DNA of 64,000 nt, from positions 496,001 through 560,000 of the forward strand of contig NZMW01000001.1 of NCBI GenBank assembly GCA_002694685.1, written 5' to 3'. Shown in pieces: positions 1-64,000 of the stretch. The translations under genes and the position numbers were made by a program. Source of the stretch: Balneola sp. Its GTDB lineage: Bacteria; Bacteroidota; Rhodothermia; Balneolales; Balneolaceae. The notes beneath the pieces were generated by a model. That model worked only from the letters and a program-made list of their open reading frames with translations. It was not told the DNA's origin and searched no databases. Numbering within the stretch: position 1 is the first letter of the stretch; every line of letters starts with the position of its first letter.

Positions 1-1
1 A

Positions 2-634
2 AAAATGGTGCGTATATCCATTGGAGGAATCAGCCAATTTTTGATTGCCACAGCCAGCTGGATCGCTTTGGTACGCATTATTGCTGAATTTGGAAGCGTT
101 GCACTTGCAGGATATACTATTGCCATCAGAATCTTGATCTTCTCTATTCTTCCATCTTGGGGCATGAGTAATGCAGCTTCAACTCTCGTGGGACAAAATC
201 TTGGAGCCGGGCAACCTGAAAGAGCTGAGAAATCAACCTGGATTTCCGCTCTCATTAATATGGTTTTCCTGGGTTCAGTGGGCGTTGTTTTTATGATTTT
301 CGCAGAAAACCTTGTCCAAATTTTTACAAACGATCCAGCTATTGTAGATATCGGTGCCCGATGCCTAAGAATTATGAGCTACGGATACCTAGCGTATGCT
401 TTTGGAATGGTAATCATTCAAGCTTTTAATGGAGCCGGAGATACCAAAACCCCTACCCTTATTAATTTTATATGTTTTTGGTTGGTTGAAATTCCGCTCG
501 CCTATTTTCTTGCAATAACATTAGAATGGAACGAAGAAGGCGTTTTTTACTCTATAGTAATAGCCGAATCACTTTTGGGTGTAATAGGCTTTATATTGTT
601 CCGACGCGGAAATTGGAAAAAAACTAAAGTATAA
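2..634 (+). CDS. MATE family efflux transporter, C-terminal part (5' end outside window)
   Basis: The reading frame is open to the left edge of the window, so the N-terminal half is missing. The visible 210 residues correspond to the second half of a MATE (multidrug and toxin extrusion) Na+/H+-coupled exporter, which is usually about 450 residues. Several hydrophobic helices are visible, and the family-like stretch [20 protein letters not shown] (near residues 56-75 of the visible part) is typical of the start of the C-terminal half. It acts in the inner membrane, and the substrate cannot be told. The SUI1-like gene starts one base after its stop, so the two are probably co-transcribed. The methionine at base 5 is internal and not the true start. 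Confidence 0.88.
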
Positions 635-635
635 A

Positions 636-860
636 ATGAAAGTAAGCGTAAAAATGGAAACTGCCGGACGCAGAGGCAAACAAGTTTCTGTCATCAGAGG
701 AATCACACATAACCCCCAGGTGATTGAAGATTTAGAAAAGAAACTCAAAACACAATTGGGAACCGGCGGAACGATCAAAGGAAAAACGATAGAAATCCAG
801 GGAGATCATGTGAGTCGAATAAAGAAAATCCTGGAAAAAGAAGGCTACGAAGTTAATTAG
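636..860 (+). CDS. SUI1/eIF1-like translation factor (YciH family)
   Basis: A 74-residue protein with the SUI1 (eIF1) fold signature: GRRGKQVSVIRG near residues 11-22 and GTGGTIKGKTIEIQGDH near 43-59. Bacterial YciH-type proteins resemble eIF1, which in eukaryotes and archaea monitors start-codon selection at the ribosomal P site. The bacterial role is less settled. This copy is shorter than the roughly 110 residues of E. coli YciH and consists almost only of the SUI1 core. The ATG lies one base after the MATE stop, which fixes the start and rules out a longer N-terminus without overlap. An inverted repeat follows the stop. Confidence 0.85.
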   Translation: MKVSVKMETAGRRGKQVSVIRGITHNPQVIEDLEKKLKTQLGTGGTIKGKTIEIQGDHVSRIKKILEKEGYEVN

Positions 861-923
861 GTTTTTAGTAGCGAGGTTTTAGGTGTTAGATTTTATATAA
901 CTAACACCTTGAACCTAAAACCT
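861..923. repeat. Intergenic inverted repeat with a dispersed AGTAGYGAG word
   Basis: Arms AGGTGTTAG (881-889) and CTAACACCT (901-909) pair perfectly. A flanking AGGTTTT (874-880) can pair with AAAACCT further out, with extra unpaired bases on the 3' side. It lies between the stops of two convergent genes and could serve as a transcription end, although there is no strong T-run. The left part, GTTTTTAGTAGCGAG followed by TGTTAGATTT, recurs in a shorter form at 2852-2876. Confidence 0.5.
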
Positions 924-928
924 TACAC

Positions 929-1420
929 CTACAGCTTTACCTTACTCTCCTGTCGGGGATCTAAGTCATAAAGCGAAGATGCAGTCGCCTGAATGGTTTT
1001 GTACCACTCATTGCCAAACTTATCATTAATGGTATAAAAGTCAGCAAAATCTGGCTTTCTGATTGTCATTTTCCATTCCTGAGTTTTAGACTTAAATGTA
1101 GGATCTACATGCAAAAGCTCATGATATAGCATCATCTCTTTTGTGTCATTATCAAGCATATCCCAAAGCTCTCCGGATATCTCAATCAGGTAGTCATTTC
1201 CCGAATAGTGCTTTACTTCTCTGTTCGCCTTGATGCATTTCGCAGCTCTTTGTTTCGATAAATTTGGATAGACCAAGAAGTACCCAATCTCTGCAGGACC
1301 AAATTCCATCTTATATTTTTCTATAACATTTTTTGCTATAGACTCCACTTCCGGAGATTCCATGAGCTGTTTTGTAGAATGAATAGTCGCTTCTGCTTTT
1401 AAAAAATCGTTCTCTGGCAT
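929..1420 (-). CDS. Putative phage-type metallopeptidase
   Basis: A 163-residue soluble protein with a zinc-peptidase HExxH motif (HELLH, residues 100-104) followed by VDP. The preceding segment (EIGYFLVYPN, then AAKCIKANREVKHYSG, then LIEISGELWDML) matches my memory of the 'putative phage metallopeptidase' family (PhageMetallopep). The two histidines and the glutamate would bind zinc and activate water. The third ligand is not obvious. It has no signal peptide, so it should be cytoplasmic. No other phage genes lie nearby, so this is either a domesticated gene or a family not restricted to phages. Substrate unknown. Confidence 0.6.
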   Translation of the reverse strand: MPENDFLKAEATIHSTKQLMESPEVESIAKNVIEKYKMEFGPAEIGYFLVYPNLSKQRAAKCIKANREVKHYSGNDYLIEISGELWDMLDNDTKEMMLYHELLHVDPTFKSKTQEWKMTIRKPDFADFYTINDKFGNEWYKTIQATASSLYDLDPRQESKVKL

Positions 1421-1449
1421 GAATAAATTTTATAGTCTGTAATTGAAAA

Positions 1450-1941
1450 TTATGATTTTGGAACCAATACTGAAGTAGCTACAATTGAATACTCTTTCTG
1501 AGGACCTGTAATTGTTTCAGCGTCCTCACCGGCATCTTCAGCATAGTGTTTAGCCTTCTCTTCTGTGAGTTCTGTAACAGTAAAAGTACCAACCAATTTG
1601 ACCGTTTTCCCTTGAGAATCAGTGGGAATAAAAAAGCCATAGTCTTTAAATGTAATGCGAGCAGAATACCCATCTTGATTAGCTACAAAAAAACATCCTT
1701 TCTTCTGGCAAACTTGAGCTACTTCAGTTTCGAGTGTAACTTCTTTTCCTTCAAATTCATCGCCACTCTTGATAATACTTACTAAAGATTGTGCTTCATT
1801 CCACTCAATTACTTCACTTCCAAAAACTTCGTAGTTCTCTGTAGTTTGAATCGGCTCTGAAAGACGAACTACTTCTGTTTCTTGGGCTAATACAGGTAAA
1901 GATGTTAATAAAACGAGGGCTATAGTTAATACTTTTTTCAT
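1450..1941 (-). CDS. DUF4920 domain-containing exported protein
   Basis: Start chosen at the ATG at 1941, because MKKVLTIALVLLTSLPVLAQ is a good Sec signal peptide; an upstream ATG at 1992 would add 17 unrelated residues. The mature part carries the DUF4920 pattern: GDEFEGKEVTLETEVAQVCQ followed by KKGCFFVA, with two cysteines (CQKKGC) spaced as in that family. DUF4920 proteins have an OB-like fold and no assigned function. The product is probably periplasmic or a surface protein. It sits alone between the metallopeptidase and nei genes in the same orientation. Confidence 0.75.
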   Translation of the reverse strand: MKKVLTIALVLLTSLPVLAQETEVVRLSEPIQTTENYEVFGSEVIEWNEAQSLVSIIKSGDEFEGKEVTLETEVAQVCQKKGCFFVANQDGYSARITFKDYGFFIPTDSQGKTVKLVGTFTVTELTEEKAKHYAEDAGEDAETITGPQKEYSIVATSVLVPKS

Positions 1942-2024
1942 GATCTTTGACTTAGTTTTATGCTTGCCCAAACATACAAAGTTTAGAAGCAATTTTTCAT
2001 ACTGAAATCAACTATTTATTGGAG

Positions 2025-2843
2025 TTATTTCTGCTCTGTTTCACAAAAATAAACTTTACGCCCACCCGTCTTTATAACCTGAATTTCCCGTCCACATTTA
2101 TAACATGGTTTACCTTCCCGACCGTATACATAGTGTCTGTATTGTCTCCTGGAGGCTCCCTCTTCCTTAAGAACCTTAACCAAATCATCAGGAGTTGTTA
2201 AACCTCCTGTCTCATAAGATCGCCTTGACAAATAGATTGAGTTGTTCGCTAAAGCTTCTATTTGAGACTCAGTGCAATCTTTTGGCCTGAATTCCGGGTC
2301 AACTTTTGAAGCAAATAAAATTTCACTCCGCAGATAATTCCCAACTCCGCTCAAAAAACCCTGATCCAAAAGTAAAGTTGAGAGTTTTCTGTTATTGAAA
2401 GTATCGCTTTTGTATCGTTCTAAAACCTCTTCAAATGTTGTTTTTGGGTGAACAACATCCGGACCTAATTTTTCTATATAAGAGTGGCCTTCTACCTCAT
2501 TATCTTTCAATATTTCAATCTCAGAAGCTGAATACAAGAAAGCAGATTTATCCTTCGTGTGGATCGCGACCCTGAGTGAGCGATTATTCTTGGGCACATT
2601 ACCCCGATTCTGAATTATCCATTTACCATATAGCTGATTGTGTGAATAAAGATTCAGGTTATTCTCAAAAGACGTAATAATGGCCTTACCTCTGGGTGTA
2701 ACCGAGTTTACCTTTAGCCCAACCAAACTTTCTTTAAAAGGCTTAAGCTCCTCAAACGCAAAAAAAAGGTCTTCAATTTCTTTACCGGATATAGCTTCTC
2801 CAATTTTATCTGCAGCTCTCCAAATTTCTGGTCCTTCAGGCAT
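2025..2843 (-). CDS. nei: Endonuclease VIII-like DNA glycosylase (Fpg/Nei family)
   Basis: A 272-residue protein starting MPEGPEIWRAADKI, the Nei form of the Fpg/Nei N-terminus. After removal of Met, Pro1 forms the Schiff base and Glu2 assists catalysis in excising oxidised pyrimidines and nicking the strand. A helix-two-turn-helix region is followed by a C-terminal zinc finger. Only three of the four usual cysteines are present: C247, C250 and C267, with Glu270 where the fourth Cys is expected (motif ends FCETEQK). The metal site is therefore either altered or degenerate. The repair role is inferred from the family and the intact N-terminus. Confidence 0.85.
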   Translation of the reverse strand: MPEGPEIWRAADKIGEAISGKEIEDLFFAFEELKPFKESLVGLKVNSVTPRGKAIITSFENNLNLYSHNQLYGKWIIQNRGNVPKNNRSLRVAIHTKDKSAFLYSASEIEILKDNEVEGHSYIEKLGPDVVHPKTTFEEVLERYKSDTFNNRKLSTLLLDQGFLSGVGNYLRSEILFASKVDPEFRPKDCTESQIEALANNSIYLSRRSYETGGLTTPDDLVKVLKEEGASRRQYRHYVYGREGKPCYKCGREIQVIKTGGRKVYFCETEQK

Positions 2844-2851
2844 ATTCGTTA

Positions 2852-2876
2852 GTTTTTAGTAGTGAGATGTTAGATT
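2852..2876. repeat. Second copy of the GTTTTTAGTAGYGAG word
   Basis: GTTTTTAGTAGTGAG followed by ATGTTAGATTT, closely matching 861-892. It lies directly upstream of the nei start codon. Such short words recur between genes in related genomes. No function is visible. Confidence 0.45.
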
Positions 2877-2883
2877 TGGAATT

Positions 2884-2932
2884 TGGTCATTGGTCATTGG
2901 TCATTGGTCATTGGTCATTGGTCATTGGTCAT
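2884..2932. repeat. Seven tandem copies of the heptamer TGGTCAT
   Basis: Seven perfect head-to-tail copies of TGGTCAT occupy 49 bases in the 146-bp gap between the divergent nei gene and the membrane-protein gene. All copies are identical, which suggests recent expansion or slippage. There are no spacers, so this is not a CRISPR. It could change the spacing of promoter elements for either divergent gene. Confidence 0.9.
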
Positions 2933-2989
2933 TAAAGTATTTGGTTCGTGACCTCAAAGTTCATACAATCGCTATCAAAAATCCGTTCA

Positions 2990-3388
2990 ATGAAATCTGT
3001 AGTAACTCTTTTAGCAGGCTTTTTAGGCATCCTTTTCTTAGAAGGATTTGCCCGAGTTGTAATTACATTTTATCACAGAATTGAATTCCAATTCTTTGGA
3101 GTATCAAGTTTGCCCGGTGTTGACTGGGTGGTCATTATTCTTTTATCAGTTTTAATAAGTACGTGGCTACTGACTATGCTTATTTTGACCATAATTGATC
3201 AGAATAGCTTTTACCATGCTTTAACTTTTTGGATCATGCTAATGTTCTGGCGCGGTTTTGAAATATTCAATTCCTATTCTACAGAACCTTTATGGTACTT
3301 TATCATCACCATATTTCTACACACCTTAGGTGTCTATTTAGCCCTTAAACTATACACCCATCAAAATGAAATTATACAAGATTCTTAG
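2990..3388 (+). CDS. Hypothetical multi-pass membrane protein
   Basis: About 132 residues from the ATG at 2990 (an upstream GTG at 2948 is possible but adds a polar tail). Four hydrophobic segments are visible: LLAGFLGILFLEGFARVVI, VVIILLSVLISTWLLTMLIL, HALTFWIMLMFWRG and WYFIITIFLHTLGVYLAL. I do not recognise a family. Its 3' end overlaps the next lipoprotein gene by 23 bases, so the two are probably co-expressed. No function is proposed. Confidence 0.65.
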   Translation: MKSVVTLLAGFLGILFLEGFARVVITFYHRIEFQFFGVSSLPGVDWVVIILLSVLISTWLLTMLILTIIDQNSFYHALTFWIMLMFWRGFEIFNSYSTEPLWYFIITIFLHTLGVYLALKLYTHQNEIIQDS

Positions 3389-4565
3389 TGTTGCGCTTCT
3401 ATTTATAATCGGTTGCAGTGAAAAGGAAGTAGCAACTTTTACTCAGATTGAGTCACCAGCTGGAGAAAACAGCTCACTTCCACGACTTTTTATTGATGAA
3501 TCCGGCACTGTATTCATGAGCTGGGTTGAAGAGAAAGGAAATCTGGCAGAGCTCAAGTATTCAACCTTTGAAGATTCTTTTTGGAGTGACCCCAAGGTGA
3601 TTGCCAAAGATTCTACCTGGTTCTTAAACTGGGCAGATTATCCCTCTATTATTGCAAGAGACGGAGCTCCCTTTGCTGCCCATTGGTTAAATAAGAAAAC
3701 TGGAGGCACTTACTCTTATGATGTAAATATCAGTACTTACCAAAATGGAGACTGGGCTTCTCCAATTAAGCCACATGAGGACGAAACACCCACTGAGCAC
3801 GGTTTTGCGAGCATGATCCCAATGTCAGATTCCACCTTTCTTGCTGTTTGGCTTGATGGAAGGGAAACAGAAAATAGAGATCATAATGAGTATTCAAACA
3901 TTGAAAAAGCAATGACGCTAAGGGGAGCTGTAATTCATAAGAACGGCTCTATCCTTCACAAATATCTAATTGACGATAGCGTATGCGACTGCTGCAGTAC
4001 ATCCTTAACCAAAACTAACGACGGTTATATGCTTGTTTACCGTGACAGGACAAACGAGGAGATCAGAGACATTAATTACACTAAATTTAAAGATGGTGTT
4101 TGGAGTGAACCCAAGCCTATTCATTCCGATAACTGGAAAATCGCTGCCTGCCCTGTAAATGGTCCTTCTGTCGATTCTGAAGATGGTACTGTAGCCATCG
4201 CTTGGTTCACTGGAGCAAATGAAGAACCAGCCGTCAAACTTTCAGTCTCAAATGATGATGGAAAAACATTTTCAGAAGCTATACTCTTGGACACTAAAGG
4301 ACCTATTGGCCGTGTTGATGTTGAAGTATCTGATGACAAAATATGGGCTAGTTGGTTGTCTGCAGAAAAACCAAACGGTCATTTAAAAATTGCGAGCTTT
4401 ACAAAATCTGGGAAATTACTAGAAACACATATTGTAGAAGAAGGTATTTCAAGTGAAAGGCAGGCTGGTTTTCCGGAACTGGAAATTGTAGATAGGAAGT
4501 TACTTGTAGCTTATACCGAAGTGATTGAGAAAGAGAAAAGAGTTAAAAATCTCATTTACAAATAA
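3366..4565 (+). CDS. Sialidase-like beta-propeller lipoprotein
   Basis: A 399-residue protein with a lipoprotein signal (LFIIGC, lipidated Cys near residue 17). The mature chain shows repeated strands with Asp-box-like pieces such as SVSNDDGKTFSEA and aromatic W-rich turns (FMSWVEEKGN, HWLNKKTGG, IWASWLSAEK), fitting a six-bladed propeller of the BNR/sialidase superfamily. A CDCC cysteine cluster lies near residues 207-210. The true substrate is unknown, and catalytic sialidase residues were not confirmed, so 'sialidase-like' describes the fold only. Probably anchored in the envelope. Confidence 0.6.
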   Translation: MKLYKILSVALLFIIGCSEKEVATFTQIESPAGENSSLPRLFIDESGTVFMSWVEEKGNLAELKYSTFEDSFWSDPKVIAKDSTWFLNWADYPSIIARDGAPFAAHWLNKKTGGTYSYDVNISTYQNGDWASPIKPHEDETPTEHGFASMIPMSDSTFLAVWLDGRETENRDHNEYSNIEKAMTLRGAVIHKNGSILHKYLIDDSVCDCCSTSLTKTNDGYMLVYRDRTNEEIRDINYTKFKDGVWSEPKPIHSDNWKIAACPVNGPSVDSEDGTVAIAWFTGANEEPAVKLSVSNDDGKTFSEAILLDTKGPIGRVDVEVSDDKIWASWLSAEKPNGHLKIASFTKSGKLLETHIVEEGISSERQAGFPELEIVDRKLLVAYTEVIEKEKRVKNLIYK

Positions 4566-4584
4566 CTGTAACTGATAGAATATG

Positions 4585-4968
4585 TTATTCTTTTGGAACG
4601 TCAGTTATCTGAATGTCATCTTTATAAATAGTAGCAACAATATCTATTTCATCTCCTGCAGCCGGTATTGCTGTTAGAGTAAAAGACTCTGCGCTTTCAT
4701 CAGATATGCTAAATTGCCCCAATGTATGATCAGCAGTCAGGTTTAGTTCTTCTAAAGTAATAGAAACAAATGACCCATTTCCTCCACCAAACATATCACT
4801 TTTCCGATGATAGGATTGTGCATAATTGGCCGCTTCAATCATTTTTTGTTTGATTGATTCATGATTAGCTTGTACTTGGCTGCTCTCTAAGGTATTGATT
4901 GCAGTTATTGTTGCAATACCTATGATTATCATTGTTACAATCAAGAGAAGTAATTGTTGCTGTCCCAT
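4585..4968 (-). CDS. Type IV pilin-like protein with a minimal leader (copy 2)
   Basis: A 127-residue protein starting MGQQQLLLLIVTMIIIGIAT: a hydrophobic N-terminal helix typical of pilins, but with only Met-Gly in front of it and no basic leader or Glu5. The distal part shares AQSYxxKxxMxGGG and a following Phe/Ile/Leu pattern with the paralogue at 5054-5518. Similar MGQQQLL proteins are common in this bacterial group as I remember it. Prepilin-peptidase cleavage after Gly2 is an inference. A terminator separates it from the upstream paralogue, so its expression may depend on read-through. No pilus assembly genes are in the window. Confidence 0.6.
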   Translation of the reverse strand: MGQQQLLLLIVTMIIIGIATITAINTLESSQVQANHESIKQKMIEAANYAQSYHRKSDMFGGGNGSFVSITLEELNLTADHTLGQFSISDESAESFTLTAIPAAGDEIDIVATIYKDDIQITDVPKE

Positions 4969-4998
4969 ATTCGTTTACAATTATGAATATTGGTAAAA

Positions 4999-5036
4999 TA
5001 AAAAAGCCCCAACATAATGTTGAGGCTTTTTTATTT
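4999..5036 (-). terminator. Intrinsic terminator between the two pilin-like genes
   Basis: Read leftward, GCCTCAACAT and ATGTTGGGGC form a stem with a short loop followed by a T6 run. The A-run on the other side makes it potentially bidirectional. It lies just after the 5054-5518 gene and 32 bases before the start of the second pilin-like gene, so it should make the first gene the more abundant transcript. Confidence 0.85.
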
Positions 5037-5053
5037 TATCTCAACTAATTGGA

Positions 5054-5518
5054 TTAGTTGTCTGGAGTATAGTTATCAGGAGTAATTGTACCTGTTAACT
5101 GGTCTGCAGCAGCAGCATCTGTACCTACAGTAAGAACTCCGTCTGCATCAACTGTACCTGGCACGTAATCCTCAGAACTTGCAGGATGTGCAGTGATAAT
5201 AATTGATTGTGGGTTAACAGTTGTTAACTCATAGAATCCATTTTCGTTCTGAGCAACGGTACTGTCAGCAGAAATACCGTTAGCTGGGAATGCTAAGTTT
5301 TGGAATCCAATTCCTGTAAAAGTTCTACCACCACCACCAAGCATAGTTGGTTTCATGTAGTAAGACTGAGCAGAAGCAGCCATAGATGCCATATCGTTTC
5401 GAACAGCGTCAATGTTAGCTTGGTCTGCAGCAGTACCAAATGTGTTAATAGCCACAACCGTCGCGATACCTACGATGATTGTTACGAGTATTACGAGAAG
5501 TAATTGTTGTTGACCCAT
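5054..5518 (-). CDS. Type IV pilin-like protein with a minimal leader (copy 1)
   Basis: A 154-residue protein with N-terminus MGQQQLLLVILVTIIVGIAT, then AQSYYMKPTMLGGGGRTFTG and a Thr/Ala/Asp-rich C-terminus (ending TPDNYTPDN). A clear Shine-Dalgarno AGGAG lies about 9 bases before the ATG, which suggests strong translation. As in its neighbour, the leader is only Met-Gly and residue 5 of the predicted mature chain is not Glu. It is likely a surface or periplasmic filament subunit or pseudopilin. Function not demonstrated. The 279-bp upstream gap is AT-rich and must hold its promoter. Confidence 0.62.
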   Translation of the reverse strand: MGQQQLLLVILVTIIVGIATVVAINTFGTAADQANIDAVRNDMASMAASAQSYYMKPTMLGGGGRTFTGIGFQNLAFPANGISADSTVAQNENGFYELTTVNPQSIIITAHPASSEDYVPGTVDADGVLTVGTDAAAADQLTGTITPDNYTPDN

Positions 5519-5797
5519 GATGATCTCCTATTGTATTGTTTGTTTTGTTTGTTAAACTGTTTTTTAATTTCTGATGCTAATTTTACTAATAACTGCATCA
5601 AAGTAAATTAGAAAATATTTAGTGTTTATTGATTGTTTCGGACACAAGAGTTTTGTCTTTTTCAATTGTTACAAATCTAACTTAATTAAAAAATCTTAAT
5701 ATTTGTAGAAAAAGATAAAACATTCTCAAATACCAAAAAACACTTTCTTTACTAAGGTACGTATGATTTTTCTATTCGGATGGTTAGTCTTCTTTAA
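5519..5797. other. AT-rich intergenic region upstream of the first pilin-like gene
   Basis: A 279-bp gap between a leftward SDR gene and the leftward pilin-like gene. It is markedly A+T-rich, has A/C-rich tracts near the pilin start, and must contain the pilin promoter. A TAGATTTG that fits the Bacteroidota -7 form TAnnTTTG lies at about 5673-5680 on the minus strand, but no convincing -33 TTG was found at the right distance. No RNA gene or repeat was recognised. Confidence 0.35.
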
Positions 5798-6511
5798 TTA
5801 CATCGGATTTACTTCTCCACCCTGGGGCATCATCGTAATTTCCTCGGCTACGGTTCTTTTACTCAGTTCAGATAAAGCCAGTATAACCTTCCCTACATCT
5901 TCAGGATCAATCAATTTTTGTTCATCAATATCCACATCATCCCAGGATGTTGAAAATGTTTGACCAAGGTTTATGGCTGAAACAGCAACATTGGTATTCA
6001 TAAGTTCTTTTCTAAGGGACCTTGTATAGCCCAAAAGAGCATGCTTGCTCATTGAATAGGCACCACTACCTCCCAACCCCTTAACAGCTCCTACAGAGCT
6101 TATGTTTACAATCAATGCCCTATCCTGTGCAGTTAGGACTGGCAAGAGTGTTTGGGTTAAATTAAATGCCCCTAAAGCATTAACCTGAAATTGAGATTCA
6201 AATTCTTCTGGACTCGTATCTCTTAGTATCTTATAGAGAAAGGAACCTGCATTGTTAATGAGAATCCCGGGATTAAAAGCGGAAAAGTCGATACTAGATA
6301 TCTCTTCGGAGTTGGTAATATCAGCAGAAATAATAGTCACATCTTTTGCACCAGCTGTAAGGCAAATTTCTTTCGCTTCTTTTAAATCATTTTTACTTCG
6401 AGCTATTAATACAAGATGGCGCTCTGTGTTTTTAGCAAATACTTCTGCAATTGACAGACCGATACCTTTACTGCCACCGGTAATAATAACAGAGGAATCT
6501 TTGAAGCTCAT
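5798..6511 (-). CDS. Short-chain dehydrogenase/reductase (SDR)
   Basis: A 237-residue classical SDR. The N-terminal Rossmann signature TGGSKGIG is at residues 11-18, NNAG follows in the middle, and the catalytic YSMSK (YxxxK) is near residues 150-155 with a preceding Ser in INISSVGAV. Family members reduce or oxidise small carbonyl or alcohol substrates with NAD(P)H. The substrate cannot be predicted. The Gly-rich motif and sequence style resemble 3-oxoacyl-ACP reductase-like and sepiapterin-reductase-like enzymes. Its ATG overlaps the queE stop by one base (TAATG), so it is translationally coupled to queE and might act on a pterin, which is only a suggestion. Confidence 0.85.
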   Translation of the reverse strand: MSFKDSSVIITGGSKGIGLSIAEVFAKNTERHLVLIARSKNDLKEAKEICLTAGAKDVTIISADITNSEEISSIDFSAFNPGILINNAGSFLYKILRDTSPEEFESQFQVNALGAFNLTQTLLPVLTAQDRALIVNISSVGAVKGLGGSGAYSMSKHALLGYTRSLRKELMNTNVAVSAINLGQTFSTSWDDVDIDEQKLIDPEDVGKVILALSELSKRTVAEEITMMPQGGEVNPM

Positions 6512-7161
6512 TATGGGACTTTAAGAAATTTGTGCGTTTGCAGGCTAATTCCCCATTCCGGGTTTTTCTTAACATAGTCCACAATTAATTCTATGGACTC
6601 GGGAGTTTCCCATTCAGGCTGAAGTAATAATTCCGTGCCTTCAGGACATTTTTCGGCATTTTTTTCAGCCCATTTCAAATCCTTGTTGGTTAAAACAACT
6701 ACTTTTAATTCGTCCACATAGTTGAAAACTTCTTCAGTTGGCTTCTTAAATCTTTTAGGTGAAAGAGTAATCCAGTCAAGCTGACCTGACAAGGGTGAAG
6801 AGCCACTTGTTTCTATATGAACTTTGAGACCCGCCGACTTCAAGCCTAACGTTAAAGGCAAAAGATCGTGTAATAAAGGCTCCCCTCCCGTTATAACGGT
6901 AAATGGTGCTTTGCTTTTTTTTGCCTCTTCAACTAATTGCCGGACCGACATTTTGGGATGCCCTTCTTCTTCCCAGCTTTCTTTCACATCACACCACCAA
7001 CAATTAACATCACAACCGGCTGTGCGGATAAAGTATGATGCTCGGCCAGTATGAGCTCCTTCCCCTTGTATAGTATAGAAATGCTCAACTATCGGATACT
7101 CAACATCCATATAGTCTTTGTTACTGGTTACTAATTCTGCTTCTTTATCTACTTTAAACAT
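6511..7161 (-). CDS. queE: 7-carboxy-7-deazaguanine synthase (radical SAM)
   Basis: A 216-residue radical SAM enzyme that converts 6-carboxytetrahydropterin to 7-carboxy-7-deazaguanine in queuosine/preQ0 synthesis. The N-terminal FYTIQGEGAHTGR is typical of QueE. The [4Fe-4S] ligands are C50, C54 and C57 (CxxxCxxC in AGCDVNCWWC). TGGEPLLH is the SAM-binding GGE motif. It overlaps queD by 8 bases upstream and the SDR gene by one base downstream, so it is the middle of a three-gene operon. queC and queF are not in the window. Confidence 0.93.
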   Translation of the reverse strand: MFKVDKEAELVTSNKDYMDVEYPIVEHFYTIQGEGAHTGRASYFIRTAGCDVNCWWCDVKESWEEEGHPKMSVRQLVEEAKKSKAPFTVITGGEPLLHDLLPLTLGLKSAGLKVHIETSGSSPLSGQLDWITLSPKRFKKPTEEVFNYVDELKVVVLTNKDLKWAEKNAEKCPEGTELLLQPEWETPESIELIVDYVKKNPEWGISLQTHKFLKVP

Positions 7162-7543
7162 CTTTATCTGTGTATTCTACCCAACTGGTTTCTGTTTCCC
7201 AAACGGTTACGGTGAGTTCAATATCTCCCGGAATGCGTTCTTTTGTTTCTTTATGGATAAACTCAGCTATTCGTTCTGCGGTTGTATTCTCAGGCATTAA
7301 CTCGTTAAGAAAGCCATGATCAAAACCGCCTTTTTCAGAATCTTTTGCAGCCCATTTCAATTCTTTAAAATCACATACCATATCAGGGGTATCAAGATAT
7401 TGGGATGGATTCAGTTTATTTGATTTTGCAGTCATCTTTACCCGGTATGAATGACCATGCATTCTACCGCACTTACCATCATAACCATCAATAAAGTGAG
7501 CGGCATCAAATTTAAATTCAGTATTTAGCGTCCAAGTAGGCAT
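7154..7543 (-). CDS. queD: 6-carboxytetrahydropterin synthase
   Basis: A 129-residue T-fold enzyme of the QueD/PTPS family making 6-carboxytetrahydropterin from dihydroneopterin triphosphate. Zinc ligands H16 (FDAAH), H29 and H31 (MHGH), and the catalytic Cys25 (GKCGRMHGH), are all present. FDHGFLNE and NTTAERIAEFI carry the expected Asp/His and Glu region. It is first in the queD-queE-SDR operon. No preQ1 riboswitch was recognised in its short upstream gap. Confidence 0.93.
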   Translation of the reverse strand: MPTWTLNTEFKFDAAHFIDGYDGKCGRMHGHSYRVKMTAKSNKLNPSQYLDTPDMVCDFKELKWAAKDSEKGGFDHGFLNELMPENTTAERIAEFIHKETKERIPGDIELTVTVWETETSWVEYTDKDV

Positions 7544-7591
7544 TGTATAGTCTAATATTGCGATACTATCTCAGTAGCATCTTCATTCAAT

Positions 7592-7618
7592 AAAAAAAGC
7601 CACGTTGTGGCGTGGCTT
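7592..7618 (-). terminator. Intrinsic terminator after the thioredoxin-fold operon
   Basis: Stem AAGCCACG (7597-7604) / CGTGGCTT (7611-7618) with a six-base loop, followed in the leftward direction by a T-run. It lies about 25 bases after the stop of the redoxin gene and insulates queD from the upstream leftward operon. Confidence 0.88.
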
Positions 7619-7642
7619 AAAATTACGGGTTTTTTACTAAAA

Positions 7643-8260
7643 TTACTTGGTTCGCTTTATGGTACAGCCAAGTGACTTAGTTTCTTGCTGACTGATCCCT
7701 GAACCAGCTACAAGCTCTCTAATTGCATCCTCAGCGTATGTAGCTTCAACAGTACTAGCATCATTGGCATTATCATCAATTGCGCCGTGATAAACGAGTT
7801 TCATATTAGAATCGAAAAGAAAGATTTCGGGTGTGCGCGTTGCGCCAAAGGCATCCGCCAATTTGTGGTCTTCATCCAGAGCGTATGGAAATGAATAACC
7901 CTGCTTTTGTGCCCGCCGCTTCATGTCCTCCATCGATTCACCGCGGTCACGGATCCTTTCATTTGGATTCAAAGCAATCATTCCAATATTATTTACCCCT
8001 GCCAAGTCAGCTAAACCATTATAGCGGTCTTCCCATTTAGCCACCCAAGGACAAGTATTGCACGTAAACAACACCAATAATCCATTATCATCCGCAACGC
8101 CAGCAAGTGTTAAGGTACGGCCTGAAGTGTCTTCAACTTCTAAATTAGTTTGTGGTGCTTTGTCGCCAATCTTTAGGACATCAACAGTAGTAATTTGTGT
8201 GAATGCAGCTAAAATCATAACTGCTGACAAACTCAATATCAGTTTATTTGATTTTTTCAT
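7643..8260 (-). CDS. Exported redoxin / thioredoxin-fold protein
   Basis: A 205-residue protein with an N-terminal signal segment and an AhpC/TSA-like redoxin domain. The active site is CNTC at residues 67-70 in VLFTCNTCPWVAK, a variant typical of the 'thioredoxin family protein' group whose members continue ALNPNERIRDRGESMEDMK and then TPEIFLF with the cis-Pro. A C-terminal SLGCTIKRTK adds a third cysteine. It is a likely periplasmic thiol oxidoreductase or peroxidase-like protein, last in an operon with a TlpA-like gene four bases upstream. Confidence 0.82.
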   Translation of the reverse strand: MKKSNKLILSLSAVMILAAFTQITTVDVLKIGDKAPQTNLEVEDTSGRTLTLAGVADDNGLLVLFTCNTCPWVAKWEDRYNGLADLAGVNNIGMIALNPNERIRDRGESMEDMKRRAQKQGYSFPYALDEDHKLADAFGATRTPEIFLFDSNMKLVYHGAIDDNANDASTVEATYAEDAIRELVAGSGISQQETKSLGCTIKRTK

Positions 8261-8263
8261 GGC

Positions 8264-8749
8264 TTAGTCCTCATTTATCACGTTTAACAATTCTGATTCA
8301 AAAGTCTCAAACTCAGCTTTTCCTTCCCATGCAGCTGAAACTTCGCCTTTCTTATTATACACAATGGTGAATGGAAGTGCACCTGTCCATTCGTTAGAAA
8401 TTGTGGTAATAAAGTCATTGTCTTTACCGACTTTAAAGTAGGTCTCAAAATCGACGCCCTGTTTTTTCAGGAAAGCTACCGCATCTTCTCTCGCTTCTTC
8501 AAAATCACCCGATACAAAAATAAGCTTGAATTGGCCCTCATACTCTTTGTTCAATTTCATTAAGAAGGGAAATTCTTCGATACATGGAGCACACCAGGTA
8601 GCCCAAAAATTCACCAATACCGGTTTCTCATTCTTAAACTCGGCTATTTTCTCTACGATTTGGTCAGCTGTAGCATTAACCAGTATTTTATCTCCGGGAG
8701 TAGTTATTCCAAACATCAAAATTAAAACAAAGACCAAAAATGTTTTCAT
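8264..8749 (-). CDS. TlpA-like thiol-disulfide oxidoreductase
   Basis: A 161-residue exported thioredoxin with signal peptide (residues 1-18) and active site WCAPC (C53, C56) in VNFWATWCAPC. The cis-Pro loop is GALPFTIVYN. Such periplasmic proteins deliver electrons to apocytochromes or misoxidised proteins. It lies between the alkyltransferase-like gene and the redoxin gene with gaps of 4 and 3 bases, so the two redox proteins probably work in the same compartment. The partner is not identified. Confidence 0.87.
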   Translation of the reverse strand: MKTFLVFVLILMFGITTPGDKILVNATADQIVEKIAEFKNEKPVLVNFWATWCAPCIEEFPFLMKLNKEYEGQFKLIFVSGDFEEAREDAVAFLKKQGVDFETYFKVGKDNDFITTISNEWTGALPFTIVYNKKGEVSAAWEGKAEFETFESELLNVINED

Positions 8750-8753
8750 AATT

Positions 8754-9098
8754 TTAATCTAAATGTTCAGAAGGATTCCAAAAATGCTTCTCTATATCAA
8801 CGGTGTACTCTTCTTTAAAATCTACGCCTTCTTGAAGCAAGCGTTCCCGCATGGTATCTCCTTCGAAATGAGCTCGGCCTGTTAATTGTCCCAATCTATT
8901 AAGTACACGGTGCGCAGGTAATTCATATTCCAAATTATAGCTACGGTAGTTATTCATAGCATAACCTACCATTCGGGCTCCTGATTCAACCCCAAGGTAG
9001 CCTGCTATAGCTCCATAAGAAGTCACTTTTCCTAAAGGAATTTGTGAAACCACATCATAAACACGAGTGTAAAAATCATTTGCTGATTTAGAGCTCAA
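8754..9098 (-). CDS. Alkyltransferase-like protein (ATL; MGMT fold lacking the acceptor Cys)
   Basis: A 114-residue protein with the MGMT C-terminal domain: helix-turn-helix region PLGKVTSYGAIAGYLG, then MNNYRS and the active-site segment PAHRV at residues 61-65. True O6-alkylguanine-DNA alkyltransferases have PCHRV. Alanine replaces the acceptor Cys here, so it cannot accept the alkyl group and should act as an ATL that binds and flags O6-alkylguanine for nucleotide excision repair. The start is TTG overlapping the previous stop (TTGA), consistent with translational coupling. Confidence 0.87.
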   Translation of the reverse strand: MSSKSANDFYTRVYDVVSQIPLGKVTSYGAIAGYLGVESGARMVGYAMNNYRSYNLEYELPAHRVLNRLGQLTGRAHFEGDTMRERLLQEGVDFKEEYTVDIEKHFWNPSEHLD

Positions 9099-9949
9099 GA
9101 CAATAACTTTTTTATTTCCTGCAATGATTGAGAAGAACCACTTTTTCTTTCCGCTATTTTGACGGCTTCAATTCCCAATGTCTTATATAAAGAAAGGACT
9201 TCAGGAGCACTATCCAAACTCTTGAGATGTTGTTTAACCGTTTCTAAATCGCCCCGGGCAATAGGTCCGGTTAGTGCATCTGTTACACCCAAGGTGTTGA
9301 TGTTCTCAATTGTATTTTCCATAAGCGGCTTGAGTGCGTTTAGAGCAGTAGCTTCCGGGATATTTGCCTCAGCAGATATTTTAGCAACCATATCACTCAA
9401 AACCACTAAATAATTTGAAGCCACGACAGCCGAAGCATGAAGTAACGGTTTTGCATCAGCATCCACTCGAAAAGTTTTAGCCTTAAGATCGTGACTGATA
9501 TTTTCCAGTTCCTCCAATAATACTTTATCCCCTTCCATATCAAACCAGGTTCCCTCAAAAGATTTAGTTTTCGGTGTGATTGCCTGCATGGGATGAAATG
9601 AAGCTACATTTGCACCATTCTTTTTTATCGGGTTTAAAATTTGAGAAGAATGAGTGCCTGATAGATGTACAACTTTTCTCCTTAATTTAGGAAACTGATC
9701 TGCTAACTCTTCTGCAATGCTCGAGATTGCATCATCAGAAACAGAAATAAAAATGAGGTCGCCCAGATTATCCAGGTCTTTTGGCTGACCAACTGAGAAT
9801 AAAGTATTGGGATACTGTTTTTTAAAACCTTCTTCAATCTCAGAGTGATTGTATACCGAAATAACCGGGTAGCCTTTTTCATTAAAAACATGAAGTAATG
9901 CCGTTCCCACTCTTCCCAAACCTATAATAGAAATGCGGGGTTTACTCAT
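9095..9949 (-). CDS. Rossmann/DUF2520 domain-containing protein
   Basis: Start chosen at the ATG at 9949 (MSKPRISIIGLGRVGTAL); a longer frame to 9991 overlaps the upstream gene. Residues 1-130 form a ProC/NADP-binding-like Rossmann domain with GLGRVG, and the rest is the helical DUF2520 domain (SFHPMQAITP then LHASAVVASNYL). The family resembles pyrroline-5-carboxylate reductase or ketopantoate reductase, but no reaction has been assigned that I know of. The start is two bases after the MEMO-like stop, and the 3' end overlaps the ATL gene by 4 bases. Confidence 0.85.
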   Translation of the reverse strand: MSKPRISIIGLGRVGTALLHVFNEKGYPVISVYNHSEIEEGFKKQYPNTLFSVGQPKDLDNLGDLIFISVSDDAISSIAEELADQFPKLRRKVVHLSGTHSSQILNPIKKNGANVASFHPMQAITPKTKSFEGTWFDMEGDKVLLEELENISHDLKAKTFRVDADAKPLLHASAVVASNYLVVLSDMVAKISAEANIPEATALNALKPLMENTIENINTLGVTDALTGPIARGDLETVKQHLKSLDSAPEVLSLYKTLGIEAVKIAERKSGSSQSLQEIKKLLS

Positions 9950-9951
9950 TA

Positions 9952-10704
9952 TCAGACCATTTGAGTTTCGGTACGTTTTGCATACCCACAAATATTGGAA
10001 GCAGACTCAATATGATCCAGAAACTCAACATCATATCCCCAGGACCGGGCAACCAGAATACCACTCATGAAAGCACGGGCTCCATTTACGGTTTTCTCAT
10101 TGCTATTGAGATAATGCATCAAACCGGATTCATTATTGTTTACAACTAATGATCGCAGCTTTTCGAGTTCTTCGGGGCTTCCCGCAGGCACATCACAACA
10201 GTACACAATAAGTGCGTTTTTGTTTAACAGCAGTTCATCTAAAGTGAAAGCAAGTTCACGGATGATAGCAGGGTCATAGTCCCCAATTTGAAGGCTTACC
10301 ACATCAAAATCATTAAAACAGGACTGAAGTACAGGCAGCTGTGTGTAGAGACTCATGTCTTTGCTATAGCCCTCATCCGCAATAAAGAAGTCATCCTCTT
10401 CATCACAAAATTCATTCCTCAAAAAATCATTTACAGGCACTTCTCCAAAACGTGTTTCAAAAACATCGTTTGATGGCATCGCTAATTTCTTCTGTAAATG
10501 ACCTGTATAAGACTCAATTACAACAACGGTATCGAACTTTTGATCTACGACGGTTTTATAGGTCGTGCAAAGCTCACCGAAATTATCTGCATCAATAATA
10601 TTGGGGACAAAGAGCATTCGGACATATTCCGAATTTGTACTTAAATGCTTCGCATTTTTTATGTGCCCTTGAATTTCTTTCTGTGTCAGGCTTGGTACAT
10701 CCAT
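9952..10704 (-). CDS. MEMO1-like protein (AmmeMemoRadiSam system protein B family), degenerate
   Basis: A 250-residue protein whose middle, SNDVFETRFGEVPVNDFLRN, matches the MEMO family ([D/E]xWETPLGxVPVD). LYTQLPVLQSCF corresponds to the family's EHSLEVQLPFLQ. MEMO proteins resemble metal-dependent dioxygenases and often sit with AMMECR1 and a radical SAM protein. Here the usual HAGY and SHH metal-ligand segments are not intact (VVVIESYTGHLQ appears in place of the second), so metal binding may be lost. Neither AMMECR1 nor a radical SAM partner is next to it. It is first in a five-gene leftward operon. Confidence 0.6.
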   Translation of the reverse strand: MDVPSLTQKEIQGHIKNAKHLSTNSEYVRMLFVPNIIDADNFGELCTTYKTVVDQKFDTVVVIESYTGHLQKKLAMPSNDVFETRFGEVPVNDFLRNEFCDEEDDFFIADEGYSKDMSLYTQLPVLQSCFNDFDVVSLQIGDYDPAIIRELAFTLDELLLNKNALIVYCCDVPAGSPEELEKLRSLVVNNNESGLMHYLNSNEKTVNGARAFMSGILVARSWGYDVEFLDHIESASNICGYAKRTETQMV

Positions 10705-10732
10705 AGTGCTAATCTGATATTCATTAAATTAA

Positions 10733-10795
10733 AAAAGCCCGGAGATACCTTTCCAACTTGCGTTAAGAAACGGCATTTCCGAGCTCTTGTAATAT
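10733..10795 (-). terminator. Possible terminator after the phosphopantetheinyl transferase gene
   Basis: Read leftward, AGCTCGGA and TCCGGGCT can pair with one mismatch across a long loop, followed by T6. The T-run is good but the stem is imperfect, so this is a modest call. Confidence 0.45.
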
Positions 10796-10798
10796 TGA

Positions 10799-11443
10799 TC
10801 AACTATTTTTGCTTTGATAAGCTAATGCTATCTGATGATCTGTTTGTCTGAAACTACAAATTTCAAACATTTTATCATTGTTAAATCTTACAGAAAAGCG
10901 GTTTTTTTCATTTTTTTGAATTGTGAGGTCATCAAGGTTTGTCCGAAGACCTGTCCCAAGGCATTTCACCGCTGCTTCTTTGATAGTCCAAAGCCGGATG
11001 GGTTCCTCTTCCTCGGCCAAATGGTGTTCCTCATCATTTAAGATTCTATTCACGACTGCATCATTGACTTCCCGGTTTGAGAGTTCAACATCCAGCCCGA
11101 TATCAAATGTATCAGAAATCGCACAAAAAACTTTTGAAGGTGAATGAGAAAAACTTGTGTAAATGATTTCCTCACCAAACTTGGCAAAAGGTTTGCCTGA
11201 ATCTTCTTTATGCAGTTCTACTCGTTTTTCTAAGCCTTCATCATTCAAACTTTCAGCAAGCGAATGGAAGAGATGTCTGGCAGACAAGTATTCAGCCTTT
11301 CTTTTGTCGTTAGAGAATCCGGCGTATTCCTCTTTTTCTCTAGCAGATAAAATTTTAATGGAATAGCCCTCCTCTATTTCAACAACCCCAAGAATCACCT
11401 TTCCAGGCCAATTTTCAATATTGGAAGTATCAATTTTTTGCAT
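10799..11443 (-). CDS. 4'-phosphopantetheinyl transferase (Sfp type)
   Basis: Start set at the ATG at 11443 (MQKIDTSN). The open frame continues through the upstream tRNA gene and cannot be coding there. The resulting 214 residues contain the magnesium-binding IGLDVE (residues 115-120) and the signature WTIKEAAVK (152-160) of Sfp/AcpS-type transferases, which load the CoA-derived phosphopantetheine arm on acyl or peptidyl carrier proteins. The carrier substrate is not in the window. It lies just downstream of tRNA-Ser in the same orientation and may share its transcript. Confidence 0.87.
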   Translation of the reverse strand: MQKIDTSNIENWPGKVILGVVEIEEGYSIKILSAREKEEYAGFSNDKRKAEYLSARHLFHSLAESLNDEGLEKRVELHKEDSGKPFAKFGEEIIYTSFSHSPSKVFCAISDTFDIGLDVELSNREVNDAVVNRILNDEEHHLAEEEEPIRLWTIKEAAVKCLGTGLRTNLDDLTIQKNEKNRFSVRFNNDKMFEICSFRQTDHQIALAYQSKNS

Positions 11444-11502
11444 AAAAAAATATACTGATTTTTTGGGAGTACGGAATGGAGTGAAACTAAGAAAAGCAAA
11501 AA

Positions 11503-11596
<94 letters not shown>

Positions 11597-11666
11597 GTTT
11601 TTTAATAGATGATAGCCCGTCGAAGGGCGCCTAAGATAGAGTTAATTATATCCTATATCAAAGAAT

Positions 11667-12347
11667 TTAGAAGCCAATATTAAAACTATTTTCAACATAG
11701 GTTTTAACGGGTCTCCCATTGTCGGTTGCAGCAATAAATTTCCACTTTGCTGCGGCCTGAAGTACGGCGTCCATAATACCATAACCAACTTCATTTACTT
11801 TTTCGAAAGAACCATCTTCATTATAAAGCCTGATTTCAGAAATATAAAAATCTTCGACCTCCCCTTTTGTGCCCACCAAAAACGTAACAAGCACCCTAAC
11901 CTTTATATCCGCTCTTTTGGCAGCTTCAGGAACAGTGGGTTCAACAATACGGACTAAACCCGGCGGGCGTTCAGGACTTCCAACAAACTCCCCTTCTCCC
12001 TCCGCTTCTGAAAAACCCTCTTCCCCTTCCGCATCAAACTTCGAGATTAAATCATCAAATTCAGGAAACTCGATTTCTTCTTCAATAACCTGATCGTTAG
12101 GAACCGGAACCGGAACGCGAGGACGTGGAGGCGCTGCGGGAGCTGATGTTTGTTTAGTGATAATGGCATTCTCGACATAAGTCACTTCTTCGGCGAAGCT
12201 GTCAAGTACTTTAGAGGTTGGTATCTCCGTAGCTGGCCAGCTTTTTATAATGATGAGAATAATTAATTGTGCGCATATCAATGACATCATGAAGCGATGT
12301 TCATGCTCAAGCTCGCCGTAGTAAATATCACGGATTCTGTCGATCAA
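11667..12347 (-). CDS. TonB-like energy-transducer protein
   Basis: A 226-residue protein with a short cytoplasmic N-terminus, one transmembrane helix (MMSLICAQLIILIII), a Pro/Val-rich linker (APPRPRVPVPVPNDQ), an acidic Glu/Gly stretch, and a C-terminal TonB-fold domain (VTFLVGTKGEVEDFYIS through AAAKWKFIAAT and NGRPVKTYVENSFNI). TonB-family proteins transmit proton-motive force to outer-membrane receptors. No exbB, exbD or receptor gene is adjacent; plsC overlaps by 4 bases upstream. It may instead be a structural paralogue. The C-terminal pattern is clear enough for the family call. Confidence 0.75.
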   Translation of the reverse strand: MIDRIRDIYYGELEHEHRFMMSLICAQLIILIIIKSWPATEIPTSKVLDSFAEEVTYVENAIITKQTSAPAAPPRPRVPVPVPNDQVIEEEIEFPEFDDLISKFDAEGEEGFSEAEGEGEFVGSPERPPGLVRIVEPTVPEAAKRADIKVRVLVTFLVGTKGEVEDFYISEIRLYNEDGSFEKVNEVGYGIMDAVLQAAAKWKFIAATDNGRPVKTYVENSFNIGF

Positions 12348-13072
12348 GTATGCTTTAATTCTTTTAGTTGTTCCTGCATTACTTCCCGGGTATGATTTTT
12401 TAGCGACATCATATCGTCAAAATCTGCGGGGTCAATAGCGTCTAATACTTTTAGTTTGAAATCTGCTTTAGGGTTTAGGTTTGAAGAACCGGATGGCATT
12501 GCTTCAAAACTCCCATCAATTACCATTGGCTGTAACTTAAACCCGTATTCAAGGGAAAGAAGGAATGGCCCGTTCTTAAACGGTTTGAGTTGCCCATCCA
12601 TTGTGCGAGTTCCTTCCGGGAAGATCATAACAGGAACCAAATCTTTTAGGGGTTCAACTAAATTGTCCAGTTTTTTGAGAGCTGTTTTGCTTGATCGATC
12701 TATGGTTAAATGTCCGGTAAGCCAAACCAGCCAGCCCATCACCGGAATGTAGGTGAGACTCTTCTTGGAAACCCATTTCATTTTCCAGGGCAGATGATAT
12801 ATAAAAGCCATATCCAAAAAGCTCTGATGATTGCACACAAAAATAGTTGGTTCTGATGGATCGTATTTATCTACGTTCATGAACGTCATTTTCCACCAAG
12901 GACTAGCCTTCATCATAAACCTTGCCATTATAGATAAGGTGAAATTGGGCGCCTTTCGGTATCTATCGAATGGAAAAGTCACTATAAAAACCAATGATAT
13001 TATTACAAAGAAAATAAGGAACAGCACTGAAAAATAGCCGAATACAAAAATACTGAAAAGTCGTCTCATCAT
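12344..13072 (-). CDS. plsC: 1-acyl-sn-glycerol-3-phosphate acyltransferase
   Basis: A 242-residue membrane acyltransferase with an N-terminal hydrophobic segment and the PlsC motifs NHQSFLD (H82xxxxD87, catalytic) and FPEGTR (residues 151-156, phosphate binding). It adds an acyl chain to lysophosphatidic acid in phospholipid synthesis. The ATG overlaps the murQ stop, and the 3' end overlaps the TonB-like gene by 4 bases, so it is embedded in the accC-murQ-plsC-tonB operon. Confidence 0.9.
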   Translation of the reverse strand: MMRRLFSIFVFGYFSVLFLIFFVIISLVFIVTFPFDRYRKAPNFTLSIMARFMMKASPWWKMTFMNVDKYDPSEPTIFVCNHQSFLDMAFIYHLPWKMKWVSKKSLTYIPVMGWLVWLTGHLTIDRSSKTALKKLDNLVEPLKDLVPVMIFPEGTRTMDGQLKPFKNGPFLLSLEYGFKLQPMVIDGSFEAMPSGSSNLNPKADFKLKVLDAIDPADFDDMMSLKNHTREVMQEQLKELKHT

Positions 13073-14007
13073 TATTTATCAAAACTTAAAAGTGCTTTAC
13101 GAACAAAGCCATTATGCTTTTTAAGTAACCTGGAAGCATCGGATTTTGTTACATCTCCAAGAGCCATCACCAACGCTGTTTTAACATGTCCGCCTGCTTT
13201 ATTTAGTAATTCTTCAGCACGGTCATAATCAATATCTGAAAAAATCATCAAAATTCGTTTGGCTCGTTCAACCAGTTTCTCATTGGTAAGCATTAAATCA
13301 ACCATAACATTTTCGTAGATTTTACCCTGCCGAATCATAGCCCCTGTTGTAATCATATTTAATACCATTTTTTGAGCCGTTCCGCTTTTCATGCGAGTAC
13401 TTCCCATAACCACCTCTGCACCTACCGGTACATCAATCAGGTAATCAACATCTAGTTCAATCTGCTTAGCAGGAACGGTGGTTACAAGAATGGTTTTGCA
13501 TCCTCTTATTCTGGCTTCTTTGAGCGCTCCATGTACATATGGTGTGCGACCGCTAGCTGCTAAACCACAAACTACATCCGGAGTAGCAACCATCGCTTCT
13601 TCAATAGCTGCTCTTCCTGTTTCTTCTGAATCTTCCGCTCCTTCCTGAGCAACAAACATCGCTTCTTTACCACCGGCAATAAAACCCTCCACCTGTTCTG
13701 GGGGTGTTCCAAATGTTGGCGGACATTCAGCTGCATCCAAAACCCCTAACCTACCACTGGTACCCGCTCCAAAATAAAGCAGACGACCACCGACCTGAAA
13801 GGCATCCGAAACTAAATCTATCACATCAGCGATAACATCCAGCTTTTTTTCTACCTGAAGTGCTACTTTTTGATCCTCAAGATTTATAAGCCGTGCAATT
13901 TCTCCGGCAGAGGCAAGATCAATTTCTCGGGTATTAGGATTTCGGCCTTCCGTGGCTAACTTTTCAAGCTGAGAGAATAATTCTTTTTTTTTAGAACCTG
14001 ATTCCAA
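13072..14007 (-). CDS. murQ: N-acetylmuramic acid 6-phosphate etherase
   Basis: A 311-residue SIS-domain enzyme that cleaves the lactyl ether of MurNAc-6-P to GlcNAc-6-P and D-lactate in cell-wall recycling. Recognisable are LYFGAGTSGRLGVLDAAECP (sugar-phosphate loop), CGLAASGRTPYVHGAL and VVMGSTRMKSGTAQKMVLNM. The length matches the family. It starts with TTG six bases after the accC stop. Other muropeptide recycling genes are not in the window. Confidence 0.94.
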   Translation of the reverse strand: MESGSKKKELFSQLEKLATEGRNPNTREIDLASAGEIARLINLEDQKVALQVEKKLDVIADVIDLVSDAFQVGGRLLYFGAGTSGRLGVLDAAECPPTFGTPPEQVEGFIAGGKEAMFVAQEGAEDSEETGRAAIEEAMVATPDVVCGLAASGRTPYVHGALKEARIRGCKTILVTTVPAKQIELDVDYLIDVPVGAEVVMGSTRMKSGTAQKMVLNMITTGAMIRQGKIYENVMVDLMLTNEKLVERAKRILMIFSDIDYDRAEELLNKAGGHVKTALVMALGDVTKSDASRLLKKHNGFVRKALLSFDK

Positions 14008-14013
14008 TATGAT

Positions 14014-15507
14014 TTACCCTCTGCGGTTTTTCCACCACTGACTTCTTTCCGTACCCTCTCCGGCCAGTACCGGCTCTGACGTTTCACCGTCATTCGCATT
14101 TTTTAGTACAGAGGCAGCTAAAACCACATCTTCTATTGGTAAGTTGGGCTGCATTTTTTCAGGGGTGAAGTGATCCGGGACGAAATGAGTATCGTATTTC
14201 GCTTCAATAAAGGCCGGGTGATTAAGTGTAAATTCACAAAAAGGAATGGTGGTTCTACAACCGGCAATTTCATATTCGTCTAGCGCACGAAGCATGCGTT
14301 TGCGTGCAATTTCCCGAGTCGGTCCATGAACACTCAGCTTTGAGATCATAGGATCATAATTGATCGTAATCTGCTGTCCTTCCTCCACTCCGGCATCCAC
14401 TCTAATTCCGGAACCAGTTGGCACCCTGTGCTTTTTAAGCAATCCTGTACTTGGCAGAAAATTATCAGCAGGATCTTCAGCATAAATACGACATTCGATC
14501 GCATGCCCATTTATTTTCAAATCTTCTTGTTTGAACGGAAGCTCTTTTCCTTCTGCTACTAAAATCTGCAGAGCAACCAAGTCCACGCCCGTAATCATTT
14601 CTGTAACGGGGTGTTCAACCTGAAGTCGGGTATTCATCTCCAGGAAATAGAAGTTCATGTGTTTGTCGACAAGGAACTCAATGGTTCCGGCTCCTACATA
14701 ATCACAAGCTTCAGCGGCTTTGATCGCAGCTTTTGCCATTTCAGCTCGTAATTCATCGGTCAGGAGTGCGCAAGGCGCTTCTTCAATTACTTTTTGATGC
14801 CGGCGTTGTACCGAGCATTCCCGATCGTACACATGTAGCACATTCCCGTGAGTATCAGCCATGATTTGAAATTCCACATGCCGAGGTTCTTCCAAATATT
14901 TCTCTATATAGATTCGGTCATCGCCAAAAGCATTTCTGGCTTCCGATTTCGCCGCTTTGATGCTCGCCTCAAACTCTTCTTTTTTGTGGACGATGCGCAT
15001 CCCTTTTCCACCACCACCGGCGGCGGCTTTTACCAAAATCGGATAGCCGATATCATCAGCAACCCTTCGAGCTTCTTCAATATCTTTGAGCTCATTCTTA
15101 ATGCCTGGAGGAGTTGGAATTTCCGCCTTAGCCATTAGCTTTCGGGCCTCGGTCTTATCGCCCATCAGCGTAATAGCTTTGGGTTCCGGACCTATAAAAA
15201 TGATATTCTCTTTCTTGCACCGCTCGGCAAAAGACGCGTTCTCACTCAGAAATCCGTATCCGGGATGTACCGCATCGGCACCCGTTTGCTTAACGGCATC
15301 AACAATTTTATCGATGACCAGATAACTTTCTGACGAAGCAGCTTCCCCAATAAATACAGATTCATCAGCATGAAGTACGTGGGGTGAATGTGCGTCAGGC
15401 CGAGAATAAACGGCTACTGTTTTAATTCCTAACTCTTTGCAGGTGTGAATAACCCGAAGTGCGATTTCACCACGATTGGCTACTAATACTTTCTTAATAT
15501 CTCCCAT
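14014..15507 (-). CDS. accC: Biotin carboxylase (acetyl-CoA carboxylase subunit)
   Basis: A 497-residue ATP-grasp biotin carboxylase that carboxylates biotin on a carrier protein using ATP and bicarbonate, the first step of malonyl-CoA formation. The N-terminal KVLVANRGEIALRVI, the Gly-rich loop KAAAGGGGKGM and the core EMNTRLQVEHPVTEMITG are intact. It is about 45 residues longer than E. coli AccC, with a C-terminal tail ending SQWWKNRRG. accB is not adjacent, so the carrier could belong to acetyl- or propionyl-CoA carboxylase. It is first in the operon with murQ and plsC. Confidence 0.92.
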   Translation of the reverse strand: MGDIKKVLVANRGEIALRVIHTCKELGIKTVAVYSRPDAHSPHVLHADESVFIGEAASSESYLVIDKIVDAVKQTGADAVHPGYGFLSENASFAERCKKENIIFIGPEPKAITLMGDKTEARKLMAKAEIPTPPGIKNELKDIEEARRVADDIGYPILVKAAAGGGGKGMRIVHKKEEFEASIKAAKSEARNAFGDDRIYIEKYLEEPRHVEFQIMADTHGNVLHVYDRECSVQRRHQKVIEEAPCALLTDELRAEMAKAAIKAAEACDYVGAGTIEFLVDKHMNFYFLEMNTRLQVEHPVTEMITGVDLVALQILVAEGKELPFKQEDLKINGHAIECRIYAEDPADNFLPSTGLLKKHRVPTGSGIRVDAGVEEGQQITINYDPMISKLSVHGPTREIARKRMLRALDEYEIAGCRTTIPFCEFTLNHPAFIEAKYDTHFVPDHFTPEKMQPNLPIEDVVLAASVLKNANDGETSEPVLAGEGTERSQWWKNRRG

Positions 15508-15575
15508 AAAATCCTTTTTTAGTTATAGTCAATGATAGGACTTTAAAGCAAGATTCTCCAAGCAAAAACCAGATT

Positions 15576-16553
15576 TTAACTGTCTGTTTTCATATCTAGG
15601 TAAGCACGGGGCAGAATCGAAAGTTTTTCAGTGTAATTCAGGTATGCCCTATGATCGAAAACGTTGTAATTGTTCTCTTCAATTTTATCAAGAATTCTGC
15701 TGTAATTGTGTCTTGCAAGGTACACAGGTAAACGACTATCACTCGATAGCAAGCAAATCCCTTTATCTGCTTTCTCGTAGTATTCCCGAGTACGATTAAT
15801 TTGAAATTTCATCAACTCAGAAAACTTATCGTCTAAGGTGTAGTTGAATAGCTCTTCCTCTGAAACGTCAAACCTTTTAAGATCTTCTTGAGGAAGATAT
15901 ATTCTGCCACGGCGTAAATCTTCTCCTACATCTCTTAAAATATTAGTGAGCTGCATGGCAATTCCTAAATCCACGGCGTATTGAAGAGCGTTATTATTCG
16001 TGTAGCCAAAAACCTCGCTAGTCATTAACCCAACCACTGAAGCAACTTTATACGAATAGTCATAAATCTCGTCGAAGTTTTCGAATCTGCTTTTAACCAA
16101 GTCCATCTTCACTCCTTCCATTAGCAGGAAAGGAAGCTCCATAGAAATTTTGTACTGTTTCAGGGTATCGGAAAAAGCTGTAAGAATGGGATCGTCAACA
16201 ATTCTGCCTTCATATACATCTATGAGACGCTGCTTAAACATCTCAAGTTTCTCTTCAACCTGATCGACCGTAATTTTTTGTTCTATAATAAGGTCTTCAG
16301 CTTCATCAACTAAATCGTCGAGATAACGGCACAATCCATATATGGCGAAAATTCCACGTTGTTTTTCGTTAGGGAGAAATCGAGTAGCCATATAGAAAGT
16401 CTTAGCATGCTTTCGGGTAATACCTCGGCAATGAGAATAAGCTCCCTTCAAGTCGTCGTCATTCAGATCATCAATCACAGATCGATGAAAAGAAGTCCGC
16501 TCGTATAAAGGGCGAAAAACGTAATATGGAAATCGGAGTATATTTGTAAGCAT
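15576..16553 (-). CDS. crtB: Phytoene/squalene synthase family protein
   Basis: A 325-residue trans-isoprenyl-diphosphate condensing enzyme. The two Asp-rich motifs that bind Mg-diphosphate are CRYLDDLVDE (D79, D80, D83) and NILRDVGEDLRRGRIYLP. This fits phytoene synthase, the committed step of C40 carotenoid synthesis from two geranylgeranyl diphosphates; squalene or dehydrosqualene synthase is the alternative. No other carotenoid gene is in the window. It diverges from a lacI-type regulator across a 201-bp region that holds two hairpins. Confidence 0.85.
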   Translation of the reverse strand: MLTNILRFPYYVFRPLYERTSFHRSVIDDLNDDDLKGAYSHCRGITRKHAKTFYMATRFLPNEKQRGIFAIYGLCRYLDDLVDEAEDLIIEQKITVDQVEEKLEMFKQRLIDVYEGRIVDDPILTAFSDTLKQYKISMELPFLLMEGVKMDLVKSRFENFDEIYDYSYKVASVVGLMTSEVFGYTNNNALQYAVDLGIAMQLTNILRDVGEDLRRGRIYLPQEDLKRFDVSEEELFNYTLDDKFSELMKFQINRTREYYEKADKGICLLSSDSRLPVYLARHNYSRILDKIEENNYNVFDHRAYLNYTEKLSILPRAYLDMKTDS

Positions 16554-16595
16554 ATATAAATGTATTTCTCATTGCTATAGCCTTATTTTTTTTAA

Positions 16596-16615
16596 AAAAG
16601 TTCCCAAGAACTTTT
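16596..16615 (-). promoter_or_regulatory. Terminator-like hairpin in the crtB leader
   Basis: AAAAGTTC CCAA GAACTTTT is a perfect 8-bp stem with a 4-base loop. Read leftward it is followed by a T-run (GAACTTTTTT) and lies 43 bases before the crtB start codon, where a transcript from the divergent region would cross it. It may be an attenuator or the end of an upstream short RNA. Confidence 0.55.
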
Positions 16616-16698
16616 GAGAATAATCAGTTTTCTCCTATAACATTTTGAAAAGAAGATGTTTATACTAAAAACTTGAATTTGATTATATTGAGTTAATC

Positions 16699-16726
16699 TA
16701 ATAGTGTTATATTTTTAACACTATTA
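16699..16726. promoter_or_regulatory. 28-bp perfect palindrome upstream of the lacI-type gene
   Basis: TAATAGTGTTA and TAACACTATTA form perfect 11-bp arms around a 6-base spacer, ending 28 bases before the regulator's start codon. It is a good candidate operator for autoregulation or for control of the divergent crtB. It lacks the central CG of classical LacI operators. Confidence 0.55.
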
Positions 16727-16754
16727 TCAAGGAATGCTAAATAATTGAGGCGTA

Positions 16755-17774
16755 ATGAATAAGAAAGTAACGATTTATGAGGTTGCCAAACGAGCAGAAG
16801 TGGCTATCTCAACTGTTTCACGCGTACTGAACGGATCGGAAAATGTTTCTAAAGCAACAAAAGAGAAGGTCGAAAAGGCTATTGATGAACTTAATTTCCG
16901 GCCACAGGTTAGCGCCCGAAAGCTTGCAAGTAAAGAGCCTCAAATGCTTGCCATTGCTGTTCCCTCTTTCACAACTCCATATTTTAATGAAGTTCTGAAA
17001 GGTGTTAAAGATGAAATCAAGAAAATGGATCTTGATATTATCATGTATAATACCGGATCAAAACAACCCGAGGAAGCCGTCCAAAACTTTTTTGACCGCG
17101 GCACTGCCGATGCGGTTATCCTGCTTTCTATTGATGTGAGTGATAAGGTGCATAAACTTATTCAGGCTACCCAAACTCCGGCTGTGCTAGTAAATGCTCA
17201 ACATCCCTCCTACAATTATTTTATGCTGAATGATTACCAAGGCGGCTATTTAGCCGGTGAGCACTTGGTGAAGCAAGGCTTTGAGAATTTAGGGATGATT
17301 ACCAGTGTAATTGACTCAAGGGCTTCTCAGCAAAGACTGAAAGGATATACAGATGCTTTAAAAAACTACAAAATGAAGGTCGACAAGTCTCTTTTCATGA
17401 GTGGTGACTCTACCAAACATGGTGGTTTTACAGAAGAGTCAGGCTTCGAAGCGATCTACAAATTCGACAAACAAGGAAAATTCCCTGACGCTATTTTTTG
17501 CTCTAATGATACCCAAGCCGTTGGTGCTATCTATGCACTCTCAAAATTGGGGTTGAAGGTGCCTGATGATATTGCCATCATGGGATATGACAACATCAAA
17601 CTGAGTAAGTATCTCGAACTTACTACCATCGACCAAAAGATGTACACTATTGGTGTACAGGCTACAAAACGACTCGCAGAAATTATCACCAAACCGGATG
17701 ACGAACTTTATCAAACGACTATAAATCCAGTATTGGTAAAACGAGGTTCTACAGAAAATAAAAAGGCTAAGTAA
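16755..17774 (+). CDS. LacI family transcriptional regulator
   Basis: A 339-residue regulator with the N-terminal LacI helix-turn-helix (VTIYEVAKRAEVAISTVSRV then LNGSENVSKATKEKV), hinge residues near 50-60, and a periplasmic-binding-protein-like ligand domain (AIMGYDNIKLSKY near the C-terminus). The effector is unknown. It precedes purC with a one-base gap, but purine control is only a possibility, and it diverges from crtB. A perfect palindrome lies directly upstream and may be its own operator. Confidence 0.92.
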   Translation: MNKKVTIYEVAKRAEVAISTVSRVLNGSENVSKATKEKVEKAIDELNFRPQVSARKLASKEPQMLAIAVPSFTTPYFNEVLKGVKDEIKKMDLDIIMYNTGSKQPEEAVQNFFDRGTADAVILLSIDVSDKVHKLIQATQTPAVLVNAQHPSYNYFMLNDYQGGYLAGEHLVKQGFENLGMITSVIDSRASQQRLKGYTDALKNYKMKVDKSLFMSGDSTKHGGFTEESGFEAIYKFDKQGKFPDAIFCSNDTQAVGAIYALSKLGLKVPDDIAIMGYDNIKLSKYLELTTIDQKMYTIGVQATKRLAEIITKPDDELYQTTINPVLVKRGSTENKKAK

Positions 17775-17775
17775 G

Positions 17776-18729
17776 TTGAATTCTGATTTTTCCACCCGAG
17801 AAGCACTAGATAACTGTATTACTGATACCAACGTCCCTGGTCTCCCCGATCCCTACAAAGGAAAGGTCCGTGAAGTTTATGATCTGGATAACGATACACT
17901 TGGCATTGTTGTAACTGATCGCATTTCAGCCTTTGATTACATCATGAAGCAAGCTATTCCTTTTAAAGGACAGATTTTAAATCAGCTGGCTGCATTTTCT
18001 TTCGATAAGGTGAAAGACATTGTTGCTACTCATATCATTGATATTCCACATCCCAACGTAACTATTGCCAAAAAATGTGATCCTGTTCCAATTGAGGTAG
18101 TCATACGTGGCTATTTGACTGGACACGCCTGGCGGGTGTATAAATCTGGAAAAAGAGAACTATGCGGAGTAAAACTTCCCGATGGTTTAAAAGAACACGA
18201 TAAATTTCCCAAACCCATCCTCACTCCTGCCACAAAAGCGATGGAAGGTCATGACGAGGATATTTCTGAAGAGGAAATATTATCCCGGAAAATCGTATCA
18301 CCTGATCTTTGGAATGAAATTAAAGAGGTAGCATTCAAACTCTTTGAACGAGGAACACAAGTCGCTGCCGAACAAGGACTGATTCTTGTTGATACCAAAT
18401 ATGAGTTTGGAGTCTTCAAGGGTGAACTGACCCTTATTGATGAAGTACACACCACCGATTCTTCCCGCTATTTTTATTTAGAAGGATATGAAGAACGGCA
18501 AGCCAAGGGTGAAGGACAAAAACAGCTTTCCAAAGAGTTTCTGCGTGAATGGTTGATGGAAAACGATTTCCAAGGCTTAGACGGACAAACCCTTCCTGAC
18601 CTCCCGGACGAATTTCGCATGGAAGTTTTTCAGCGATATTCAGAATTATTCGAGATGCTTACCGGAACAGAATTTAAACCAGTTATTGAGAAAAACTTCA
18701 ATACCACCCTTAAGCAAATTTTGAAGTGA
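17776..18729 (+). CDS. purC: Phosphoribosylaminoimidazole-succinocarboxamide synthase
   Basis: A 317-residue SAICAR synthetase of purine biosynthesis, joining aspartate to CAIR with ATP. Recognisable are KGKVREVYDLDND near residue 27, DRISAFDYIM, and the SAICAR signature VIRGYLTGHAWR. The start is TTG one base after the lacI stop; the conserved segment begins close enough that no downstream ATG is acceptable. This is the long form of the enzyme. The last bases overlap the cupin gene. Confidence 0.93.
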   Translation: MNSDFSTREALDNCITDTNVPGLPDPYKGKVREVYDLDNDTLGIVVTDRISAFDYIMKQAIPFKGQILNQLAAFSFDKVKDIVATHIIDIPHPNVTIAKKCDPVPIEVVIRGYLTGHAWRVYKSGKRELCGVKLPDGLKEHDKFPKPILTPATKAMEGHDEDISEEEILSRKIVSPDLWNEIKEVAFKLFERGTQVAAEQGLILVDTKYEFGVFKGELTLIDEVHTTDSSRYFYLEGYEERQAKGEGQKQLSKEFLREWLMENDFQGLDGQTLPDLPDEFRMEVFQRYSELFEMLTGTEFKPVIEKNFNTTLKQILK

Positions 18730-19097
18730 TTATACCGGTCAACATAAAAGAAAAATTCAATCTTTTTGATGAGTACTGGACTCCGAAAATAGTTGGAGAA
18801 CTTAATGATCAGTATGTAAAGCTCGCTAAGCTAAAAGGTGAATTTGTTTGGCACAGCCATGAAAACGAAGACGAACTTTTCTACATCGTTAAGGGTGAAC
18901 TGATACTTAAATTCAGGGATAATAAAGATATCCTATTGAAAGAAGGTGAAATGCATATTGTTCCAGCTGGTGTTGAGCATTTCCCCATTGCAAAAGAAGA
19001 ATGCTGGGTGATGCTCGTGGAGCCCAAATCCACAACCCATACCGGTTCAATCCAAACCGATGGAACTGTAGCTATTGAAGATCAGGAGTGGATTTAA
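18726..19097 (+). CDS. Cupin domain-containing protein
   Basis: A 123-residue single cupin. The first motif WHSHENEDELFYIVKGEL supplies two His and a Glu metal ligand, and the second motif is EMHIVPAGVEHFPIA with a His. Such small cupins bind a metal and may be sugar- or acid-related isomerases or dioxygenases. The reaction here is unknown. The GTG start overlaps the purC stop (GTGA), so it is translationally coupled. Confidence 0.82.
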   Translation: MIIPVNIKEKFNLFDEYWTPKIVGELNDQYVKLAKLKGEFVWHSHENEDELFYIVKGELILKFRDNKDILLKEGEMHIVPAGVEHFPIAKEECWVMLVEPKSTTHTGSIQTDGTVAIEDQEWI

Positions 19098-19172
19098 TTA
19101 GTCTTATTCACTTTTTGAAAACCCCTCAGATTTTCTCACTTTCTTTGGTTATCAAAAACAAATGGAGTCATC

Positions 19173-20501
19173 ATGGGGCAAAAGAAGGAAAACAAGAAAT
19201 CTGCTAAATCAGCAAACCTTTCACGAAAGGATTTTCTTAAAAAATCGGCATTGGGTTTTGCTTCCTTTAGTATTGTTCCAAGATTTGTTCTGGGTGGAAC
19301 CGGCTACACTGCTCCAAGTGATAAAATCACCATTGGCTTTATTGGTACCGGAAAACAAAGCACCATTTTAGCCAATCCGTTTTTTAGTTTACCGGAAGCT
19401 CAGTTTGTAGCTTGCTGTGATGTTGACTCTATAAAGCGAACCAAATTTAAAGAATGGGTTGAGAGGAAATATGCAGACGCCGGAGAGCAAACGGATTATA
19501 CCGGGTGCACAGCGTATAAAGACTATAAAGAACTTATTGCCCATGACGATCTTGACGCCGTCATCGTTTGTACACCTGATCATTGGCACGCCATTCCTGC
19601 CATTGCAGCTCTCAATGCTGGAAAAGACTTGTATTGTGAAAAACCCTTGTCACTAACTGTTGAGGAAGGCCGGGCTATGGTGGAAGCCACAAGAAGAAAC
19701 GACCGGGTTGCACAAACAGGAAGCATGCAGCGGTCTTGGGATATTTTCGCAAAAGCATCCGAATTGGTTCGAAATGGATATTTAGGAGAAATCAAAGAAG
19801 TTAAAGTAAATGTAGGCGGACCTCCCCGAGCTTATGACCTTCCAAAACAAGCTGTTCCTGAAAGCCTTAATTGGGATGAATGGATTGGGCCTTCCCCTTT
19901 TGTAGTCTACAATAATGAAGTGGCCCCTCCCTATCCATGGGATAATTATCCCCGATGGAGAAGTTTTAAAGAATTTGGCGGCGGTGGTGTCACCGACTGG
20001 GGGGCTCATATGTTTGACATCGTACAGTGGGCTTTAGGTATGGACGACAGCGGCCCGGTTGAGTTCATTCCGCCTTCAGAAGAGAATGCACAACGTGGAC
20101 TAAAATTTATCTATGAAAATGGCATTGAAGTTACTCATGAAGACTTTGGCCGAGGAAATGCTGTGCGATTTATTGGATCAGAAGGATCCTTAGATATTAG
20201 CCGGGAGTTTCTGGAGCCTTCAAATATGAGCTTGGTCGACCACAAGCTTGGTGCTGACGAAACCAAACTTTTCCTTAGTGATAATCATTACCAGGACTGG
20301 TTTGATGCAATCAAAAACAGAACGAAACCAATAGCTGACATTGAAATTGGCCACCGGACGGCATCCATCTGTAATATAGCGAATATCGCTTATGAACTTC
20401 GAAGACCATTGAATTGGAATCCCGAAACTGAGCAATTTAAAGACGATGAAGCTGCAAATGCTATGTTGGGCCGGGAATATCGTAAAGGCTATTCTTTGTA
20501 A
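19173..20501 (+). CDS. Gfo/Idh/MocA family oxidoreductase with Tat-type signal
   Basis: A 442-residue NAD(P)-dependent oxidoreductase. The N-terminus NLSRKDFLKKSALGFAS followed by a hydrophobic stretch resembles a twin-arginine signal in which RK replaces RR, so export as a folded protein is likely. The Rossmann motif IGFIGTGKQ follows, and the catalytic-region DYLYCEKPLS-like stretch appears as DLYCEKPLS. GGGGVTDWGAHMFDIVQWAL is the substrate-domain signature of exported family members that often act on sugars. The ATG at 19173 is preferred to 19162, which is in another frame. Confidence 0.88.
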   Translation: MGQKKENKKSAKSANLSRKDFLKKSALGFASFSIVPRFVLGGTGYTAPSDKITIGFIGTGKQSTILANPFFSLPEAQFVACCDVDSIKRTKFKEWVERKYADAGEQTDYTGCTAYKDYKELIAHDDLDAVIVCTPDHWHAIPAIAALNAGKDLYCEKPLSLTVEEGRAMVEATRRNDRVAQTGSMQRSWDIFAKASELVRNGYLGEIKEVKVNVGGPPRAYDLPKQAVPESLNWDEWIGPSPFVVYNNEVAPPYPWDNYPRWRSFKEFGGGGVTDWGAHMFDIVQWALGMDDSGPVEFIPPSEENAQRGLKFIYENGIEVTHEDFGRGNAVRFIGSEGSLDISREFLEPSNMSLVDHKLGADETKLFLSDNHYQDWFDAIKNRTKPIADIEIGHRTASICNIANIAYELRRPLNWNPETEQFKDDEAANAMLGREYRKGYSL

Positions 20502-20542
20502 TGAATCCACTGATAACCTGAGAATTATTTCGATAAAATTCC

Positions 20543-21052
20543 ATGGATGACCAACTTCATTTTCGGAGAATCCGGCCTCGTATTAAGGTACCAACATCAT
20601 TAAGCACCGATGATATTAATCAGCGAATTAGAAGCTTATTAAAATCTGAAGACGCAAGCTGTGAAGGGAAAACCACCCGAGGTTATGCTACCATTTATCC
20701 TCCTTTAGAAGATCAGCATTTTTGGTCACCCCAACTCACCATCACCGTTGAAGAAAATGAGGATGGAAACCTAATTAGAGGTTTATATGGCCCGAAACCG
20801 TCGGTATGGACCATGTTTGTATTCTTCTACTCCGCTATCGGATTTGCAACTATGATTATTCTGATGGTAGGCTTATCACTTTGGAGTCTGGGAAATTCGG
20901 CAGGCATCCTTTGGTTTGTCCCTGTTTTAGTATTCCTATTTTTGAGCCTGTATCTGGTTGCTTACTTCGGACAAAAGCTGGGACACAAACAGATGGGAAA
21001 CATCCATCGCTTTATAGAAAAGTGCTTAGATCAGGAAATTGAAGCTCATTGA
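20543..21052 (+). CDS. Hypothetical two-helix membrane protein
   Basis: A 169-residue protein with a soluble N-terminal half (HFRRIRPRIKVPTSLS, a positively charged start, then FWSPQLTITVEEN) and two transmembrane helices near residues 90-112 and 118-140 (MFVFFYSAIGFATMIILMVG and GILWFVPVLVFLFLSLYLVA). The architecture suggests an inner-membrane protein with both ends in the cytoplasm. I do not recognise a family. It follows the oxidoreductase gene in the same direction after 41 bases. Confidence 0.65.
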   Translation: MDDQLHFRRIRPRIKVPTSLSTDDINQRIRSLLKSEDASCEGKTTRGYATIYPPLEDQHFWSPQLTITVEENEDGNLIRGLYGPKPSVWTMFVFFYSAIGFATMIILMVGLSLWSLGNSAGILWFVPVLVFLFLSLYLVAYFGQKLGHKQMGNIHRFIEKCLDQEIEAH

Positions 21053-21195
21053 TTTGTCTACATGATCCTTCAATAAATATCGCAGGGTTAAAACCCATGC
21101 TTGTTTACTTGAATCCATCAAAGCTATAATCAATATTCTCTCCTAAAAGCCTCTCCAATAAGAATAGAAAAAACTAACTGAACCAGCAAGAACGT

Positions 21196-21232
21196 AATCT
21201 GTGAAATCAGTGCCATCTGGCAATCTGCGATC
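21196..21232. repeat. Degenerate AATCTGTGA-type tandem repeat
   Basis: AATCTGTGA, AATCAGTGCC, ATCTGGC and AATCTGCGA follow each other just before the metF stop. They look like decayed copies of one roughly 9-10-base unit. Similar words are scattered in genomes of this group. No function is evident. Confidence 0.4.
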
Positions 21233-22187
21233 AAAATAACTCCTTAGCCACCTCATACACCGAAGCTGATTTCCCCATCGAGTAATAGTGCAGACTGGGA
21301 ACCCCAAATTCCATCAGCTCTTTGGATTGCTGAATAGTCCATTCAATCCCCACCTGAACCACTTCTTCTTTCGAATTACACTCCTCTACCGCTTTTGATA
21401 ACTCCATCGGCAAATCCACATGGAAAAGCTGTGGCAAAATCGTGAGCTGTTTTTGAGATGTGATGGGTTTTAAACCCGGAATAATGGGAAGTGTTATACC
21501 AGCTTCACGGCACTGCTTCACAAAATCTAAGTAGCACTGATTATCAAAAAACATCTGTGTAACGATGTAATGCCCACCTTTGTCCTGCTTCAGCTTCAGA
21601 TACTTCATGTCGGTTTGCATATTGGGAGCAGCATAATGCTTTTCGGGATAGCCCGCTACACCGATGCAAAAATCTGAGGGTTTGGCGTTTTCGAGGTCTT
21701 CATCGATATAAATCCCATTATTCAAGTCCACGACCTGTTCAATCAGGTCCGAAGCATAGGCATGTCCATCAGGCTCGGGCTTGAATTCACGCTCGGGCTT
21801 TCGAGTGTCGCCCTGAATCAACAGCACATTATCAATGCCAAGGAAGTTGAGGTCAATCAGGGCATTTTCAGTATCCTCTCTTGAAAAGCCACCACAGATG
21901 ATATGAGGAACCGCATCCACTTTGTAGTGATTCTGAATGGCGGCACAAATACCTACGGTGCCTGGTCGCTTACGTACCGTTTTCCGCTCCAGAAGGCCGT
22001 TGTCGCGTTTCTTGTATACAAACTCCTCTCGGTGGTAGGTAACGTCTACAAAAGGCGGATTGAACTCCATCAGCGGATCCATGTGATCAAACAGAGACCG
22101 AATATTTTGCCCTTTCAGCGGCGGTAAAACTTCAAATGAGAACAGCGTATCGCCATTCGCTTTTTCAATATGCTCAGTTACTTTCAT
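21231..22187 (-). CDS. metF: 5,10-methylenetetrahydrofolate reductase
   Basis: A 318-residue TIM-barrel flavoprotein reducing methylene-THF to 5-methyl-THF, the methyl donor for methionine synthase. The N-terminal SFEVLPPLKGQN carries the catalytic Glu, DVTYH and LIQGDTRKP are family motifs, and MQTDMKYLKLKQDKGGHYI then FFDNQCYLDFV are typical. The start lies three bases after the metH C-terminal gene stop, so it is the last gene of the riboswitch-controlled methionine operon. Confidence 0.95.
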   Translation of the reverse strand: MKVTEHIEKANGDTLFSFEVLPPLKGQNIRSLFDHMDPLMEFNPPFVDVTYHREEFVYKKRDNGLLERKTVRKRPGTVGICAAIQNHYKVDAVPHIICGGFSREDTENALIDLNFLGIDNVLLIQGDTRKPEREFKPEPDGHAYASDLIEQVVDLNNGIYIDEDLENAKPSDFCIGVAGYPEKHYAAPNMQTDMKYLKLKQDKGGHYIVTQMFFDNQCYLDFVKQCREAGITLPIIPGLKPITSQKQLTILPQLFHVDLPMELSKAVEECNSKEEVVQVGIEWTIQQSKELMEFGVPSLHYYSMGKSASVYEVAKELF

Positions 22188-22190
22188 TAC

Positions 22191-24887
22191 TTACTTCCTT
22201 GGATCATAGTCTAAATTAGGAGAAAGCCATCTTTCCACTTCCTCTTTCGTTAATAATTTTCGTTGGGTGTAGTCGGCGACCTGATCTTCCCCAATATTAC
22301 CAACACGGAAATACCGAGACTCAGGATGAGAAAAATATATTCCACTGACCGATGACGCCGGATACATTGCAAATGACTCGGTAAGCTCGATTTCAGCGTT
22401 TTTCTCTACATCTAACAGATCAAATAAAATGCGTTTTTCGGTATGATCGGGACAGGCCGGATATCCCGGTGCAGGTCGAATTCCTGAATAAGACTCCGCG
22501 ATTAATTCTTCATTGCTGAAATTCTCCTCATCCGAATAGCCCCAAAATTCTTTTCGAACACGCTCGTGCATCCGTTCGGCAAATGCTTCAGCAAGTCGAT
22601 CAGCTACTGCTTTTACCAAGATCACATTGTAGTCATCATTCGCCTTTTTGTATTCGTCGATGATAGGCTCAATTCCCAATCCGGCAGTTACCGCAAAAAA
22701 TCCAATGTAGTCCGTAATTCCGGTTTCCTTTGGAGCAATATAATCTGAAAGGCAGGAATTCGGCTGCCCTTTTCGCTTCTTCGTTTGCTGTCGTAAAAAG
22801 TGAAATTCAGTTTTCTCTTTGGATCGATTCTCATCTTCGAATACTTTTATATCATTACCGTAAGCGACTGCAGGATAAAAACCTACAACTGCCTTTTCTT
22901 TCAATAAATCCTCCTCTACAATACGATCCAGAAGTTCCTGAGCATCATCAAAAAGAGACTGTGCCTGCTCTCCTACTTCCTCATCATCCAGAATATCCGG
23001 GTATTTCCCCGTGAGCATCCAGGTCCGGAAAAAGGGCGACCAATCAATGTAATTTCTAAGCTCTGAGATCGGGTAATCATCAAATATTTTTTCTCCGAGG
23101 AAGGTCGGCTTAGGTGGTTCATATCCTGACCAGTCGATATCCGTTTTATTCTGTTGCGCATCTTCATAGCTCAACAGCTGCTTTCGGTTCTGTCGGTTTT
23201 CATGCTGCTCCCGAAGTCCCTCATACTCTTTCTTCACTTCAAGCCTCACGCCTTCCCTGCGCTGCTTACTGATCACATCCCCTGCAATAGAAACTGCTCG
23301 TGAGGCATCCAGCACATGAATAATGGAGCCATCATACTCGGGATCAATTTTAACAGCTGTGTGAAGACGTGATGTAGTTGCTCCCCCAATCAAGAGCGGC
23401 AGATCCATCTTTCTCTTCTTCATTTCGCGTGCTACATGAATCATTTCATCCAGAGACGGCGTGATCAATCCACTCAACCCAATAGCATCCACATTATGCT
23501 CTTCGGCTTTATCAAGGATTTTGTCCGCAGGAACCATCACTCCTAAATCAACCACATTATAATTATTACAGGCCAGTACCACGCTGACGATGTTTTTCCC
23601 AATATCATGTACATCACCCTTTACGGTGGCAAGCAAAATCTTGGGCTGTTCGCTGGTGTCTTTATTTCGAGCTTTTTCTTCTTCAAGATATGGAGTGAGA
23701 TAAGCCACAGCCTGCTTCATCACCCGGGCGCTTTTCACGACCTGAGGCAAAAACATCTTTCCTGCCCCAAAGAGATCACCAACCACATTCATTCCGTCCA
23801 TCAGCGGACCTTCAATCACCTCGAGCGGACTTCCATATTTTACCCGAGCTTCTTCCGCATCTTCTTCCGCAAACTCATTAATTCCTTTTACCAGCGCATG
23901 ACTAAGCCGTTCTTCCACTGGCTTCTTACGCCACTCATCATCTTTCTTCTGCTTGACGGACGAAGATTCGCCTTTAAACTCTTCCGCTATTTCCAGTAGC
24001 CGCTCGGTAGCATCATCCCTGCGATCAAAGAGCACATCTTCTACTCTCAACAGCAGGTCCTCAGGGATATCATCATACACTTCTAACTGCGTCGGATTCA
24101 CAATCCCCATATCCATGCCGTGCTGAATTCCGTGATATAGAAAAGCAGAGTGAATAGCCTCCCGAACACGATTATTTCCCCTAAAGGAGAAAGAGACGTT
24201 ACTTACTCCACCGATGATATGTGCTCCGGGTAAATTCTCCCTAATCCATTTGGCGGCATTAAAGAAGTCCAGAGCATTTTTCTTATGCTCATCCATTCCT
24301 GTTGCAACCGGAAAGATGTTGGGATCTAAAATGATATCTGAGGGATCAAACCCGGCTTCTTCGGTGAGAATCTTATACGCCCTACCACAAATCTCTTTTC
24401 GCCGGGGCAAGGTGTCGGCCTGACCATCTTCATCAAAAGCCATACAAATGACAGCTGCTCCAAAACGACGTATGATTTTAGCTCGCCGCAGAAATTCTTC
24501 TTCGCCATCCTTTAGGCTGATGGAATTCACAACGCCTTTCCCTTGCATGCATTTTAATCCGGCCAGAATGACTTCCCACTTTGAAGAATCAACCATAATG
24601 GGAATTTTAGCGATATCAGGATCGGAGGCGATGAGGTTCAGGAAGTGCGTCATTTCCTCGGCGCTATCCAACATCCCTTCGTCCATATTGACATCCAGAA
24701 TCTGAGCTCCGCCCTCAACCTGATCCAGCGCTACTTTCAGTGCATTATCATATTCCTTATTCTTGATGTAATTAAGGAAACGCTTTGAACCCGTTACGTT
24801 TGTGCGTTCTCCAACGTTGACAAAATTTGAATCCTTTGTAATGATGAGCGGCTCAAGTCCGCTTAGTGTGAGGGGAAGTGATTTCAT
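22191..24887 (-). CDS. metH: Cobalamin-dependent methionine synthase, C-terminal modules
   Basis: An 898-residue protein covering the pterin-binding ([16 protein letters not shown]), cap and B12-binding, and reactivation domains of MetH. The cobalamin His is in DVHDIG (residues 425-430), followed by [12 protein letters not shown]. The activation domain ends with [11 protein letters not shown] and [15 protein letters not shown]. The homocysteine-binding module is a separate upstream gene (25091-26092), so the usual single polypeptide of about 1230 residues is split. Methyl-THF comes from MetF, encoded next to it. Confidence 0.94.
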
Positions 24888-24920
24888 TTATATACAACAA
24901 AAATTTAGATTCCATCTCAT

Positions 24921-24948
24921 CGTCTGACGGCTAAAAGTCCGTCCGACG
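24921..24948. repeat. REP-like hairpin between the metH halves (inner)
   Basis: CGTCTGACGG (24921-24930), an 8-base spacer and CCGTCCGACG (24939-24948) form a 10-bp stem with one mismatch. It shares the CGTCNGACG-type word with the adjacent hairpin at 24979-25038. Confidence 0.7.
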
Positions 24949-24978
24949 AATTCTATCCACGGGCCCTCGCTTATAAAT

Positions 24979-25038
24979 CCATCGGACGACTCTTGTCCTT
25001 CATTCATCTCACCAAGCATAGGTTCAGTCGTCAGATGG
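24979..25038. repeat. REP-like hairpin between the metH halves (outer)
   Basis: CCATCGGACGACT (24979-24991) and AGTCGTCAGATGG (25026-25038) pair with one mismatch in 13, closing a 34-base loop. Together with the hairpin at 24921-24948 it makes a two-hairpin unit inside the operon that could affect mRNA stability or translation of the downstream gene. Confidence 0.7.
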
Positions 25039-25090
25039 GGTTCGAAGTAGTACTGTAAGTTTTGAATCTTTTCTTTCAATGAATGCATAG

Positions 25091-26092
25091 TTAGGCTACC
25101 GCTACTGCTTTTTTACGTGGTTCATAATTCTGGGCCAATTCGGCCATTTTTGAAATATGTGCGGGAGTAGTCCCACAACAACCGCCAAGGATATTCACCA
25201 AGTTTTCTTCCAGATACCTCTCCACTTCCTGCCCCATCAATTCTGGGTCTTGATCATATTCTCCAAACTCGTTCGGCAATCCGGCGTTGGGATAGGCGCT
25301 GACAAAGAAGTCCGACTTATCAGCCAGATTCTGTAAATACGGCTGTAACTGCTTTGCTCCCAATGCACAATTAAAGCCAACACTGAGAATGGGTGCATGT
25401 GAAACTGAAATCAAAAAGGCTTCTACGATTTGACCTGATAGCGTTCGTCCAGAAGCATCCGTAATCGTTCCCGAAACCATGATAGGCAACTTCTCTCCCC
25501 TTTCATCAAACAGTTCCTGAATGGCAAAGAGTGCCGCTTTAGCATTCAATGTATCGAAAATCGTTTCTATGAGGAGTAAGTCTGCACCGCCATCCATCAG
25601 ACCTTTCGCTTGTTCTTTGTAAGCCTCAGCGAGTTCATCAAAAGTAACGGCTCGGTAGGCAGGATCGGTAACTTCTGGGGAAATGGACGCTGTCCTATTG
25701 GTTGGGCCCATCGATCCGGCAACAAATCGTGGTCGATCCGGATTTTGTTCGGTGAATTTCTTCGTGGCTTTCTTGGCAATCTCAGCGGACTTCCGGTTTA
25801 GCTCATACACAATATGCTCAAGCTTGTAATCGGCCTGAGCAATGCTAGTACCGCTAAAGGTATTGGTTTCCACGATATCGGCTCCGGCAGCCAGGTATTC
25901 TTCGTGGATGGATTGAATGAGATCGGGACGAGTCAGGCTCAGGAGATCGTTATTTCCCTTCAGATCGTCTTTATGGTCTTTAAACTGTTCGCCTCTGAAA
26001 TCTTCTTCCTCCAGGGTATGACGCTGAATCATGGTTCCCATGGCTCCGTCTAGAATCAGAATGCGTTCTTGTAATGCTTGGTGTATAGTCAC
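25091..26092 (-). CDS. metH: Methionine synthase, homocysteine S-methyltransferase module
   Basis: A 333-residue homocysteine-binding domain equal to the N-terminal module of MetH. It begins near [13 protein letters not shown] and carries the zinc ligands Cys near 241 (GFNCALG) and the Cys pair near 305 ([11 protein letters not shown]). It must act together with the 22191-24887 product, since alone it lacks the folate and cobalamin modules. The start is GTG, directly downstream of the SAM riboswitch expression platform. A 197-bp spacer with two hairpins separates it from the second half. Confidence 0.93.
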
Positions 26093-26142
26093 TCTTTCAA
26101 TGTTGGATTAGCTTATGCAGAAAGAGCGTGAGTGATTAGCTC
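26093..26142 (-). promoter_or_regulatory. Expression platform of the SAM riboswitch
   Basis: Between the aptamer and the GTG start lies a second copy of the P1 3' strand, ATAAGC (minus strand of 26111-26116). It could pair with the aptamer's GCTTAT instead of the proximal copy, giving two exclusive folds. No typical terminator T-run was seen, so control may be at translation. Confidence 0.5.
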
Positions 26143-26259
26143 GCTTATCATTCTAAGCACATAACGTTTTATGTGTTTAGTGGGATTTGGCACCTGCCCC
26201 TTTTCAGAAGTGGTTGCCAAGACGTCAACGGGCCCATCCCTCGGTCTTTCTTTATAAGC
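26143..26259 (-). promoter_or_regulatory. SAM-I (S-box) riboswitch aptamer
   Basis: Read leftward from 26259: P1 5' strand GCTTAT, then AAAGACCGAGGGATGGGCCC, then CTTGGCAACC, AGGTGCCAAATCCC, and P1 3' strand ATAAGC. These match the S-box core (GAGGGA, GGCAACC and AGGTGC-AATTCC-like blocks). SAM binding would switch off the metH-metH-metF operon that makes methionine, the SAM precursor. No other RNA class fits both the motifs and the neighbours. Confidence 0.92.
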
Positions 26260-26416
26260 ATTCAATAAATTCGTATCGAATATAACGGTTGTAACCGCAC
26301 AGAGCAACTTGTTATAACGCCTTGTTAAGAATTGTGTGATAGAACACCGATGACGTGGATTGGGCGAATGTTGCTGAATAGTATGAAGAACCAGACTTCC
26401 ACTGCCATACTCAATT
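26260..26416. other. Intergenic region upstream of the SAM riboswitch
   Basis: Together with the riboswitch and the inverted repeat, this is the only stretch above 300 bases without a protein gene in the window (26093-26576). The 157 bases here must hold the met operon promoter. I recognise no -33/-7 pair with confidence and no other structure. Confidence 0.4.
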
Positions 26417-26564
26417 GTCACCCTGAGCACGTAGCGGGTTGATTAGGTTTGGGGTGTTTTACGCGAAGGGTCTCAAGTTTCAAATTAGCGAAATGTCTTA
26501 AACGTTGAGATCCTTCGTGTTCAACAACATCAGCCTTTGCATTTTACTACGCACTCAGGATGAC
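26417..26564. repeat. Inverted-repeat element, copy 1
   Basis: Outer arms GTCACCCTGAGCACGTAG (26417-26434) and CTACGCACTCAGGATGAC (26547-26564) pair with three mismatches in 18. Inner arms GAAGGGTCTCAA (26465-26476) and TTGAGATCCTTC (26505-26516) pair with one mismatch in 12. It starts 12 bases after the stop of the outer-membrane protein gene. A related copy is at 40575-40665. Confidence 0.75.
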
Positions 26565-26576
26565 AAGCTGTGAAAC

Positions 26577-28241
26577 TCACAACTCCGTCCTTATCCCAAA
26601 ATGTACTTTCCCATTTCCAACAGATTCTTCAGGAGAAATCGCATAAGTAAATTTCAATCGACCGATTTGGGTTTGGTAGCTAAGGCCGAATCCGGTGGAG
26701 AATAGGTATTTGTTTGTTATTCGGAAGTCGTTATTGGGCTCGGTTAGTAGCTTGGGTCTTTCAAAGCCTCCCACTGCTCCGAAACCGAATAAATATGACT
26801 GTCGGTTGAGTAAGAAGCGATACTCCACATCTCCCCAAAGCATGGTTCCGGCCCGGAACTGTTGTTCGGCGTATCCACGGAAGGAATTAGCTCCTCCAAA
26901 CCGAATTAAGTCATTGGTGGTTACCTTATCGGATTCCAACAAAAAGCCGTGCATCGAAGTAGCAATCACGCTTTTCTCAAAAATGGGAATGTAATTTCTA
27001 GCGGTGAATTCCAGGATGTTTTGTGTGAAGGTGGTGCTGGAATCGTCCGCTAAGTCTTTATTGGCAATACCGAGCATGAGTCGTACGGAGCTTCCGGAAG
27101 TTGGAGCATCGTAGCGATCGAGGTTCGTGTATTCGAAACCAAGTCGGGCCGTGCGTTTTTGTCCATCTGGTTCAATCACCATCGGGAGGTTATTCCCGGA
27201 GGTTGTACTTTGGAAACCCACGCCCCCAATCAGCTTCAATCCCGTATTCAGTAGATAATATCCATCCAGATCAAAATCTCTGGATTGATAGGTTGTATCA
27301 TTTTGGTAGAGTTGGAATCCGGCAGAAATACCAATCGGGATATCTCCGATCCAGTCCTGTGAGGCGCCCAGATTCAGCTGACTCGTTTCCGGCCGCAATC
27401 GCTGGTAACGAAAATCGAAGCCGTTACCCTGCGTCAGCACATTCCATAGTGAAAGCTCCACATCGCCCACAATTTGGCCGTTTCCGGTGGCATCAGGCAC
27501 ATAACCGAGCAATCCATCGAACTGATTAAGCGAACGCTCCTGCACCTCAAAAATAATAACCGGCTCGCCGTTGCGTAGAAAAACCCGCCCCGGTTCCACT
27601 GAATTAAATAATCCGCTTGCGTTCAGATTTGCCCGCAGAAAACGAAGATAACCCGGAGTAACTGTTTCGGATGATCTAAATCGAGCCATCTTTCGCAAAT
27701 AGCTTTGGTCATTCGCCTTGGCTCCCGAAAAATAAATATCAGATTCGGAAATCTTTTTTCCGGTTTTCACTTCCAAATCTATGGTGACAGAACATCTTTC
27801 AGCATCCGGAGCAAGTTCCCTAATCTCCGCCTTAGCAAACGGAAACCCAAAATCTTCCAGCTGAATCATTAGCTGATTAATCTCTCCTCTCAAAGTCTGA
27901 TCTGTAAATCGAATATCGGGTTGAATGACCATGGAGGAATCAAGCTGTCCGGTGTACGTCACCGCCATCTTCGAAAGCACAAATGGGCAGCCTCTTGAAA
28001 TCTGAGCAGTAGAATCCGATATCGACATCACTTCAGCCGCAAGATATCCCTCCGAAGAAAGCCACTTCAGAAGCCTTTGTTCAATCTGAGCAGGGTTCTT
28101 ATATAATTGAGTTGCCAAGCTATCCGGAGCCGAGATTTCCTCCCCACCTTCAATCAACCGAAAAGCCGCGGACTGATTTTGAGCAGCCATCAAAAGCGGC
28201 AACAGCATCAATAAAATCGAAAAGCCGAATTTTAATAACAT
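26577..28241 (-). CDS. BamA/TamA-like outer-membrane protein (Omp85 family)
   Basis: A 554-residue protein with a signal peptide (residues 1-20), a POTRA-like region (FRSSETVTPGYLRFLRANLN and neighbours, about residues 60-230), and a C-terminal beta-barrel of the bacterial surface antigen family (SVRLMLGIANKDL through RFGGANSFRGYAEQQFRAG and LGFGLSYQTQIG-like strands). The GGxxSxRGY motif in the barrel (GGANSFRGY) is the Omp85 lid-loop VRGF/Y signature. It probably inserts or translocates outer-membrane substrates. It is too short for a full BamA. Confidence 0.82.
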   Translation of the reverse strand: MLLKFGFSILLMLLPLLMAAQNQSAAFRLIEGGEEISAPDSLATQLYKNPAQIEQRLLKWLSSEGYLAAEVMSISDSTAQISRGCPFVLSKMAVTYTGQLDSSMVIQPDIRFTDQTLRGEINQLMIQLEDFGFPFAKAEIRELAPDAERCSVTIDLEVKTGKKISESDIYFSGAKANDQSYLRKMARFRSSETVTPGYLRFLRANLNASGLFNSVEPGRVFLRNGEPVIIFEVQERSLNQFDGLLGYVPDATGNGQIVGDVELSLWNVLTQGNGFDFRYQRLRPETSQLNLGASQDWIGDIPIGISAGFQLYQNDTTYQSRDFDLDGYYLLNTGLKLIGGVGFQSTTSGNNLPMVIEPDGQKRTARLGFEYTNLDRYDAPTSGSSVRLMLGIANKDLADDSSTTFTQNILEFTARNYIPIFEKSVIATSMHGFLLESDKVTTNDLIRFGGANSFRGYAEQQFRAGTMLWGDVEYRFLLNRQSYLFGFGAVGGFERPKLLTEPNNDFRITNKYLFSTGFGLSYQTQIGRLKFTYAISPEESVGNGKVHFGIRTEL

Positions 28242-28341
28242 ATGCTAAATCTACACTCTTTTTAAAACTTGTGCAGAGAATAGAACGCGAGATTTGCACA
28301 CTAATTTTAGTATTGGATTAATGATCTCGCAGTGCTTAAGT

Positions 28342-28524
28342 AATTCCCCCGGAGGCGGGAATCTTGATCTAGCCTTTAGATAGAAAGCTTTAGCCTTACA
28401 AAGATCCAGATTTCGGGCATTCGCCGCGAAATGACTGAACCCTCCCCTGAACAGACTCGGTATTATATTTAGAGAACAGGAAGCTAGAGCTTCCTGAATG
28501 CATTGCGAAGGAGGACCTTCGCAA
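28342..28524. repeat. Cluster of short hairpins after speE
   Basis: Three stems lie in the 296-bp gap: ATTCCC/GGGAAT around 28342-28361, AGGAAGC TAGA GCTTCCT (28478-28495), and TTGCGAAGG AGGA CCTTCGCAA (28503-28524, a perfect 9-bp stem with a 4-base loop). The last two sit 14-60 bases beyond the speE stop and may end or protect its transcript. They lack strong T-runs. Confidence 0.6.
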
Positions 28525-28537
28525 CGAGTTCTACAGA

Positions 28538-29389
28538 TTAATCAATAATATCAGCCACAAAATTAGGCAAAGCAAAAGAACCATTATGAGTGGCTTTGTT
28601 GTAGTATTTCAAGTCATCCCCAAAGTCAGACAAGCCCTCTTCTACTCTTGTTAAAACTTCCTCGGACTGAACTTTAATTCCTTTAGAAGCATAGGCAAAT
28701 GACCACATTCCGGCGGGATATAAGGGTATGTAGCCCAGATACATATCGGATTCAGTAAATACATCACTTAAAGCATCAAATACCTTTTTGATACTCTTAT
28801 GGTATTCCTGAACCCATGGTGATTCAGTCTGTGCAGAAAGCACACCGTCTTCTTTCAAAGCATCAAAACAGAATTGAAAGAAATCCTTTTCAAATAATCC
28901 TTCAGCCGGACCAACAGGATCAGACCCATCAATAATAACGACATCATATTCCGCCTTGGCTGCTTTTACAAAGGCAATGCCATCTTCAAACAAAACATGT
29001 AGTCGCTCATCATCCCAAGCTCCTACTTCAGGTAGAAATTCTTTGGATGCTCGAACAACCGCTTCGTCAATTTCAACCATATCTACATGCTTTACCGAAG
29101 AATGCTTCAGCACTTCCCGAGCTGTTCCTCCGTCACCACCACCAATAATAAGCACCTTTTCTGGATTCGGATGTGCAAACATCACGGGGTGGGCCAACAT
29201 CTCATGATACACAAACTCATCTTTTTCCGACAGCATGACCATTCCGTCGATAGTCATTAAGTTACCCCAAGTGTCGGTCTCATATACTTCCACCAGCTGG
29301 TAGTCCGTTTGTTCAGAAAAAAGGAGTTTCTTAAGTCCTACCGTTAAGCCGGTATTCTCGTGATAAAATTCGTTGTATTGAATAGACAT
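28538..29389 (-). CDS. speE: Spermidine synthase-family aminopropyltransferase
   Basis: A 283-residue SAM-fold aminopropyltransferase. The N-terminal strand region ending TIDGMVMLSEKDEFVYHEM is family-typical, and the nucleotide loop is VLIIGGGDGG with DVVIIDGSDPVGPAEGLF following. It transfers the aminopropyl group of decarboxylated SAM to a diamine (putrescine) or to agmatine. Clustering with an arginine decarboxylase makes agmatine plausible as acceptor, which is an inference. It follows pdaD in the same direction after 100 bases. Confidence 0.92.
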   Translation of the reverse strand: MSIQYNEFYHENTGLTVGLKKLLFSEQTDYQLVEVYETDTWGNLMTIDGMVMLSEKDEFVYHEMLAHPVMFAHPNPEKVLIIGGGDGGTAREVLKHSSVKHVDMVEIDEAVVRASKEFLPEVGAWDDERLHVLFEDGIAFVKAAKAEYDVVIIDGSDPVGPAEGLFEKDFFQFCFDALKEDGVLSAQTESPWVQEYHKSIKKVFDALSDVFTESDMYLGYIPLYPAGMWSFAYASKGIKVQSEEVLTRVEEGLSDFGDDLKYYNKATHNGSFALPNFVADIID

Positions 29390-29489
29390 AGGATGATAGA
29401 TTTTAGATAAAAGATGACTGGTATTAAAATAGAGGAGTTAAATAAGACTAAGAGTTAAAATCTTATGTCTAATGTCTATAATCTCAAAT

Positions 29490-30002
29490 CTACTTATACC
29501 AAAGAACGGCAGCGGCGAAAGTGGAGCCACATTTTTCTACCTGGTGTTCAACACCGACTTTCTTGATCTCTTTGAGCTTTCGGTTACGGTATTCAAAGGC
29601 ATCTACAACCATCTGCTCAACGATATTTTCTACATACTCTAAGCGGGTATGGTCTTCAAATTCCATGATTACACCCGGCTCAGAAGGGTCTTCAGGGATA
29701 CCAATAGCAATAGCCGAAGCAATCCACATCTGTGGTGTTTGGGAATCGATAGTCGCATAAGCCAGCGGAATCAATCCTCCTTTTGGCAAAGTGATTTCGT
29801 CTCTTGATACTTCTTGTGCTCCAGGAGGACAGATACTGCTCATTCGCATGAGGTTGGTATCGCCTACACCTGCTTCAAGTAAAGCATTGTCAAAAGCATT
29901 GAGTCGTGTATTTCCTTCAGCAGCTCCGGAAACAAGACAGTATAAATTTGGGGTTTTCACCATTTGGAGGTTCAAACCGTTAGTTTTTTGAGATATATCC
30001 AT
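29490..30002 (-). CDS. pdaD: Pyruvoyl-dependent arginine decarboxylase
   Basis: A 170-residue proenzyme of the pyruvoyl-dependent arginine decarboxylase family. The self-cleavage site is the Ser-Ser pair at residues 55-56 (MRMSSICPPG): cleavage yields a beta chain and an alpha chain whose N-terminal Ser becomes the pyruvoyl cofactor. EKCGSTFAAAVLWYK at the C-terminus is typical. It makes agmatine from arginine. It lies 7 bases after speD and 100 bases before speE, forming a polyamine operon. Confidence 0.92.
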   Translation of the reverse strand: MDISQKTNGLNLQMVKTPNLYCLVSGAAEGNTRLNAFDNALLEAGVGDTNLMRMSSICPPGAQEVSRDEITLPKGGLIPLAYATIDSQTPQMWIASAIAIGIPEDPSEPGVIMEFEDHTRLEYVENIVEQMVVDAFEYRNRKLKEIKKVGVEHQVEKCGSTFAAAVLWYK

Positions 30003-30009
30003 GAGTCAG

Positions 30010-30414
30010 TCAGTAGTCTTGTACGTTTACAGTTGGTTTGAAAAGCAGTTTTTCACCCTTAGGCACTCTAAATAAACCGCGTTTCATTTCCATGCTGCTC
30101 ACATTCTGAGAATTGAAAGCCTCTTTTAAATATTCCTGAATCACCCAGGGATCAATTGTATCACCACAAGTAAAAATATCAACCGCAGCATAATTGTACT
30201 CCGGCCAGGTGTGAATGGCAACGTGAGATTCGGCAATTACTACCATCCCACTTACACCATAAGGGCTGAACTTGTGAAAGTTGTGAGATATAATGGTTGC
30301 ATTCGCGGCTTTAGTTCCGCTTAGCATGGATTCTTCGATGTATTCTACATCATTTATTTTTGAGCTTTCGCAATCGTAAAATTCTACTAAAATTTGTCGG
30401 CCAAGTGCTTCCAA
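30010..30414 (-). CDS. speD: S-adenosylmethionine decarboxylase proenzyme
   Basis: A 134-residue prokaryotic (class 1B) SAM decarboxylase that self-cleaves before Ser63 (ESHVAIHTWPE) to form a pyruvoyl group; His68 and the Cys in FTCGD are the expected catalytic residues. It supplies decarboxylated SAM, the aminopropyl donor for SpeE. Start taken as TTG at 30414 because the family N-terminus LGRQILVEFYDC begins three residues later and no in-frame ATG lies nearby. Confidence 0.93.
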   Translation of the reverse strand: MEALGRQILVEFYDCESSKINDVEYIEESMLSGTKAANATIISHNFHKFSPYGVSGMVVIAESHVAIHTWPEYNYAAVDIFTCGDTIDPWVIQEYLKEAFNSQNVSSMEMKRGLFRVPKGEKLLFKPTVNVQDY

Positions 30415-30552
30415 TCTTCATAAAGGTCTAAAGTTAAAAGTACAGTGAGTTGTGCTTTTGAAATAAAGAGCGAAAACGTATACTTGGCTTTGGGAAAGCC
30501 TTAATACTTCTTTTCTTTAAAGCATTAAAAGATACAGATTTTTATAAAAACT

Positions 30553-32535
30553 ATGATATCTACTTCAAAAAAAATTTCTAAGAAAAAAGCACTTCATATT
30601 TATAGAAATCTATTGCTCCCTCGCCGTATCGAAGAGCGAATGCTTAAGTTATTGCGCCAGAATAAAATTAGTAAATGGTTCTCAGGAATTGGCCAAGAAG
30701 CTGTAGGTGTTGGAGTTACATTATCAGCTAAACCCGAAGATTATATTTTACCAATGCACCGCAACTTAGGTGTATTTACAACTCGGAAAGTGCCTCTCTA
30801 CCCTCTTTTCTGTCAGCTTTTTGGAAAAGCAGAGGGGTTTACCGGTGGTCGCGATCGGTCTTTTCATTTTGGGGTGATGGAACATAAAATCGTAGGTATG
30901 GTTTCCCACCTCGCCGCTATGATGCCCGTTGCCGACGGTCTCGCCCTCGCCAAGAAACTAAAAGGTGAAGATTCCGTGGCCTTCTCTTTCTGTGGGGATG
31001 GAGCTACTAGTGAAGGTGATTTTCACGAAGCGTTAAACCTTGCAGCTGTCTGGGAATTACCAGTCGTATTTGTCATTGAGAATAACGGCTATGGACTCTC
31101 AACTCCTACTAGTGAGCAGTTCAAGTGCGAAAAGCTATCCGATAGAGCTAAAGGCTATGGAATGCATGGGTTTCATATTGATGGCAACGATATTTTTGAA
31201 GTGATGGAAACTATTGAGAAAGCAAGAAAACTCGCTCTCAAAGGGGAACCTGTACTTATTGAAGCTAAAACTTTTCGTATGCGTGGCCATGAAGAAGCTT
31301 CCGGAACCCATTATGTTCCTGATGTACTTTTTGAAAACTGGGCAGAGAAAGATCCTTTATTACGGTTTGAAGTATTTCTTAAGGATGAAGGTTATGCCGA
31401 TGAGGAAGCAATCAAGAAAATGACCAAAGAAATTGATCAATCCTTTCGAAAAGATCTGGATAAAGCCATTAAAGCTGCCGACCCTGTTTTTGATGAAGCG
31501 AAAGAGCTAAAAGAGGTTTATTCACAACAAGAACCTAATTTACCTAACCATTCAAATGGAAGTTTCTCTGAAAAAAGGTTCGTAGATGTTATTCAATCCA
31601 CTTTAAAGCAAGCTTTTGAGGAGGATGATTCTTTCTTGATAATGGGTCAGGATATCGCTGAATACGGTGGAGTTTTTAAAATTACCGAAGGATTTCTGGA
31701 GCAGTTTGGGAAAGAACGAATTCGTAATACTCCTATTATTGAATCTGGAGTGCTCGGTGCAGCGATGGGTTTGGCTCTGGAAGGATTTAAGCCTGTCGTT
31801 GAAATGCAGTTTGCCGATTTCATTTCCTGCGGTTTTAACCAAATCGTTAATAATATTGCCAAGACACATTACCGTTGGTCTCCACCTCTTAATATCACCA
31901 TCCGGTCTCCCCATGGTGGCGGAGTTGGAGCCGGCCCCTATCATTCACAATCTGTGGAAGGCTGGTTTATGCAAATACCCGGACTGAAAGTGGTGGTTCC
32001 GGGAACCGTTGAAGATGCCCAAAATCTACTCTACAGTTCCTTGCACGATCCAAATCCGGTACTCTTTTTTGAACACAAAAAACTCTACAGAAGCCTCCGG
32101 GCGACGATTCCCGATAAAGCAACCTATGAGCCTTTAGGAAAAGCCAAAGTCAGAAATGAAGGTCAGGATATCTCGATCATAACTTACGGCCTTGGCGTAC
32201 AGTGGGCGGTGGAAATAGTAGATGAGTATGAGCAAAAAGGAATCTCTATAGAAATCTTAGACCTCCGTACACTTCTCCCTTTTGATAAAGAGGCTGTAAA
32301 AAATACTGTTCAGAAAACCGGAAAGGTGTTATTGCTACAGGAACCTTCTATTACTTTAGGTCCACTCAGTGAGATTTCAGCTTTTATTAATGAGGAATGT
32401 TTTGAATGGCTGGACGGGCCCGTCATGCGGTGCGCTTCCTTAGACACCCCCATTCCTCATGATAAAGGATTAGAAGAGGGATTTATGGCTCAGTCTAAAC
32501 TTGTAGAGAAATTAGATATATTACTTCAGTACTAA
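30553..32535 (+). CDS. 2-oxo acid dehydrogenase E1, fused alpha and beta subunits
   Basis: A 660-residue thiamine-diphosphate enzyme. Residues 1-320 are the E1-alpha part with TPP motif GDGATSEGDFHEALN ... IENNGYGLS, and residues about 345-660 are the E1-beta part (MGQDIAEYGGVFKITEG, then FADFISCGFNQIVNN and GGVGAGPYHSQSVEGWF). It decarboxylates a 2-oxo acid and reductively acylates an E2 lipoyl protein. Branched-chain 2-oxo acids are most likely from the fused form, but pyruvate is possible. E2 and E3 are not in the window. The two-domain fusion is known in this bacterial group. Confidence 0.9.
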   Translation: MISTSKKISKKKALHIYRNLLLPRRIEERMLKLLRQNKISKWFSGIGQEAVGVGVTLSAKPEDYILPMHRNLGVFTTRKVPLYPLFCQLFGKAEGFTGGRDRSFHFGVMEHKIVGMVSHLAAMMPVADGLALAKKLKGEDSVAFSFCGDGATSEGDFHEALNLAAVWELPVVFVIENNGYGLSTPTSEQFKCEKLSDRAKGYGMHGFHIDGNDIFEVMETIEKARKLALKGEPVLIEAKTFRMRGHEEASGTHYVPDVLFENWAEKDPLLRFEVFLKDEGYADEEAIKKMTKEIDQSFRKDLDKAIKAADPVFDEAKELKEVYSQQEPNLPNHSNGSFSEKRFVDVIQSTLKQAFEEDDSFLIMGQDIAEYGGVFKITEGFLEQFGKERIRNTPIIESGVLGAAMGLALEGFKPVVEMQFADFISCGFNQIVNNIAKTHYRWSPPLNITIRSPHGGGVGAGPYHSQSVEGWFMQIPGLKVVVPGTVEDAQNLLYSSLHDPNPVLFFEHKKLYRSLRATIPDKATYEPLGKAKVRNEGQDISIITYGLGVQWAVEIVDEYEQKGISIEILDLRTLLPFDKEAVKNTVQKTGKVLLLQEPSITLGPLSEISAFINEECFEWLDGPVMRCASLDTPIPHDKGLEEGFMAQSKLVEKLDILLQY

Positions 32536-32548
32536 CCAACCTGTGTTT

Positions 32549-33025
32549 ATGGAATCCGAAAGCAAAATTGACCGACTGGCGTATAGCTGGCATATTTTCT
32601 CCCATACCCAAGAGCTAATCAAGCTTGCTGATTATAAAATCAGGTATCTGTTTTTAGTAAGTAGTATCTCCGCGACCTTTATACTTCGTGACTCCGCGAT
32701 CCTGGATAATCTGGACGTATTTAAAATCCTTTTTATCATCTCTTTCATGGCTTTTCTAACCTTTGCTTCTTTAACCATAAAACCAAGGGTTACTAAATCA
32801 AAGAATTCGCCAACACTCATTTATCACAAGGATATCCTTTTCAAGGGAGATAGGAATGAATATGCAAAGAGTTTCAAAGAGACTTCAGATCAGGAGCTCG
32901 AAGACGATCTCTTGTATCAGATTTATGAAATATCCGCCATAGCTGAAAGTAAGTACAAATACTATAACTACTCCTTCTACGCTATGTGCGTGCAAATTGT
33001 GCTTTTCTTTATTGTTTTGGTGTGA
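32549..33025 (+). CDS. Pycsar effector-like transmembrane protein (DUF5706/PycTM family)
   Basis: A protein of about 158 residues (ATG at 32549 preferred to GTG at 32543). Two N-terminal transmembrane helices (YLFLVSSISATFIL; VFKILFIISFMAFLTFAS) are followed by KPR, a soluble loop with NEYAKSFKETSDQELEDDLL and YQIYEISAIAESKYKYY, and a third helix (YAMCVQIVLFFIVLV). This order matches the PycTM/DUF5706 effector family, membrane proteins that respond to cyclic pyrimidine nucleotides in anti-phage Pycsar systems. No uridylate/cytidylate cyclase gene is next to it, so it is an orphan. It sits 13 bases after the E1 gene. Confidence 0.6.
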   Translation: MESESKIDRLAYSWHIFSHTQELIKLADYKIRYLFLVSSISATFILRDSAILDNLDVFKILFIISFMAFLTFASLTIKPRVTKSKNSPTLIYHKDILFKGDRNEYAKSFKETSDQELEDDLLYQIYEISAIAESKYKYYNYSFYAMCVQIVLFFIVLV

Positions 33026-33070
33026 TTTTTACTCGTTTCAGCTAAAGTAACACAAATCAAATTGCTTCAG

Positions 33071-33112
33071 TATTTATGAAACAAACATAATCGATTCATT
33101 ATTTATGAAACA
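33071..33112. repeat. 13-bp direct repeat TATTTATGAAACA
   Basis: Two exact copies at 33071-33083 and 33100-33112, 29 bases apart, lie between the convergent PycTM-like and CDF genes. Each reads in an AT-rich context. No function is evident. Confidence 0.6.
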
Positions 33113-33133
33113 GTTGTATTGATAGGTCTTTAG

Positions 33134-34036
33134 CTATTTCGCCTCAGCTTCGATAAAAACCCTCTTCACTCTCGGATATACACTTTTGATTTGGCTTGAA
33201 AGCGTTGCGGTATCAGTTTCAATTTCGTCTGAGTTCAAGGTTGAGCTGAAGTCTGCACTAATGGTTACTAATATATACTGAGGGCCCATATGAAGCGTAA
33301 GCACTTCTTTTATGCTTTGAATGGAATCCATGCTTTCTCCTAATTCCTGAATACCCTGGATAATTTTTTCGTCCGCACTTTCCCCAATCAGTAAGCCTTT
33401 GGTTTCGTGAGCCAGCCAAATTGCGGTACCTCCCAAAATAATTCCAATAACAATAGAAGCAATGCCATCAAAAATAAGAATCCCGGTCACCTGTGTTAAA
33501 AACACTCCAATAAAAGCAACTACTAAACCAAGCATGGCTGCTGAATCCTCAAATAAAACCACAAAAGTGGTAGGGTCTTTTTCTTTTCGAACCGCCTCAT
33601 AATAGCTTCTGTCCCCTTTGGATTTTTTAAACTCTTTCCAGGCAAAATACCAGGCAAAAGCTTCGAAAATCATAGCCAGAACCAACACGATGTAGTTAAT
33701 ATTTGGGTTTGTAATCTCGTTTGGATCAGATAAGCTGTGAATACCTTCATAAATAGAAATCCCCGCCCCCACCCCAAAGATGATGATAGCCACGACAAAG
33801 CTCCAGAAGTAAACCTCTTTGCCATGACCAAAAGGAAACTGTTTATCTGCAGGTTTCTCTGCTTTCTTCAACCCCATTAAAAGCAGTATTTGGTTCCCGG
33901 TATCTACAACCGAATGAATACCTTCTGACATCATCGCCGAGCTTCCGGTTAAAAAAGCGGCTATGAATTTTGTAATGGAAATAAGTCCGTTACCAATTAA
34001 GGCAGCGTAAATAACTTTTTTTGATCCTGAAGCCAA
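33134..34036 (-). CDS. Cation diffusion facilitator family transporter
   Basis: A 300-residue CDF/SLC30-type transporter. The metal-binding motif HSVVD lies in helix 2 (SEGIHSVVDTGNQILLL), followed by FGHGKEVYFWSF, and the second site lies in helix 5 (EDSAAMLGLVVAF with DGIASIVIG). A C-terminal cytoplasmic domain carries HMGPQYILV. It exports Zn2+ or another divalent cation in exchange for protons; the metal cannot be assigned from sequence. It stands alone, convergent with the PycTM-like gene and divergent from 34174. Confidence 0.9.
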   Translation of the reverse strand: MASGSKKVIYAALIGNGLISITKFIAAFLTGSSAMMSEGIHSVVDTGNQILLLMGLKKAEKPADKQFPFGHGKEVYFWSFVVAIIIFGVGAGISIYEGIHSLSDPNEITNPNINYIVLVLAMIFEAFAWYFAWKEFKKSKGDRSYYEAVRKEKDPTTFVVLFEDSAAMLGLVVAFIGVFLTQVTGILIFDGIASIVIGIILGGTAIWLAHETKGLLIGESADEKIIQGIQELGESMDSIQSIKEVLTLHMGPQYILVTISADFSSTLNSDEIETDTATLSSQIKSVYPRVKRVFIEAEAK

Positions 34037-34173
34037 TGCTAGTGATTAAATGAATGATTGCCTCAAAGAAAAGCCATTTTAGGGAGACTTTCATTACTCA
34101 TCTTTTTTGTTGAGTAGATTCTAAATTCAGATTTATTATTTTTAGGGTAAACAGTAACAATCAAGCTGTTAAT

Positions 34174-34758
34174 ATGAAGAGAGTTACCACCCTATTTTTT
34201 TTGGTGATTATGTTGCCTTGTTTAGCAATTGCACAATACAATCCCCTTACTAAACCAGAACAAATAGATTTCAAACCAAAAAGTGAAAAAACAGCCAAAG
34301 CGCTAACTCTTGCCGTGCCTGCTGCCGGTATTCTAACGGGTTCCCTCCTAATGAAAGCAGAAGCATATGATGTTGGATTCCTCTTAATTTCAGGAGGGAT
34401 ACTTATAGGACCGTCGGCTGGAAATATGTATGCCGAGAACACAGAGTCTGTCATCAAAGGTATTAGCACCCGAGCGGGTGGTCTTGGCTTGATAGCTTTA
34501 GGAACTTATTTAGAATTTTTCAATTCTATATTTGAACCTCATTCTTCAAGAGATAGCCATAATATTAGCTTTTGGCCCAAAGCATTGATGATAAGCGGTG
34601 CCGGACTTGTTATTTATAGCTGGGGACACGACTTCTACAAATCTGTTGAAAATGTACGTGAATATAATGGTGAGAATGACAGGCCTTCATTCACTATTGC
34701 TCCAACTTATTTCCCAAAAGAAAAAGCCCCGGGAGTAAGTATATCCCTGAGCTTTTAA
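34174..34758 (+). CDS. Hypothetical exported membrane protein
   Basis: A 194-residue protein with a signal peptide (MKRVTTLFFLVIMLPCLAIA) and then hydrophobic segments (LTLAVPAAGILTGSLLM; VGFLLISGGILIGPSAG; GGLGLIALGTYL; ALMISGAGLVIYS). The C-terminus ends in a beta-strand-like APGVSISLSF, a pattern seen in outer-membrane-associated proteins. No family is recognised. Its stop overlaps the converging anti-sigma-like gene by 4 bases. Confidence 0.6.
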   Translation: MKRVTTLFFLVIMLPCLAIAQYNPLTKPEQIDFKPKSEKTAKALTLAVPAAGILTGSLLMKAEAYDVGFLLISGGILIGPSAGNMYAENTESVIKGISTRAGGLGLIALGTYLEFFNSIFEPHSSRDSHNISFWPKALMISGAGLVIYSWGHDFYKSVENVREYNGENDRPSFTIAPTYFPKEKAPGVSISLSF

Positions 34759-34994
34759 TTGCGAATCTGTTTTAATAATCGCTCGGTAAAATCTTTTTTA
34801 GCTTTGATTTCCCGAAACTGGGCCATCAGCCTTTTTCCTTCTTTCGCAGAAAATGCCAGCTCACGGAGATCATCATCGTGAACCAGCACTTCTTCGAAAG
34901 TCTCTCTCTCAACCGAGCCCATATTTTCATCAACGTAATCGGAGATGAAATCTTCTATTACCGGGTGATATTCTTTGTCTATAAAATTTTTCAT
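34755..34994 (-). CDS. Putative cytoplasmic anti-sigma factor lacking zinc ligands
   Basis: A 79-residue soluble protein directly downstream of the ECF sigma gene. ISDYVDENMGSVERETFEEV then LVHDDDLRELA has the rhythm of an anti-sigma zinc-finger (zf-HC2) domain (Ylddel...er..fe.hl..c..c), but no His or Cys stands at the ligand positions, and there is no transmembrane helix. It is probably a cytoplasmic partner of the 35039-35653 sigma factor, inferred from the position and pattern. Its ATG directly abuts a 10-bp RNA stem. Confidence 0.55.
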   Translation of the reverse strand: MKNFIDKEYHPVIEDFISDYVDENMGSVERETFEEVLVHDDDLRELAFSAKEGKRLMAQFREIKAKKDFTERLLKQIRN

Positions 34995-35031
34995 AAAGGG
35001 GAGTTTGCTAAGTTATCCTTCACTCCCCTTT
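34995..35031 (-). promoter_or_regulatory. 10-bp perfect hairpin between sigma and anti-sigma genes
   Basis: AAAGGGGAGT (34995-35004) and ACTCCCCTTT (35022-35031) are perfect 10-bp arms around a 17-base loop. Read leftward, the 3' arm ends exactly at the anti-sigma ATG, and the GGGGAG in the 5' arm resembles a ribosome-binding site. No T-run follows the stem, so it is more likely translational than a terminator. Confidence 0.65.
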
Positions 35032-35038
35032 AATTCAT

Positions 35039-35653
35039 TCATGCAGCATTTGTTCCCAGCTGCACATAATCTTTTATCAATGCCTGAATTTGGGCACGTC
35101 CGCGGTTAATTCTGGACTTCACAGTTCCCATTGGGATGTCGGTGATGTCAGAAATTTCGTCGTAAGAAAGCTGTTGCAGATCGCGAAGAATAATAACTTC
35201 ACGGAAATCTTCTGGTAACTCCATTAATGCTTTTTCTAACTGCTCCATGCATAATTTCTCATGAAGAGCATCATCCTGAAGGATATTAGCATCCTCCAGG
35301 AGAAGCTCTCTATCATCGGGGTCAGACTCATCTTTATGAATCGACACTTTATACATGCGTTGCTTCTTTTTGTATAAACTCTTGGCAAGGTTCAGCGCAA
35401 TGGTGTACATCCATGTTGAAAATTTGGCGATGCGCTCGTAGGAATGCTTGCTCTTATGTACTCTTAGAAAAGTTTCTTGTACCAGATCTTCGCAATCCTG
35501 GTGGTTGTGCGTGTAGCGATATAGAAAGTTATGGAGGCGATCCTGATAGCGATATACTAATTCATTAAAAGCCAACTCGATACCATTCTGGAAATACTCC
35601 ATTAAATCTTCGTCATCATAGTTCTTGACTGATGTCGCTTGAAACGCTTTCAT
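35039..35653 (-). CDS. ECF RNA polymerase sigma factor
   Basis: A sigma-70 family ECF factor of about 204 residues, start at the ATG at 35653 (an upstream start at 35668 adds five residues). Region 2 carries NFLYRYTHNHQDCEDLVQET then FLRVHKSKHSYERIAKFSTW, and region 4 carries LPEDFREVIILRDLQQLSYD then EISDITDIPMGTVKSRINRG. It recruits RNA polymerase to a stress or envelope regulon not visible here. The downstream 79-residue gene is its likely anti-sigma partner. Confidence 0.94.
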   Translation of the reverse strand: MKAFQATSVKNYDDEDLMEYFQNGIELAFNELVYRYQDRLHNFLYRYTHNHQDCEDLVQETFLRVHKSKHSYERIAKFSTWMYTIALNLAKSLYKKKQRMYKVSIHKDESDPDDRELLLEDANILQDDALHEKLCMEQLEKALMELPEDFREVIILRDLQQLSYDEISDITDIPMGTVKSRINRGRAQIQALIKDYVQLGTNAA

Positions 35654-35703
35654 AATTAAACTCCACAAATTTAGTTTCGATTCTTTCTAAGCGCGAATCG
35701 ATA

Positions 35704-36771
35704 CTACCCGATGATTCGCTTGACCAGGAAGAATAAAATCGAAGTGGAGTCTAGTGTGCTGAACCCTTTAATGGAGCGATCTGCATCCAGCAAGGCTTCA
35801 AATATCCGGGGCATTTCGCTGTAGCGAAAGTTTGAGGCATCTTCCCAGAGTTTGTTAAAGTACCAGCTGCTGCCGATCCCTAACTCGCTCTGGATCTGAT
35901 TTTTAGCAAACCCCTTTTCGGAGAGCCTCAAAATCTGCCAGACATTTACAAACACACTGTTAAAGAACCCCACGAGACGAATTAATTCTCCCGTGTCTGA
36001 TTTAGTGTGTTGCAACATCTGTTCCGAGATATATAGCGCTTGTTTCATATTTCGCTTAACAATGGCCTCTTTGAGCTCTATGGCCGTAAATTCGCGATAT
36101 GAGCCGATTATTTTTTTTACATCGGCTTCTGAAACGGTATTAGAAGTGTCCACAAAAGTGCACACTTTATCTATTTCAGTGGACAGTAACTGCAAGTTGT
36201 TGCCCACAAACTGAGATAGCAACTGGGCTGCTGCCGGCTCAATTTCTTTGGAATGATGGCTTCGAACCCAATCAATCACCCAATCCGGGATCAGATAATC
36301 AGCCATGCGTTCAAATTCATAAAATCCTACATTCTTAGATTTCTTGAGCGCTTTTCCAATGTTCGTGTTCCCAGCTGGCTTTTTGGTATCAAAGCAAACC
36401 AGCAAGGTTGATGGATTGGGATTTTCGGTATAGGAAATAAAATCGTTGATATGTCCGGCTGGAGAACCGTCTTCACTTCCACCTTTATTAAGCTGAAGGA
36501 AGTTTCGAATAATCAAGACCCGCCTTTCCGCCATCATTGGGAAGCTTCGTGCAATAGACAAGGATTGAGCAGGTGTCACCTCTTGTCCATACAGCAGATC
36601 AAAATTAAAATCTTTTTGATCAGGTGGAATAATAGTCGAAAACCGATCCAGCAGCTGATCCAGATAAAAATCTTCCTCCCCAAAGAGATAGTAAATCGGT
36701 TTGAGGTTGCCGGAATTCAGCTCCCCTACTACCTGCTGATAAATCTGATTGCTATTTGGTTTTCGTGCCAT
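35704..36771 (-). CDS. holA: DNA polymerase III subunit delta
   Basis: A 355-residue clamp-loader delta subunit, start at the ATG at 36771 (a TTG at 36780 is also open). The N-terminal YYLFGEEDFYLDQLLDRF is typical, followed by the degenerate AAA+ domain and the helical C-terminal collar. Delta opens the beta clamp ring. It is followed by the sigma gene 51 bases downstream in the same orientation. Confidence 0.88.
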   Translation of the reverse strand: MARKPNSNQIYQQVVGELNSGNLKPIYYLFGEEDFYLDQLLDRFSTIIPPDQKDFNFDLLYGQEVTPAQSLSIARSFPMMAERRVLIIRNFLQLNKGGSEDGSPAGHINDFISYTENPNPSTLLVCFDTKKPAGNTNIGKALKKSKNVGFYEFERMADYLIPDWVIDWVRSHHSKEIEPAAAQLLSQFVGNNLQLLSTEIDKVCTFVDTSNTVSEADVKKIIGSYREFTAIELKEAIVKRNMKQALYISEQMLQHTKSDTGELIRLVGFFNSVFVNVWQILRLSEKGFAKNQIQSELGIGSSWYFNKLWEDASNFRYSEMPRIFEALLDADRSIKGFSTLDSTSILFFLVKRIIG

Positions 36772-36864
36772 CGGTGGCAAAGATAAGGAATGAACGGACG
36801 AATGAAATGGGAATCTTTAAAGAATTAAAACTACTTTCTGGAAAAACCCTTTTCAAAGATAGAC

Positions 36865-37245
36865 ATGGAAAAAGCACCCAAATATTTTCTCATTTTCAGT
36901 GGCGTCGTTTTGCTGGTATATGCACTTACTTTTTTATTCAGCCCCACAACTCTCGGCGAGATTGTTGGTTTTACTCATCACAGCCCAAATGCATTGGTTG
37001 AAGTCACCGCATTTTATGGCGGACTAGAGTTTGGAATGGCCCTCTTCTTTATCTGGGCGGGATTAAACAAAGAACGATTTAAAATTGCCTTAACAGCCTA
37101 TACCTTCATTTTCCTTTCTGCGGGGTTAGCTCGTTTACTGGGAATATTTTTATATGGATTTGAAGATCCAAGCCAACCTATTGTTACAGCCGTTGAAATC
37201 GTATTCTCTTTATTTGCCTGGTGGCTTCGAGAAAAACAACCTTAA
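36865..37245 (+). CDS. DUF4345-like membrane protein
   Basis: A 126-residue four-helix membrane protein: FLIFSGVVLLVYALTFLF, then VTAFYGGLEFGMALFFIWAG, ALTAYTFIFLSAGLARLLGI and VTAVEIVFSLFAWWL. The FYGGLExGxxLFxxW motif matches DUF4345. No function is known for that family. It is encoded opposite to holA and upstream of the bactofilin pair. Confidence 0.72.
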   Translation: MEKAPKYFLIFSGVVLLVYALTFLFSPTTLGEIVGFTHHSPNALVEVTAFYGGLEFGMALFFIWAGLNKERFKIALTAYTFIFLSAGLARLLGIFLYGFEDPSQPIVTAVEIVFSLFAWWLREKQP

Positions 37246-37288
37246 ATCGGGGGAACAATTTCTTAAAGATATAGTTCGACTTTACACT

Positions 37289-37735
37289 ATGCTTAAAAGA
37301 AAAAAATCTCCCATGATAAGATCATCTAATGCTAACCATCAAACAAGCAACAAGCACGCTCCTTCAATAACCTATATAACAGAATCGACACAGATTACAG
37401 CCAATCTTTACTGTGAAGATGATGTTCGGATTGCTGGCTCCATAAGTGGAGAGATTGAATCTAAGAAAAAGGTAATGCTCTCCGAGACAGGCACAATAAA
37501 TGGTTCTATTCATTCACCCAATGCTGACATTTCAGGAAAAGTTACCGGAGACGTTCGGGCTGATGAGAAGTTAATCCTACGTTCTACTGCAAAAGTTGAT
37601 GGACAAATCTTCACTAAAAAACTCACCATTGAAAATGGCGCTCGGGTAAAGGGAGCATTTAAGGTTGGTCCTGACGTTCAAATAAACCCTACTCATAAAA
37701 GTGAGCCTCAGAAAAAAGCATCAAAAGAAAGCTAA
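37289..37735 (+). CDS. Bactofilin (short)
   Basis: A 148-residue polymer-forming cytoskeletal protein; start at ATG 37289, since the longer frame overlaps the previous gene. The bactofilin beta-helix core is visible as SITYITESTQITANLYCEDD through SGSISGEIESKKKVMLSETG-like repeats and GKVTGDVRADEKLILRSTA. Bactofilins self-assemble into filaments that scaffold envelope enzymes or position proteins. A larger paralogue follows after 72 bases. Confidence 0.87.
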   Translation: MLKRKKSPMIRSSNANHQTSNKHAPSITYITESTQITANLYCEDDVRIAGSISGEIESKKKVMLSETGTINGSIHSPNADISGKVTGDVRADEKLILRSTAKVDGQIFTKKLTIENGARVKGAFKVGPDVQINPTHKSEPQKKASKES

Positions 37736-37807
37736 TTATTAATTCTATATTCAGAGTACCAACTTTTCTGTGATAATTAGAATTAATAGTATAGATATTG
37801 CCTAACA

Positions 37808-38821
37808 ATGGATATTTTTAGCTCTCATAAGAGGCACAATACAAATCCTAAACTTGTGGATGAATCAATTAACGCAGCGAAAACGGTGACAAGCATTGCT
37901 CAGGGTACTCGGGTTACTGCCGATATTAAAACCGATTCGGATATACGGATTGCCGGAATGGTAGATGGAGACATCGAGACTAAAGGAAAGCTAATCCTCA
38001 CCGAAACGGGCCGTATTACTGGAAAGGCCATAGCCAGTGAGGCTCTTATGGCTGGAAGATTTACCGGGGAGCTCAGAATTCTCAATAAAATCGCCATACA
38101 AAGTACCGCCTTCGTTGATGGCTTTTTGTACTCAAAAGATATTTCTGTTGAAGAGAATGCTGCTTTGGTTGGTATCCTCAGTGTTGGCCACGATGTAGAT
38201 GTACTCAATGCTAAACTTTCAAAAAAGCCTCAGAAACCACAAATGAAGGAAGCATTGGAACAAGCTTCAGAAGTCATATCTGATTCCAATAACGATCCGA
38301 AAAAGGCAGAACCTGAAAAAACACCAGAATCGCGATACACAAAAGATGTCTTAATAACGGTTACTGAATCTCAAGTTAGTAATGAATTGGCTGCTGAGCT
38401 TAAGAAAACCGGTGGAGCTTTCATTGAAGTATTAGGGTTCAATTTGGAGATTTTTGACGAACCGAGCTTTAGTCCGTTCTTTCAAAAATTTACCTATGTA
38501 CGAAAAAGCACAGATTCAGAAGAAGAAATAAAGCAACTGTTTGAGAAAGGAAAAGGAGCTCTCGAAACTGCTCTTTTACATAAAGGCGATTCTGACAACG
38601 ACAGCCAGCTTCAGCAAGCAGCAGATAAATTGATAAGGATACTGAAAGAACAAAAAGAATTTGCCGTAGTCATTGGTGATATCTTGCTAATTCAGTTTTA
38701 TGAGGGAGATGTCCAAACTATTGCTGTAGAAATCATTCCCGAACAGTTGGAAACCGACCTTAAGAAGAATCCTGAGATGGCTACTAATCTTACCAAAGTA
38801 TATTCTTACCTGGAAAATTAG
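37808..38821 (+). CDS. Bactofilin with an additional C-terminal domain
   Basis: A 337-residue protein. Residues about 25-135 are a bactofilin domain (SIAQGTRVTADIKTDSDIRI, then MVDGDIETKGKLILTETGRI) homologous to the preceding gene. A charged linker of about 40 residues (SDSNNDPKKAEPEKTPESRY) leads to an alpha/beta-looking domain at about 176-337 (TKDVLITVTESQVSNELAAE, then FAVVIGDILLIQFYEGDVQT) that I do not recognise. The extra domain may tether the filament to another process. The pair is probably co-transcribed. Confidence 0.8.
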   Translation: MDIFSSHKRHNTNPKLVDESINAAKTVTSIAQGTRVTADIKTDSDIRIAGMVDGDIETKGKLILTETGRITGKAIASEALMAGRFTGELRILNKIAIQSTAFVDGFLYSKDISVEENAALVGILSVGHDVDVLNAKLSKKPQKPQMKEALEQASEVISDSNNDPKKAEPEKTPESRYTKDVLITVTESQVSNELAAELKKTGGAFIEVLGFNLEIFDEPSFSPFFQKFTYVRKSTDSEEEIKQLFEKGKGALETALLHKGDSDNDSQLQQAADKLIRILKEQKEFAVVIGDILLIQFYEGDVQTIAVEIIPEQLETDLKKNPEMATNLTKVYSYLEN

Positions 38822-39035
38822 AACCGAATTAGCTCCTCTGAATAGTTAGGCTGACGCTTCATGAACTGCAGATCGAGTTACCCTGTAGTTTCACAGCCTT
38901 AATTTTTCTAAAGCAATAACGAGAGCTCAGTTCTTAGTACAAGTCTTCATACTGCCGAATTTAGCTCCCGTTTCTCAAAAAGCAACAACTACACGTTCCG
39001 ATTTCCAGGGTGTTGTTAATTCAGAATGCCAGTCG

Positions 39036-40529
39036 TCATGGCTTCAATCTTCCCATCATTCTTGGGAAAGGCACGGTCTCACGTACATGAGATAAGCCAC
39101 AAAGCCATGCTACGGTACGCTCAAGCCCAAGACCATATCCAGAGTGAGGAACGCTGCCAAAGCGGCGTAAATCCAAATACCACTCAAATACTTCCTTATC
39201 CAGTCCCTCTTCTTTGATACGTTCTTCCATCAATTCCAGATCGTCCTCACGCTGACTTCCACCAATGATTTCACCATATCCTTCAGGCGCAAGAACATCC
39301 ATTCCCAGAGCGTACTTTTCGGTTTCATCACGTTTCATATAGAACGCTTTGATTTCAGCAGGCCAGTGTGTCACAATCAATGGTACATCATACTGCATCA
39401 TCAGTACGGTTTCGTCACTGCCACCGAGGTCATTACCCCATTCAAAGTTTTTAGCTGATTCTTTCCAGCTTGGAATATTTCGAAGATCTTCTTCAATCTG
39501 ATCAATCCGAGCAGAAATTTCTTTTATACGCTGATCAATTTGTGCCTTACGCCATTTCTTAGCTGAACCGTGTTCTTTCTTAATCTCTTCCCACTCTTTC
39601 TCGAGATCTACTTGTTCTTGTCTGCGAGACTCAGCCATCTCGTCCAACATATTAGCGGTCTCATCACTTTTCAACATCTTAACAGCTTCATCATAAGTCA
39701 TTCGTTCAAATGGCTGATTAGCTGTTTTCTCCAGAGATGAAATATCCCGCTCTAAAATCTCGAGCTCATCTTTTCTCTTCTCCAGTACGGTAGAAACAAT
39801 AGCCTTGATCATATCTTCGGCGAGATCCATATTCATGTCCAGATCATAATAAGCCATTTCAGGCTCTATCATCCAGAATTCAGTCAAGTGACGACGGGTT
39901 TTGGATTTTTCGGCTCTAAACGTTGGGCCAAAAGTATAAATCAATCCATGAGCCATCGCCATGGCTTCTCCATACAATTGACCAGTTTGTGCGAGGTATG
40001 CTTTCTCTTCAAAGTAATCGGTTTCGAAAAGTGTGGTACTCCCTTCTGCTGCATTTCCGGTAAAGATGGGAGAATCCATTTGTACAAAATCACGCCCTTG
40101 AAAAAAGGTGTGTATTGCAAAAATAATCTCATTCCGAACCCGCATTGCCGCCCACTGCTTCTGGCTGCGTAACCAAAGGTGGCGGTTGTTCATCAAAAAT
40201 TCCACGCCGTGTTCTTTTGGTGTGATCGGATAGTCTTCCGCAACCTGGTGAACTACTACATTAGATACATGAATTTCATGACCGCCAATACTGCGATCAT
40301 CTGCTTTAACGGTCCCGGTAATTTCCAGAGAACTCTCTTGCTTTAATGAAGTAGCAGCTTCCCATACATATTCCGAGACATCATCTTTTGCAACCACACA
40401 TTGAGTGATTCCGGTTCCGTCTCTCATCTCGATAAAAACTAAACTTCCACTGCTTCGGAAATTATATACCCAGCCTTTCAGGGTTACTTCTTTATCTACG
40501 TGATCTGCGAGTTTTTTGATGTAGGTCAT
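39036..40529 (-). CDS. asnS: Asparaginyl-tRNA synthetase
   Basis: A 497-residue class IIb synthetase charging tRNA-Asn. The N-terminal OB-fold ([20 protein letters not shown]) and class II motifs are present (motif 2 near [20 protein letters not shown], motif 3 [15 protein letters not shown]). Between PFERM (273) and FEWGNDLGG (362) there is a charged coiled-coil insertion of about 70 residues ([20 protein letters not shown]) that E. coli AsnS lacks, as I recall that protein. The catalytic parts are intact. Confidence 0.94.
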
Positions 40530-40546
40530 TGGAAATTTTGAATTAT

Positions 40547-40567
40547 TAAATGCTAAATGTTAAATGT
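40547..40567. repeat. Three tandem TAAATGY heptamers
   Basis: TAAATGC, TAAATGT, TAAATGT follow each other directly upstream of the asnS start, next to the inverted-repeat element at 40575. It is another heptamer array, shorter and less uniform than that at 2884-2932. Confidence 0.6.
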
Positions 40568-40574
40568 CTCTTTT

Positions 40575-40665
40575 GTCATTTGGAGGCAACTTCCGAAGAA
40601 TCTTTGTTATTTCAATTTACCAAGTAGTATAAACAAAGATCCTTCGCAGGTAAGCTCAGGATGAC
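40575..40665. repeat. Inverted-repeat element, copy 2
   Basis: Outer arms GTCATTTGGAG (40575-40585) and CTCAGGATGAC (40655-40665) pair with mismatches; inner arms CGAAGAATCTTTGTT (40594-40608) and AACAAAGATCCTTCG (40632-40646) pair with one mismatch in 15. The words GATCCTTCG and CTCAGGATGAC are shared with 26505-26564. It begins 15 bases after the M16 peptidase stop. Confidence 0.72.
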
Positions 40666-40680
40666 TTTATAGGAAAATAA

Positions 40681-41928
40681 TTATTCCGGTAATAAGATCG
40701 CCTCCATGAAATCTTCTTCAGTAAAGAAGTCTTTCACGAATCGTTGAATTTCTTCGGCAGTTACCGAATCGATGTTTTCAACCAGTTCATCCAAGGTAAC
40801 AAATCGGCCAAAATATAGTTCGCTCTTAGCTAATCGAGTCATACGGTTACTGGTGCTTTCCTGAGATAACAACAGTTTTCCTTTGAGTTGCGACTTAGCT
40901 TCGGCCAGTTCTTTTTCCGGAACCGGTTCGTCCTGCATTTGCTTCAGCTCTTTTTTGATGAGTTCGCGAACGTGATCTACATATTCTTTATCAGTTCCTA
41001 CATAAATTCCCCATAAACCGGTATCCGTATAGGATTGATTAAAGGTTTGGATAGAATAGCAGTAACCATATTTCTCACGGACGTTCTGGTGAAGGCGAGA
41101 GCTCATCCCACCTCCTAAAATGGTGTTAGCCATCAAAAGCAGATACTTGTCTTCATGATCAAAATTCAGTCCCCTTCGGCCATAGATGTAGTGGGTTTGC
41201 TCAATGGCTTTGGTTAGAGAAATGTCTTCATTCTTGAAGTCCGGAAGTGGTTGTTTTTCTTTATTATGATCTTTGGCTTCCAGCTTTTCAAAATACTCGG
41301 TAACCAATTTCACTACACGATCATGGTCTACGTTTCCGGCTACAGAAACCAGCAAGTTGCCAGGATAATAGCGGTCTCTCATGTAGTCATAAAGATCCTG
41401 GCGGGAAAAATTAGAAACGGTCTCTTCAAACCCAAGAACCGGACGTCCTAGCTCATGCCCTTCAAAAATCTTGGAATTGAATTCCTCAAACAGGTAATCA
41501 TCCGGGGAGTCGCGATACATTTTCATCTCTTCAATAACTACTTTCTTCTCTTTCTCTATTTCCTCTTCTGGAAATGAAGGGTTCAGGACCATATCTGAAA
41601 GAACATCCAGTGCACGGTCGAGCTGAGTATTCAAGCATCGTGAATAATAGCAGGTGTATTCTGAAGACGTAAAGGCGTTGAGGTAGCCACCAACTGCTTC
41701 CATGCTTAAGGCAATGTCAAAAGAAGAACGCTTATCGGTTCCTTTGAAAAGCATGTGTTCCAGGAAATGGGTAATTCCAGCCTGCTTTGGCGTTTCATGT
41801 CGGCCACCGGTTTTCACCCAAATACCAACAGAAACACTCTTAACGGATTCAATTTTCTCCGTTACAATTCGAAGTCCGTTTGGCAGCGTACTCTTGGTCA
41901 CAAAATCAATTTCTTTCAAATTCTGCAT
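40681..41928 (-). CDS. M16 family zinc metallopeptidase
   Basis: A 415-residue pitrilysin-family protease, mitochondrial processing peptidase-beta-like. The inverted zinc motif HFLEH (HxxEH, H54, E57, H58) is intact, with the distal Glu in EEMKMYRDSPDD. YYSRCLNTQLDRALDVLSDM and the C-terminal YGYCYSIQTFNQSYTDTGLW are family-typical. M16 proteases degrade peptides or process precursors. No signal peptide is seen, so it is probably cytoplasmic. It lies downstream of pnp in the same orientation but beyond a strong terminator. Confidence 0.92.
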   Translation of the reverse strand: MQNLKEIDFVTKSTLPNGLRIVTEKIESVKSVSVGIWVKTGGRHETPKQAGITHFLEHMLFKGTDKRSSFDIALSMEAVGGYLNAFTSSEYTCYYSRCLNTQLDRALDVLSDMVLNPSFPEEEIEKEKKVVIEEMKMYRDSPDDYLFEEFNSKIFEGHELGRPVLGFEETVSNFSRQDLYDYMRDRYYPGNLLVSVAGNVDHDRVVKLVTEYFEKLEAKDHNKEKQPLPDFKNEDISLTKAIEQTHYIYGRRGLNFDHEDKYLLLMANTILGGGMSSRLHQNVREKYGYCYSIQTFNQSYTDTGLWGIYVGTDKEYVDHVRELIKKELKQMQDEPVPEKELAEAKSQLKGKLLLSQESTSNRMTRLAKSELYFGRFVTLDELVENIDSVTAEEIQRFVKDFFTEEDFMEAILLPE

Positions 41929-42013
41929 AATTTTATCGCCACTAAATCACAAAAAACAATAAATAAGGTTTTCTGTTTTCGAGTTTTCGTGGCCCTTTAA
42001 TTTTCTTATTTAA

Positions 42014-42051
42014 ATAAAAAAGCTCCGCACATATCGATTAACGTGCGGAGC
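42014..42051 (-). terminator. Intrinsic terminator after pnp
   Basis: GCTCCGCAC (42022-42030) and GTGCGGAGC (42043-42051) form a perfect 9-bp stem around a 12-base loop. Read leftward it is followed by a T6 run. It lies 28 bases after the pnp stop. Confidence 0.93.
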
Positions 42052-42079
42052 AAATATAATGAGGTTTGTTGGCAAAGAC

Positions 42080-44191
42080 TTACTCTTCTTCGTCGTTTTC
42101 CAACAATGCTTTTCTGGATAATCGAAGCTTATTGCCCGGCTCAATTTTGAGGAGCTTAACTTCAATCTCATCGCCCACACTCATGTAGTTTGTTACGTCT
42201 TTAACATGCTTGTGATCAATTTCAGAAATATGAAGGAGTCCATCTCGTCCCGGAGCAATCTCTACGAAAGCACCAAAGTCTTTGATGGTTTTGACAGTAC
42301 CTTTATAAGTCGCGCCTTCTTCAAGCTGACCTGTAATGGCTTTAATTCTGTCTTCAGCATCTTTTGCTTTGTCGAGGCTATCAGCAGAAATAGTGATTTT
42401 GCCTTTACCTTCGTCATCTTCTTCGATCCAGATTTCAGTATCTGTTTCTTTTTGAAGAGTCTGAATTACTTTACCACCTGGCCCAATAACTGCGCCAATC
42501 ATATCACCGTCAATGGTCATATTGATAAACTGCGGGGCAAATTCAGAAAGAGTTTCACTTGGAGTAGAAATGGTTTCAGCCATTTTTCCAAGAATATGCA
42601 TTCGGCCTGTATGAGCCTGCTTAAGAGCTTCTTCCATTACGTCGAAAGAAATACCTTTTACTTTCATATCCATCTGGCAAGCGGTGATACCGTCAGAAGT
42701 ACCCGCTGTTTTAAAGTCCATGTCTCCCATGAAATCTTCTTCGCCACGGATATCAGAAAGAACAACTGAGTTGCCATCTCCAACAATCATTCCCATTGCA
42801 ATACCTGCAACCGGCTTCTTGAGAGGCACACCAGCACTCATAAGCGCCATTGAACCACCGCAAACGGAAGCCATAGATGATGAACCGTTCGATTCTGTAA
42901 TGTCAGAAATAACACGGATTACATATCCGAAGTCGTCAAATGATGGCATCATCATTCTAAGCGCACGCTCTGCAAGGTGACCATGACCGATTTCACGTCG
43001 TCCAGGACCTCTTAGGAATCCAGCTTCACCTACAGAATATGGAGGGAAGTTGTAGTGTAGATAAAATTTCTTCTCTTCTTCGTCAAACAGCGTATCTACA
43101 GATTGAGCATCTTTTTTAGTACCCAATGTTACTGATACCAATGCCTGAGTTTCTCCACGTGTGAAGAGTGCAGATCCGTGAGTACGTGCAAGGTAGTTAA
43201 CCTGTGTCCAGATATCGCGGATGTCTTCAGGAGAACGACCGTCAATACGACGTTTTTTCTCAAGAACCATGTTGCGAAGTTCTTCTTTCTCAACATTACC
43301 AAGGATGTCTTTAACGGTATCCATATCGTCTGCAAACTCTTCTTCCAGTTCAGCAATAACGCTGTCTTTGGCTTCCTGAAGTTTTGCAGAGTAATCTTCT
43401 TTATTGAGTCCGATATTTACTACTTCCTTAATCTTATCAGTAGCTAATTCGCGAACTTTATTTTCAATTTCTTCAGGATTTGTTTCAGCAACAAATTCTC
43501 TTTTCTCATTTCCGTACTCTTCACGAAGTTCTTCCTGAAATTCACATAGAGTAATAATAGAAGCATGAGCTGCTTTGATTGCTCCAAGCATTTCGTCTTC
43601 TGAGATTTCATCCATCTCGCCTTCCATCATCAGTACAGAATCAGCAGTACCACCAACAATCATGTCGATGTCGCTTTCTTCAAGTTCTGTAAGTGTTGGG
43701 TTGATAACATATTCGCCATCAATACGGCCAACTCTAACTTCAGCCATCGGGCCGTCGAAAGGTACATCTGAGATATGCAGAGCAGCAGAAGCACCAAATC
43801 CACCTAAAACATCACCGTCGTTTTCTCCATCTGAAGAAAGCACGCTTGAGATGATTTGGGTTTCACATAAATATCCTTTTGGAAACAATGGACGTAAACT
43901 ACGGTCAATTAACCGGCTTGAAAGTACTTCTTTTTCAGAAGGACGACCTTCACGTTTCATGAATCCACCGGGGAAACGTCCACCGGCTGAAAAACTTTCT
44001 CTGTGGTCAACAACTAAGGGGAAAAAGTTCTGTCCCGGTTTAGCTTGCTTAGCACTTACAGCGGTACAAAGTACCTGGGTATCTCCCATTCGAACTACTA
44101 CAGCGCCATCGGCTTGCTTGGCAATCCGGCCTGTTTCTACGGTAAGCACCTTTCCTGGTGCAAATTCTACACTTCTTATTTCTTCTTTCAT
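42080..44191 (-). CDS. pnp: Polyribonucleotide nucleotidyltransferase
   Basis: A 703-residue PNPase that degrades RNA 3'-to-5' by phosphorolysis. Two RNase PH cores (first with FFPLVVDHRESFSAGGRFPG; second with HYNFPPYSVGEAGFLRGPGR and the catalytic-site FKTAGTSDGITACQMDMKV) are followed by KH (MIGAVIGPGGKVIQTLQKE) and S1 (GATYKGTVKTIKDFGAFVEI) domains. The start lies 112 bases after rpsO with an intervening hairpin, the order known from many bacteria (rpsO-pnp). Confidence 0.97.
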   Translation of the reverse strand: MKEEIRSVEFAPGKVLTVETGRIAKQADGAVVVRMGDTQVLCTAVSAKQAKPGQNFFPLVVDHRESFSAGGRFPGGFMKREGRPSEKEVLSSRLIDRSLRPLFPKGYLCETQIISSVLSSDGENDGDVLGGFGASAALHISDVPFDGPMAEVRVGRIDGEYVINPTLTELEESDIDMIVGGTADSVLMMEGEMDEISEDEMLGAIKAAHASIITLCEFQEELREEYGNEKREFVAETNPEEIENKVRELATDKIKEVVNIGLNKEDYSAKLQEAKDSVIAELEEEFADDMDTVKDILGNVEKEELRNMVLEKKRRIDGRSPEDIRDIWTQVNYLARTHGSALFTRGETQALVSVTLGTKKDAQSVDTLFDEEEKKFYLHYNFPPYSVGEAGFLRGPGRREIGHGHLAERALRMMMPSFDDFGYVIRVISDITESNGSSSMASVCGGSMALMSAGVPLKKPVAGIAMGMIVGDGNSVVLSDIRGEEDFMGDMDFKTAGTSDGITACQMDMKVKGISFDVMEEALKQAHTGRMHILGKMAETISTPSETLSEFAPQFINMTIDGDMIGAVIGPGGKVIQTLQKETDTEIWIEEDDEGKGKITISADSLDKAKDAEDRIKAITGQLEEGATYKGTVKTIKDFGAFVEIAPGRDGLLHISEIDHKHVKDVTNYMSVGDEIEVKLLKIEPGNKLRLSRKALLENDEEE

Positions 44192-44265
44192 TTGTCTTCT
44201 TTGTCTTTATTGATTTGCGTAATCCCACCAACAACAGATAAGAAATTAGAGGTAGGATAAATTGA

Positions 44266-44290
44266 AAAAGGCTCCACAACGGAGCCTTTT
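44266..44290 (-). terminator. Hairpin between rpsO and pnp
   Basis: AAAAGGCTCC ACAAC GGAGCCTTTT is a perfect 10-bp stem with a 5-base loop, symmetric with A/T flanks and thus potentially bidirectional. It lies 13 bases after the rpsO stop, where it would end or process the rpsO-pnp transcript. Confidence 0.9.
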
Positions 44291-44303
44291 ATACGAATAA
44301 AAC

Positions 44304-44573
44304 TTACTTACGGATACCGAGTTCTTTGATAAGTTCTCTGTACTTCTCGATATCGTTTTTCATGAGGTAGTTCAGCAACCTTCTTCTTTTACCAACCATT
44401 TTCAAAAGTCCACGGCGAGATGCGTGATCCAATTTGTTATCTTTTAAATGCTCAGTGAGGTCATTGATTCTTTTGGTTAGAAGGGCGATTTGTCCTTCCG
44501 TGGAACCCGTATCGGTTTCACTTTTTCCAAACTTCTTAAAGATTTCTTTCTTTTCTTCTGCGGTTATGCTCAT
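44304..44573 (-). CDS. rpsO: 30S ribosomal protein S15
   Basis: An 89-residue protein matching S15 over its full length: [20 protein letters not shown] then [20 protein letters not shown] and [21 protein letters not shown]15 binds 16S rRNA at the helix 20-22 junction early in 30S assembly. It is located upstream of pnp as in many bacteria. Confidence 0.97.
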
Positions 44574-44756
44574 TGCAATGGTTTAATTAGTACTTATATA
44601 AATCGATTTATAGTTTCTAAAGATAATGGTTTTTAGCTTAATGGACAATATCTGATCCACGATTTGTTTTACTTTCTCAACCCTCTCCTACTACTTAATA
44701 AGGTCTTTTGATTTACAATGGGTTATTTTACCCCTCGAATCAGATAAACTTAAAGG

Positions 44757-45239
44757 ATGTTAGAAAACCCAAGTAAAAAAACAAAGAGTGAAACTCGGCT
44801 ACTGCACTGGACTAAAGACGCCTTTAGTTTAAACTACAGTATATTTGAAAATGGACAAATGGTCGGAGTCATCAATGATAGAAGTACAAACCGATCCATC
44901 AAAGCTTCCTTATTCGATGACAACTTTGTTTTTGAAGGCGAAGGGTTTTTGAAACCCCGGATGAATATCATTGATCTTCAGCAAAAGATAGAGATCGGTC
45001 AAATCCGTTATAATTTTTTTCGGTCCGGAGCCAAAATTGAATTATCAGGTATCCAATACACCTGGAAATTCGATAATTTCCTATATACAAAATGGAGCTT
45101 AAGCAACTCCTATGGAAACGCCGTCATCTTGGGAGAAAAAAGAAAGGAGGGCGTTTTCCATATACACCCGGAAATACACCCTGCCTTATATCTTAGTTCA
45201 CTTATTATCAGAAATAGATACACAAAGCACGGTTATTAA
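44757..45239 (+). CDS. Hypothetical protein, all-beta
   Basis: A 160-residue protein rich in predicted beta-strands (FSLNYSIFENGQMVGVINDR then SIKASLFDDNFVFEGEGF, then IGQIRYNFFRSGAKIELSGI). The alternation recalls tubby/LURP-one-like folds, but I cannot support a family. It has no signal peptide. The 3' end overlaps the converging DinB gene by 4 bases. Confidence 0.6.
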   Translation: MLENPSKKTKSETRLLHWTKDAFSLNYSIFENGQMVGVINDRSTNRSIKASLFDDNFVFEGEGFLKPRMNIIDLQQKIEIGQIRYNFFRSGAKIELSGIQYTWKFDNFLYTKWSLSNSYGNAVILGEKRKEGVFHIHPEIHPALYLSSLIIRNRYTKHGY

Positions 45240-45757
45240 AATAATTGATACTGTGGCGGTGAAATCCCATTCATTCTTAGATAAATGGTGGTTTGTCCTT
45301 TGTGGTGCGTGTTGTGTTCCAATGCCTTATGAACCCATCCTCTTCTGGTAACTTCAAATTGACCTCTTTGAACTACTTCTGTTAAGGTTTCAGGATCCAT
45401 TTCTTTTATGCTATTGATAGCAAAATCATAACTTTCGGTTACAATACGAACCACTTCCTCTTTGGTGTGATAGGCTTCCGTGGCTTCAAGATTCTCACCC
45501 TGAAAAATTGGAGTTGCTCCTGTTCCGTTCGACGACAACCCAATAAGTCCCTGGGCAACGTGAAGATACTGTTGAGCAAAAGTCCGCACATCATCGCTGG
45601 GCTTGAAATCAAATTTATCGGCCGGCATAGCTTCTATATATGAAAGCGACATCGCTTTATTCCTTTCCATGTCGGAGGCGAGTTCATCTACTATATATTG
45701 TTGAGAAAAGGCGGCTGTTGAAAGGCTTAAAAAAAGAATGGTGATAAGTAATCTCAT
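45236..45757 (-). CDS. Exported DinB family protein
   Basis: A 173-residue protein (start at ATG 45757, giving the signal peptide MRLLITILFLSLSTAAFSQQ; a longer frame to 45805 is unlikely). The DinB/YfiT four-helix fold is indicated by metal-ligand histidines in FAQQYLHVAQG and the C-terminal HNTHHKGQTTIYLRMNG. DinB-like proteins are metal-dependent enzymes, often thiol transferases. An exported form is common in this group, and its function is unknown. Confidence 0.8.
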   Translation of the reverse strand: MRLLITILFLSLSTAAFSQQYIVDELASDMERNKAMSLSYIEAMPADKFDFKPSDDVRTFAQQYLHVAQGLIGLSSNGTGATPIFQGENLEATEAYHTKEEVVRIVTESYDFAINSIKEMDPETLTEVVQRGQFEVTRRGWVHKALEHNTHHKGQTTIYLRMNGISPPQYQLF

Positions 45758-46079
45758 TGTGATAGGATTAATTAAGGTTTGGAACCTCCATGATGCTTCA
45801 AACAAAAAATGGAATGGTTTAGTAAAGGAGCTACGAGCTTAGCCTTTATTTGATTCAATAAACCAAAAATTTCCGACTTTCAATTTAGCTTTCCCATTCA
45901 GAAATTTCTTATCTGGAATCATGGTTTGTATTCCTTTGAAGTTAGCTTCGGTTTCTTCATTTTAACCTCGTTATATGAATAATCATCAATAAGCATCGAA
46001 AAATTTATCAATATTGGATTTACCAAAGATAAGAAGTGATGTTTCGAGAACGAGTACTTAAAATTCCACCAAAATAAAT

Positions 46080-46319
46080 ATGAGTTGTTCAACAGGGAAA
46101 AATCAGTATCCCACTAAATTAGCAGCTGAAGCGGCGCTAATTGAGAGTCATGTAGACAGAAACTTCCCTCCTGACCAAGGTCCTCAAAACGTATATAGGT
46201 GTGAGTATTGTGGGGATTGGCATTTAACAAGTAAGTCACCAAGCCGCAACAAGCGGTTACAAAAGATGATCAATTCCGGTGAATTGCGATTAAAACAACA
46301 AGCCAGAAAATGGGAGTAA
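46080..46319 (+). CDS. Small zinc-ribbon-like protein
   Basis: A 79-residue basic protein with Cys3, CEYC (C41, C44) and His48 in VYRCEYCGDWHLTS. This resembles one half of a treble-clef or zinc-ribbon, as seen in small proteins of Bacteroidota. The C-terminus is strongly basic (RNKRLQKMINS, RLKQQARK), suggesting nucleic-acid contact. No family name can be given. It lies alone in front of the converging ribF gene. Confidence 0.65.
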   Translation: MSCSTGKNQYPTKLAAEAALIESHVDRNFPPDQGPQNVYRCEYCGDWHLTSKSPSRNKRLQKMINSGELRLKQQARKWE

Positions 46320-46327
46320 ATACTTAC

Positions 46328-46341
46328 CTAGAATATTCTAG
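46328..46341. other. 14-bp perfect palindrome at the ribF stop
   Basis: CTAGAATATTCTAG overlaps the ribF stop codon (TAG, minus strand). It may be a chance palindrome or a weak transcription end; no T-run follows. Confidence 0.4.
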
Positions 46342-47267
46342 CTCAGCAATTCCAAACTCTTTTGCTTATCGGAATCCAGCTGTGCCTTTAGTTCTTCCAC
46401 CCCATCAAACTTAACCTCATCCCGAATTCGGTCTACAAATCGGACTTGGATGGTTTTGCCATAGATTTCCCGGTCAAACTCAAAGATATTGACTTCCAGC
46501 GTTCGGATTAGTTCTCCAAACGTAGGACGAATACCGATGTTCATCATCCCGCCAAACCATTTATCACCAACTCTGACCTTCACTGCATAAACCCCATTCT
46601 TAGGAATGACTTTATTCTCATGTTCAGGCTTTAGATTAGCAGTCGGGTACCCAATGGTTCTTCCCCGTTCGTCTCCATGAATCACAATGCCATTCAGCAA
46701 ATAACGCCGGTTCAAATATTCAGCAGCTTGTTTGACATTACCCTCTTCTGCAAGTGTATTACGGATAACTGTACTGCTTATCGTCACCTCTCCCATCTCT
46801 TGCTTTGAAACTACATAGGCCTCAAAATTCAGTTCTTTACCAAGCTTCTCAATCGTTTCGATCGTTCCCTCACGATCTCTACCAAAGTGATGATCATACC
46901 CAATCACAAACTCAGAAACCCCTACTTTATCATAAATGACATCACGGACAAATTCCTCAGAACTTAGTAGAGAAAAATCTCTATCAAAGGGAATGACAAG
47001 CAAAATATCGATGCCCAAGTCTTCTAAAATCTCTGCTCGTTCTTTTAATGTAGTAAGCAGTTTAATTCCCTCTTTTCCGGGATTAATTATCTCTCTGGGA
47101 TGAGGGTCAAAAGTAACTACAACACTGCGAGCCTCACGAGCTTTGGCTTTGTTCACCACCGTCTCCATCAAAGCCCGATGACCTTGATGCACACCGTCAA
47201 AAGTCCCAACCGTAACTACCGTATTGGGTTCATGCTTAATATTTTCTAATTCAATTAGTTCTGCCAT
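46338..47267 (-). CDS. ribF: Bifunctional riboflavin kinase / FAD synthetase
   Basis: A 309-residue enzyme making FMN and then FAD. The N-terminal nucleotidyltransferase part has VTVGTFDGVHQGHRALM and the C-terminal kinase part has GERGRTIGYPTANLKPE and KNGVYAVKVRVGDKWFGGMM. It overlaps truB by 13 bases and ends the rimP-nusA-infB-rbfA-truB-ribF operon. Confidence 0.95.
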   Translation of the reverse strand: MAELIELENIKHEPNTVVTVGTFDGVHQGHRALMETVVNKAKAREARSVVVTFDPHPREIINPGKEGIKLLTTLKERAEILEDLGIDILLVIPFDRDFSLLSSEEFVRDVIYDKVGVSEFVIGYDHHFGRDREGTIETIEKLGKELNFEAYVVSKQEMGEVTISSTVIRNTLAEEGNVKQAAEYLNRRYLLNGIVIHGDERGRTIGYPTANLKPEHENKVIPKNGVYAVKVRVGDKWFGGMMNIGIRPTFGELIRTLEVNIFEFDREIYGKTIQVRFVDRIRDEVKFDGVEELKAQLDSDKQKSLELLS

Positions 47268-47998
47268 ATCTCTTTCAATCGATCACCCATTTCGTGGGGA
47301 GTTAGCGAGTCTTCAACTAAAAAATGTCCTATTGCCGTTCGTTCCAAACCACTCAAATAGCCTTTTGAGCCTAGTGCTTCTCCTAAATCCCGAGCTAGTG
47401 AGCGGATATACGTTCCCTTGCTGCAAGTTACTCTGAGAGTGAGTTTGGGAGGATTAAACTCAAGAATCTCATGCTTATGAAAAGTGATCTGTCGTGGAAG
47501 GCGTACAACTTCTTCTCCCTTTCGGGCAAGTTCATACAGTTTCTTCCCCCCATATTTTAATGCTGAATACATCGGAGGGATTTGTTCTACCGTTCCGGTG
47601 AACTCATCGTCAAGTACTTGTTTTATTTTTTCTTCTGTGATGTGACCCCAATCAGCTTCTTCTGTAACCTCGCCTTCAGCGTCATAAGTAGTTGTAGCTT
47701 TGCCGAAGGTAACTTCACTGGTATAAACTTTGGGTAAGTCCTGAATCATTGAGATAGATTTGGTGGCTTTCCCACAACATAAAATCAGCATACCAGTCGC
47801 TAGAGGATCAAGTGTTCCAGCGTGTCCAACTTTTTTAACACGGATCCTTTTGCGAAGAAATTTAACGACATCAAAGCTAGACCATTCCAAAGGTTTGTCA
47901 ATAAGGAAAATAGCGCCTGCTTGTAGATCTGTGTCCTTATCGGGCAAGTTATTCTTACCGAATACAGGGATTTCATCCAAAGGAAGCGCAATGGCCAT
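47255..47998 (-). CDS. truB: tRNA pseudouridine(55) synthase
   Basis: A 247-residue enzyme that makes pseudouridine 55 in tRNA T-loops. Catalytic Asp is in KVGHAGTLDPLATGML; YSALKYGGKKLYELAR and CSKGTYIRSLARDLGEALG are typical. It has a longer N-terminus than E. coli TruB and lacks most of the C-terminal PUA. It lies between rbfA (2-base gap) and ribF (13-base overlap). Confidence 0.95.
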   Translation of the reverse strand: MAIALPLDEIPVFGKNNLPDKDTDLQAGAIFLIDKPLEWSSFDVVKFLRKRIRVKKVGHAGTLDPLATGMLILCCGKATKSISMIQDLPKVYTSEVTFGKATTTYDAEGEVTEEADWGHITEEKIKQVLDDEFTGTVEQIPPMYSALKYGGKKLYELARKGEEVVRLPRQITFHKHEILEFNPPKLTLRVTCSKGTYIRSLARDLGEALGSKGYLSGLERTAIGHFLVEDSLTPHEMGDRLKEIWQN

Positions 47999-48000
47999 GA

Positions 48001-48375
48001 TTAATCTTCAGTAGGTGTATCAGGATCTTCGTCTGGGATATCAACTTTACTGAGAAGCTGCTCCATTTTATTGACGTACTCAGCAGTATCGTCTTGGTAA
48101 AAATGAAGCTCAGGTATTTTACGAACCTGATTCTTTATTTTGGAAGCCAGATCATAACGGATTTCTGCTATATGCTCATCAATAAATTCATATACCACTT
48201 TTTCATCCCTACCCGGTGAAAAAACGCTTAGGTATACCTTAGCTATCGACAAGTCATCGGTAAGTCTCACATTTGTAACAGTTACAAATGTGCCACTTGG
48301 TTGATATGATTTTTGAAGGATTTGGCCCAAGTCTTTTTTAATGACTGCGCCTAACCGTTCTGGTCTGAAACCCAT
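48001..48375 (-). CDS. rbfA: Ribosome-binding factor A
   Basis: A 124-residue KH-fold maturation factor of the 30S subunit: RPERLGAVIKKDLGQILQKS, then LSIAKVYLSVFSPG and RKIPELHFYQDDTAEYVNKM. It assists 16S rRNA 5' end processing. It follows infB and precedes truB, the standard order. Confidence 0.93.
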   Translation of the reverse strand: MGFRPERLGAVIKKDLGQILQKSYQPSGTFVTVTNVRLTDDLSIAKVYLSVFSPGRDEKVVYEFIDEHIAEIRYDLASKIKNQVRKIPELHFYQDDTAEYVNKMEQLLSKVDIPDEDPDTPTED

Positions 48376-48446
48376 AATATTGGATATCTATAAATTAAAT
48401 CTCTTATGCAGCAAGCTTTTCTATGAGCCGGCTAAAGATGTGATTA

Positions 48447-51305
48447 TCAAGCTGAATCTTCCAGAGTTCTTTTCTGCTCGGTGATTTTGTAACTCTCAAT
48501 CTGGTCACCAACTTTGATATCGTTGTATCCCTGGATACTAATACCACATTCGTAACCGCTAGCTACTTCTTTCACATCGTCTTTGAAGCGCTTGAGGGCA
48601 TCAATTTCACCATCATAAATTACAACTCCATCACGAACCAAGCGGATCGGGTTGTTTCGTTCAATCTTACCTTCGGTCACATAACAACCTGCGATAGTAC
48701 CAACTTTAGATACTTTGAAGATCTCGCGAACATCAACTACACCCATCATCTGCTCTTTAATTTCAGGTGATAACAGACCTTCAAGGGCATCACGAACTTC
48801 ATCAACTGCATCATAAATAACGCTGAAGAGTCGGATATCAATTTCCTCATCTTCCGCAAGCTTACGAGCTTGTTGTGTAGGTCGAACCTGGAAACCAATA
48901 ATGATTGCATCAGAAGCAGAAGCAAGCAATACATCCGATTCGGATATTGCACCCGCTCCGGTATGAATAATATTTACAGCTACTTCGTCGGTACTTAGTT
49001 TCTGGAGTGATCCGGAAAGTGCCTCAATGGAACCATCCACATCAGCTTTAACAATAACGTTCAGTTCTGAAACTTCACCAAGAGCAAGTCGGCGTGAAAT
49101 ATCATCAAGTGTCATGTGCTTGGTTGAGCGCATGGCTTGCTCACGACGTATCTGCATACGTTCACTTGCAATCTCTTTAGCTGTTTTTTCATCTTCAGCT
49201 ACAATCAGTTTGTCACCGGCTTGAGGCATGTCATCAAAACCCATAAGCTGTACAGGTGTTGATGGGCCCGCTTCTTTAATTCGTTCTCCATGTTCGTTCT
49301 CCATAGCTCGTACACGGCCAAAACATGGGCCTGCAACAAATGGATCACCAACTTTAAGAGTACCACCCTGAACAAGGATGTTTGATACAATACCTTTTCC
49401 TTTGTCCAATCGGGCTTCAAGCACAACGCCATCCGCACGACGATCCGGATTTGCTTTAAGTTCAAGCAGTTCAGCTTCGATTAACAGTTTTTCGAGGAGG
49501 TCTTCGATGCCTTGTCCTGTGTGTGCAGAAACTTCCGCATACTGAACATTTCCACCGTATTCCTCAACAATAACATCATGCTCAGAAAGCTGTGTCTTAA
49601 TTTTGTCAGGATTTACTCCCTCTTTATCAATTTTGTTGATAGCTACTACAATTGGTACACCAGCTGCTTTGGCGTGATTTATAGCCTCAATAGTTTGCGG
49701 CATCACTGAGTCATCAGCTGCTACAACCAAAATCACAATATCAGTTGCCTGAGCACCACGAGAACGCATAGCGGTAAAGGCCTCGTGACCCGGAGTATCC
49801 AGGAATGTAATGTTATTATCATTGTGTACTACCTGATATGCACCAACGTGCTGGGTAATACCACCGGCCTCACCTGCTGCTACTTTTTCTTCACGAATGT
49901 AATCAAGCAATGAGGTTTTACCATGATCAACGTGACCCATTACCGTAATAATAGGAGCACGGTCTTGAAGATCTTCTTCAGCATCTTCAGGAATAGTAAG
50001 TTCCTCATCCATCTCTTCAGCCTCGATGAACTCGACTTCCTTACCATACTCTTCAGCTACCAATTCAATAGTACCTGCATCAAGTCGTTGGTTGATTGTA
50101 ATCATCAACCCAATAGACATACAGACTGAAATAATATCGTTTACGCCAACATCCAGTAGATCAGCAAGCTCGTTTGCAGTAATAAACTCTGTGGTCTCGA
50201 TAACATCTGATTCGAGCTCCTCGAGTTCCGCCTGCTTTTGCATTTCCTCCTCGCGCTCCTCCTTTCTTTCTCGACGACGTTTTTGACGCTTACTACCCAC
50301 CGTTTTAGAAGACTGCATCTTCTTCATGGTTTCGCGCATCATTTTATCTACATCGGTCTCGTCAATCTCTTTTTTCTTCTTACGCTTCTTGCGTTTTTTA
50401 GAGCTGGTATCAGAATCAGACTTTTTAGACTTGGAAGATGAAGAACTGCTGTCATCTTTTCTGTCTTTTCTACGTTTTCTTTTCTTACGAGGCTTCTTCT
50501 CTGTAGTGAAAGATGCTTTTCCTAATACCTTGGTACCCTTTAACTTACCAGCTGACCCACGGATAATCTTTCCGTCTTCATCCTTTTCATCATCATCGTC
50601 AGAGTCTTCATCTTTAGTTTCATCTTCATCATCGTTTTCAGACTCGTCATCCTCCTCATCTTCTTCTTCATCTTCGAGGTCTTCAGATTCGTCATCATCA
50701 ACTTCATCCTCATCATCGTCTTCTTCTACCTTGTCTTCTTCAGCTGCTTCCTCTTCTTCTTTCTTTTTCTTAGCCTCTTTCTCTTCTTTGGCTTTTTTCT
50801 GTGCAGCTTCTTTTTCTTCTTTAGCCTTAGCTTCAGCTTCTTTCTTAGCCTTTTCTTCTTCTTTGGCTTTTGCTTCTTCCTTTTCAGCCAGTTCTTCGTC
50901 ATCAAGAGGCTCAAGGCTTAAATCCTCAGCACTTTCTTTTTTCTTACTTGAAGACTCTTCCTCATCCTGAGGTTCCAGGTCAGCAACGTCATCTTCCGGT
51001 TCTAAACCACCCTCGTCTTCGATAGGCTCCAGCACATTATCCAGAGTCACGCTATCATTGCGTTGGTTCATCATTTGACTTCGACGGCTTTCGTACTCCT
51101 CACGAGCTTTCTCATGATCGGCACTTTTAGCCTTATCTTCGCCATATACTCCATCTAACACCTCGTACATTTCGGGTGTAATTTTGAAGTTTGGCCGATT
51201 GGCAGCGTCAAAGCCATCCTCAGCTAAAGTGTCTACAATACTCTGTGTAGATACGTTAAATTCGGATGCAACTTTAAATAATGGTTTAGGTCTTTTAGAC
51301 GACAT
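48447..51305 (-). CDS. infB: Translation initiation factor IF-2
   Basis: A 952-residue GTPase. The C-terminal half carries the G1 motif GHVDHGKT (456-463), [12 protein letters not shown] and the later domains that bind fMet-tRNA. The N-terminal part has an IF2_N helix and a very long charged linker: Lys/Glu-rich at about 130-185, almost only Asp/Glu/Ser at about 183-251, then Lys/Arg-rich to about 350. It is first nusA-distal gene of the standard operon. The low complexity makes the linker poorly aligned to homologues. Confidence 0.96.
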
Positions 51306-51362
51306 ATATAATTTTTAAATGTGAGCTTGTTAAACTAAGAATTTTTAAGTGGAATTGCCGAC

Positions 51363-52619
51363 TTAAGCCTCGTCTTCGAATTCGTAGGCAATAACACTCA
51401 TAATTTTCTCAGCAAGCTCGATATCTATTTCTTCGTTCGTTCTGCTTACTAATTCTTCCGCATCTAATTCGAGGACTGCTCGTGCGGTGTCGCAGCCTAT
51501 ATCATGGAGTTGTTGAATAACATCGGCACCGAAATCAACTTCAAACTCGTCGATATCGATATCGTCTTCGGCTTCAACCTCACGATATACATCAATTTCT
51601 ACTTCAGCTAGCTTGGACGCAAGGCGGATATTAACTCCACCCTTACCAATTGCTTTCGATACTTCGTCAGCCGGAACCAATACATTTGCATGCTTGGTTT
51701 CTTCATTCAACTCTACTTTTAATACCTCAGCAGGCTGAAGGGCTCTTTTGATAAACTCAAATTTATCCGGAGTAAAATTAATTACATCAATATTTTCGTT
51801 TTGAAGCTCGCGGACGATGGCATGAATTCGAATTCCTTTCATACCAACACAAGCTCCAACGGGATCAACACGCTCATCGTGAGATAAAACAGCAACTTTA
51901 GAGCGATCACCCGGAGCACGTGCAATACGTACTAATTCAATAATCCCGTCAAATACTTCCGGGATTTCATTTTCAAATAGTCGCTCAAGAAACAACTCTG
52001 AAGTTCTGGAAATAATAACCGTTGGATTACCATTTCTCATATGTACGCCGGTTACAACAGCGCGAATGGTATCCCCTTTGCGGTAACGATCTTTATAAAT
52101 CTGCTCACTTTTAGGAAGCAAAAGTTCAACACCGTTGTGATTAACAAGAATGTCTTTGTTTTGACGAACCTGGTATACATCCCCAAGTATAATCTCACCA
52201 ACACGGTCGGTGTAATCTTCGTAAATATTATCTTTCTCGATTTCGCGAATACGCTGAGCCAGTTGCTGACGAGCCATCGTAACTGCACGTCGGCCAAAGT
52301 CTGTAATTTGAATTTCCTGAGCCAGCTCATCATAAAGCTCAATATCAGGATCTACTTTTTGAGCGTCCTCCAAAGTAATCTCGGCAACTTCATCCGTAAT
52401 CTCATCAGCAGGAACAACTTCCTGTACATGCAAAAGCTGGATTTCTCCACGGTCAGCATTTAAGATTACCTCAAATGACTCATCGGACTCATATTTTTTT
52501 CGGATCATAGTCCTGAATACATCTTCCAAAATGGAAAGAAGCATATCTCGGTCGATGCCTTTCTCATGTGCAATCTCTGCAAAGGAGGAGATAATCTGTT
52601 TTGATAATTCGTTCTGCAT
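51363..52619 (-). CDS. nusA: Transcription termination/antitermination factor NusA
   Basis: A 418-residue protein with an N-terminal RNA polymerase-binding domain (FAEIAHEKGIDRDMLLSILE), an S1 domain (VGEIILGDVYQVRQNKDILV), and two KH domains (SKVAVLSHDERVDPVGACVG and VSKAIGKGGVNIRLASKLAE). A C-terminal acidic tail follows. It influences pausing, termination and rRNA antitermination. It follows rimP by 12 bases. Confidence 0.95.
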   Translation of the reverse strand: MQNELSKQIISSFAEIAHEKGIDRDMLLSILEDVFRTMIRKKYESDESFEVILNADRGEIQLLHVQEVVPADEITDEVAEITLEDAQKVDPDIELYDELAQEIQITDFGRRAVTMARQQLAQRIREIEKDNIYEDYTDRVGEIILGDVYQVRQNKDILVNHNGVELLLPKSEQIYKDRYRKGDTIRAVVTGVHMRNGNPTVIISRTSELFLERLFENEIPEVFDGIIELVRIARAPGDRSKVAVLSHDERVDPVGACVGMKGIRIHAIVRELQNENIDVINFTPDKFEFIKRALQPAEVLKVELNEETKHANVLVPADEVSKAIGKGGVNIRLASKLAEVEIDVYREVEAEDDIDIDEFEVDFGADVIQQLHDIGCDTARAVLELDAEELVSRTNEEIDIELAEKIMSVIAYEFEDEA

Positions 52620-52631
52620 TAGTGTATGTAA

Positions 52632-53096
52632 TTAAATTACGGGGATCATTTTAGTTTCAACGATATTGTCAAAAGGAATCTTAGTTTCAACTTCCTCTTT
52701 ATCGGTAATAGCTACAACATCGTCTTCTATGCCGGTGATGACTCCTTCAATCTTTATATACTCACCGTCGTTATTTTTGAATTTAATAGTAGCAACACGG
52801 CCTTCATTCTTAGCGTACTGCCTTCTGTCACTCAGCGGACGGCTAAGTCCGGGTGAAGAAACATTCAGTCGATATTTTTTATCAAATAAGTCATGAGCTT
52901 CTGTTAAAAATCCCAATTCTTTGCTTATTTCAGCACAGCTATCGAGACTAACTCCACCTTCCTCACTGTCAAGAAGTACCCAGACTTCTGTTTGTCCACC
53001 GTGGGTTTTTAATTCAATATCCACAACAAACAAATTGTGCTCCTCGGCAAGAGGTTCCGCTAAATCCTTAATATTTTTGATTATATCAATCTGCAT
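52632..53096 (-). CDS. rimP: Ribosome maturation factor RimP
   Basis: A 154-residue 30S maturation protein; start at ATG 53096 (the upstream in-frame TTG at 53117 lies in the leader T-run). It shows the RimP pattern LAEEHNLFVVDIELKTHGGQ, SPGLSRPL and GVITGIEDDVVAITDKEEV. It is the first gene of the translation operon and is preceded by a terminator-like hairpin. Confidence 0.9.
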   Translation of the reverse strand: MQIDIIKNIKDLAEPLAEEHNLFVVDIELKTHGGQTEVWVLLDSEEGGVSLDSCAEISKELGFLTEAHDLFDKKYRLNVSSPGLSRPLSDRRQYAKNEGRVATIKFKNNDGEYIKIEGVITGIEDDVVAITDKEEVETKIPFDNIVETKMIPVI

Positions 53097-53115
53097 TTCT
53101 ATCAAATTCTGAAAC

Positions 53116-53149
53116 AAAAAAAAGCGAGTGCCTTCCGACGCTCACTGCT
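53116..53149 (-). promoter_or_regulatory. Terminator-like hairpin in the rimP leader
   Basis: Read leftward, AGCAGTG (53143-53149) pairs with CACTCGCT (53123-53130) with one bulged base, around the loop AGCGTCGGAAGG, and a T8 run follows. It lies 20 bases before the rimP ATG with no leftward gene upstream, which suits an attenuator. Confidence 0.65.
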
Positions 53150-53304
53150 CACCAAAGGTAGCTTTATTTCGTCTAAATTTCAATGAAACAAACAGATTGA
53201 AGCTACATTCATTTTTTGCATTCATACTTTTTGGAGTTAATTTCTCGGCTGTCTGCTAATCGGATTCACTCTTTGTCATTATTATTAACCAATAAAAAGC
53301 CTTC

Positions 53305-53793
53305 ATGAAGTTCCAAAGTCACTTATCTATTTATTTAGCCTTCGCTCTCCTCCTATTTATTTCAGCATGCGGAAGCGAGAAGAAAAATGAAGCCGATGCC
53401 CCAAAGCAAGGACGAGAATTGGAATTCACAGAACAAGTAACCTTCATCTCTACTGATGGTGAAGAGATATCAACCATACGAGCTGCTTTAGCAAATGATC
53501 CGGATGAACGAAATCAAGGACTGATGGACGTAAATGAAATGCCTATGGATGCAGGTATGCTGTTTATATTTCCAGATGAGTCCCCAAGAAGTTTCTACAT
53601 GGCAAATACTCCGCTCCCCCTCGATATCATTTTTGTAAGTGCCGATAGTACCATTGTTCGTATTCATCAAAGTACTACCCCTTTTGACAGTGGTCAGCTC
53701 CCTTCCGGAAAACCTGCAAAATTTGTGGTAGAAACCAACGGTGGCTATTGTGTTTCTAATGATATTCAGGAAGGAATGCGTATCCGGTTTTAA
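53305..53793 (+). CDS. DUF192 family lipoprotein
   Basis: A 162-residue protein with a lipoprotein signal (LLLFISACG). The mature part is a DUF192 domain: ALANDPDERNQGLMDVNEMP, GMLFIFPDESPRSFYMANTP and PLDIIFVSADSTIVRIHQST. DUF192 proteins form a small beta-barrel of unknown function. It diverges from the rimP operon and precedes the propeller protein gene by 80 bases. Confidence 0.88.
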   Translation: MKFQSHLSIYLAFALLLFISACGSEKKNEADAPKQGRELEFTEQVTFISTDGEEISTIRAALANDPDERNQGLMDVNEMPMDAGMLFIFPDESPRSFYMANTPLPLDIIFVSADSTIVRIHQSTTPFDSGQLPSGKPAKFVVETNGGYCVSNDIQEGMRIRF

Positions 53794-53873
53794 CGAGAAA
53801 AGGGTTTCGTGAAAAATCTTCTCACTTTACCTTTGTTTTATTTCGTGGTTAATTCATTCTAAAAAAAATCACG

Positions 53874-55586
53874 ATGATGAAAATATTTCTCACGCTTAGT
53901 CTCAGCATTTTAACTCTGGGAATAAACCCGAGTGCACATGCTTATTTCCAATCTACTTCAAGTCCGGCATTATTAACAGAGGACGTCTCCATTAGACCCA
54001 TACTGGAATTACCGTCTTCCCCAACCCGGATTTCATATAATAAAGCTGACGGCAATCTCTACATGATCCGCCAGAATGGAGTGCTTTCCTTTATAGATAT
54101 CGATGCCGGTACAAATACCTACCAGCAAGGAAGTGGCGATCACGGACTTGGTGACGTACAAGGGATGGATATATCCGATGAAGGGGAAATATACCTGGTC
54201 GGCAATAGCCGGAATAATGGAGACTTCACCAATACAGCTGTTATTATGAAAGGCGTAAACACAGATGGTAGCTGGACCTGGACTAAAGTAGCCGAGACAG
54301 AACCCTACCCTCTTAGTAACACCGCTTTTGATCACATTGCCAATGCGATTGTCATAAGCCCTGATCAGTCAACTTTATATATAAACAGTGGATCCAGAAC
54401 GGATCACGGTGAAGTGCATGATGTGGATGGAAGATATCCGGGTTTACGAGAAGCACCTCTGACCGCTAAGATACTTAAGGTCCCGGCAGATGCTTCGGGG
54501 TTAGTTTTAGAAAATGATATCGAATTCCTTCGTTCAAATGGATACATCCATGCTGAAGGAACCCGTAATAGTTTCACACTAGCTTTTGATGCTGAAGGCA
54601 ATCTTTTTGGTGGTGAAAATGCCGGGGACCGGGATGATCCTGAAGAACTGAACTGGCTAAGGGAAGGTGAGCATTATGGTTTTCCATGGGTTATAGGCGG
54701 CAATGAAACCCCTATGCAATTTGATGGATATGATTGGGAAAATGATCCCTTTGTTGATCCAAATTCAACCGCTGCAAACGGTGGCTTCTTTTATAACGAC
54801 CCAGACTACCCGGCTCCTCCTGAAGGAGTTACATTTGCTTCAGCAGTAGTAAATACCGGACCAGACGTAGATAATTATAGAGATGCTGCCGATGGACAAA
54901 TCAAGGATGCCAGTGATCAGGATACCGTTCTCACAACTTTTGTATCTCACCTTTCACCCTCGGGATTAGTATTCGACGTTGATGGGAATATGGGTGGCGA
55001 GTATAAAGGTGATGCTTTCATTATGGGATTTTCAAGTACTACCGGTGGAGCCTTCCTGATTGATCGCATGGATTACATTGGTGGAAACCTGATTCATCTG
55101 GAACTCACTAAAAATGAAAGCGGTGACAACTATGAAGTACAGGTAAAAAACTTGATTCAAGGTTTTCTAAATCCTATTGACGCAGAAATCATTGGAAATA
55201 AAATTTATGTACTTGAATTTGGTAATGATAGCTGGCTCAACGCAAACAGAACTACCCAGTTATATGAAGTGACCTTCCCGGGAATGAGTACTTCTGCTGA
55301 AGAAACTGAATCAATTGCAACGGATTTTAGATTGTCCCAGAATTATCCAAATCCCTTCAATCCTACCACAAATATCCCATTTGTACTAAAGAGCCCGGGA
55401 TTTGTAGAAATTGAAGTTTCAAATACATTAGGCAAGCAAGTGGCAAGCCTGGTAAATCGATCAATGAGTGCTTCAGCACATGAGACAACTTTTGATGCCT
55501 TAAACCTTCCATCCGGAGTCTATTTCTATACCCTAAAAGTTGATGGTGTTATCACTCAAACAAAGAAGATGTTACTTCTTAAATAA
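53874..55586 (+). CDS. Secreted PQQ-type sugar-dehydrogenase-like propeller with C-terminal sorting tail
   Basis: A 570-residue protein. After a signal peptide (residues 1-24) comes a six-bladed propeller resembling soluble glucose/sorbosone dehydrogenases (GENAGDRDDPEELNWLREGE then HYGFPWVIGG). The last 80 residues (from about 488) start SQNYPNPFNPTTNIPFVL and end VDGVITQTKKMLLLK, the type A (T9SS-like) sorting domain that directs surface export and anchoring in this group. The catalytic cofactor site was not confirmed. Confidence 0.85.
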   Translation: MMKIFLTLSLSILTLGINPSAHAYFQSTSSPALLTEDVSIRPILELPSSPTRISYNKADGNLYMIRQNGVLSFIDIDAGTNTYQQGSGDHGLGDVQGMDISDEGEIYLVGNSRNNGDFTNTAVIMKGVNTDGSWTWTKVAETEPYPLSNTAFDHIANAIVISPDQSTLYINSGSRTDHGEVHDVDGRYPGLREAPLTAKILKVPADASGLVLENDIEFLRSNGYIHAEGTRNSFTLAFDAEGNLFGGENAGDRDDPEELNWLREGEHYGFPWVIGGNETPMQFDGYDWENDPFVDPNSTAANGGFFYNDPDYPAPPEGVTFASAVVNTGPDVDNYRDAADGQIKDASDQDTVLTTFVSHLSPSGLVFDVDGNMGGEYKGDAFIMGFSSTTGGAFLIDRMDYIGGNLIHLELTKNESGDNYEVQVKNLIQGFLNPIDAEIIGNKIYVLEFGNDSWLNANRTTQLYEVTFPGMSTSAEETESIATDFRLSQNYPNPFNPTTNIPFVLKSPGFVEIEVSNTLGKQVASLVNRSMSASAHETTFDALNLPSGVYFYTLKVDGVITQTKKMLLLK

Positions 55587-55593
55587 GATTAAA

Positions 55594-56358
55594 ATGACCC
55601 GACTTACTCTTACTATGCTGTCTATCGCACTCATTTGTGGAGCGTGTAGCAGCCAAACCAGTAACAATAAAATTGAAGATGGACCTGAGCGCGAACGACC
55701 TGATACGGATTATGTAGCTTACAAAACCACATCAATTACTATTGACGGTGTTGCAGATGAAAAAGCCTGGGACGAAGCAGAATGGAATGACATTGATCAG
55801 CGCTGGCTGGGCGAACCCTATTCCGAGGATGACTTCTCAGGTCGCTTCAAAATTAGCTGGGATGATGATTTTTTGTATCTGATGGCTGAAATTACCGATG
55901 ATGCCCTTGTTGAAATGTATGAAGGCACCGATCAATATTGGAACGATGATATTTTGGAAGTTTTCGTAGATGAGGACTTATCAGGTGGTGATCACCAGTA
56001 TAACTATAATGCCTTTGCTTACCATATAGACACTAATTATGATGTGTTCGACCTCGGCACCGACCGAAACCCGCATTATTTCAACGACCATGTAGAGGTA
56101 AAATATGGCGCCGTAGGTACAACCTACACGTGGGAAGTTGCCATCAAAGTATATGATGATACTTTTGTGAGAGATCAGGAAAACACACCGGTTAAACTAT
56201 CTAGTGGCAAACAAATGGGATTTGCAGTTGCTTACTGCGATAATGATAACAGCCAAATTCGTGAGAACTTCATTGGTTCTGAAGTGATTGAAGGTGAAGA
56301 CAAAAATCGTGGCTGGATAGATGCGGGAATTTTCGGCTCTTTACAACTCGTCGAATAA
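55594..56358 (+). CDS. CBM9-like sugar-binding lipoprotein
   Basis: Start at ATG 55594, which gives a lipoprotein signal ending ICGACSS; a longer frame begins inside the previous gene. The 254-residue protein matches the carbohydrate-binding family 9-like domain: ITIDGVADEKAWDEAEWNDI, DDDFLYLMAEITDDAL and WNDDILEVFVDEDLSGGD. It probably binds carbohydrate on the cell surface and follows the propeller gene by 7 bases, so the two may act together on a sugar. Confidence 0.83.
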   Translation: MTRLTLTMLSIALICGACSSQTSNNKIEDGPERERPDTDYVAYKTTSITIDGVADEKAWDEAEWNDIDQRWLGEPYSEDDFSGRFKISWDDDFLYLMAEITDDALVEMYEGTDQYWNDDILEVFVDEDLSGGDHQYNYNAFAYHIDTNYDVFDLGTDRNPHYFNDHVEVKYGAVGTTYTWEVAIKVYDDTFVRDQENTPVKLSSGKQMGFAVAYCDNDNSQIRENFIGSEVIEGEDKNRGWIDAGIFGSLQLVE

Positions 56359-56365
56359 CACCCTA

Positions 56366-56412
56366 CTATGCAAATAAGCGCTCGTACCCGTGATATGGGC
56401 GTAGCGGGATCA
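56366..56412 (-). pseudogene. C-terminal remnant of a YCII-like gene
   Basis: Read leftward, this segment encodes IPLRPYHGYERLF, then Ala and a stop, matching the last 14 residues of the 59949-60236 gene except for the final residue. The DNA is 36/42 identical over 56371-56412 and 59954-59995, and all five differences inside the matching codons are synonymous. The match ends exactly at the TGA stop of the GLUG-repeat gene. It has no start and no N-terminal part. Confidence 0.8.
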
Positions 56413-59400
56413 TTTAATTAATATCATTTTTTTGATACCAATCTTATCATATTGCTTAAGCTTATAAATGTAAATACCACTACTTAATCTCGAGGCATCA
56501 AAACTAATTGTATGCCTGCCAACCGGCATTTTTTTACTGACAAGAGTAGCTACTTTTTGACCTAAAAGATTATAAACGGTAAGATTTACAACCCCAGTTT
56601 CTGGTACTAGAAAACTAATATTCGTAGTTGGGTTAAAAGGATTCGGGTAGTTTTGCATGAGCTCAAAATCTGTAATTGGTTCTATTCCCTCATCTACAGA
56701 GACAGATACACTATCTATTGATAACACTGGCGGGTTATTTCTTAAACTAGGAAATGTATTTCCTTCCATAACCCAAATATTATCAAAATCCCAATCAGTA
56801 AAAGAGGCTTCATCTAGCATCTCACTAGTCGTTAATCCTTTAATTCCTGAACCACTATATCCATTTGCTCCTAAACTGATACTAGTCGAGTCAATATTCC
56901 AATAATTTGATTTTAATATTCCTGATACGAATTCCCCTAAAAAACTTTTAGCATTATTAGATTCATTAGTTATTCTTCCACTGTAGTAATTATTGGTTAT
57001 TTCTGCTATTTCATTTGTAAATGTAAATGTGGCGTTATAACCTACAAATCCGCCAATATCTTGCCCATTATTGTTTGTGCTGACTGTACTCCTACTATAG
57101 TTATTAGTAATCAATCCCCCCCTATTAGATCCAACCAATCCCCCAACTTGTATCTGACCAGTTACTTTACCATTTGAAAAACTTTCAGATATCCTGCTTC
57201 CATAATCTAACTGCCCAAGAAGACCTCCAATACCACTTTCAGTTCCAATTACTTCACCCTTTGAGGAACTAAGTTTAATGATAGCTCCTTCGTTTGCATA
57301 TCCTACCAACCCTCCTATATAAGTACTACCCTCAATTTTTACATCAACTGAATGGCTTTGACTTACAACTGTGGAATCTCCTATCTCACCTACTAATCCG
57401 CCTACGACTTCATCGCCACTTATACTGCCAGAAATATACACCTCAATAATTGAGCCTCCACTCACAGTACCAGCCAACCCTCCAGCATATCGGTTACCAA
57501 TTATAGTTACTCCATCAAGTACTATTCTTTTAAAATTAGCTTCACGACTAAATCCAAAAAAACCTATTTGATTTGAATCTGGTCGATTAATAAATAAGCC
57601 GCTTATTTTAAAACCACTACCGTCAAAACTACCAGTAAATCTTGAAGAAATTGGATTAGATTCATCTCCAATAGGTTTCCAGCCTTCCCCAGAGTTATAT
57701 GGCTTCTGATCAAGCTCGATATCGCCTACAAGAACAAAATGCTTATTGAGAAATAATCGAATAGAATCTAACTGAGAAGCAGTTGCAATTTGCCAAGGAT
57801 TATCTGGTGTGCCTAACCCGCCAGCAAATAAGCCGTTACCATTTTGAGCTACGGGCAATGGATCCTGTGGATTATTCTTTAGCCATGGAAATGTCCCTTC
57901 ATCGAGATTCCAAATCTCCATAAAATCCCAGTCCTTAAAAGATGAATCTTGGCTCATCTCCAAAGAAGTTAATCCAGTTAAACCAATAACATCATCATTA
58001 GGTATACCAATAAGAGTACTTACATCTACATTCCAGTAGCTTGATTCAATTTCACCTGAATTAAAAACTCCGATAAATCCACCAAAAGAATCTTTACCTA
58101 CTAATGGAGATGCTGAATAGGAATTCACAATAGATGAATTTGTATTCTCCCCAATGAATCCACCAACCCCTGAATTCCCAAAAATAGAACCTACAGAATA
58201 ACTGTTTGTTATAGTTGAATTATCACTATAACCAATGAAACCACCAATTCTTTCATCATCACTTTCTACAGAAGAGGAAGAATAACTTTGTGTTATAAAA
58301 GTATTTTTAGCAAAGCCAATCAAACCTCCTGTATGTATAGCTTCAGCGTTTACGGAACCAGTTGAACTACTTCTCTCAATAGTTGAATTTTCACTTTTTC
58401 CTACCAAGCCTCCACTTTCATTTCTCCCAATAATTTCTGAATTAGCACTGCTATTTAAAATAGTTGATTCATAATTACTACCCACTAATCCTCCAGTAAG
58501 TCCTGATCCATTTACATTACCTGAAAAATAACTGCTATCAATTACCGACATAAAAGCGCTCCTGCCGGTTAATCCACCTGTTAAACTTTCGCCAACAACA
58601 ATCGCTCCTGTGAAGTCATAGCCAGTAACTACCGATTCTGCGAAACTATTATGGATAGTAGAATTAGTATTATCTCCTACTAAACCACCGGTCAAAATTC
58701 CTAATCCATTTTCAGGGTTTACGCCAGTTATAGCCCCTTTTGCATTGCTATTATAAATGAAAGAATCTTCGTTCCACCCAACAAGTCCCCCGGTAGCTTC
58801 TTCTCCAGTTACAGTTCCTGAGTAATAACTACTATCAATCACAAAGCCACTCGTATTATACCCAACCAGCCCTCCAGTCTTTTGTTGTCCTGTTACTTCC
58901 CCAGTTGCATAACTACTAATAATCTTTGAAGTTTCTTCATCAAATCCACTAGTCCTTCCAACTAAGCCCCCTGTATATTCAATTCCTGTGACCTTGCTGG
59001 TTACAAAACTTTCTATAATTGTTGTTCTGCTATTAAATCCTATCAACCCACCAGTATCACTACCAGTTCCTATTATGGCTCCTTCAGAATGATTACTATT
59101 ACTTATAATTGCTTGGCTGGTATAACCTACGAGACCTCCTGTATACTCAATACCATCTACTTTTCCAGTGGCAAAGCTACTTGCTAAGGTTGTATTACTA
59201 CTAAGTGACCCTGCAATCCCACCTGTTCGATTATTTCCTATTACTTCACCCTCAAAAGAGCTATTACTTATGATTGAAGTTCTATTAATTAAAGAGCCAA
59301 CTAAGCCCCCAATGTTTTGATTACCCTTAACTGCACCGTCAATACTTGAAGAATCAATTGAAGTAAAGTCTGCGAAACCTACTAAACCCCCTACATGCTC

Positions 59401-59808
59401 ATTACCAATCACATTTATATTGAGAAGAACTACTTTCGTAAAAGAAGCAGACGAAGTGTATCCAAATAGCCCAACTGATCTTGAATTAGGTTTATTGATG
59501 TACAAACCACTAATAGTATAGCCATTACCGTCAAAGCTGCCACCAAAGCGTATTGAATTCTCTCCCAAGAATCCAATGGGTTCCCATCCTTCGCCGGTAT
59601 TAAATGGAGCCACATCCAGATCAATGTCTTCTGTTAAAATAAAATGGTCTTCTAAAAAATATCTAGTTGAATCAAGCTGTGCAGCATTACTGATTTGGTA
59701 GGGAGCATTTTCAGTTCCATCCCCTGCTGAAAACTGACTAAACCCTTTTATTGGAATGACTAATAAGAAAAGTATTAGCGCCACGTCATACTTCTTGAAT
59801 ATACCCAC
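56410..59808 (-). CDS. Large secreted GLUG-repeat protein with C-terminal sorting tail
   Basis: A 1132-residue surface protein with a signal peptide (residues 1-24). Two similar blocks each begin with a GxGTxxxPYQI-type segment (about 28-95 and 655-740, e.g. DSTRYFLEDHFILTEDIDLD) and continue with GLUG repeats of the type GGLVGxNxxxxIxxSxxxG (about 95-640 and 745-1010). The last 80 residues begin LMQNYPNPFNPTTNISFLV, the same sorting domain as in the propeller protein. It is likely an adhesin or cell-surface binding protein. Its stop overlaps the remnant at 56366-56412. Confidence 0.85.
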   Translation of the reverse strand: MGIFKKYDVALILFLLVIPIKGFSQFSAGDGTENAPYQISNAAQLDSTRYFLEDHFILTEDIDLDVAPFNTGEGWEPIGFLGENSIRFGGSFDGNGYTISGLYINKPNSRSVGLFGYTSSASFTKVVLLNINVIGNEHVGGLVGFADFTSIDSSSIDGAVKGNQNIGGLVGSLINRTSIISNSSFEGEVIGNNRTGGIAGSLSSNTTLASSFATGKVDGIEYTGGLVGYTSQAIISNSNHSEGAIIGTGSDTGGLIGFNSRTTIIESFVTSKVTGIEYTGGLVGRTSGFDEETSKIISSYATGEVTGQQKTGGLVGYNTSGFVIDSSYYSGTVTGEEATGGLVGWNEDSFIYNSNAKGAITGVNPENGLGILTGGLVGDNTNSTIHNSFAESVVTGYDFTGAIVVGESLTGGLTGRSAFMSVIDSSYFSGNVNGSGLTGGLVGSNYESTILNSSANSEIIGRNESGGLVGKSENSTIERSSSTGSVNAEAIHTGGLIGFAKNTFITQSYSSSSVESDDERIGGFIGYSDNSTITNSYSVGSIFGNSGVGGFIGENTNSSIVNSYSASPLVGKDSFGGFIGVFNSGEIESSYWNVDVSTLIGIPNDDVIGLTGLTSLEMSQDSSFKDWDFMEIWNLDEGTFPWLKNNPQDPLPVAQNGNGLFAGGLGTPDNPWQIATASQLDSIRLFLNKHFVLVGDIELDQKPYNSGEGWKPIGDESNPISSRFTGSFDGSGFKISGLFINRPDSNQIGFFGFSREANFKRIVLDGVTIIGNRYAGGLAGTVSGGSIIEVYISGSISGDEVVGGLVGEIGDSTVVSQSHSVDVKIEGSTYIGGLVGYANEGAIIKLSSSKGEVIGTESGIGGLLGQLDYGSRISESFSNGKVTGQIQVGGLVGSNRGGLITNNYSRSTVSTNNNGQDIGGFVGYNATFTFTNEIAEITNNYYSGRITNESNNAKSFLGEFVSGILKSNYWNIDSTSISLGANGYSGSGIKGLTTSEMLDEASFTDWDFDNIWVMEGNTFPSLRNNPPVLSIDSVSVSVDEGIEPITDFELMQNYPNPFNPTTNISFLVPETGVVNLTVYNLLGQKVATLVSKKMPVGRHTISFDASRLSSGIYIYKLKQYDKIGIKKMILIK

Positions 59809-59948
59809 TTTATACCCTCACCTTTTTAAACTTATACCCGAAAACTATTTTAAATACTAAGTTCAATTTAGTATACATTTAGCAATCATGCCAATAATGT
59901 CAGCTAACTTTTAAAGCCAGAGTATTTATTAGAAGAGACCTAAATTAC

Positions 59949-60236
59949 TTAAACAAACAAGCGTTCGTACCCGTGATATGGGCGAAGTGGAATGAGTTCG
60001 AAGCTGATTAAGCCCTTTTGTACAAGCGGTAGTGAAGCCAGTTTTTCTTCGGCTTCTTCTACATTTTCACATTCCAAAATTAAAACAGCTTCCGGTTTGT
60101 CGTCACGAAAGTACATCTCTCGAATTATACCTTCTTTATAAAGATCCCAGCCTTTTTGAGCCTCATCTCTCAAGTGAGGCACAAAATCCCGTTTAGAAAG
60201 TCCCTCTGCTTCTTTTTGAATAGCAATTATTCTCAT
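59949..60236 (-). CDS. YCII-like/muconolactone-isomerase-like small protein
   Basis: A 95-residue protein of the dimeric alpha-beta barrel type, resembling YCII-related and muconolactone isomerase-like families (MRIIAIQKEAEGLSKRDFVP, DLYKEGIIREMYFRDDKPEA, VEEAEEKLASLPLVQKGLIS). No catalytic residue was assigned. The C-terminus IPLRPYHGYERLFV is duplicated as a remnant at 56366-56412. The start is 54 bases downstream of the fbp stop. Confidence 0.68.
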   Translation of the reverse strand: MRIIAIQKEAEGLSKRDFVPHLRDEAQKGWDLYKEGIIREMYFRDDKPEAVLILECENVEEAEEKLASLPLVQKGLISFELIPLRPYHGYERLFV

Positions 60237-60290
60237 AGGTCAGTTCTGAATTAGAAGTAAGCTAATAGTAAGAATATTATAAACAGACTG

Positions 60291-61316
60291 CTACTGTTCT
60301 ACAGCAGCATACTCTTCAAGGAAATCCATCACTTTCCTGACATTTTGCTTCGAGCCAATGTAGATCGGTGTTTGCTGATGAATAGACTTCGGCTGAAGAT
60401 CCATAATTCGAGTTTGTCCATCCGTTGCCATTCCCCCTGCTTGTTCAATGATAAAACTAAGCGGATTACATTCGTACATAAGGCGAAGTTTACCGTTTGG
60501 ATACTTCTTGCTGTGAGGATATATAAAGATTCCCCCTTTTATCAACGTTCGGTGAATATCCGCTACCATAGAACCGATATAACGAGCTGAATATGGTCGT
60601 TCGGAATCAGCATCTTCTTCCTGACAATACTTAATATACTTTTTAAGCCCTAAATCCCATGAATTGTAGCTTCCCTCATTAATACTATAAATGGGTCCGT
60701 GTTCCGGCATTTTTATACCGCGATCACTCAAAATAAATTCGCCAATGCTCGGGTCAAGAGTAAAAATGGAAACACCGAGTCCAGTTGTGTAGGCCAGAGT
60801 AGTACTTGAACCATACAATACATAGCCCGCTGCTACCTGCCGAACACCGGGTTGGAGAGCATCATCTTCTCTTACGGTTGGATCGAACCGTGCTTCTCTC
60901 ATATAGACTGAAAAAATGCTCCCAATAGAAACATTCACATCTATATTTGAAGACCCATCTAAAGGATCCAGGTAAACAATATACTTCCCGCCTTTACTTC
61001 CTAACTTGACAACTCCATCATTTTCTTCAGAGATAACCATACAGGTAATGAGCGATCGGTCCAAAGCCGAAATAAGCTGTTGGTCTGCAAAAAGATCCAG
61101 CTTCTTTACTGATTCACCATGTATATTTGTTGAGCCATCATATCCTAAGATATTCGTAATACCTGCCTTGTTTACTTCACGCGAGATAATCTTGGCGGCA
61201 AGGCCAATATCCCTAAGCAGCTGCGAAAGTTCTCCTGTAGCTCCAGGGAACCTATTTTGGGACTGAATGATGTATTCTTCTAAGGTTACCAATCTTGATT
61301 CCTTTGTATTAGGCAT
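60291..61316 (-). CDS. fbp: Class 1 fructose-1,6-bisphosphatase
   Basis: A 341-residue enzyme that hydrolyses fructose-1,6-bisphosphate in gluconeogenesis. The metal site DPLDGSSNIDVNVSIGSIF, the substrate-binding YIGSMVADIHRTLIKGGIFI and KYPNGKLRLMYECNPLSFII are intact. It belongs to the same orientation as the YCII-like gene and lies downstream of coaE. Confidence 0.95.
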   Translation of the reverse strand: MPNTKESRLVTLEEYIIQSQNRFPGATGELSQLLRDIGLAAKIISREVNKAGITNILGYDGSTNIHGESVKKLDLFADQQLISALDRSLITCMVISEENDGVVKLGSKGGKYIVYLDPLDGSSNIDVNVSIGSIFSVYMREARFDPTVREDDALQPGVRQVAAGYVLYGSSTTLAYTTGLGVSIFTLDPSIGEFILSDRGIKMPEHGPIYSINEGSYNSWDLGLKKYIKYCQEEDADSERPYSARYIGSMVADIHRTLIKGGIFIYPHSKKYPNGKLRLMYECNPLSFIIEQAGGMATDGQTRIMDLQPKSIHQQTPIYIGSKQNVRKVMDFLEEYAAVEQ

Positions 61317-61399
61317 AAATGCTGAGTTATTTTTGGAAGCGCTTTTCTGAAAGATAATAATGTTTTTCTAACAAAATCTTCATCATTTTAAGATTCTAA

Positions 61400-61996
61400 T
61401 CACTTAGCCTGCACGAGCTTATCAAATATCTCATGAGCTTTGCTTTTCAACTCCTCAAGGGTTCCATTATTGAGTACTATAAAATCAGCTAAATGGGTCA
61501 GGGACTGGAAATCTGGCTGCTTCTCCACTCGCCCTACTACTTGTTCTCTGCCCGATTGATCTCGTTCTACCGTCCGCTCTATTCGCTGTTCCTGATCAGC
61601 CATCACAATTATAACAAAGTCCAAATCCTTTGGGCGACCGTTTTGAAGTAGTATCGCTGCTTCTTTGGCAAATACTTCTACTCCTTCTTGCTCTTTCTTA
61701 TTAGCAAGTTCTTCAGCGCGTTCCCAAAGTACAGGATGAACCAGTTCATTTAACTCTTCTACTCTTCCTTTTTCGAAGGCCTCTTTAGCCAGATAGGGCC
61801 GATTCAGATTCCCTTCAGAGTCATAGGATTCATCCCCAAATACCTTCGTTATTTTTTGCTGAAGTTTAGGGTCTTCCTGCATAAGCTGTTTTGCGAAGTC
61901 ATCAGCATACAAAACGTAAGCACCTAGCTTTTCCCATTCTTTGCAGAAAGTTGTTTTGCCGGAACCAATTCCGCCGGTGATGCCTACTTTAATCAT
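61400..61996 (-). CDS. coaE: Dephospho-CoA kinase
   Basis: A 198-residue P-loop kinase performing the last step of CoA synthesis. The Walker A is GGIGSGKTTF (residues 8-17), followed by YADDFAKQL, ELVHPVLWERAEEL and RVEKQPDFQSLTHLADFIVL-type family blocks. It starts one base after the nadB stop. Confidence 0.94.
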   Translation of the reverse strand: MIKVGITGGIGSGKTTFCKEWEKLGAYVLYADDFAKQLMQEDPKLQQKITKVFGDESYDSEGNLNRPYLAKEAFEKGRVEELNELVHPVLWERAEELANKKEQEGVEVFAKEAAILLQNGRPKDLDFVIIVMADQEQRIERTVERDQSGREQVVGRVEKQPDFQSLTHLADFIVLNNGTLEELKSKAHEIFDKLVQAK

Positions 61997-61997
61997 A

Positions 61998-63581
61998 CTA
62001 AATTACCGTTGTAACTTTTTCATCAGATAGGTTGGGATAATCCGTATTAAAATGCAGCCCCCTGCTTTCTTTTCTCTGCATAGCTGAACGCACAATCAAA
62101 TGACCAACGCAAACCAGATTCCGCAATTCACAAAGTGGAACGCTTACCTTGGTTCTAAAATAGAAATCTTCGGTTTCTTCGAAAAGCAACTCTGTTCTGC
62201 GCTGAGCTCTTTCTAATCTCAAATCACTTCGAACTATACCTACATAGTTAGACATCACACTACGTAACTCTTGCCGATTGTGAGAGATCAAGACCCACTC
62301 TTCCGTATTAGCCGTCCCGCTCTCATCCCACTCAGGGATATCATCATTTAGGTGAAATTGATCCATTAATTGAATGGACTTTTTATACGCCTGGTCAGCA
62401 AAGACAAGTGATTCTAACAAGCTGTTTGAAGCCAATCGATTTGCCCCATGTAGTCCGGTACAAGCCGTTTCACCACAGGCAAAAAGGCGATCTATAGTGG
62501 TCTGACCATTTAAATCAGTGGCAATTCCACCACAAGTGTAGTGTGTGGCTGGAACTACTGGAATCTGATTTACGGTAATATCCAGTCCGTATTTTAGGCA
62601 GGTTTCATAAATAGTCGGAAATTCTTCAATGATGGCTTCTGCATCAAGGTGAGTCACGTCCAGAAACACGTAATCGTCCCCGCGCTTTTTAAGCTGATCA
62701 TCAATAGCGCGAGCAACAATATCACGAGGTGCCAGCTCTTTACGTTCGTCATACTTCTCCATAAAGGCTTCACCGGCAGTATTCCTTAGAATCCCTCCAA
62801 AGCCACGTACGGCTTCTGAAATCAAAAAAGAACCTGCTTCAGGAATCGCTAAACTGGTGGGGTGAAATTGAACAAACTCCATATTTTCAACTCGAGCTTT
62901 TGCCCGATAAGCCATCGCAATCCCATCTCCCGTAGCAACCGGTGGATTTGTGGTGTGAAGGTAAACTTCCCCGGCTCCTCCAGAAGCCAAAACAGTTACC
63001 TTTGCAAGCATTCGTTTTACTTCATCCCCTTTTTCGTCTAATACATAGGCTCCAAAACAGTGAATTTTATCCAGGTTTTTCACTTTTTGTCCTAGATGAT
63101 GCTCCGTTAAAAGCTCCATGGCAAAGTGGTGTTCAAAAATCTCAATGTTTGGATGGTTTCGAACTTGGTTCACCATTACGGATTCAATCTCAAATCCGGT
63201 AGCATCGGCAGCATGAACTATGCGGTTTTCGGAATGACCGCCTTCACGTCCTAAATCTAATTCCCCGTTTTTTTTGGTGAATTGAACGCCATAATCAATC
63301 AGTTCCTGTATAAGCCTTGGACCTTCTTTAACTACAAGCTCCACCGCATCCTGATTGCATAAACCCGCTCCAGCTTCAAGGGTATCAGCAATATGCTTGT
63401 CGAAGGAATCGTGCTTGGTAAGTACGCCCGCAATACCGCCCTGAGCATAAGCCGTATTGGCTTCCATGATCTCTTTTTTTGTTACAAGCGCTACATTTCC
63501 ATGTTGGGCCGCTTTCAATGCGAAAGTGAGCCCGGCAATACCACTGCCAATCACAAGAAAATCGTAGCTATACTTCGGCAT
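61998..63581 (-). CDS. nadB: L-aspartate oxidase
   Basis: A 527-residue flavoprotein from the ATG at 63581 (a longer frame to 63620 overlaps prfB). The FAD motif is [23 protein letters not shown] is the family's substrate-region signature, and [18 protein letters not shown] follows. It oxidises aspartate to iminoaspartate, the first step of de novo NAD synthesis. nadA and nadC are not in the window. The start is inside the 3' end of prfB (14-base overlap). Confidence 0.93.
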
Positions 63582-63999
63582 CCTGTAAGAGATAAGCTTT
63601 AATGAATTCATCCAGATCACCGTCCATCACTCCACCCACATCGCTGGTTTCATAGTTGGTACGGTGATCTTTAACGCGCTGGTCGTCAAATACGTAGCTC
63701 CGGATTTGAGAACCCCATTCGTTTTTGCTTTTTGAGCCTTCAAGCTTAGCTTTTTCTGCTTCCTGAATTTCCTTCTCCAGCTCGTATATGCGCGACTTAA
63801 GCAATACCATGGCCTTTTCGCGATTCTGAAGTTGAGAACGCTCCTGCTGACATTCAGCAACAACCTTTTGTGTAGAGCCATCAGAAAGCTCTCCTTCCCA
63901 AATCAACCGAACTCCAGTTTCAACTTTGTTTACGTTCTGTCCACCGGCTCCACTGGAGTGAAAACGTTGAAGCTCAACTTCACTCTCGTTGATATTTAC
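63568..63999 (-). CDS. prfB: Peptide chain release factor 2, C-terminal part (5' end outside window)
   Basis: The frame is open to the right edge; the visible 143 residues are the C-terminal third of RF2. The catalytic GGQ is present in [19 protein letters not shown], followed by a [20 protein letters not shown] helix and the typical end [22 protein letters not shown]2 terminates translation at UGA and UAA. The region that would hold the programmed frameshift of many prfB genes is outside the window. Confidence 0.95.
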
Positions 64000-64000
64000 T

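Follow-up and report, generated by a model that had tools for sequence, protein, structure and literature searches.

Organisation of the locus

The window analysed here, a stretch of 64 kb taken as a whole, belongs to a marine bacterium of the genus Gracilimonas in the phylum Balneolota, a phylum in which, to our knowledge, the means of gene exchange have been little studied. The features of the locus under study are collected in Table 1. Between a DUF192 gene and a fructose-1,6-bisphosphatase (FBPase) gene lie three accessory genes and a small, conserved, enzyme-like gene of 95 codons. Across the 129 genomes of the order the accessory dehydrogenase is patchily distributed (14 genomes) and the CBM9 gene rare (5 genomes at E<=1e-12); the GLUG-repeat gene, which encodes a surface protein, has only distant relatives, with no close orthologue in the family searched. 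When the open reading frames, Pfam matches and repeats of the insert were examined, neither an integrase or recombinase nor transposon ends were found. Elsewhere in the window, a 45-bp palindrome that is nearly perfect and contains runs of A and of T occupies positions 4994-5038; it is probably a transcription terminator working in both directions.

The small gene had been called YCII-like in an earlier, sequence-only reading of this DNA. This name is abandoned: the protein does not match the Pfam YCII model, and its sole Pfam match is to Muconolactone delta-isomerase (MIase) at 19.2 bits, under the cutoff of 26.7. Within the genus the gene is patchy (6 of 10) and strongly conserved where it is found. 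Relatives at 40-45% identity occur on proteobacterial plasmids, where they are annotated as 'superoxide dismutase' or as hypothetical; the former label is probably a misannotation. A search of GTDB contigs for sister species returned only four loci, of which one (L080) is new and sits in an unrelated neighbourhood.

Table 1. Features between the two conserved borders, with positions in the window
Feature	Position	Strand	Basis
DUF192 protein, left border of the insertion spot	53305..53793	+	Pfam PF02643; syntenic in all nine congener/relative loci holding it; tree without conflict with the core tree
Accessory glucose/sorbosone dehydrogenase-like protein, type IX secretion tail	53874..55586	+	Pfam GSDH, Por_Secre_tail
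Accessory CBM9 carbohydrate-binding protein	55540..56358	+	Pfam CBM9_1
Stump of the small gene, IPLRPYHGYERLF-A-stop	56366..56410	-	34/39 nt to the intact tail
Junction, GLUG stop TGA meets the stump, possible TGAT microhomology	56410..56412	-	Sequence
GLUG-repeat protein, type IX secretion C-terminal domain	56410..59808	-	Pfam Glug, Por_Secre_tail
Intact counterpart of the stump	59949..59993	-	Nucleotide comparison
Intact small gene, 95 aa	59949..60236	-	Single copy in the genome; orthologues at 74-89% identity
Fructose-1,6-bisphosphatase, right border of the insertion spot	60291..61316	-	Pfam FBPase; syntenic in congeners

A stump of the small gene beyond the GLUG gene

Beyond the GLUG gene, positions 56410-56366 of the minus strand encode IPLRPYHGYERLF-A-stop, which is the tail of the small gene (60236-59949) bar the last residue. 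The stump reads ATC CCG CTA CGC CCA TAT CAC GGG TAC GAG CGC TTA TTT GCA TAG and its intact counterpart (59993-59949) ATT CCA CTT CGC CCA TAT CAC GGG TAC GAA CGC TTG TTT GTT TAA. Thirteen codons specify IPLRPYHGYERLF in both, with five nucleotide differences that are all synonymous; residue 14 is A in the stump versus V in the intact gene, with two nucleotide differences, and the stops are TAG versus TAA. The sequence-only reading had placed and read this repetition correctly but had counted 14 shared codons, and its statement that all the differences are synonymous holds for the 13 and not for the fourteenth.

Over the 13 codons the two copies agree at 34/39 nt, including an identical core of 20 bases, and the match has a blastn E value of 1.6e-8 against the whole window. 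It is the only pair of direct repeats in the 64-kb window that lie less than 15 kb apart at E<1e-4. Elsewhere in the window the 39-nt tail is matched at no more than 22/39 positions (same strand) or 21/39 (opposite strand), on which ground a chance match was rejected. A dispersed, REP-like repeat was also rejected. The identical core has two exact copies in the whole genome, plus one further match at 3 mismatches, and a back-translated peptide search across 129 genomes of the order found two copies of the IPLRPYHGYERLF motif in this genome, a single copy in each of 9 others and none in the remaining 119. The scar is thus real, and it is not an instance of a widespread repeat.

The DUF192-FBPase interval in related genomes

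The ancestral gene order is rimP, DUF192 (+), small gene (-), FBPase (-), and is seen in four Gracilimonas genomes (G001, G005, G007, G008) and in one of another genus (G026). At these empty sites the convergent stops of DUF192 and the small gene are 20-46 bp apart. In this genome, 6.1 kb separates the two genes and comprises the GSDH-type dehydrogenase, the CBM9 gene, the stump and the GLUG gene. The GLUG gene had been proposed as the arrival; the comparison widens this proposal, as the whole 6.1 kb is extra and not the GLUG gene alone. Two congeners (G002, G006) have lost the small gene and their site is otherwise empty. In G004 (L039:4403-12153) about 8 kb of arabinose genes stands between DUF192 and FBPase, without the small gene, and in G003 (L042/L041 and L102/L103) the interval is filled by about 50 kb that contains arabinose genes, GH5, GH9 and GH43 genes and the small gene itself. 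The sugar-metabolism genes inserted in these two species include arabinose isomerase, kinase and aldolase. The stump is not carried by the inserts of other congeners at this position.

Differing accessory content thus lies between the same core genes in this genome (G000), G003 and G004, and none is present in six congeners, so that the DUF192-FBPase interval is a hotspot of gene turnover in the genus, in a comparison that spans about ten species. No strains of the same species were found in the collections searched. It had been suggested to look for strains that lack the GLUG gene and carry either two intact small genes or none: several congeners have lost the gene, but a second whole copy is in no genome of the 129 searched.

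Divergence and origin of the two alleles

How old is the divergence between the stump and the intact gene? Over the 39-nt tail, the stump and the intact copy differ at 5 positions, the intact copy and G007 at 5, the intact copy and G005 at 6, and the stump and G005 at 7. The nearest sequence to the stump is therefore the intact copy (5/39), followed by G005 (7/39). The divergence of the two alleles (5/39) is like that between congeneric species. Changes made after truncation are expected to be synonymous by chance in about a quarter to a third of cases, and five synonymous changes out of five have a probability of about 0.0007-0.003 if all changes were free. As such an outcome is unlikely, most of the divergence is older than the truncation. 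The suggestion that a formerly selected second, or xenologous, allele was cut at the GLUG boundary gains support from the relatives without an insert, which have one intact copy set against DUF192, and from the several congeners in which the gene is lost or other inserts occupy the site.

A tandem duplication might also have produced the two copies, if the lineage once had two functional small genes that diverged as paralogues and then lost all but the end of the outer gene when the GLUG gene intervened. Stump and intact copy are mutual nearest or joint nearest sequences (the distance between the intact copy and G007 is also 5), and both end one residue after ERLF, versus ERLFEKE in four congeners, as a duplication would predict. 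However, two whole copies occur in 0/129 genomes searched, and the scheme requires a long functional two-copy phase that is otherwise unattested; we regard it as unlikely. A xenologous source of the second allele is the simplest and more likely than a tandem duplicate, an old paralogue being possible.

Trees were built for the core genes, DUF192, FBPase and the small gene and compared by AU tests. The DUF192 tree is compatible with that of the core genes (AU p 0.32). The best tree of the small gene places this genome outside G008, and the core tree is not rejected (AU p 0.13). Signals of transfer or recombination in these two gene trees are thus not significant, the species being too diverged, and the choice of the native allele by trees was given up on the same tests. 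A mosaic breakpoint within the small gene was considered by block-wise identity and set aside: identity to the congeners is somewhat higher over the final 13 codons than over the rest, but these encode the most conserved peptide. No donor genome for either allele was found in the genomes and GTDB contigs searched.

The junction at the GLUG stop codon

The similarity between the stump and the intact gene ends at the GLUG stop codon, as the sequence-only reading had noted: the last base of the TGA (56412-56410) is the first base of the stump, and TGA or TGAT at most is common to both sides. The GLUG protein ends ...KKMILIK, with the usual final Lys, followed by TGA; it is therefore complete, with the break at its stop. 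At the corresponding position congeners carry CTGATTCC, and in four of them the matching point of the small gene reads CTG ATT CC. The stump's own Leu codon was therefore plausibly CTG, and TGA(T) may be a shared microhomology: an allele reading CTG ATC CCG would have TGAT in common with the GLUG end. Such microhomology would amount to 3-4 nt at most and depends on the assumed Leu codon. The junction has no extended homology, in line with illegitimate recombination, for which 0 to a few nt of microhomology are characteristic. On the other side, the stops of the CBM9 gene and of the stump are 7 bp apart. This tight convergence has the same layout as that of the small gene and DUF192 in relatives, which suggests that the stump allele once stood whole against CBM9.

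Might the stump have been kept for a function of its own, either as a terminator or as a frame of 15 codons (ATG ATC ...) coupled to the GLUG stop by an ATGA overlap? The overlap is present in the sequence and the peptide is intact. Against this, the RNA fold is no better than that of shuffled sequences (z 0.13), a terminator scan is negative at the stump, and synonymous-only change is what is expected when divergence is older than truncation. A retained function is thus improbable in the extreme, and the stump itself is most likely without one.

A model for the origin of the stump

Based on these observations, we propose that the stump is what is left of the 3' end of a second small-gene allele, a recombination scar at the DUF192-FBPase insertion hotspot, a reading to which we assign a probability of about 0.68. 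The ancestor had DUF192 and the small gene convergent, followed by FBPase, as the relatives attest, and the accessory genes came in between the two convergent stops, as the comparison of loci shows. Two alleles would have been brought together whose earlier divergence took place under coding selection, to judge from the five synonymous differences out of five. On one side, the incoming DNA probably found its anchor in homology with the conserved flank, and on the other it was probably joined through the short TGA/TGAT microhomology, with the breakpoint at the GLUG stop codon and within the small gene. One allele would thereby have been kept whole, and 13 codons and the stop of the other would persist beyond the GLUG gene. 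Such an event would be a case of homology-facilitated illegitimate recombination, or of some equivalent one-sided process, and the donor piece may have been either the small gene with the GLUG gene or the stump with the CBM9 and dehydrogenase genes, as the data fit both orders of arrival. Against the model stand the absence of a donor, and of two whole copies, from the genomes searched and the lack of a significant transfer signal in the gene trees, and it accounts only partly for the coincidence that the breakpoint falls exactly at the GLUG stop. One-sided homologous events with an illegitimate junction have been documented in transformation and conjugation (PMC3240628). A ComEC-like DNA uptake protein is encoded in this genome, as it is in 10/14 control genomes, and so is not specific.

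This model does not describe a new system; the locus is a well-preserved and unusually legible case of a known process of gene displacement. For the T6SS arrays of Vibrio it has been proposed that old 3' genes become orphans, displaced downstream by the modules that come in (PMC5361080). As in these orphan immunity arrays and in rhs C-terminal displacement, a new module lies here beside a conserved gene and an old 3' part is orphaned downstream without a recombinase, whereas the leftover consists of 13 codons of a housekeeping-like gene and not of an immunity gene, no polymorphic toxin is present and the scar is single. Hotspots that lack mobile-element genes and exchange their content by recombination in the core genes on either side occur commonly (PMC5635113). 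The present interval resembles them in having variable genes between fixed DUF192 and FBPase genes in one genus, with no mobile-element genes in the insert, and differs in that about ten species are compared and the AU tests on these diverged species gave no significant recombination signal in the flanking genes. The locus offers a fresh, readable junction and puts DUF192 and FBPase on record as the borders of an accessory-gene hotspot in Gracilimonas. It also suggests that such gene gains may proceed without mobile elements, and leaves the general picture unchanged.

A direct repeat of a gene's 3' end also recalls site-specific integration. The island SGI1 integrates at the 3' end of trmE (PMC8409611), and by analogy an element might have carried its own 3' end of the small gene, restored the frame, though with synonymous differences, and displaced the native end. 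As in islands of this type, a gene 3' end forms a direct repeat at both borders of the extra DNA, it is confined to that 3' end and the reading frame is restored; in addition, an imperfect inverted repeat surrounds ATATCAC in the identical core. Unlike SGI1-type islands, however, the insert encodes no recombinase, integrase or mobility genes among its open reading frames, the repeat is 87% and not identical, and it is missing both at other GLUG loci and from the inserts of congeners. The symmetry of the core is dictated by the peptide, the motif does not occur in IMG/VR contigs, no phage sequence carries the tail or a relative, and on plasmids the relatives are distant (under 60%). Integration of this kind is thus decidedly improbable.

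A bolder idea, which we hold to be very improbable, is that the repeat pair works as a direct-repeat switch, with the GLUG gene as a clean, reversible accessory cassette whose docking site is a conserved gene's 3' end. From the sequence, a crossover within the 20-bp core common to both copies would remove 3.6 kb together with the GLUG gene, leaving a perfectly intact 95-codon gene ending ...ERLFA. A general GLUG cassette with flanking repeats was rejected: the three other GLUG loci of the genome are without them, one of these loci running to the contig end. Another GLUG gene of the same genome (L101:1-7657, which is G000:C11:6000-13656) adjoins a SEFIR/TIR-domain gene and a gene of the phage-integrase family, and the integrase region is repeated alongside in inverted orientation (879 bp, 81%).
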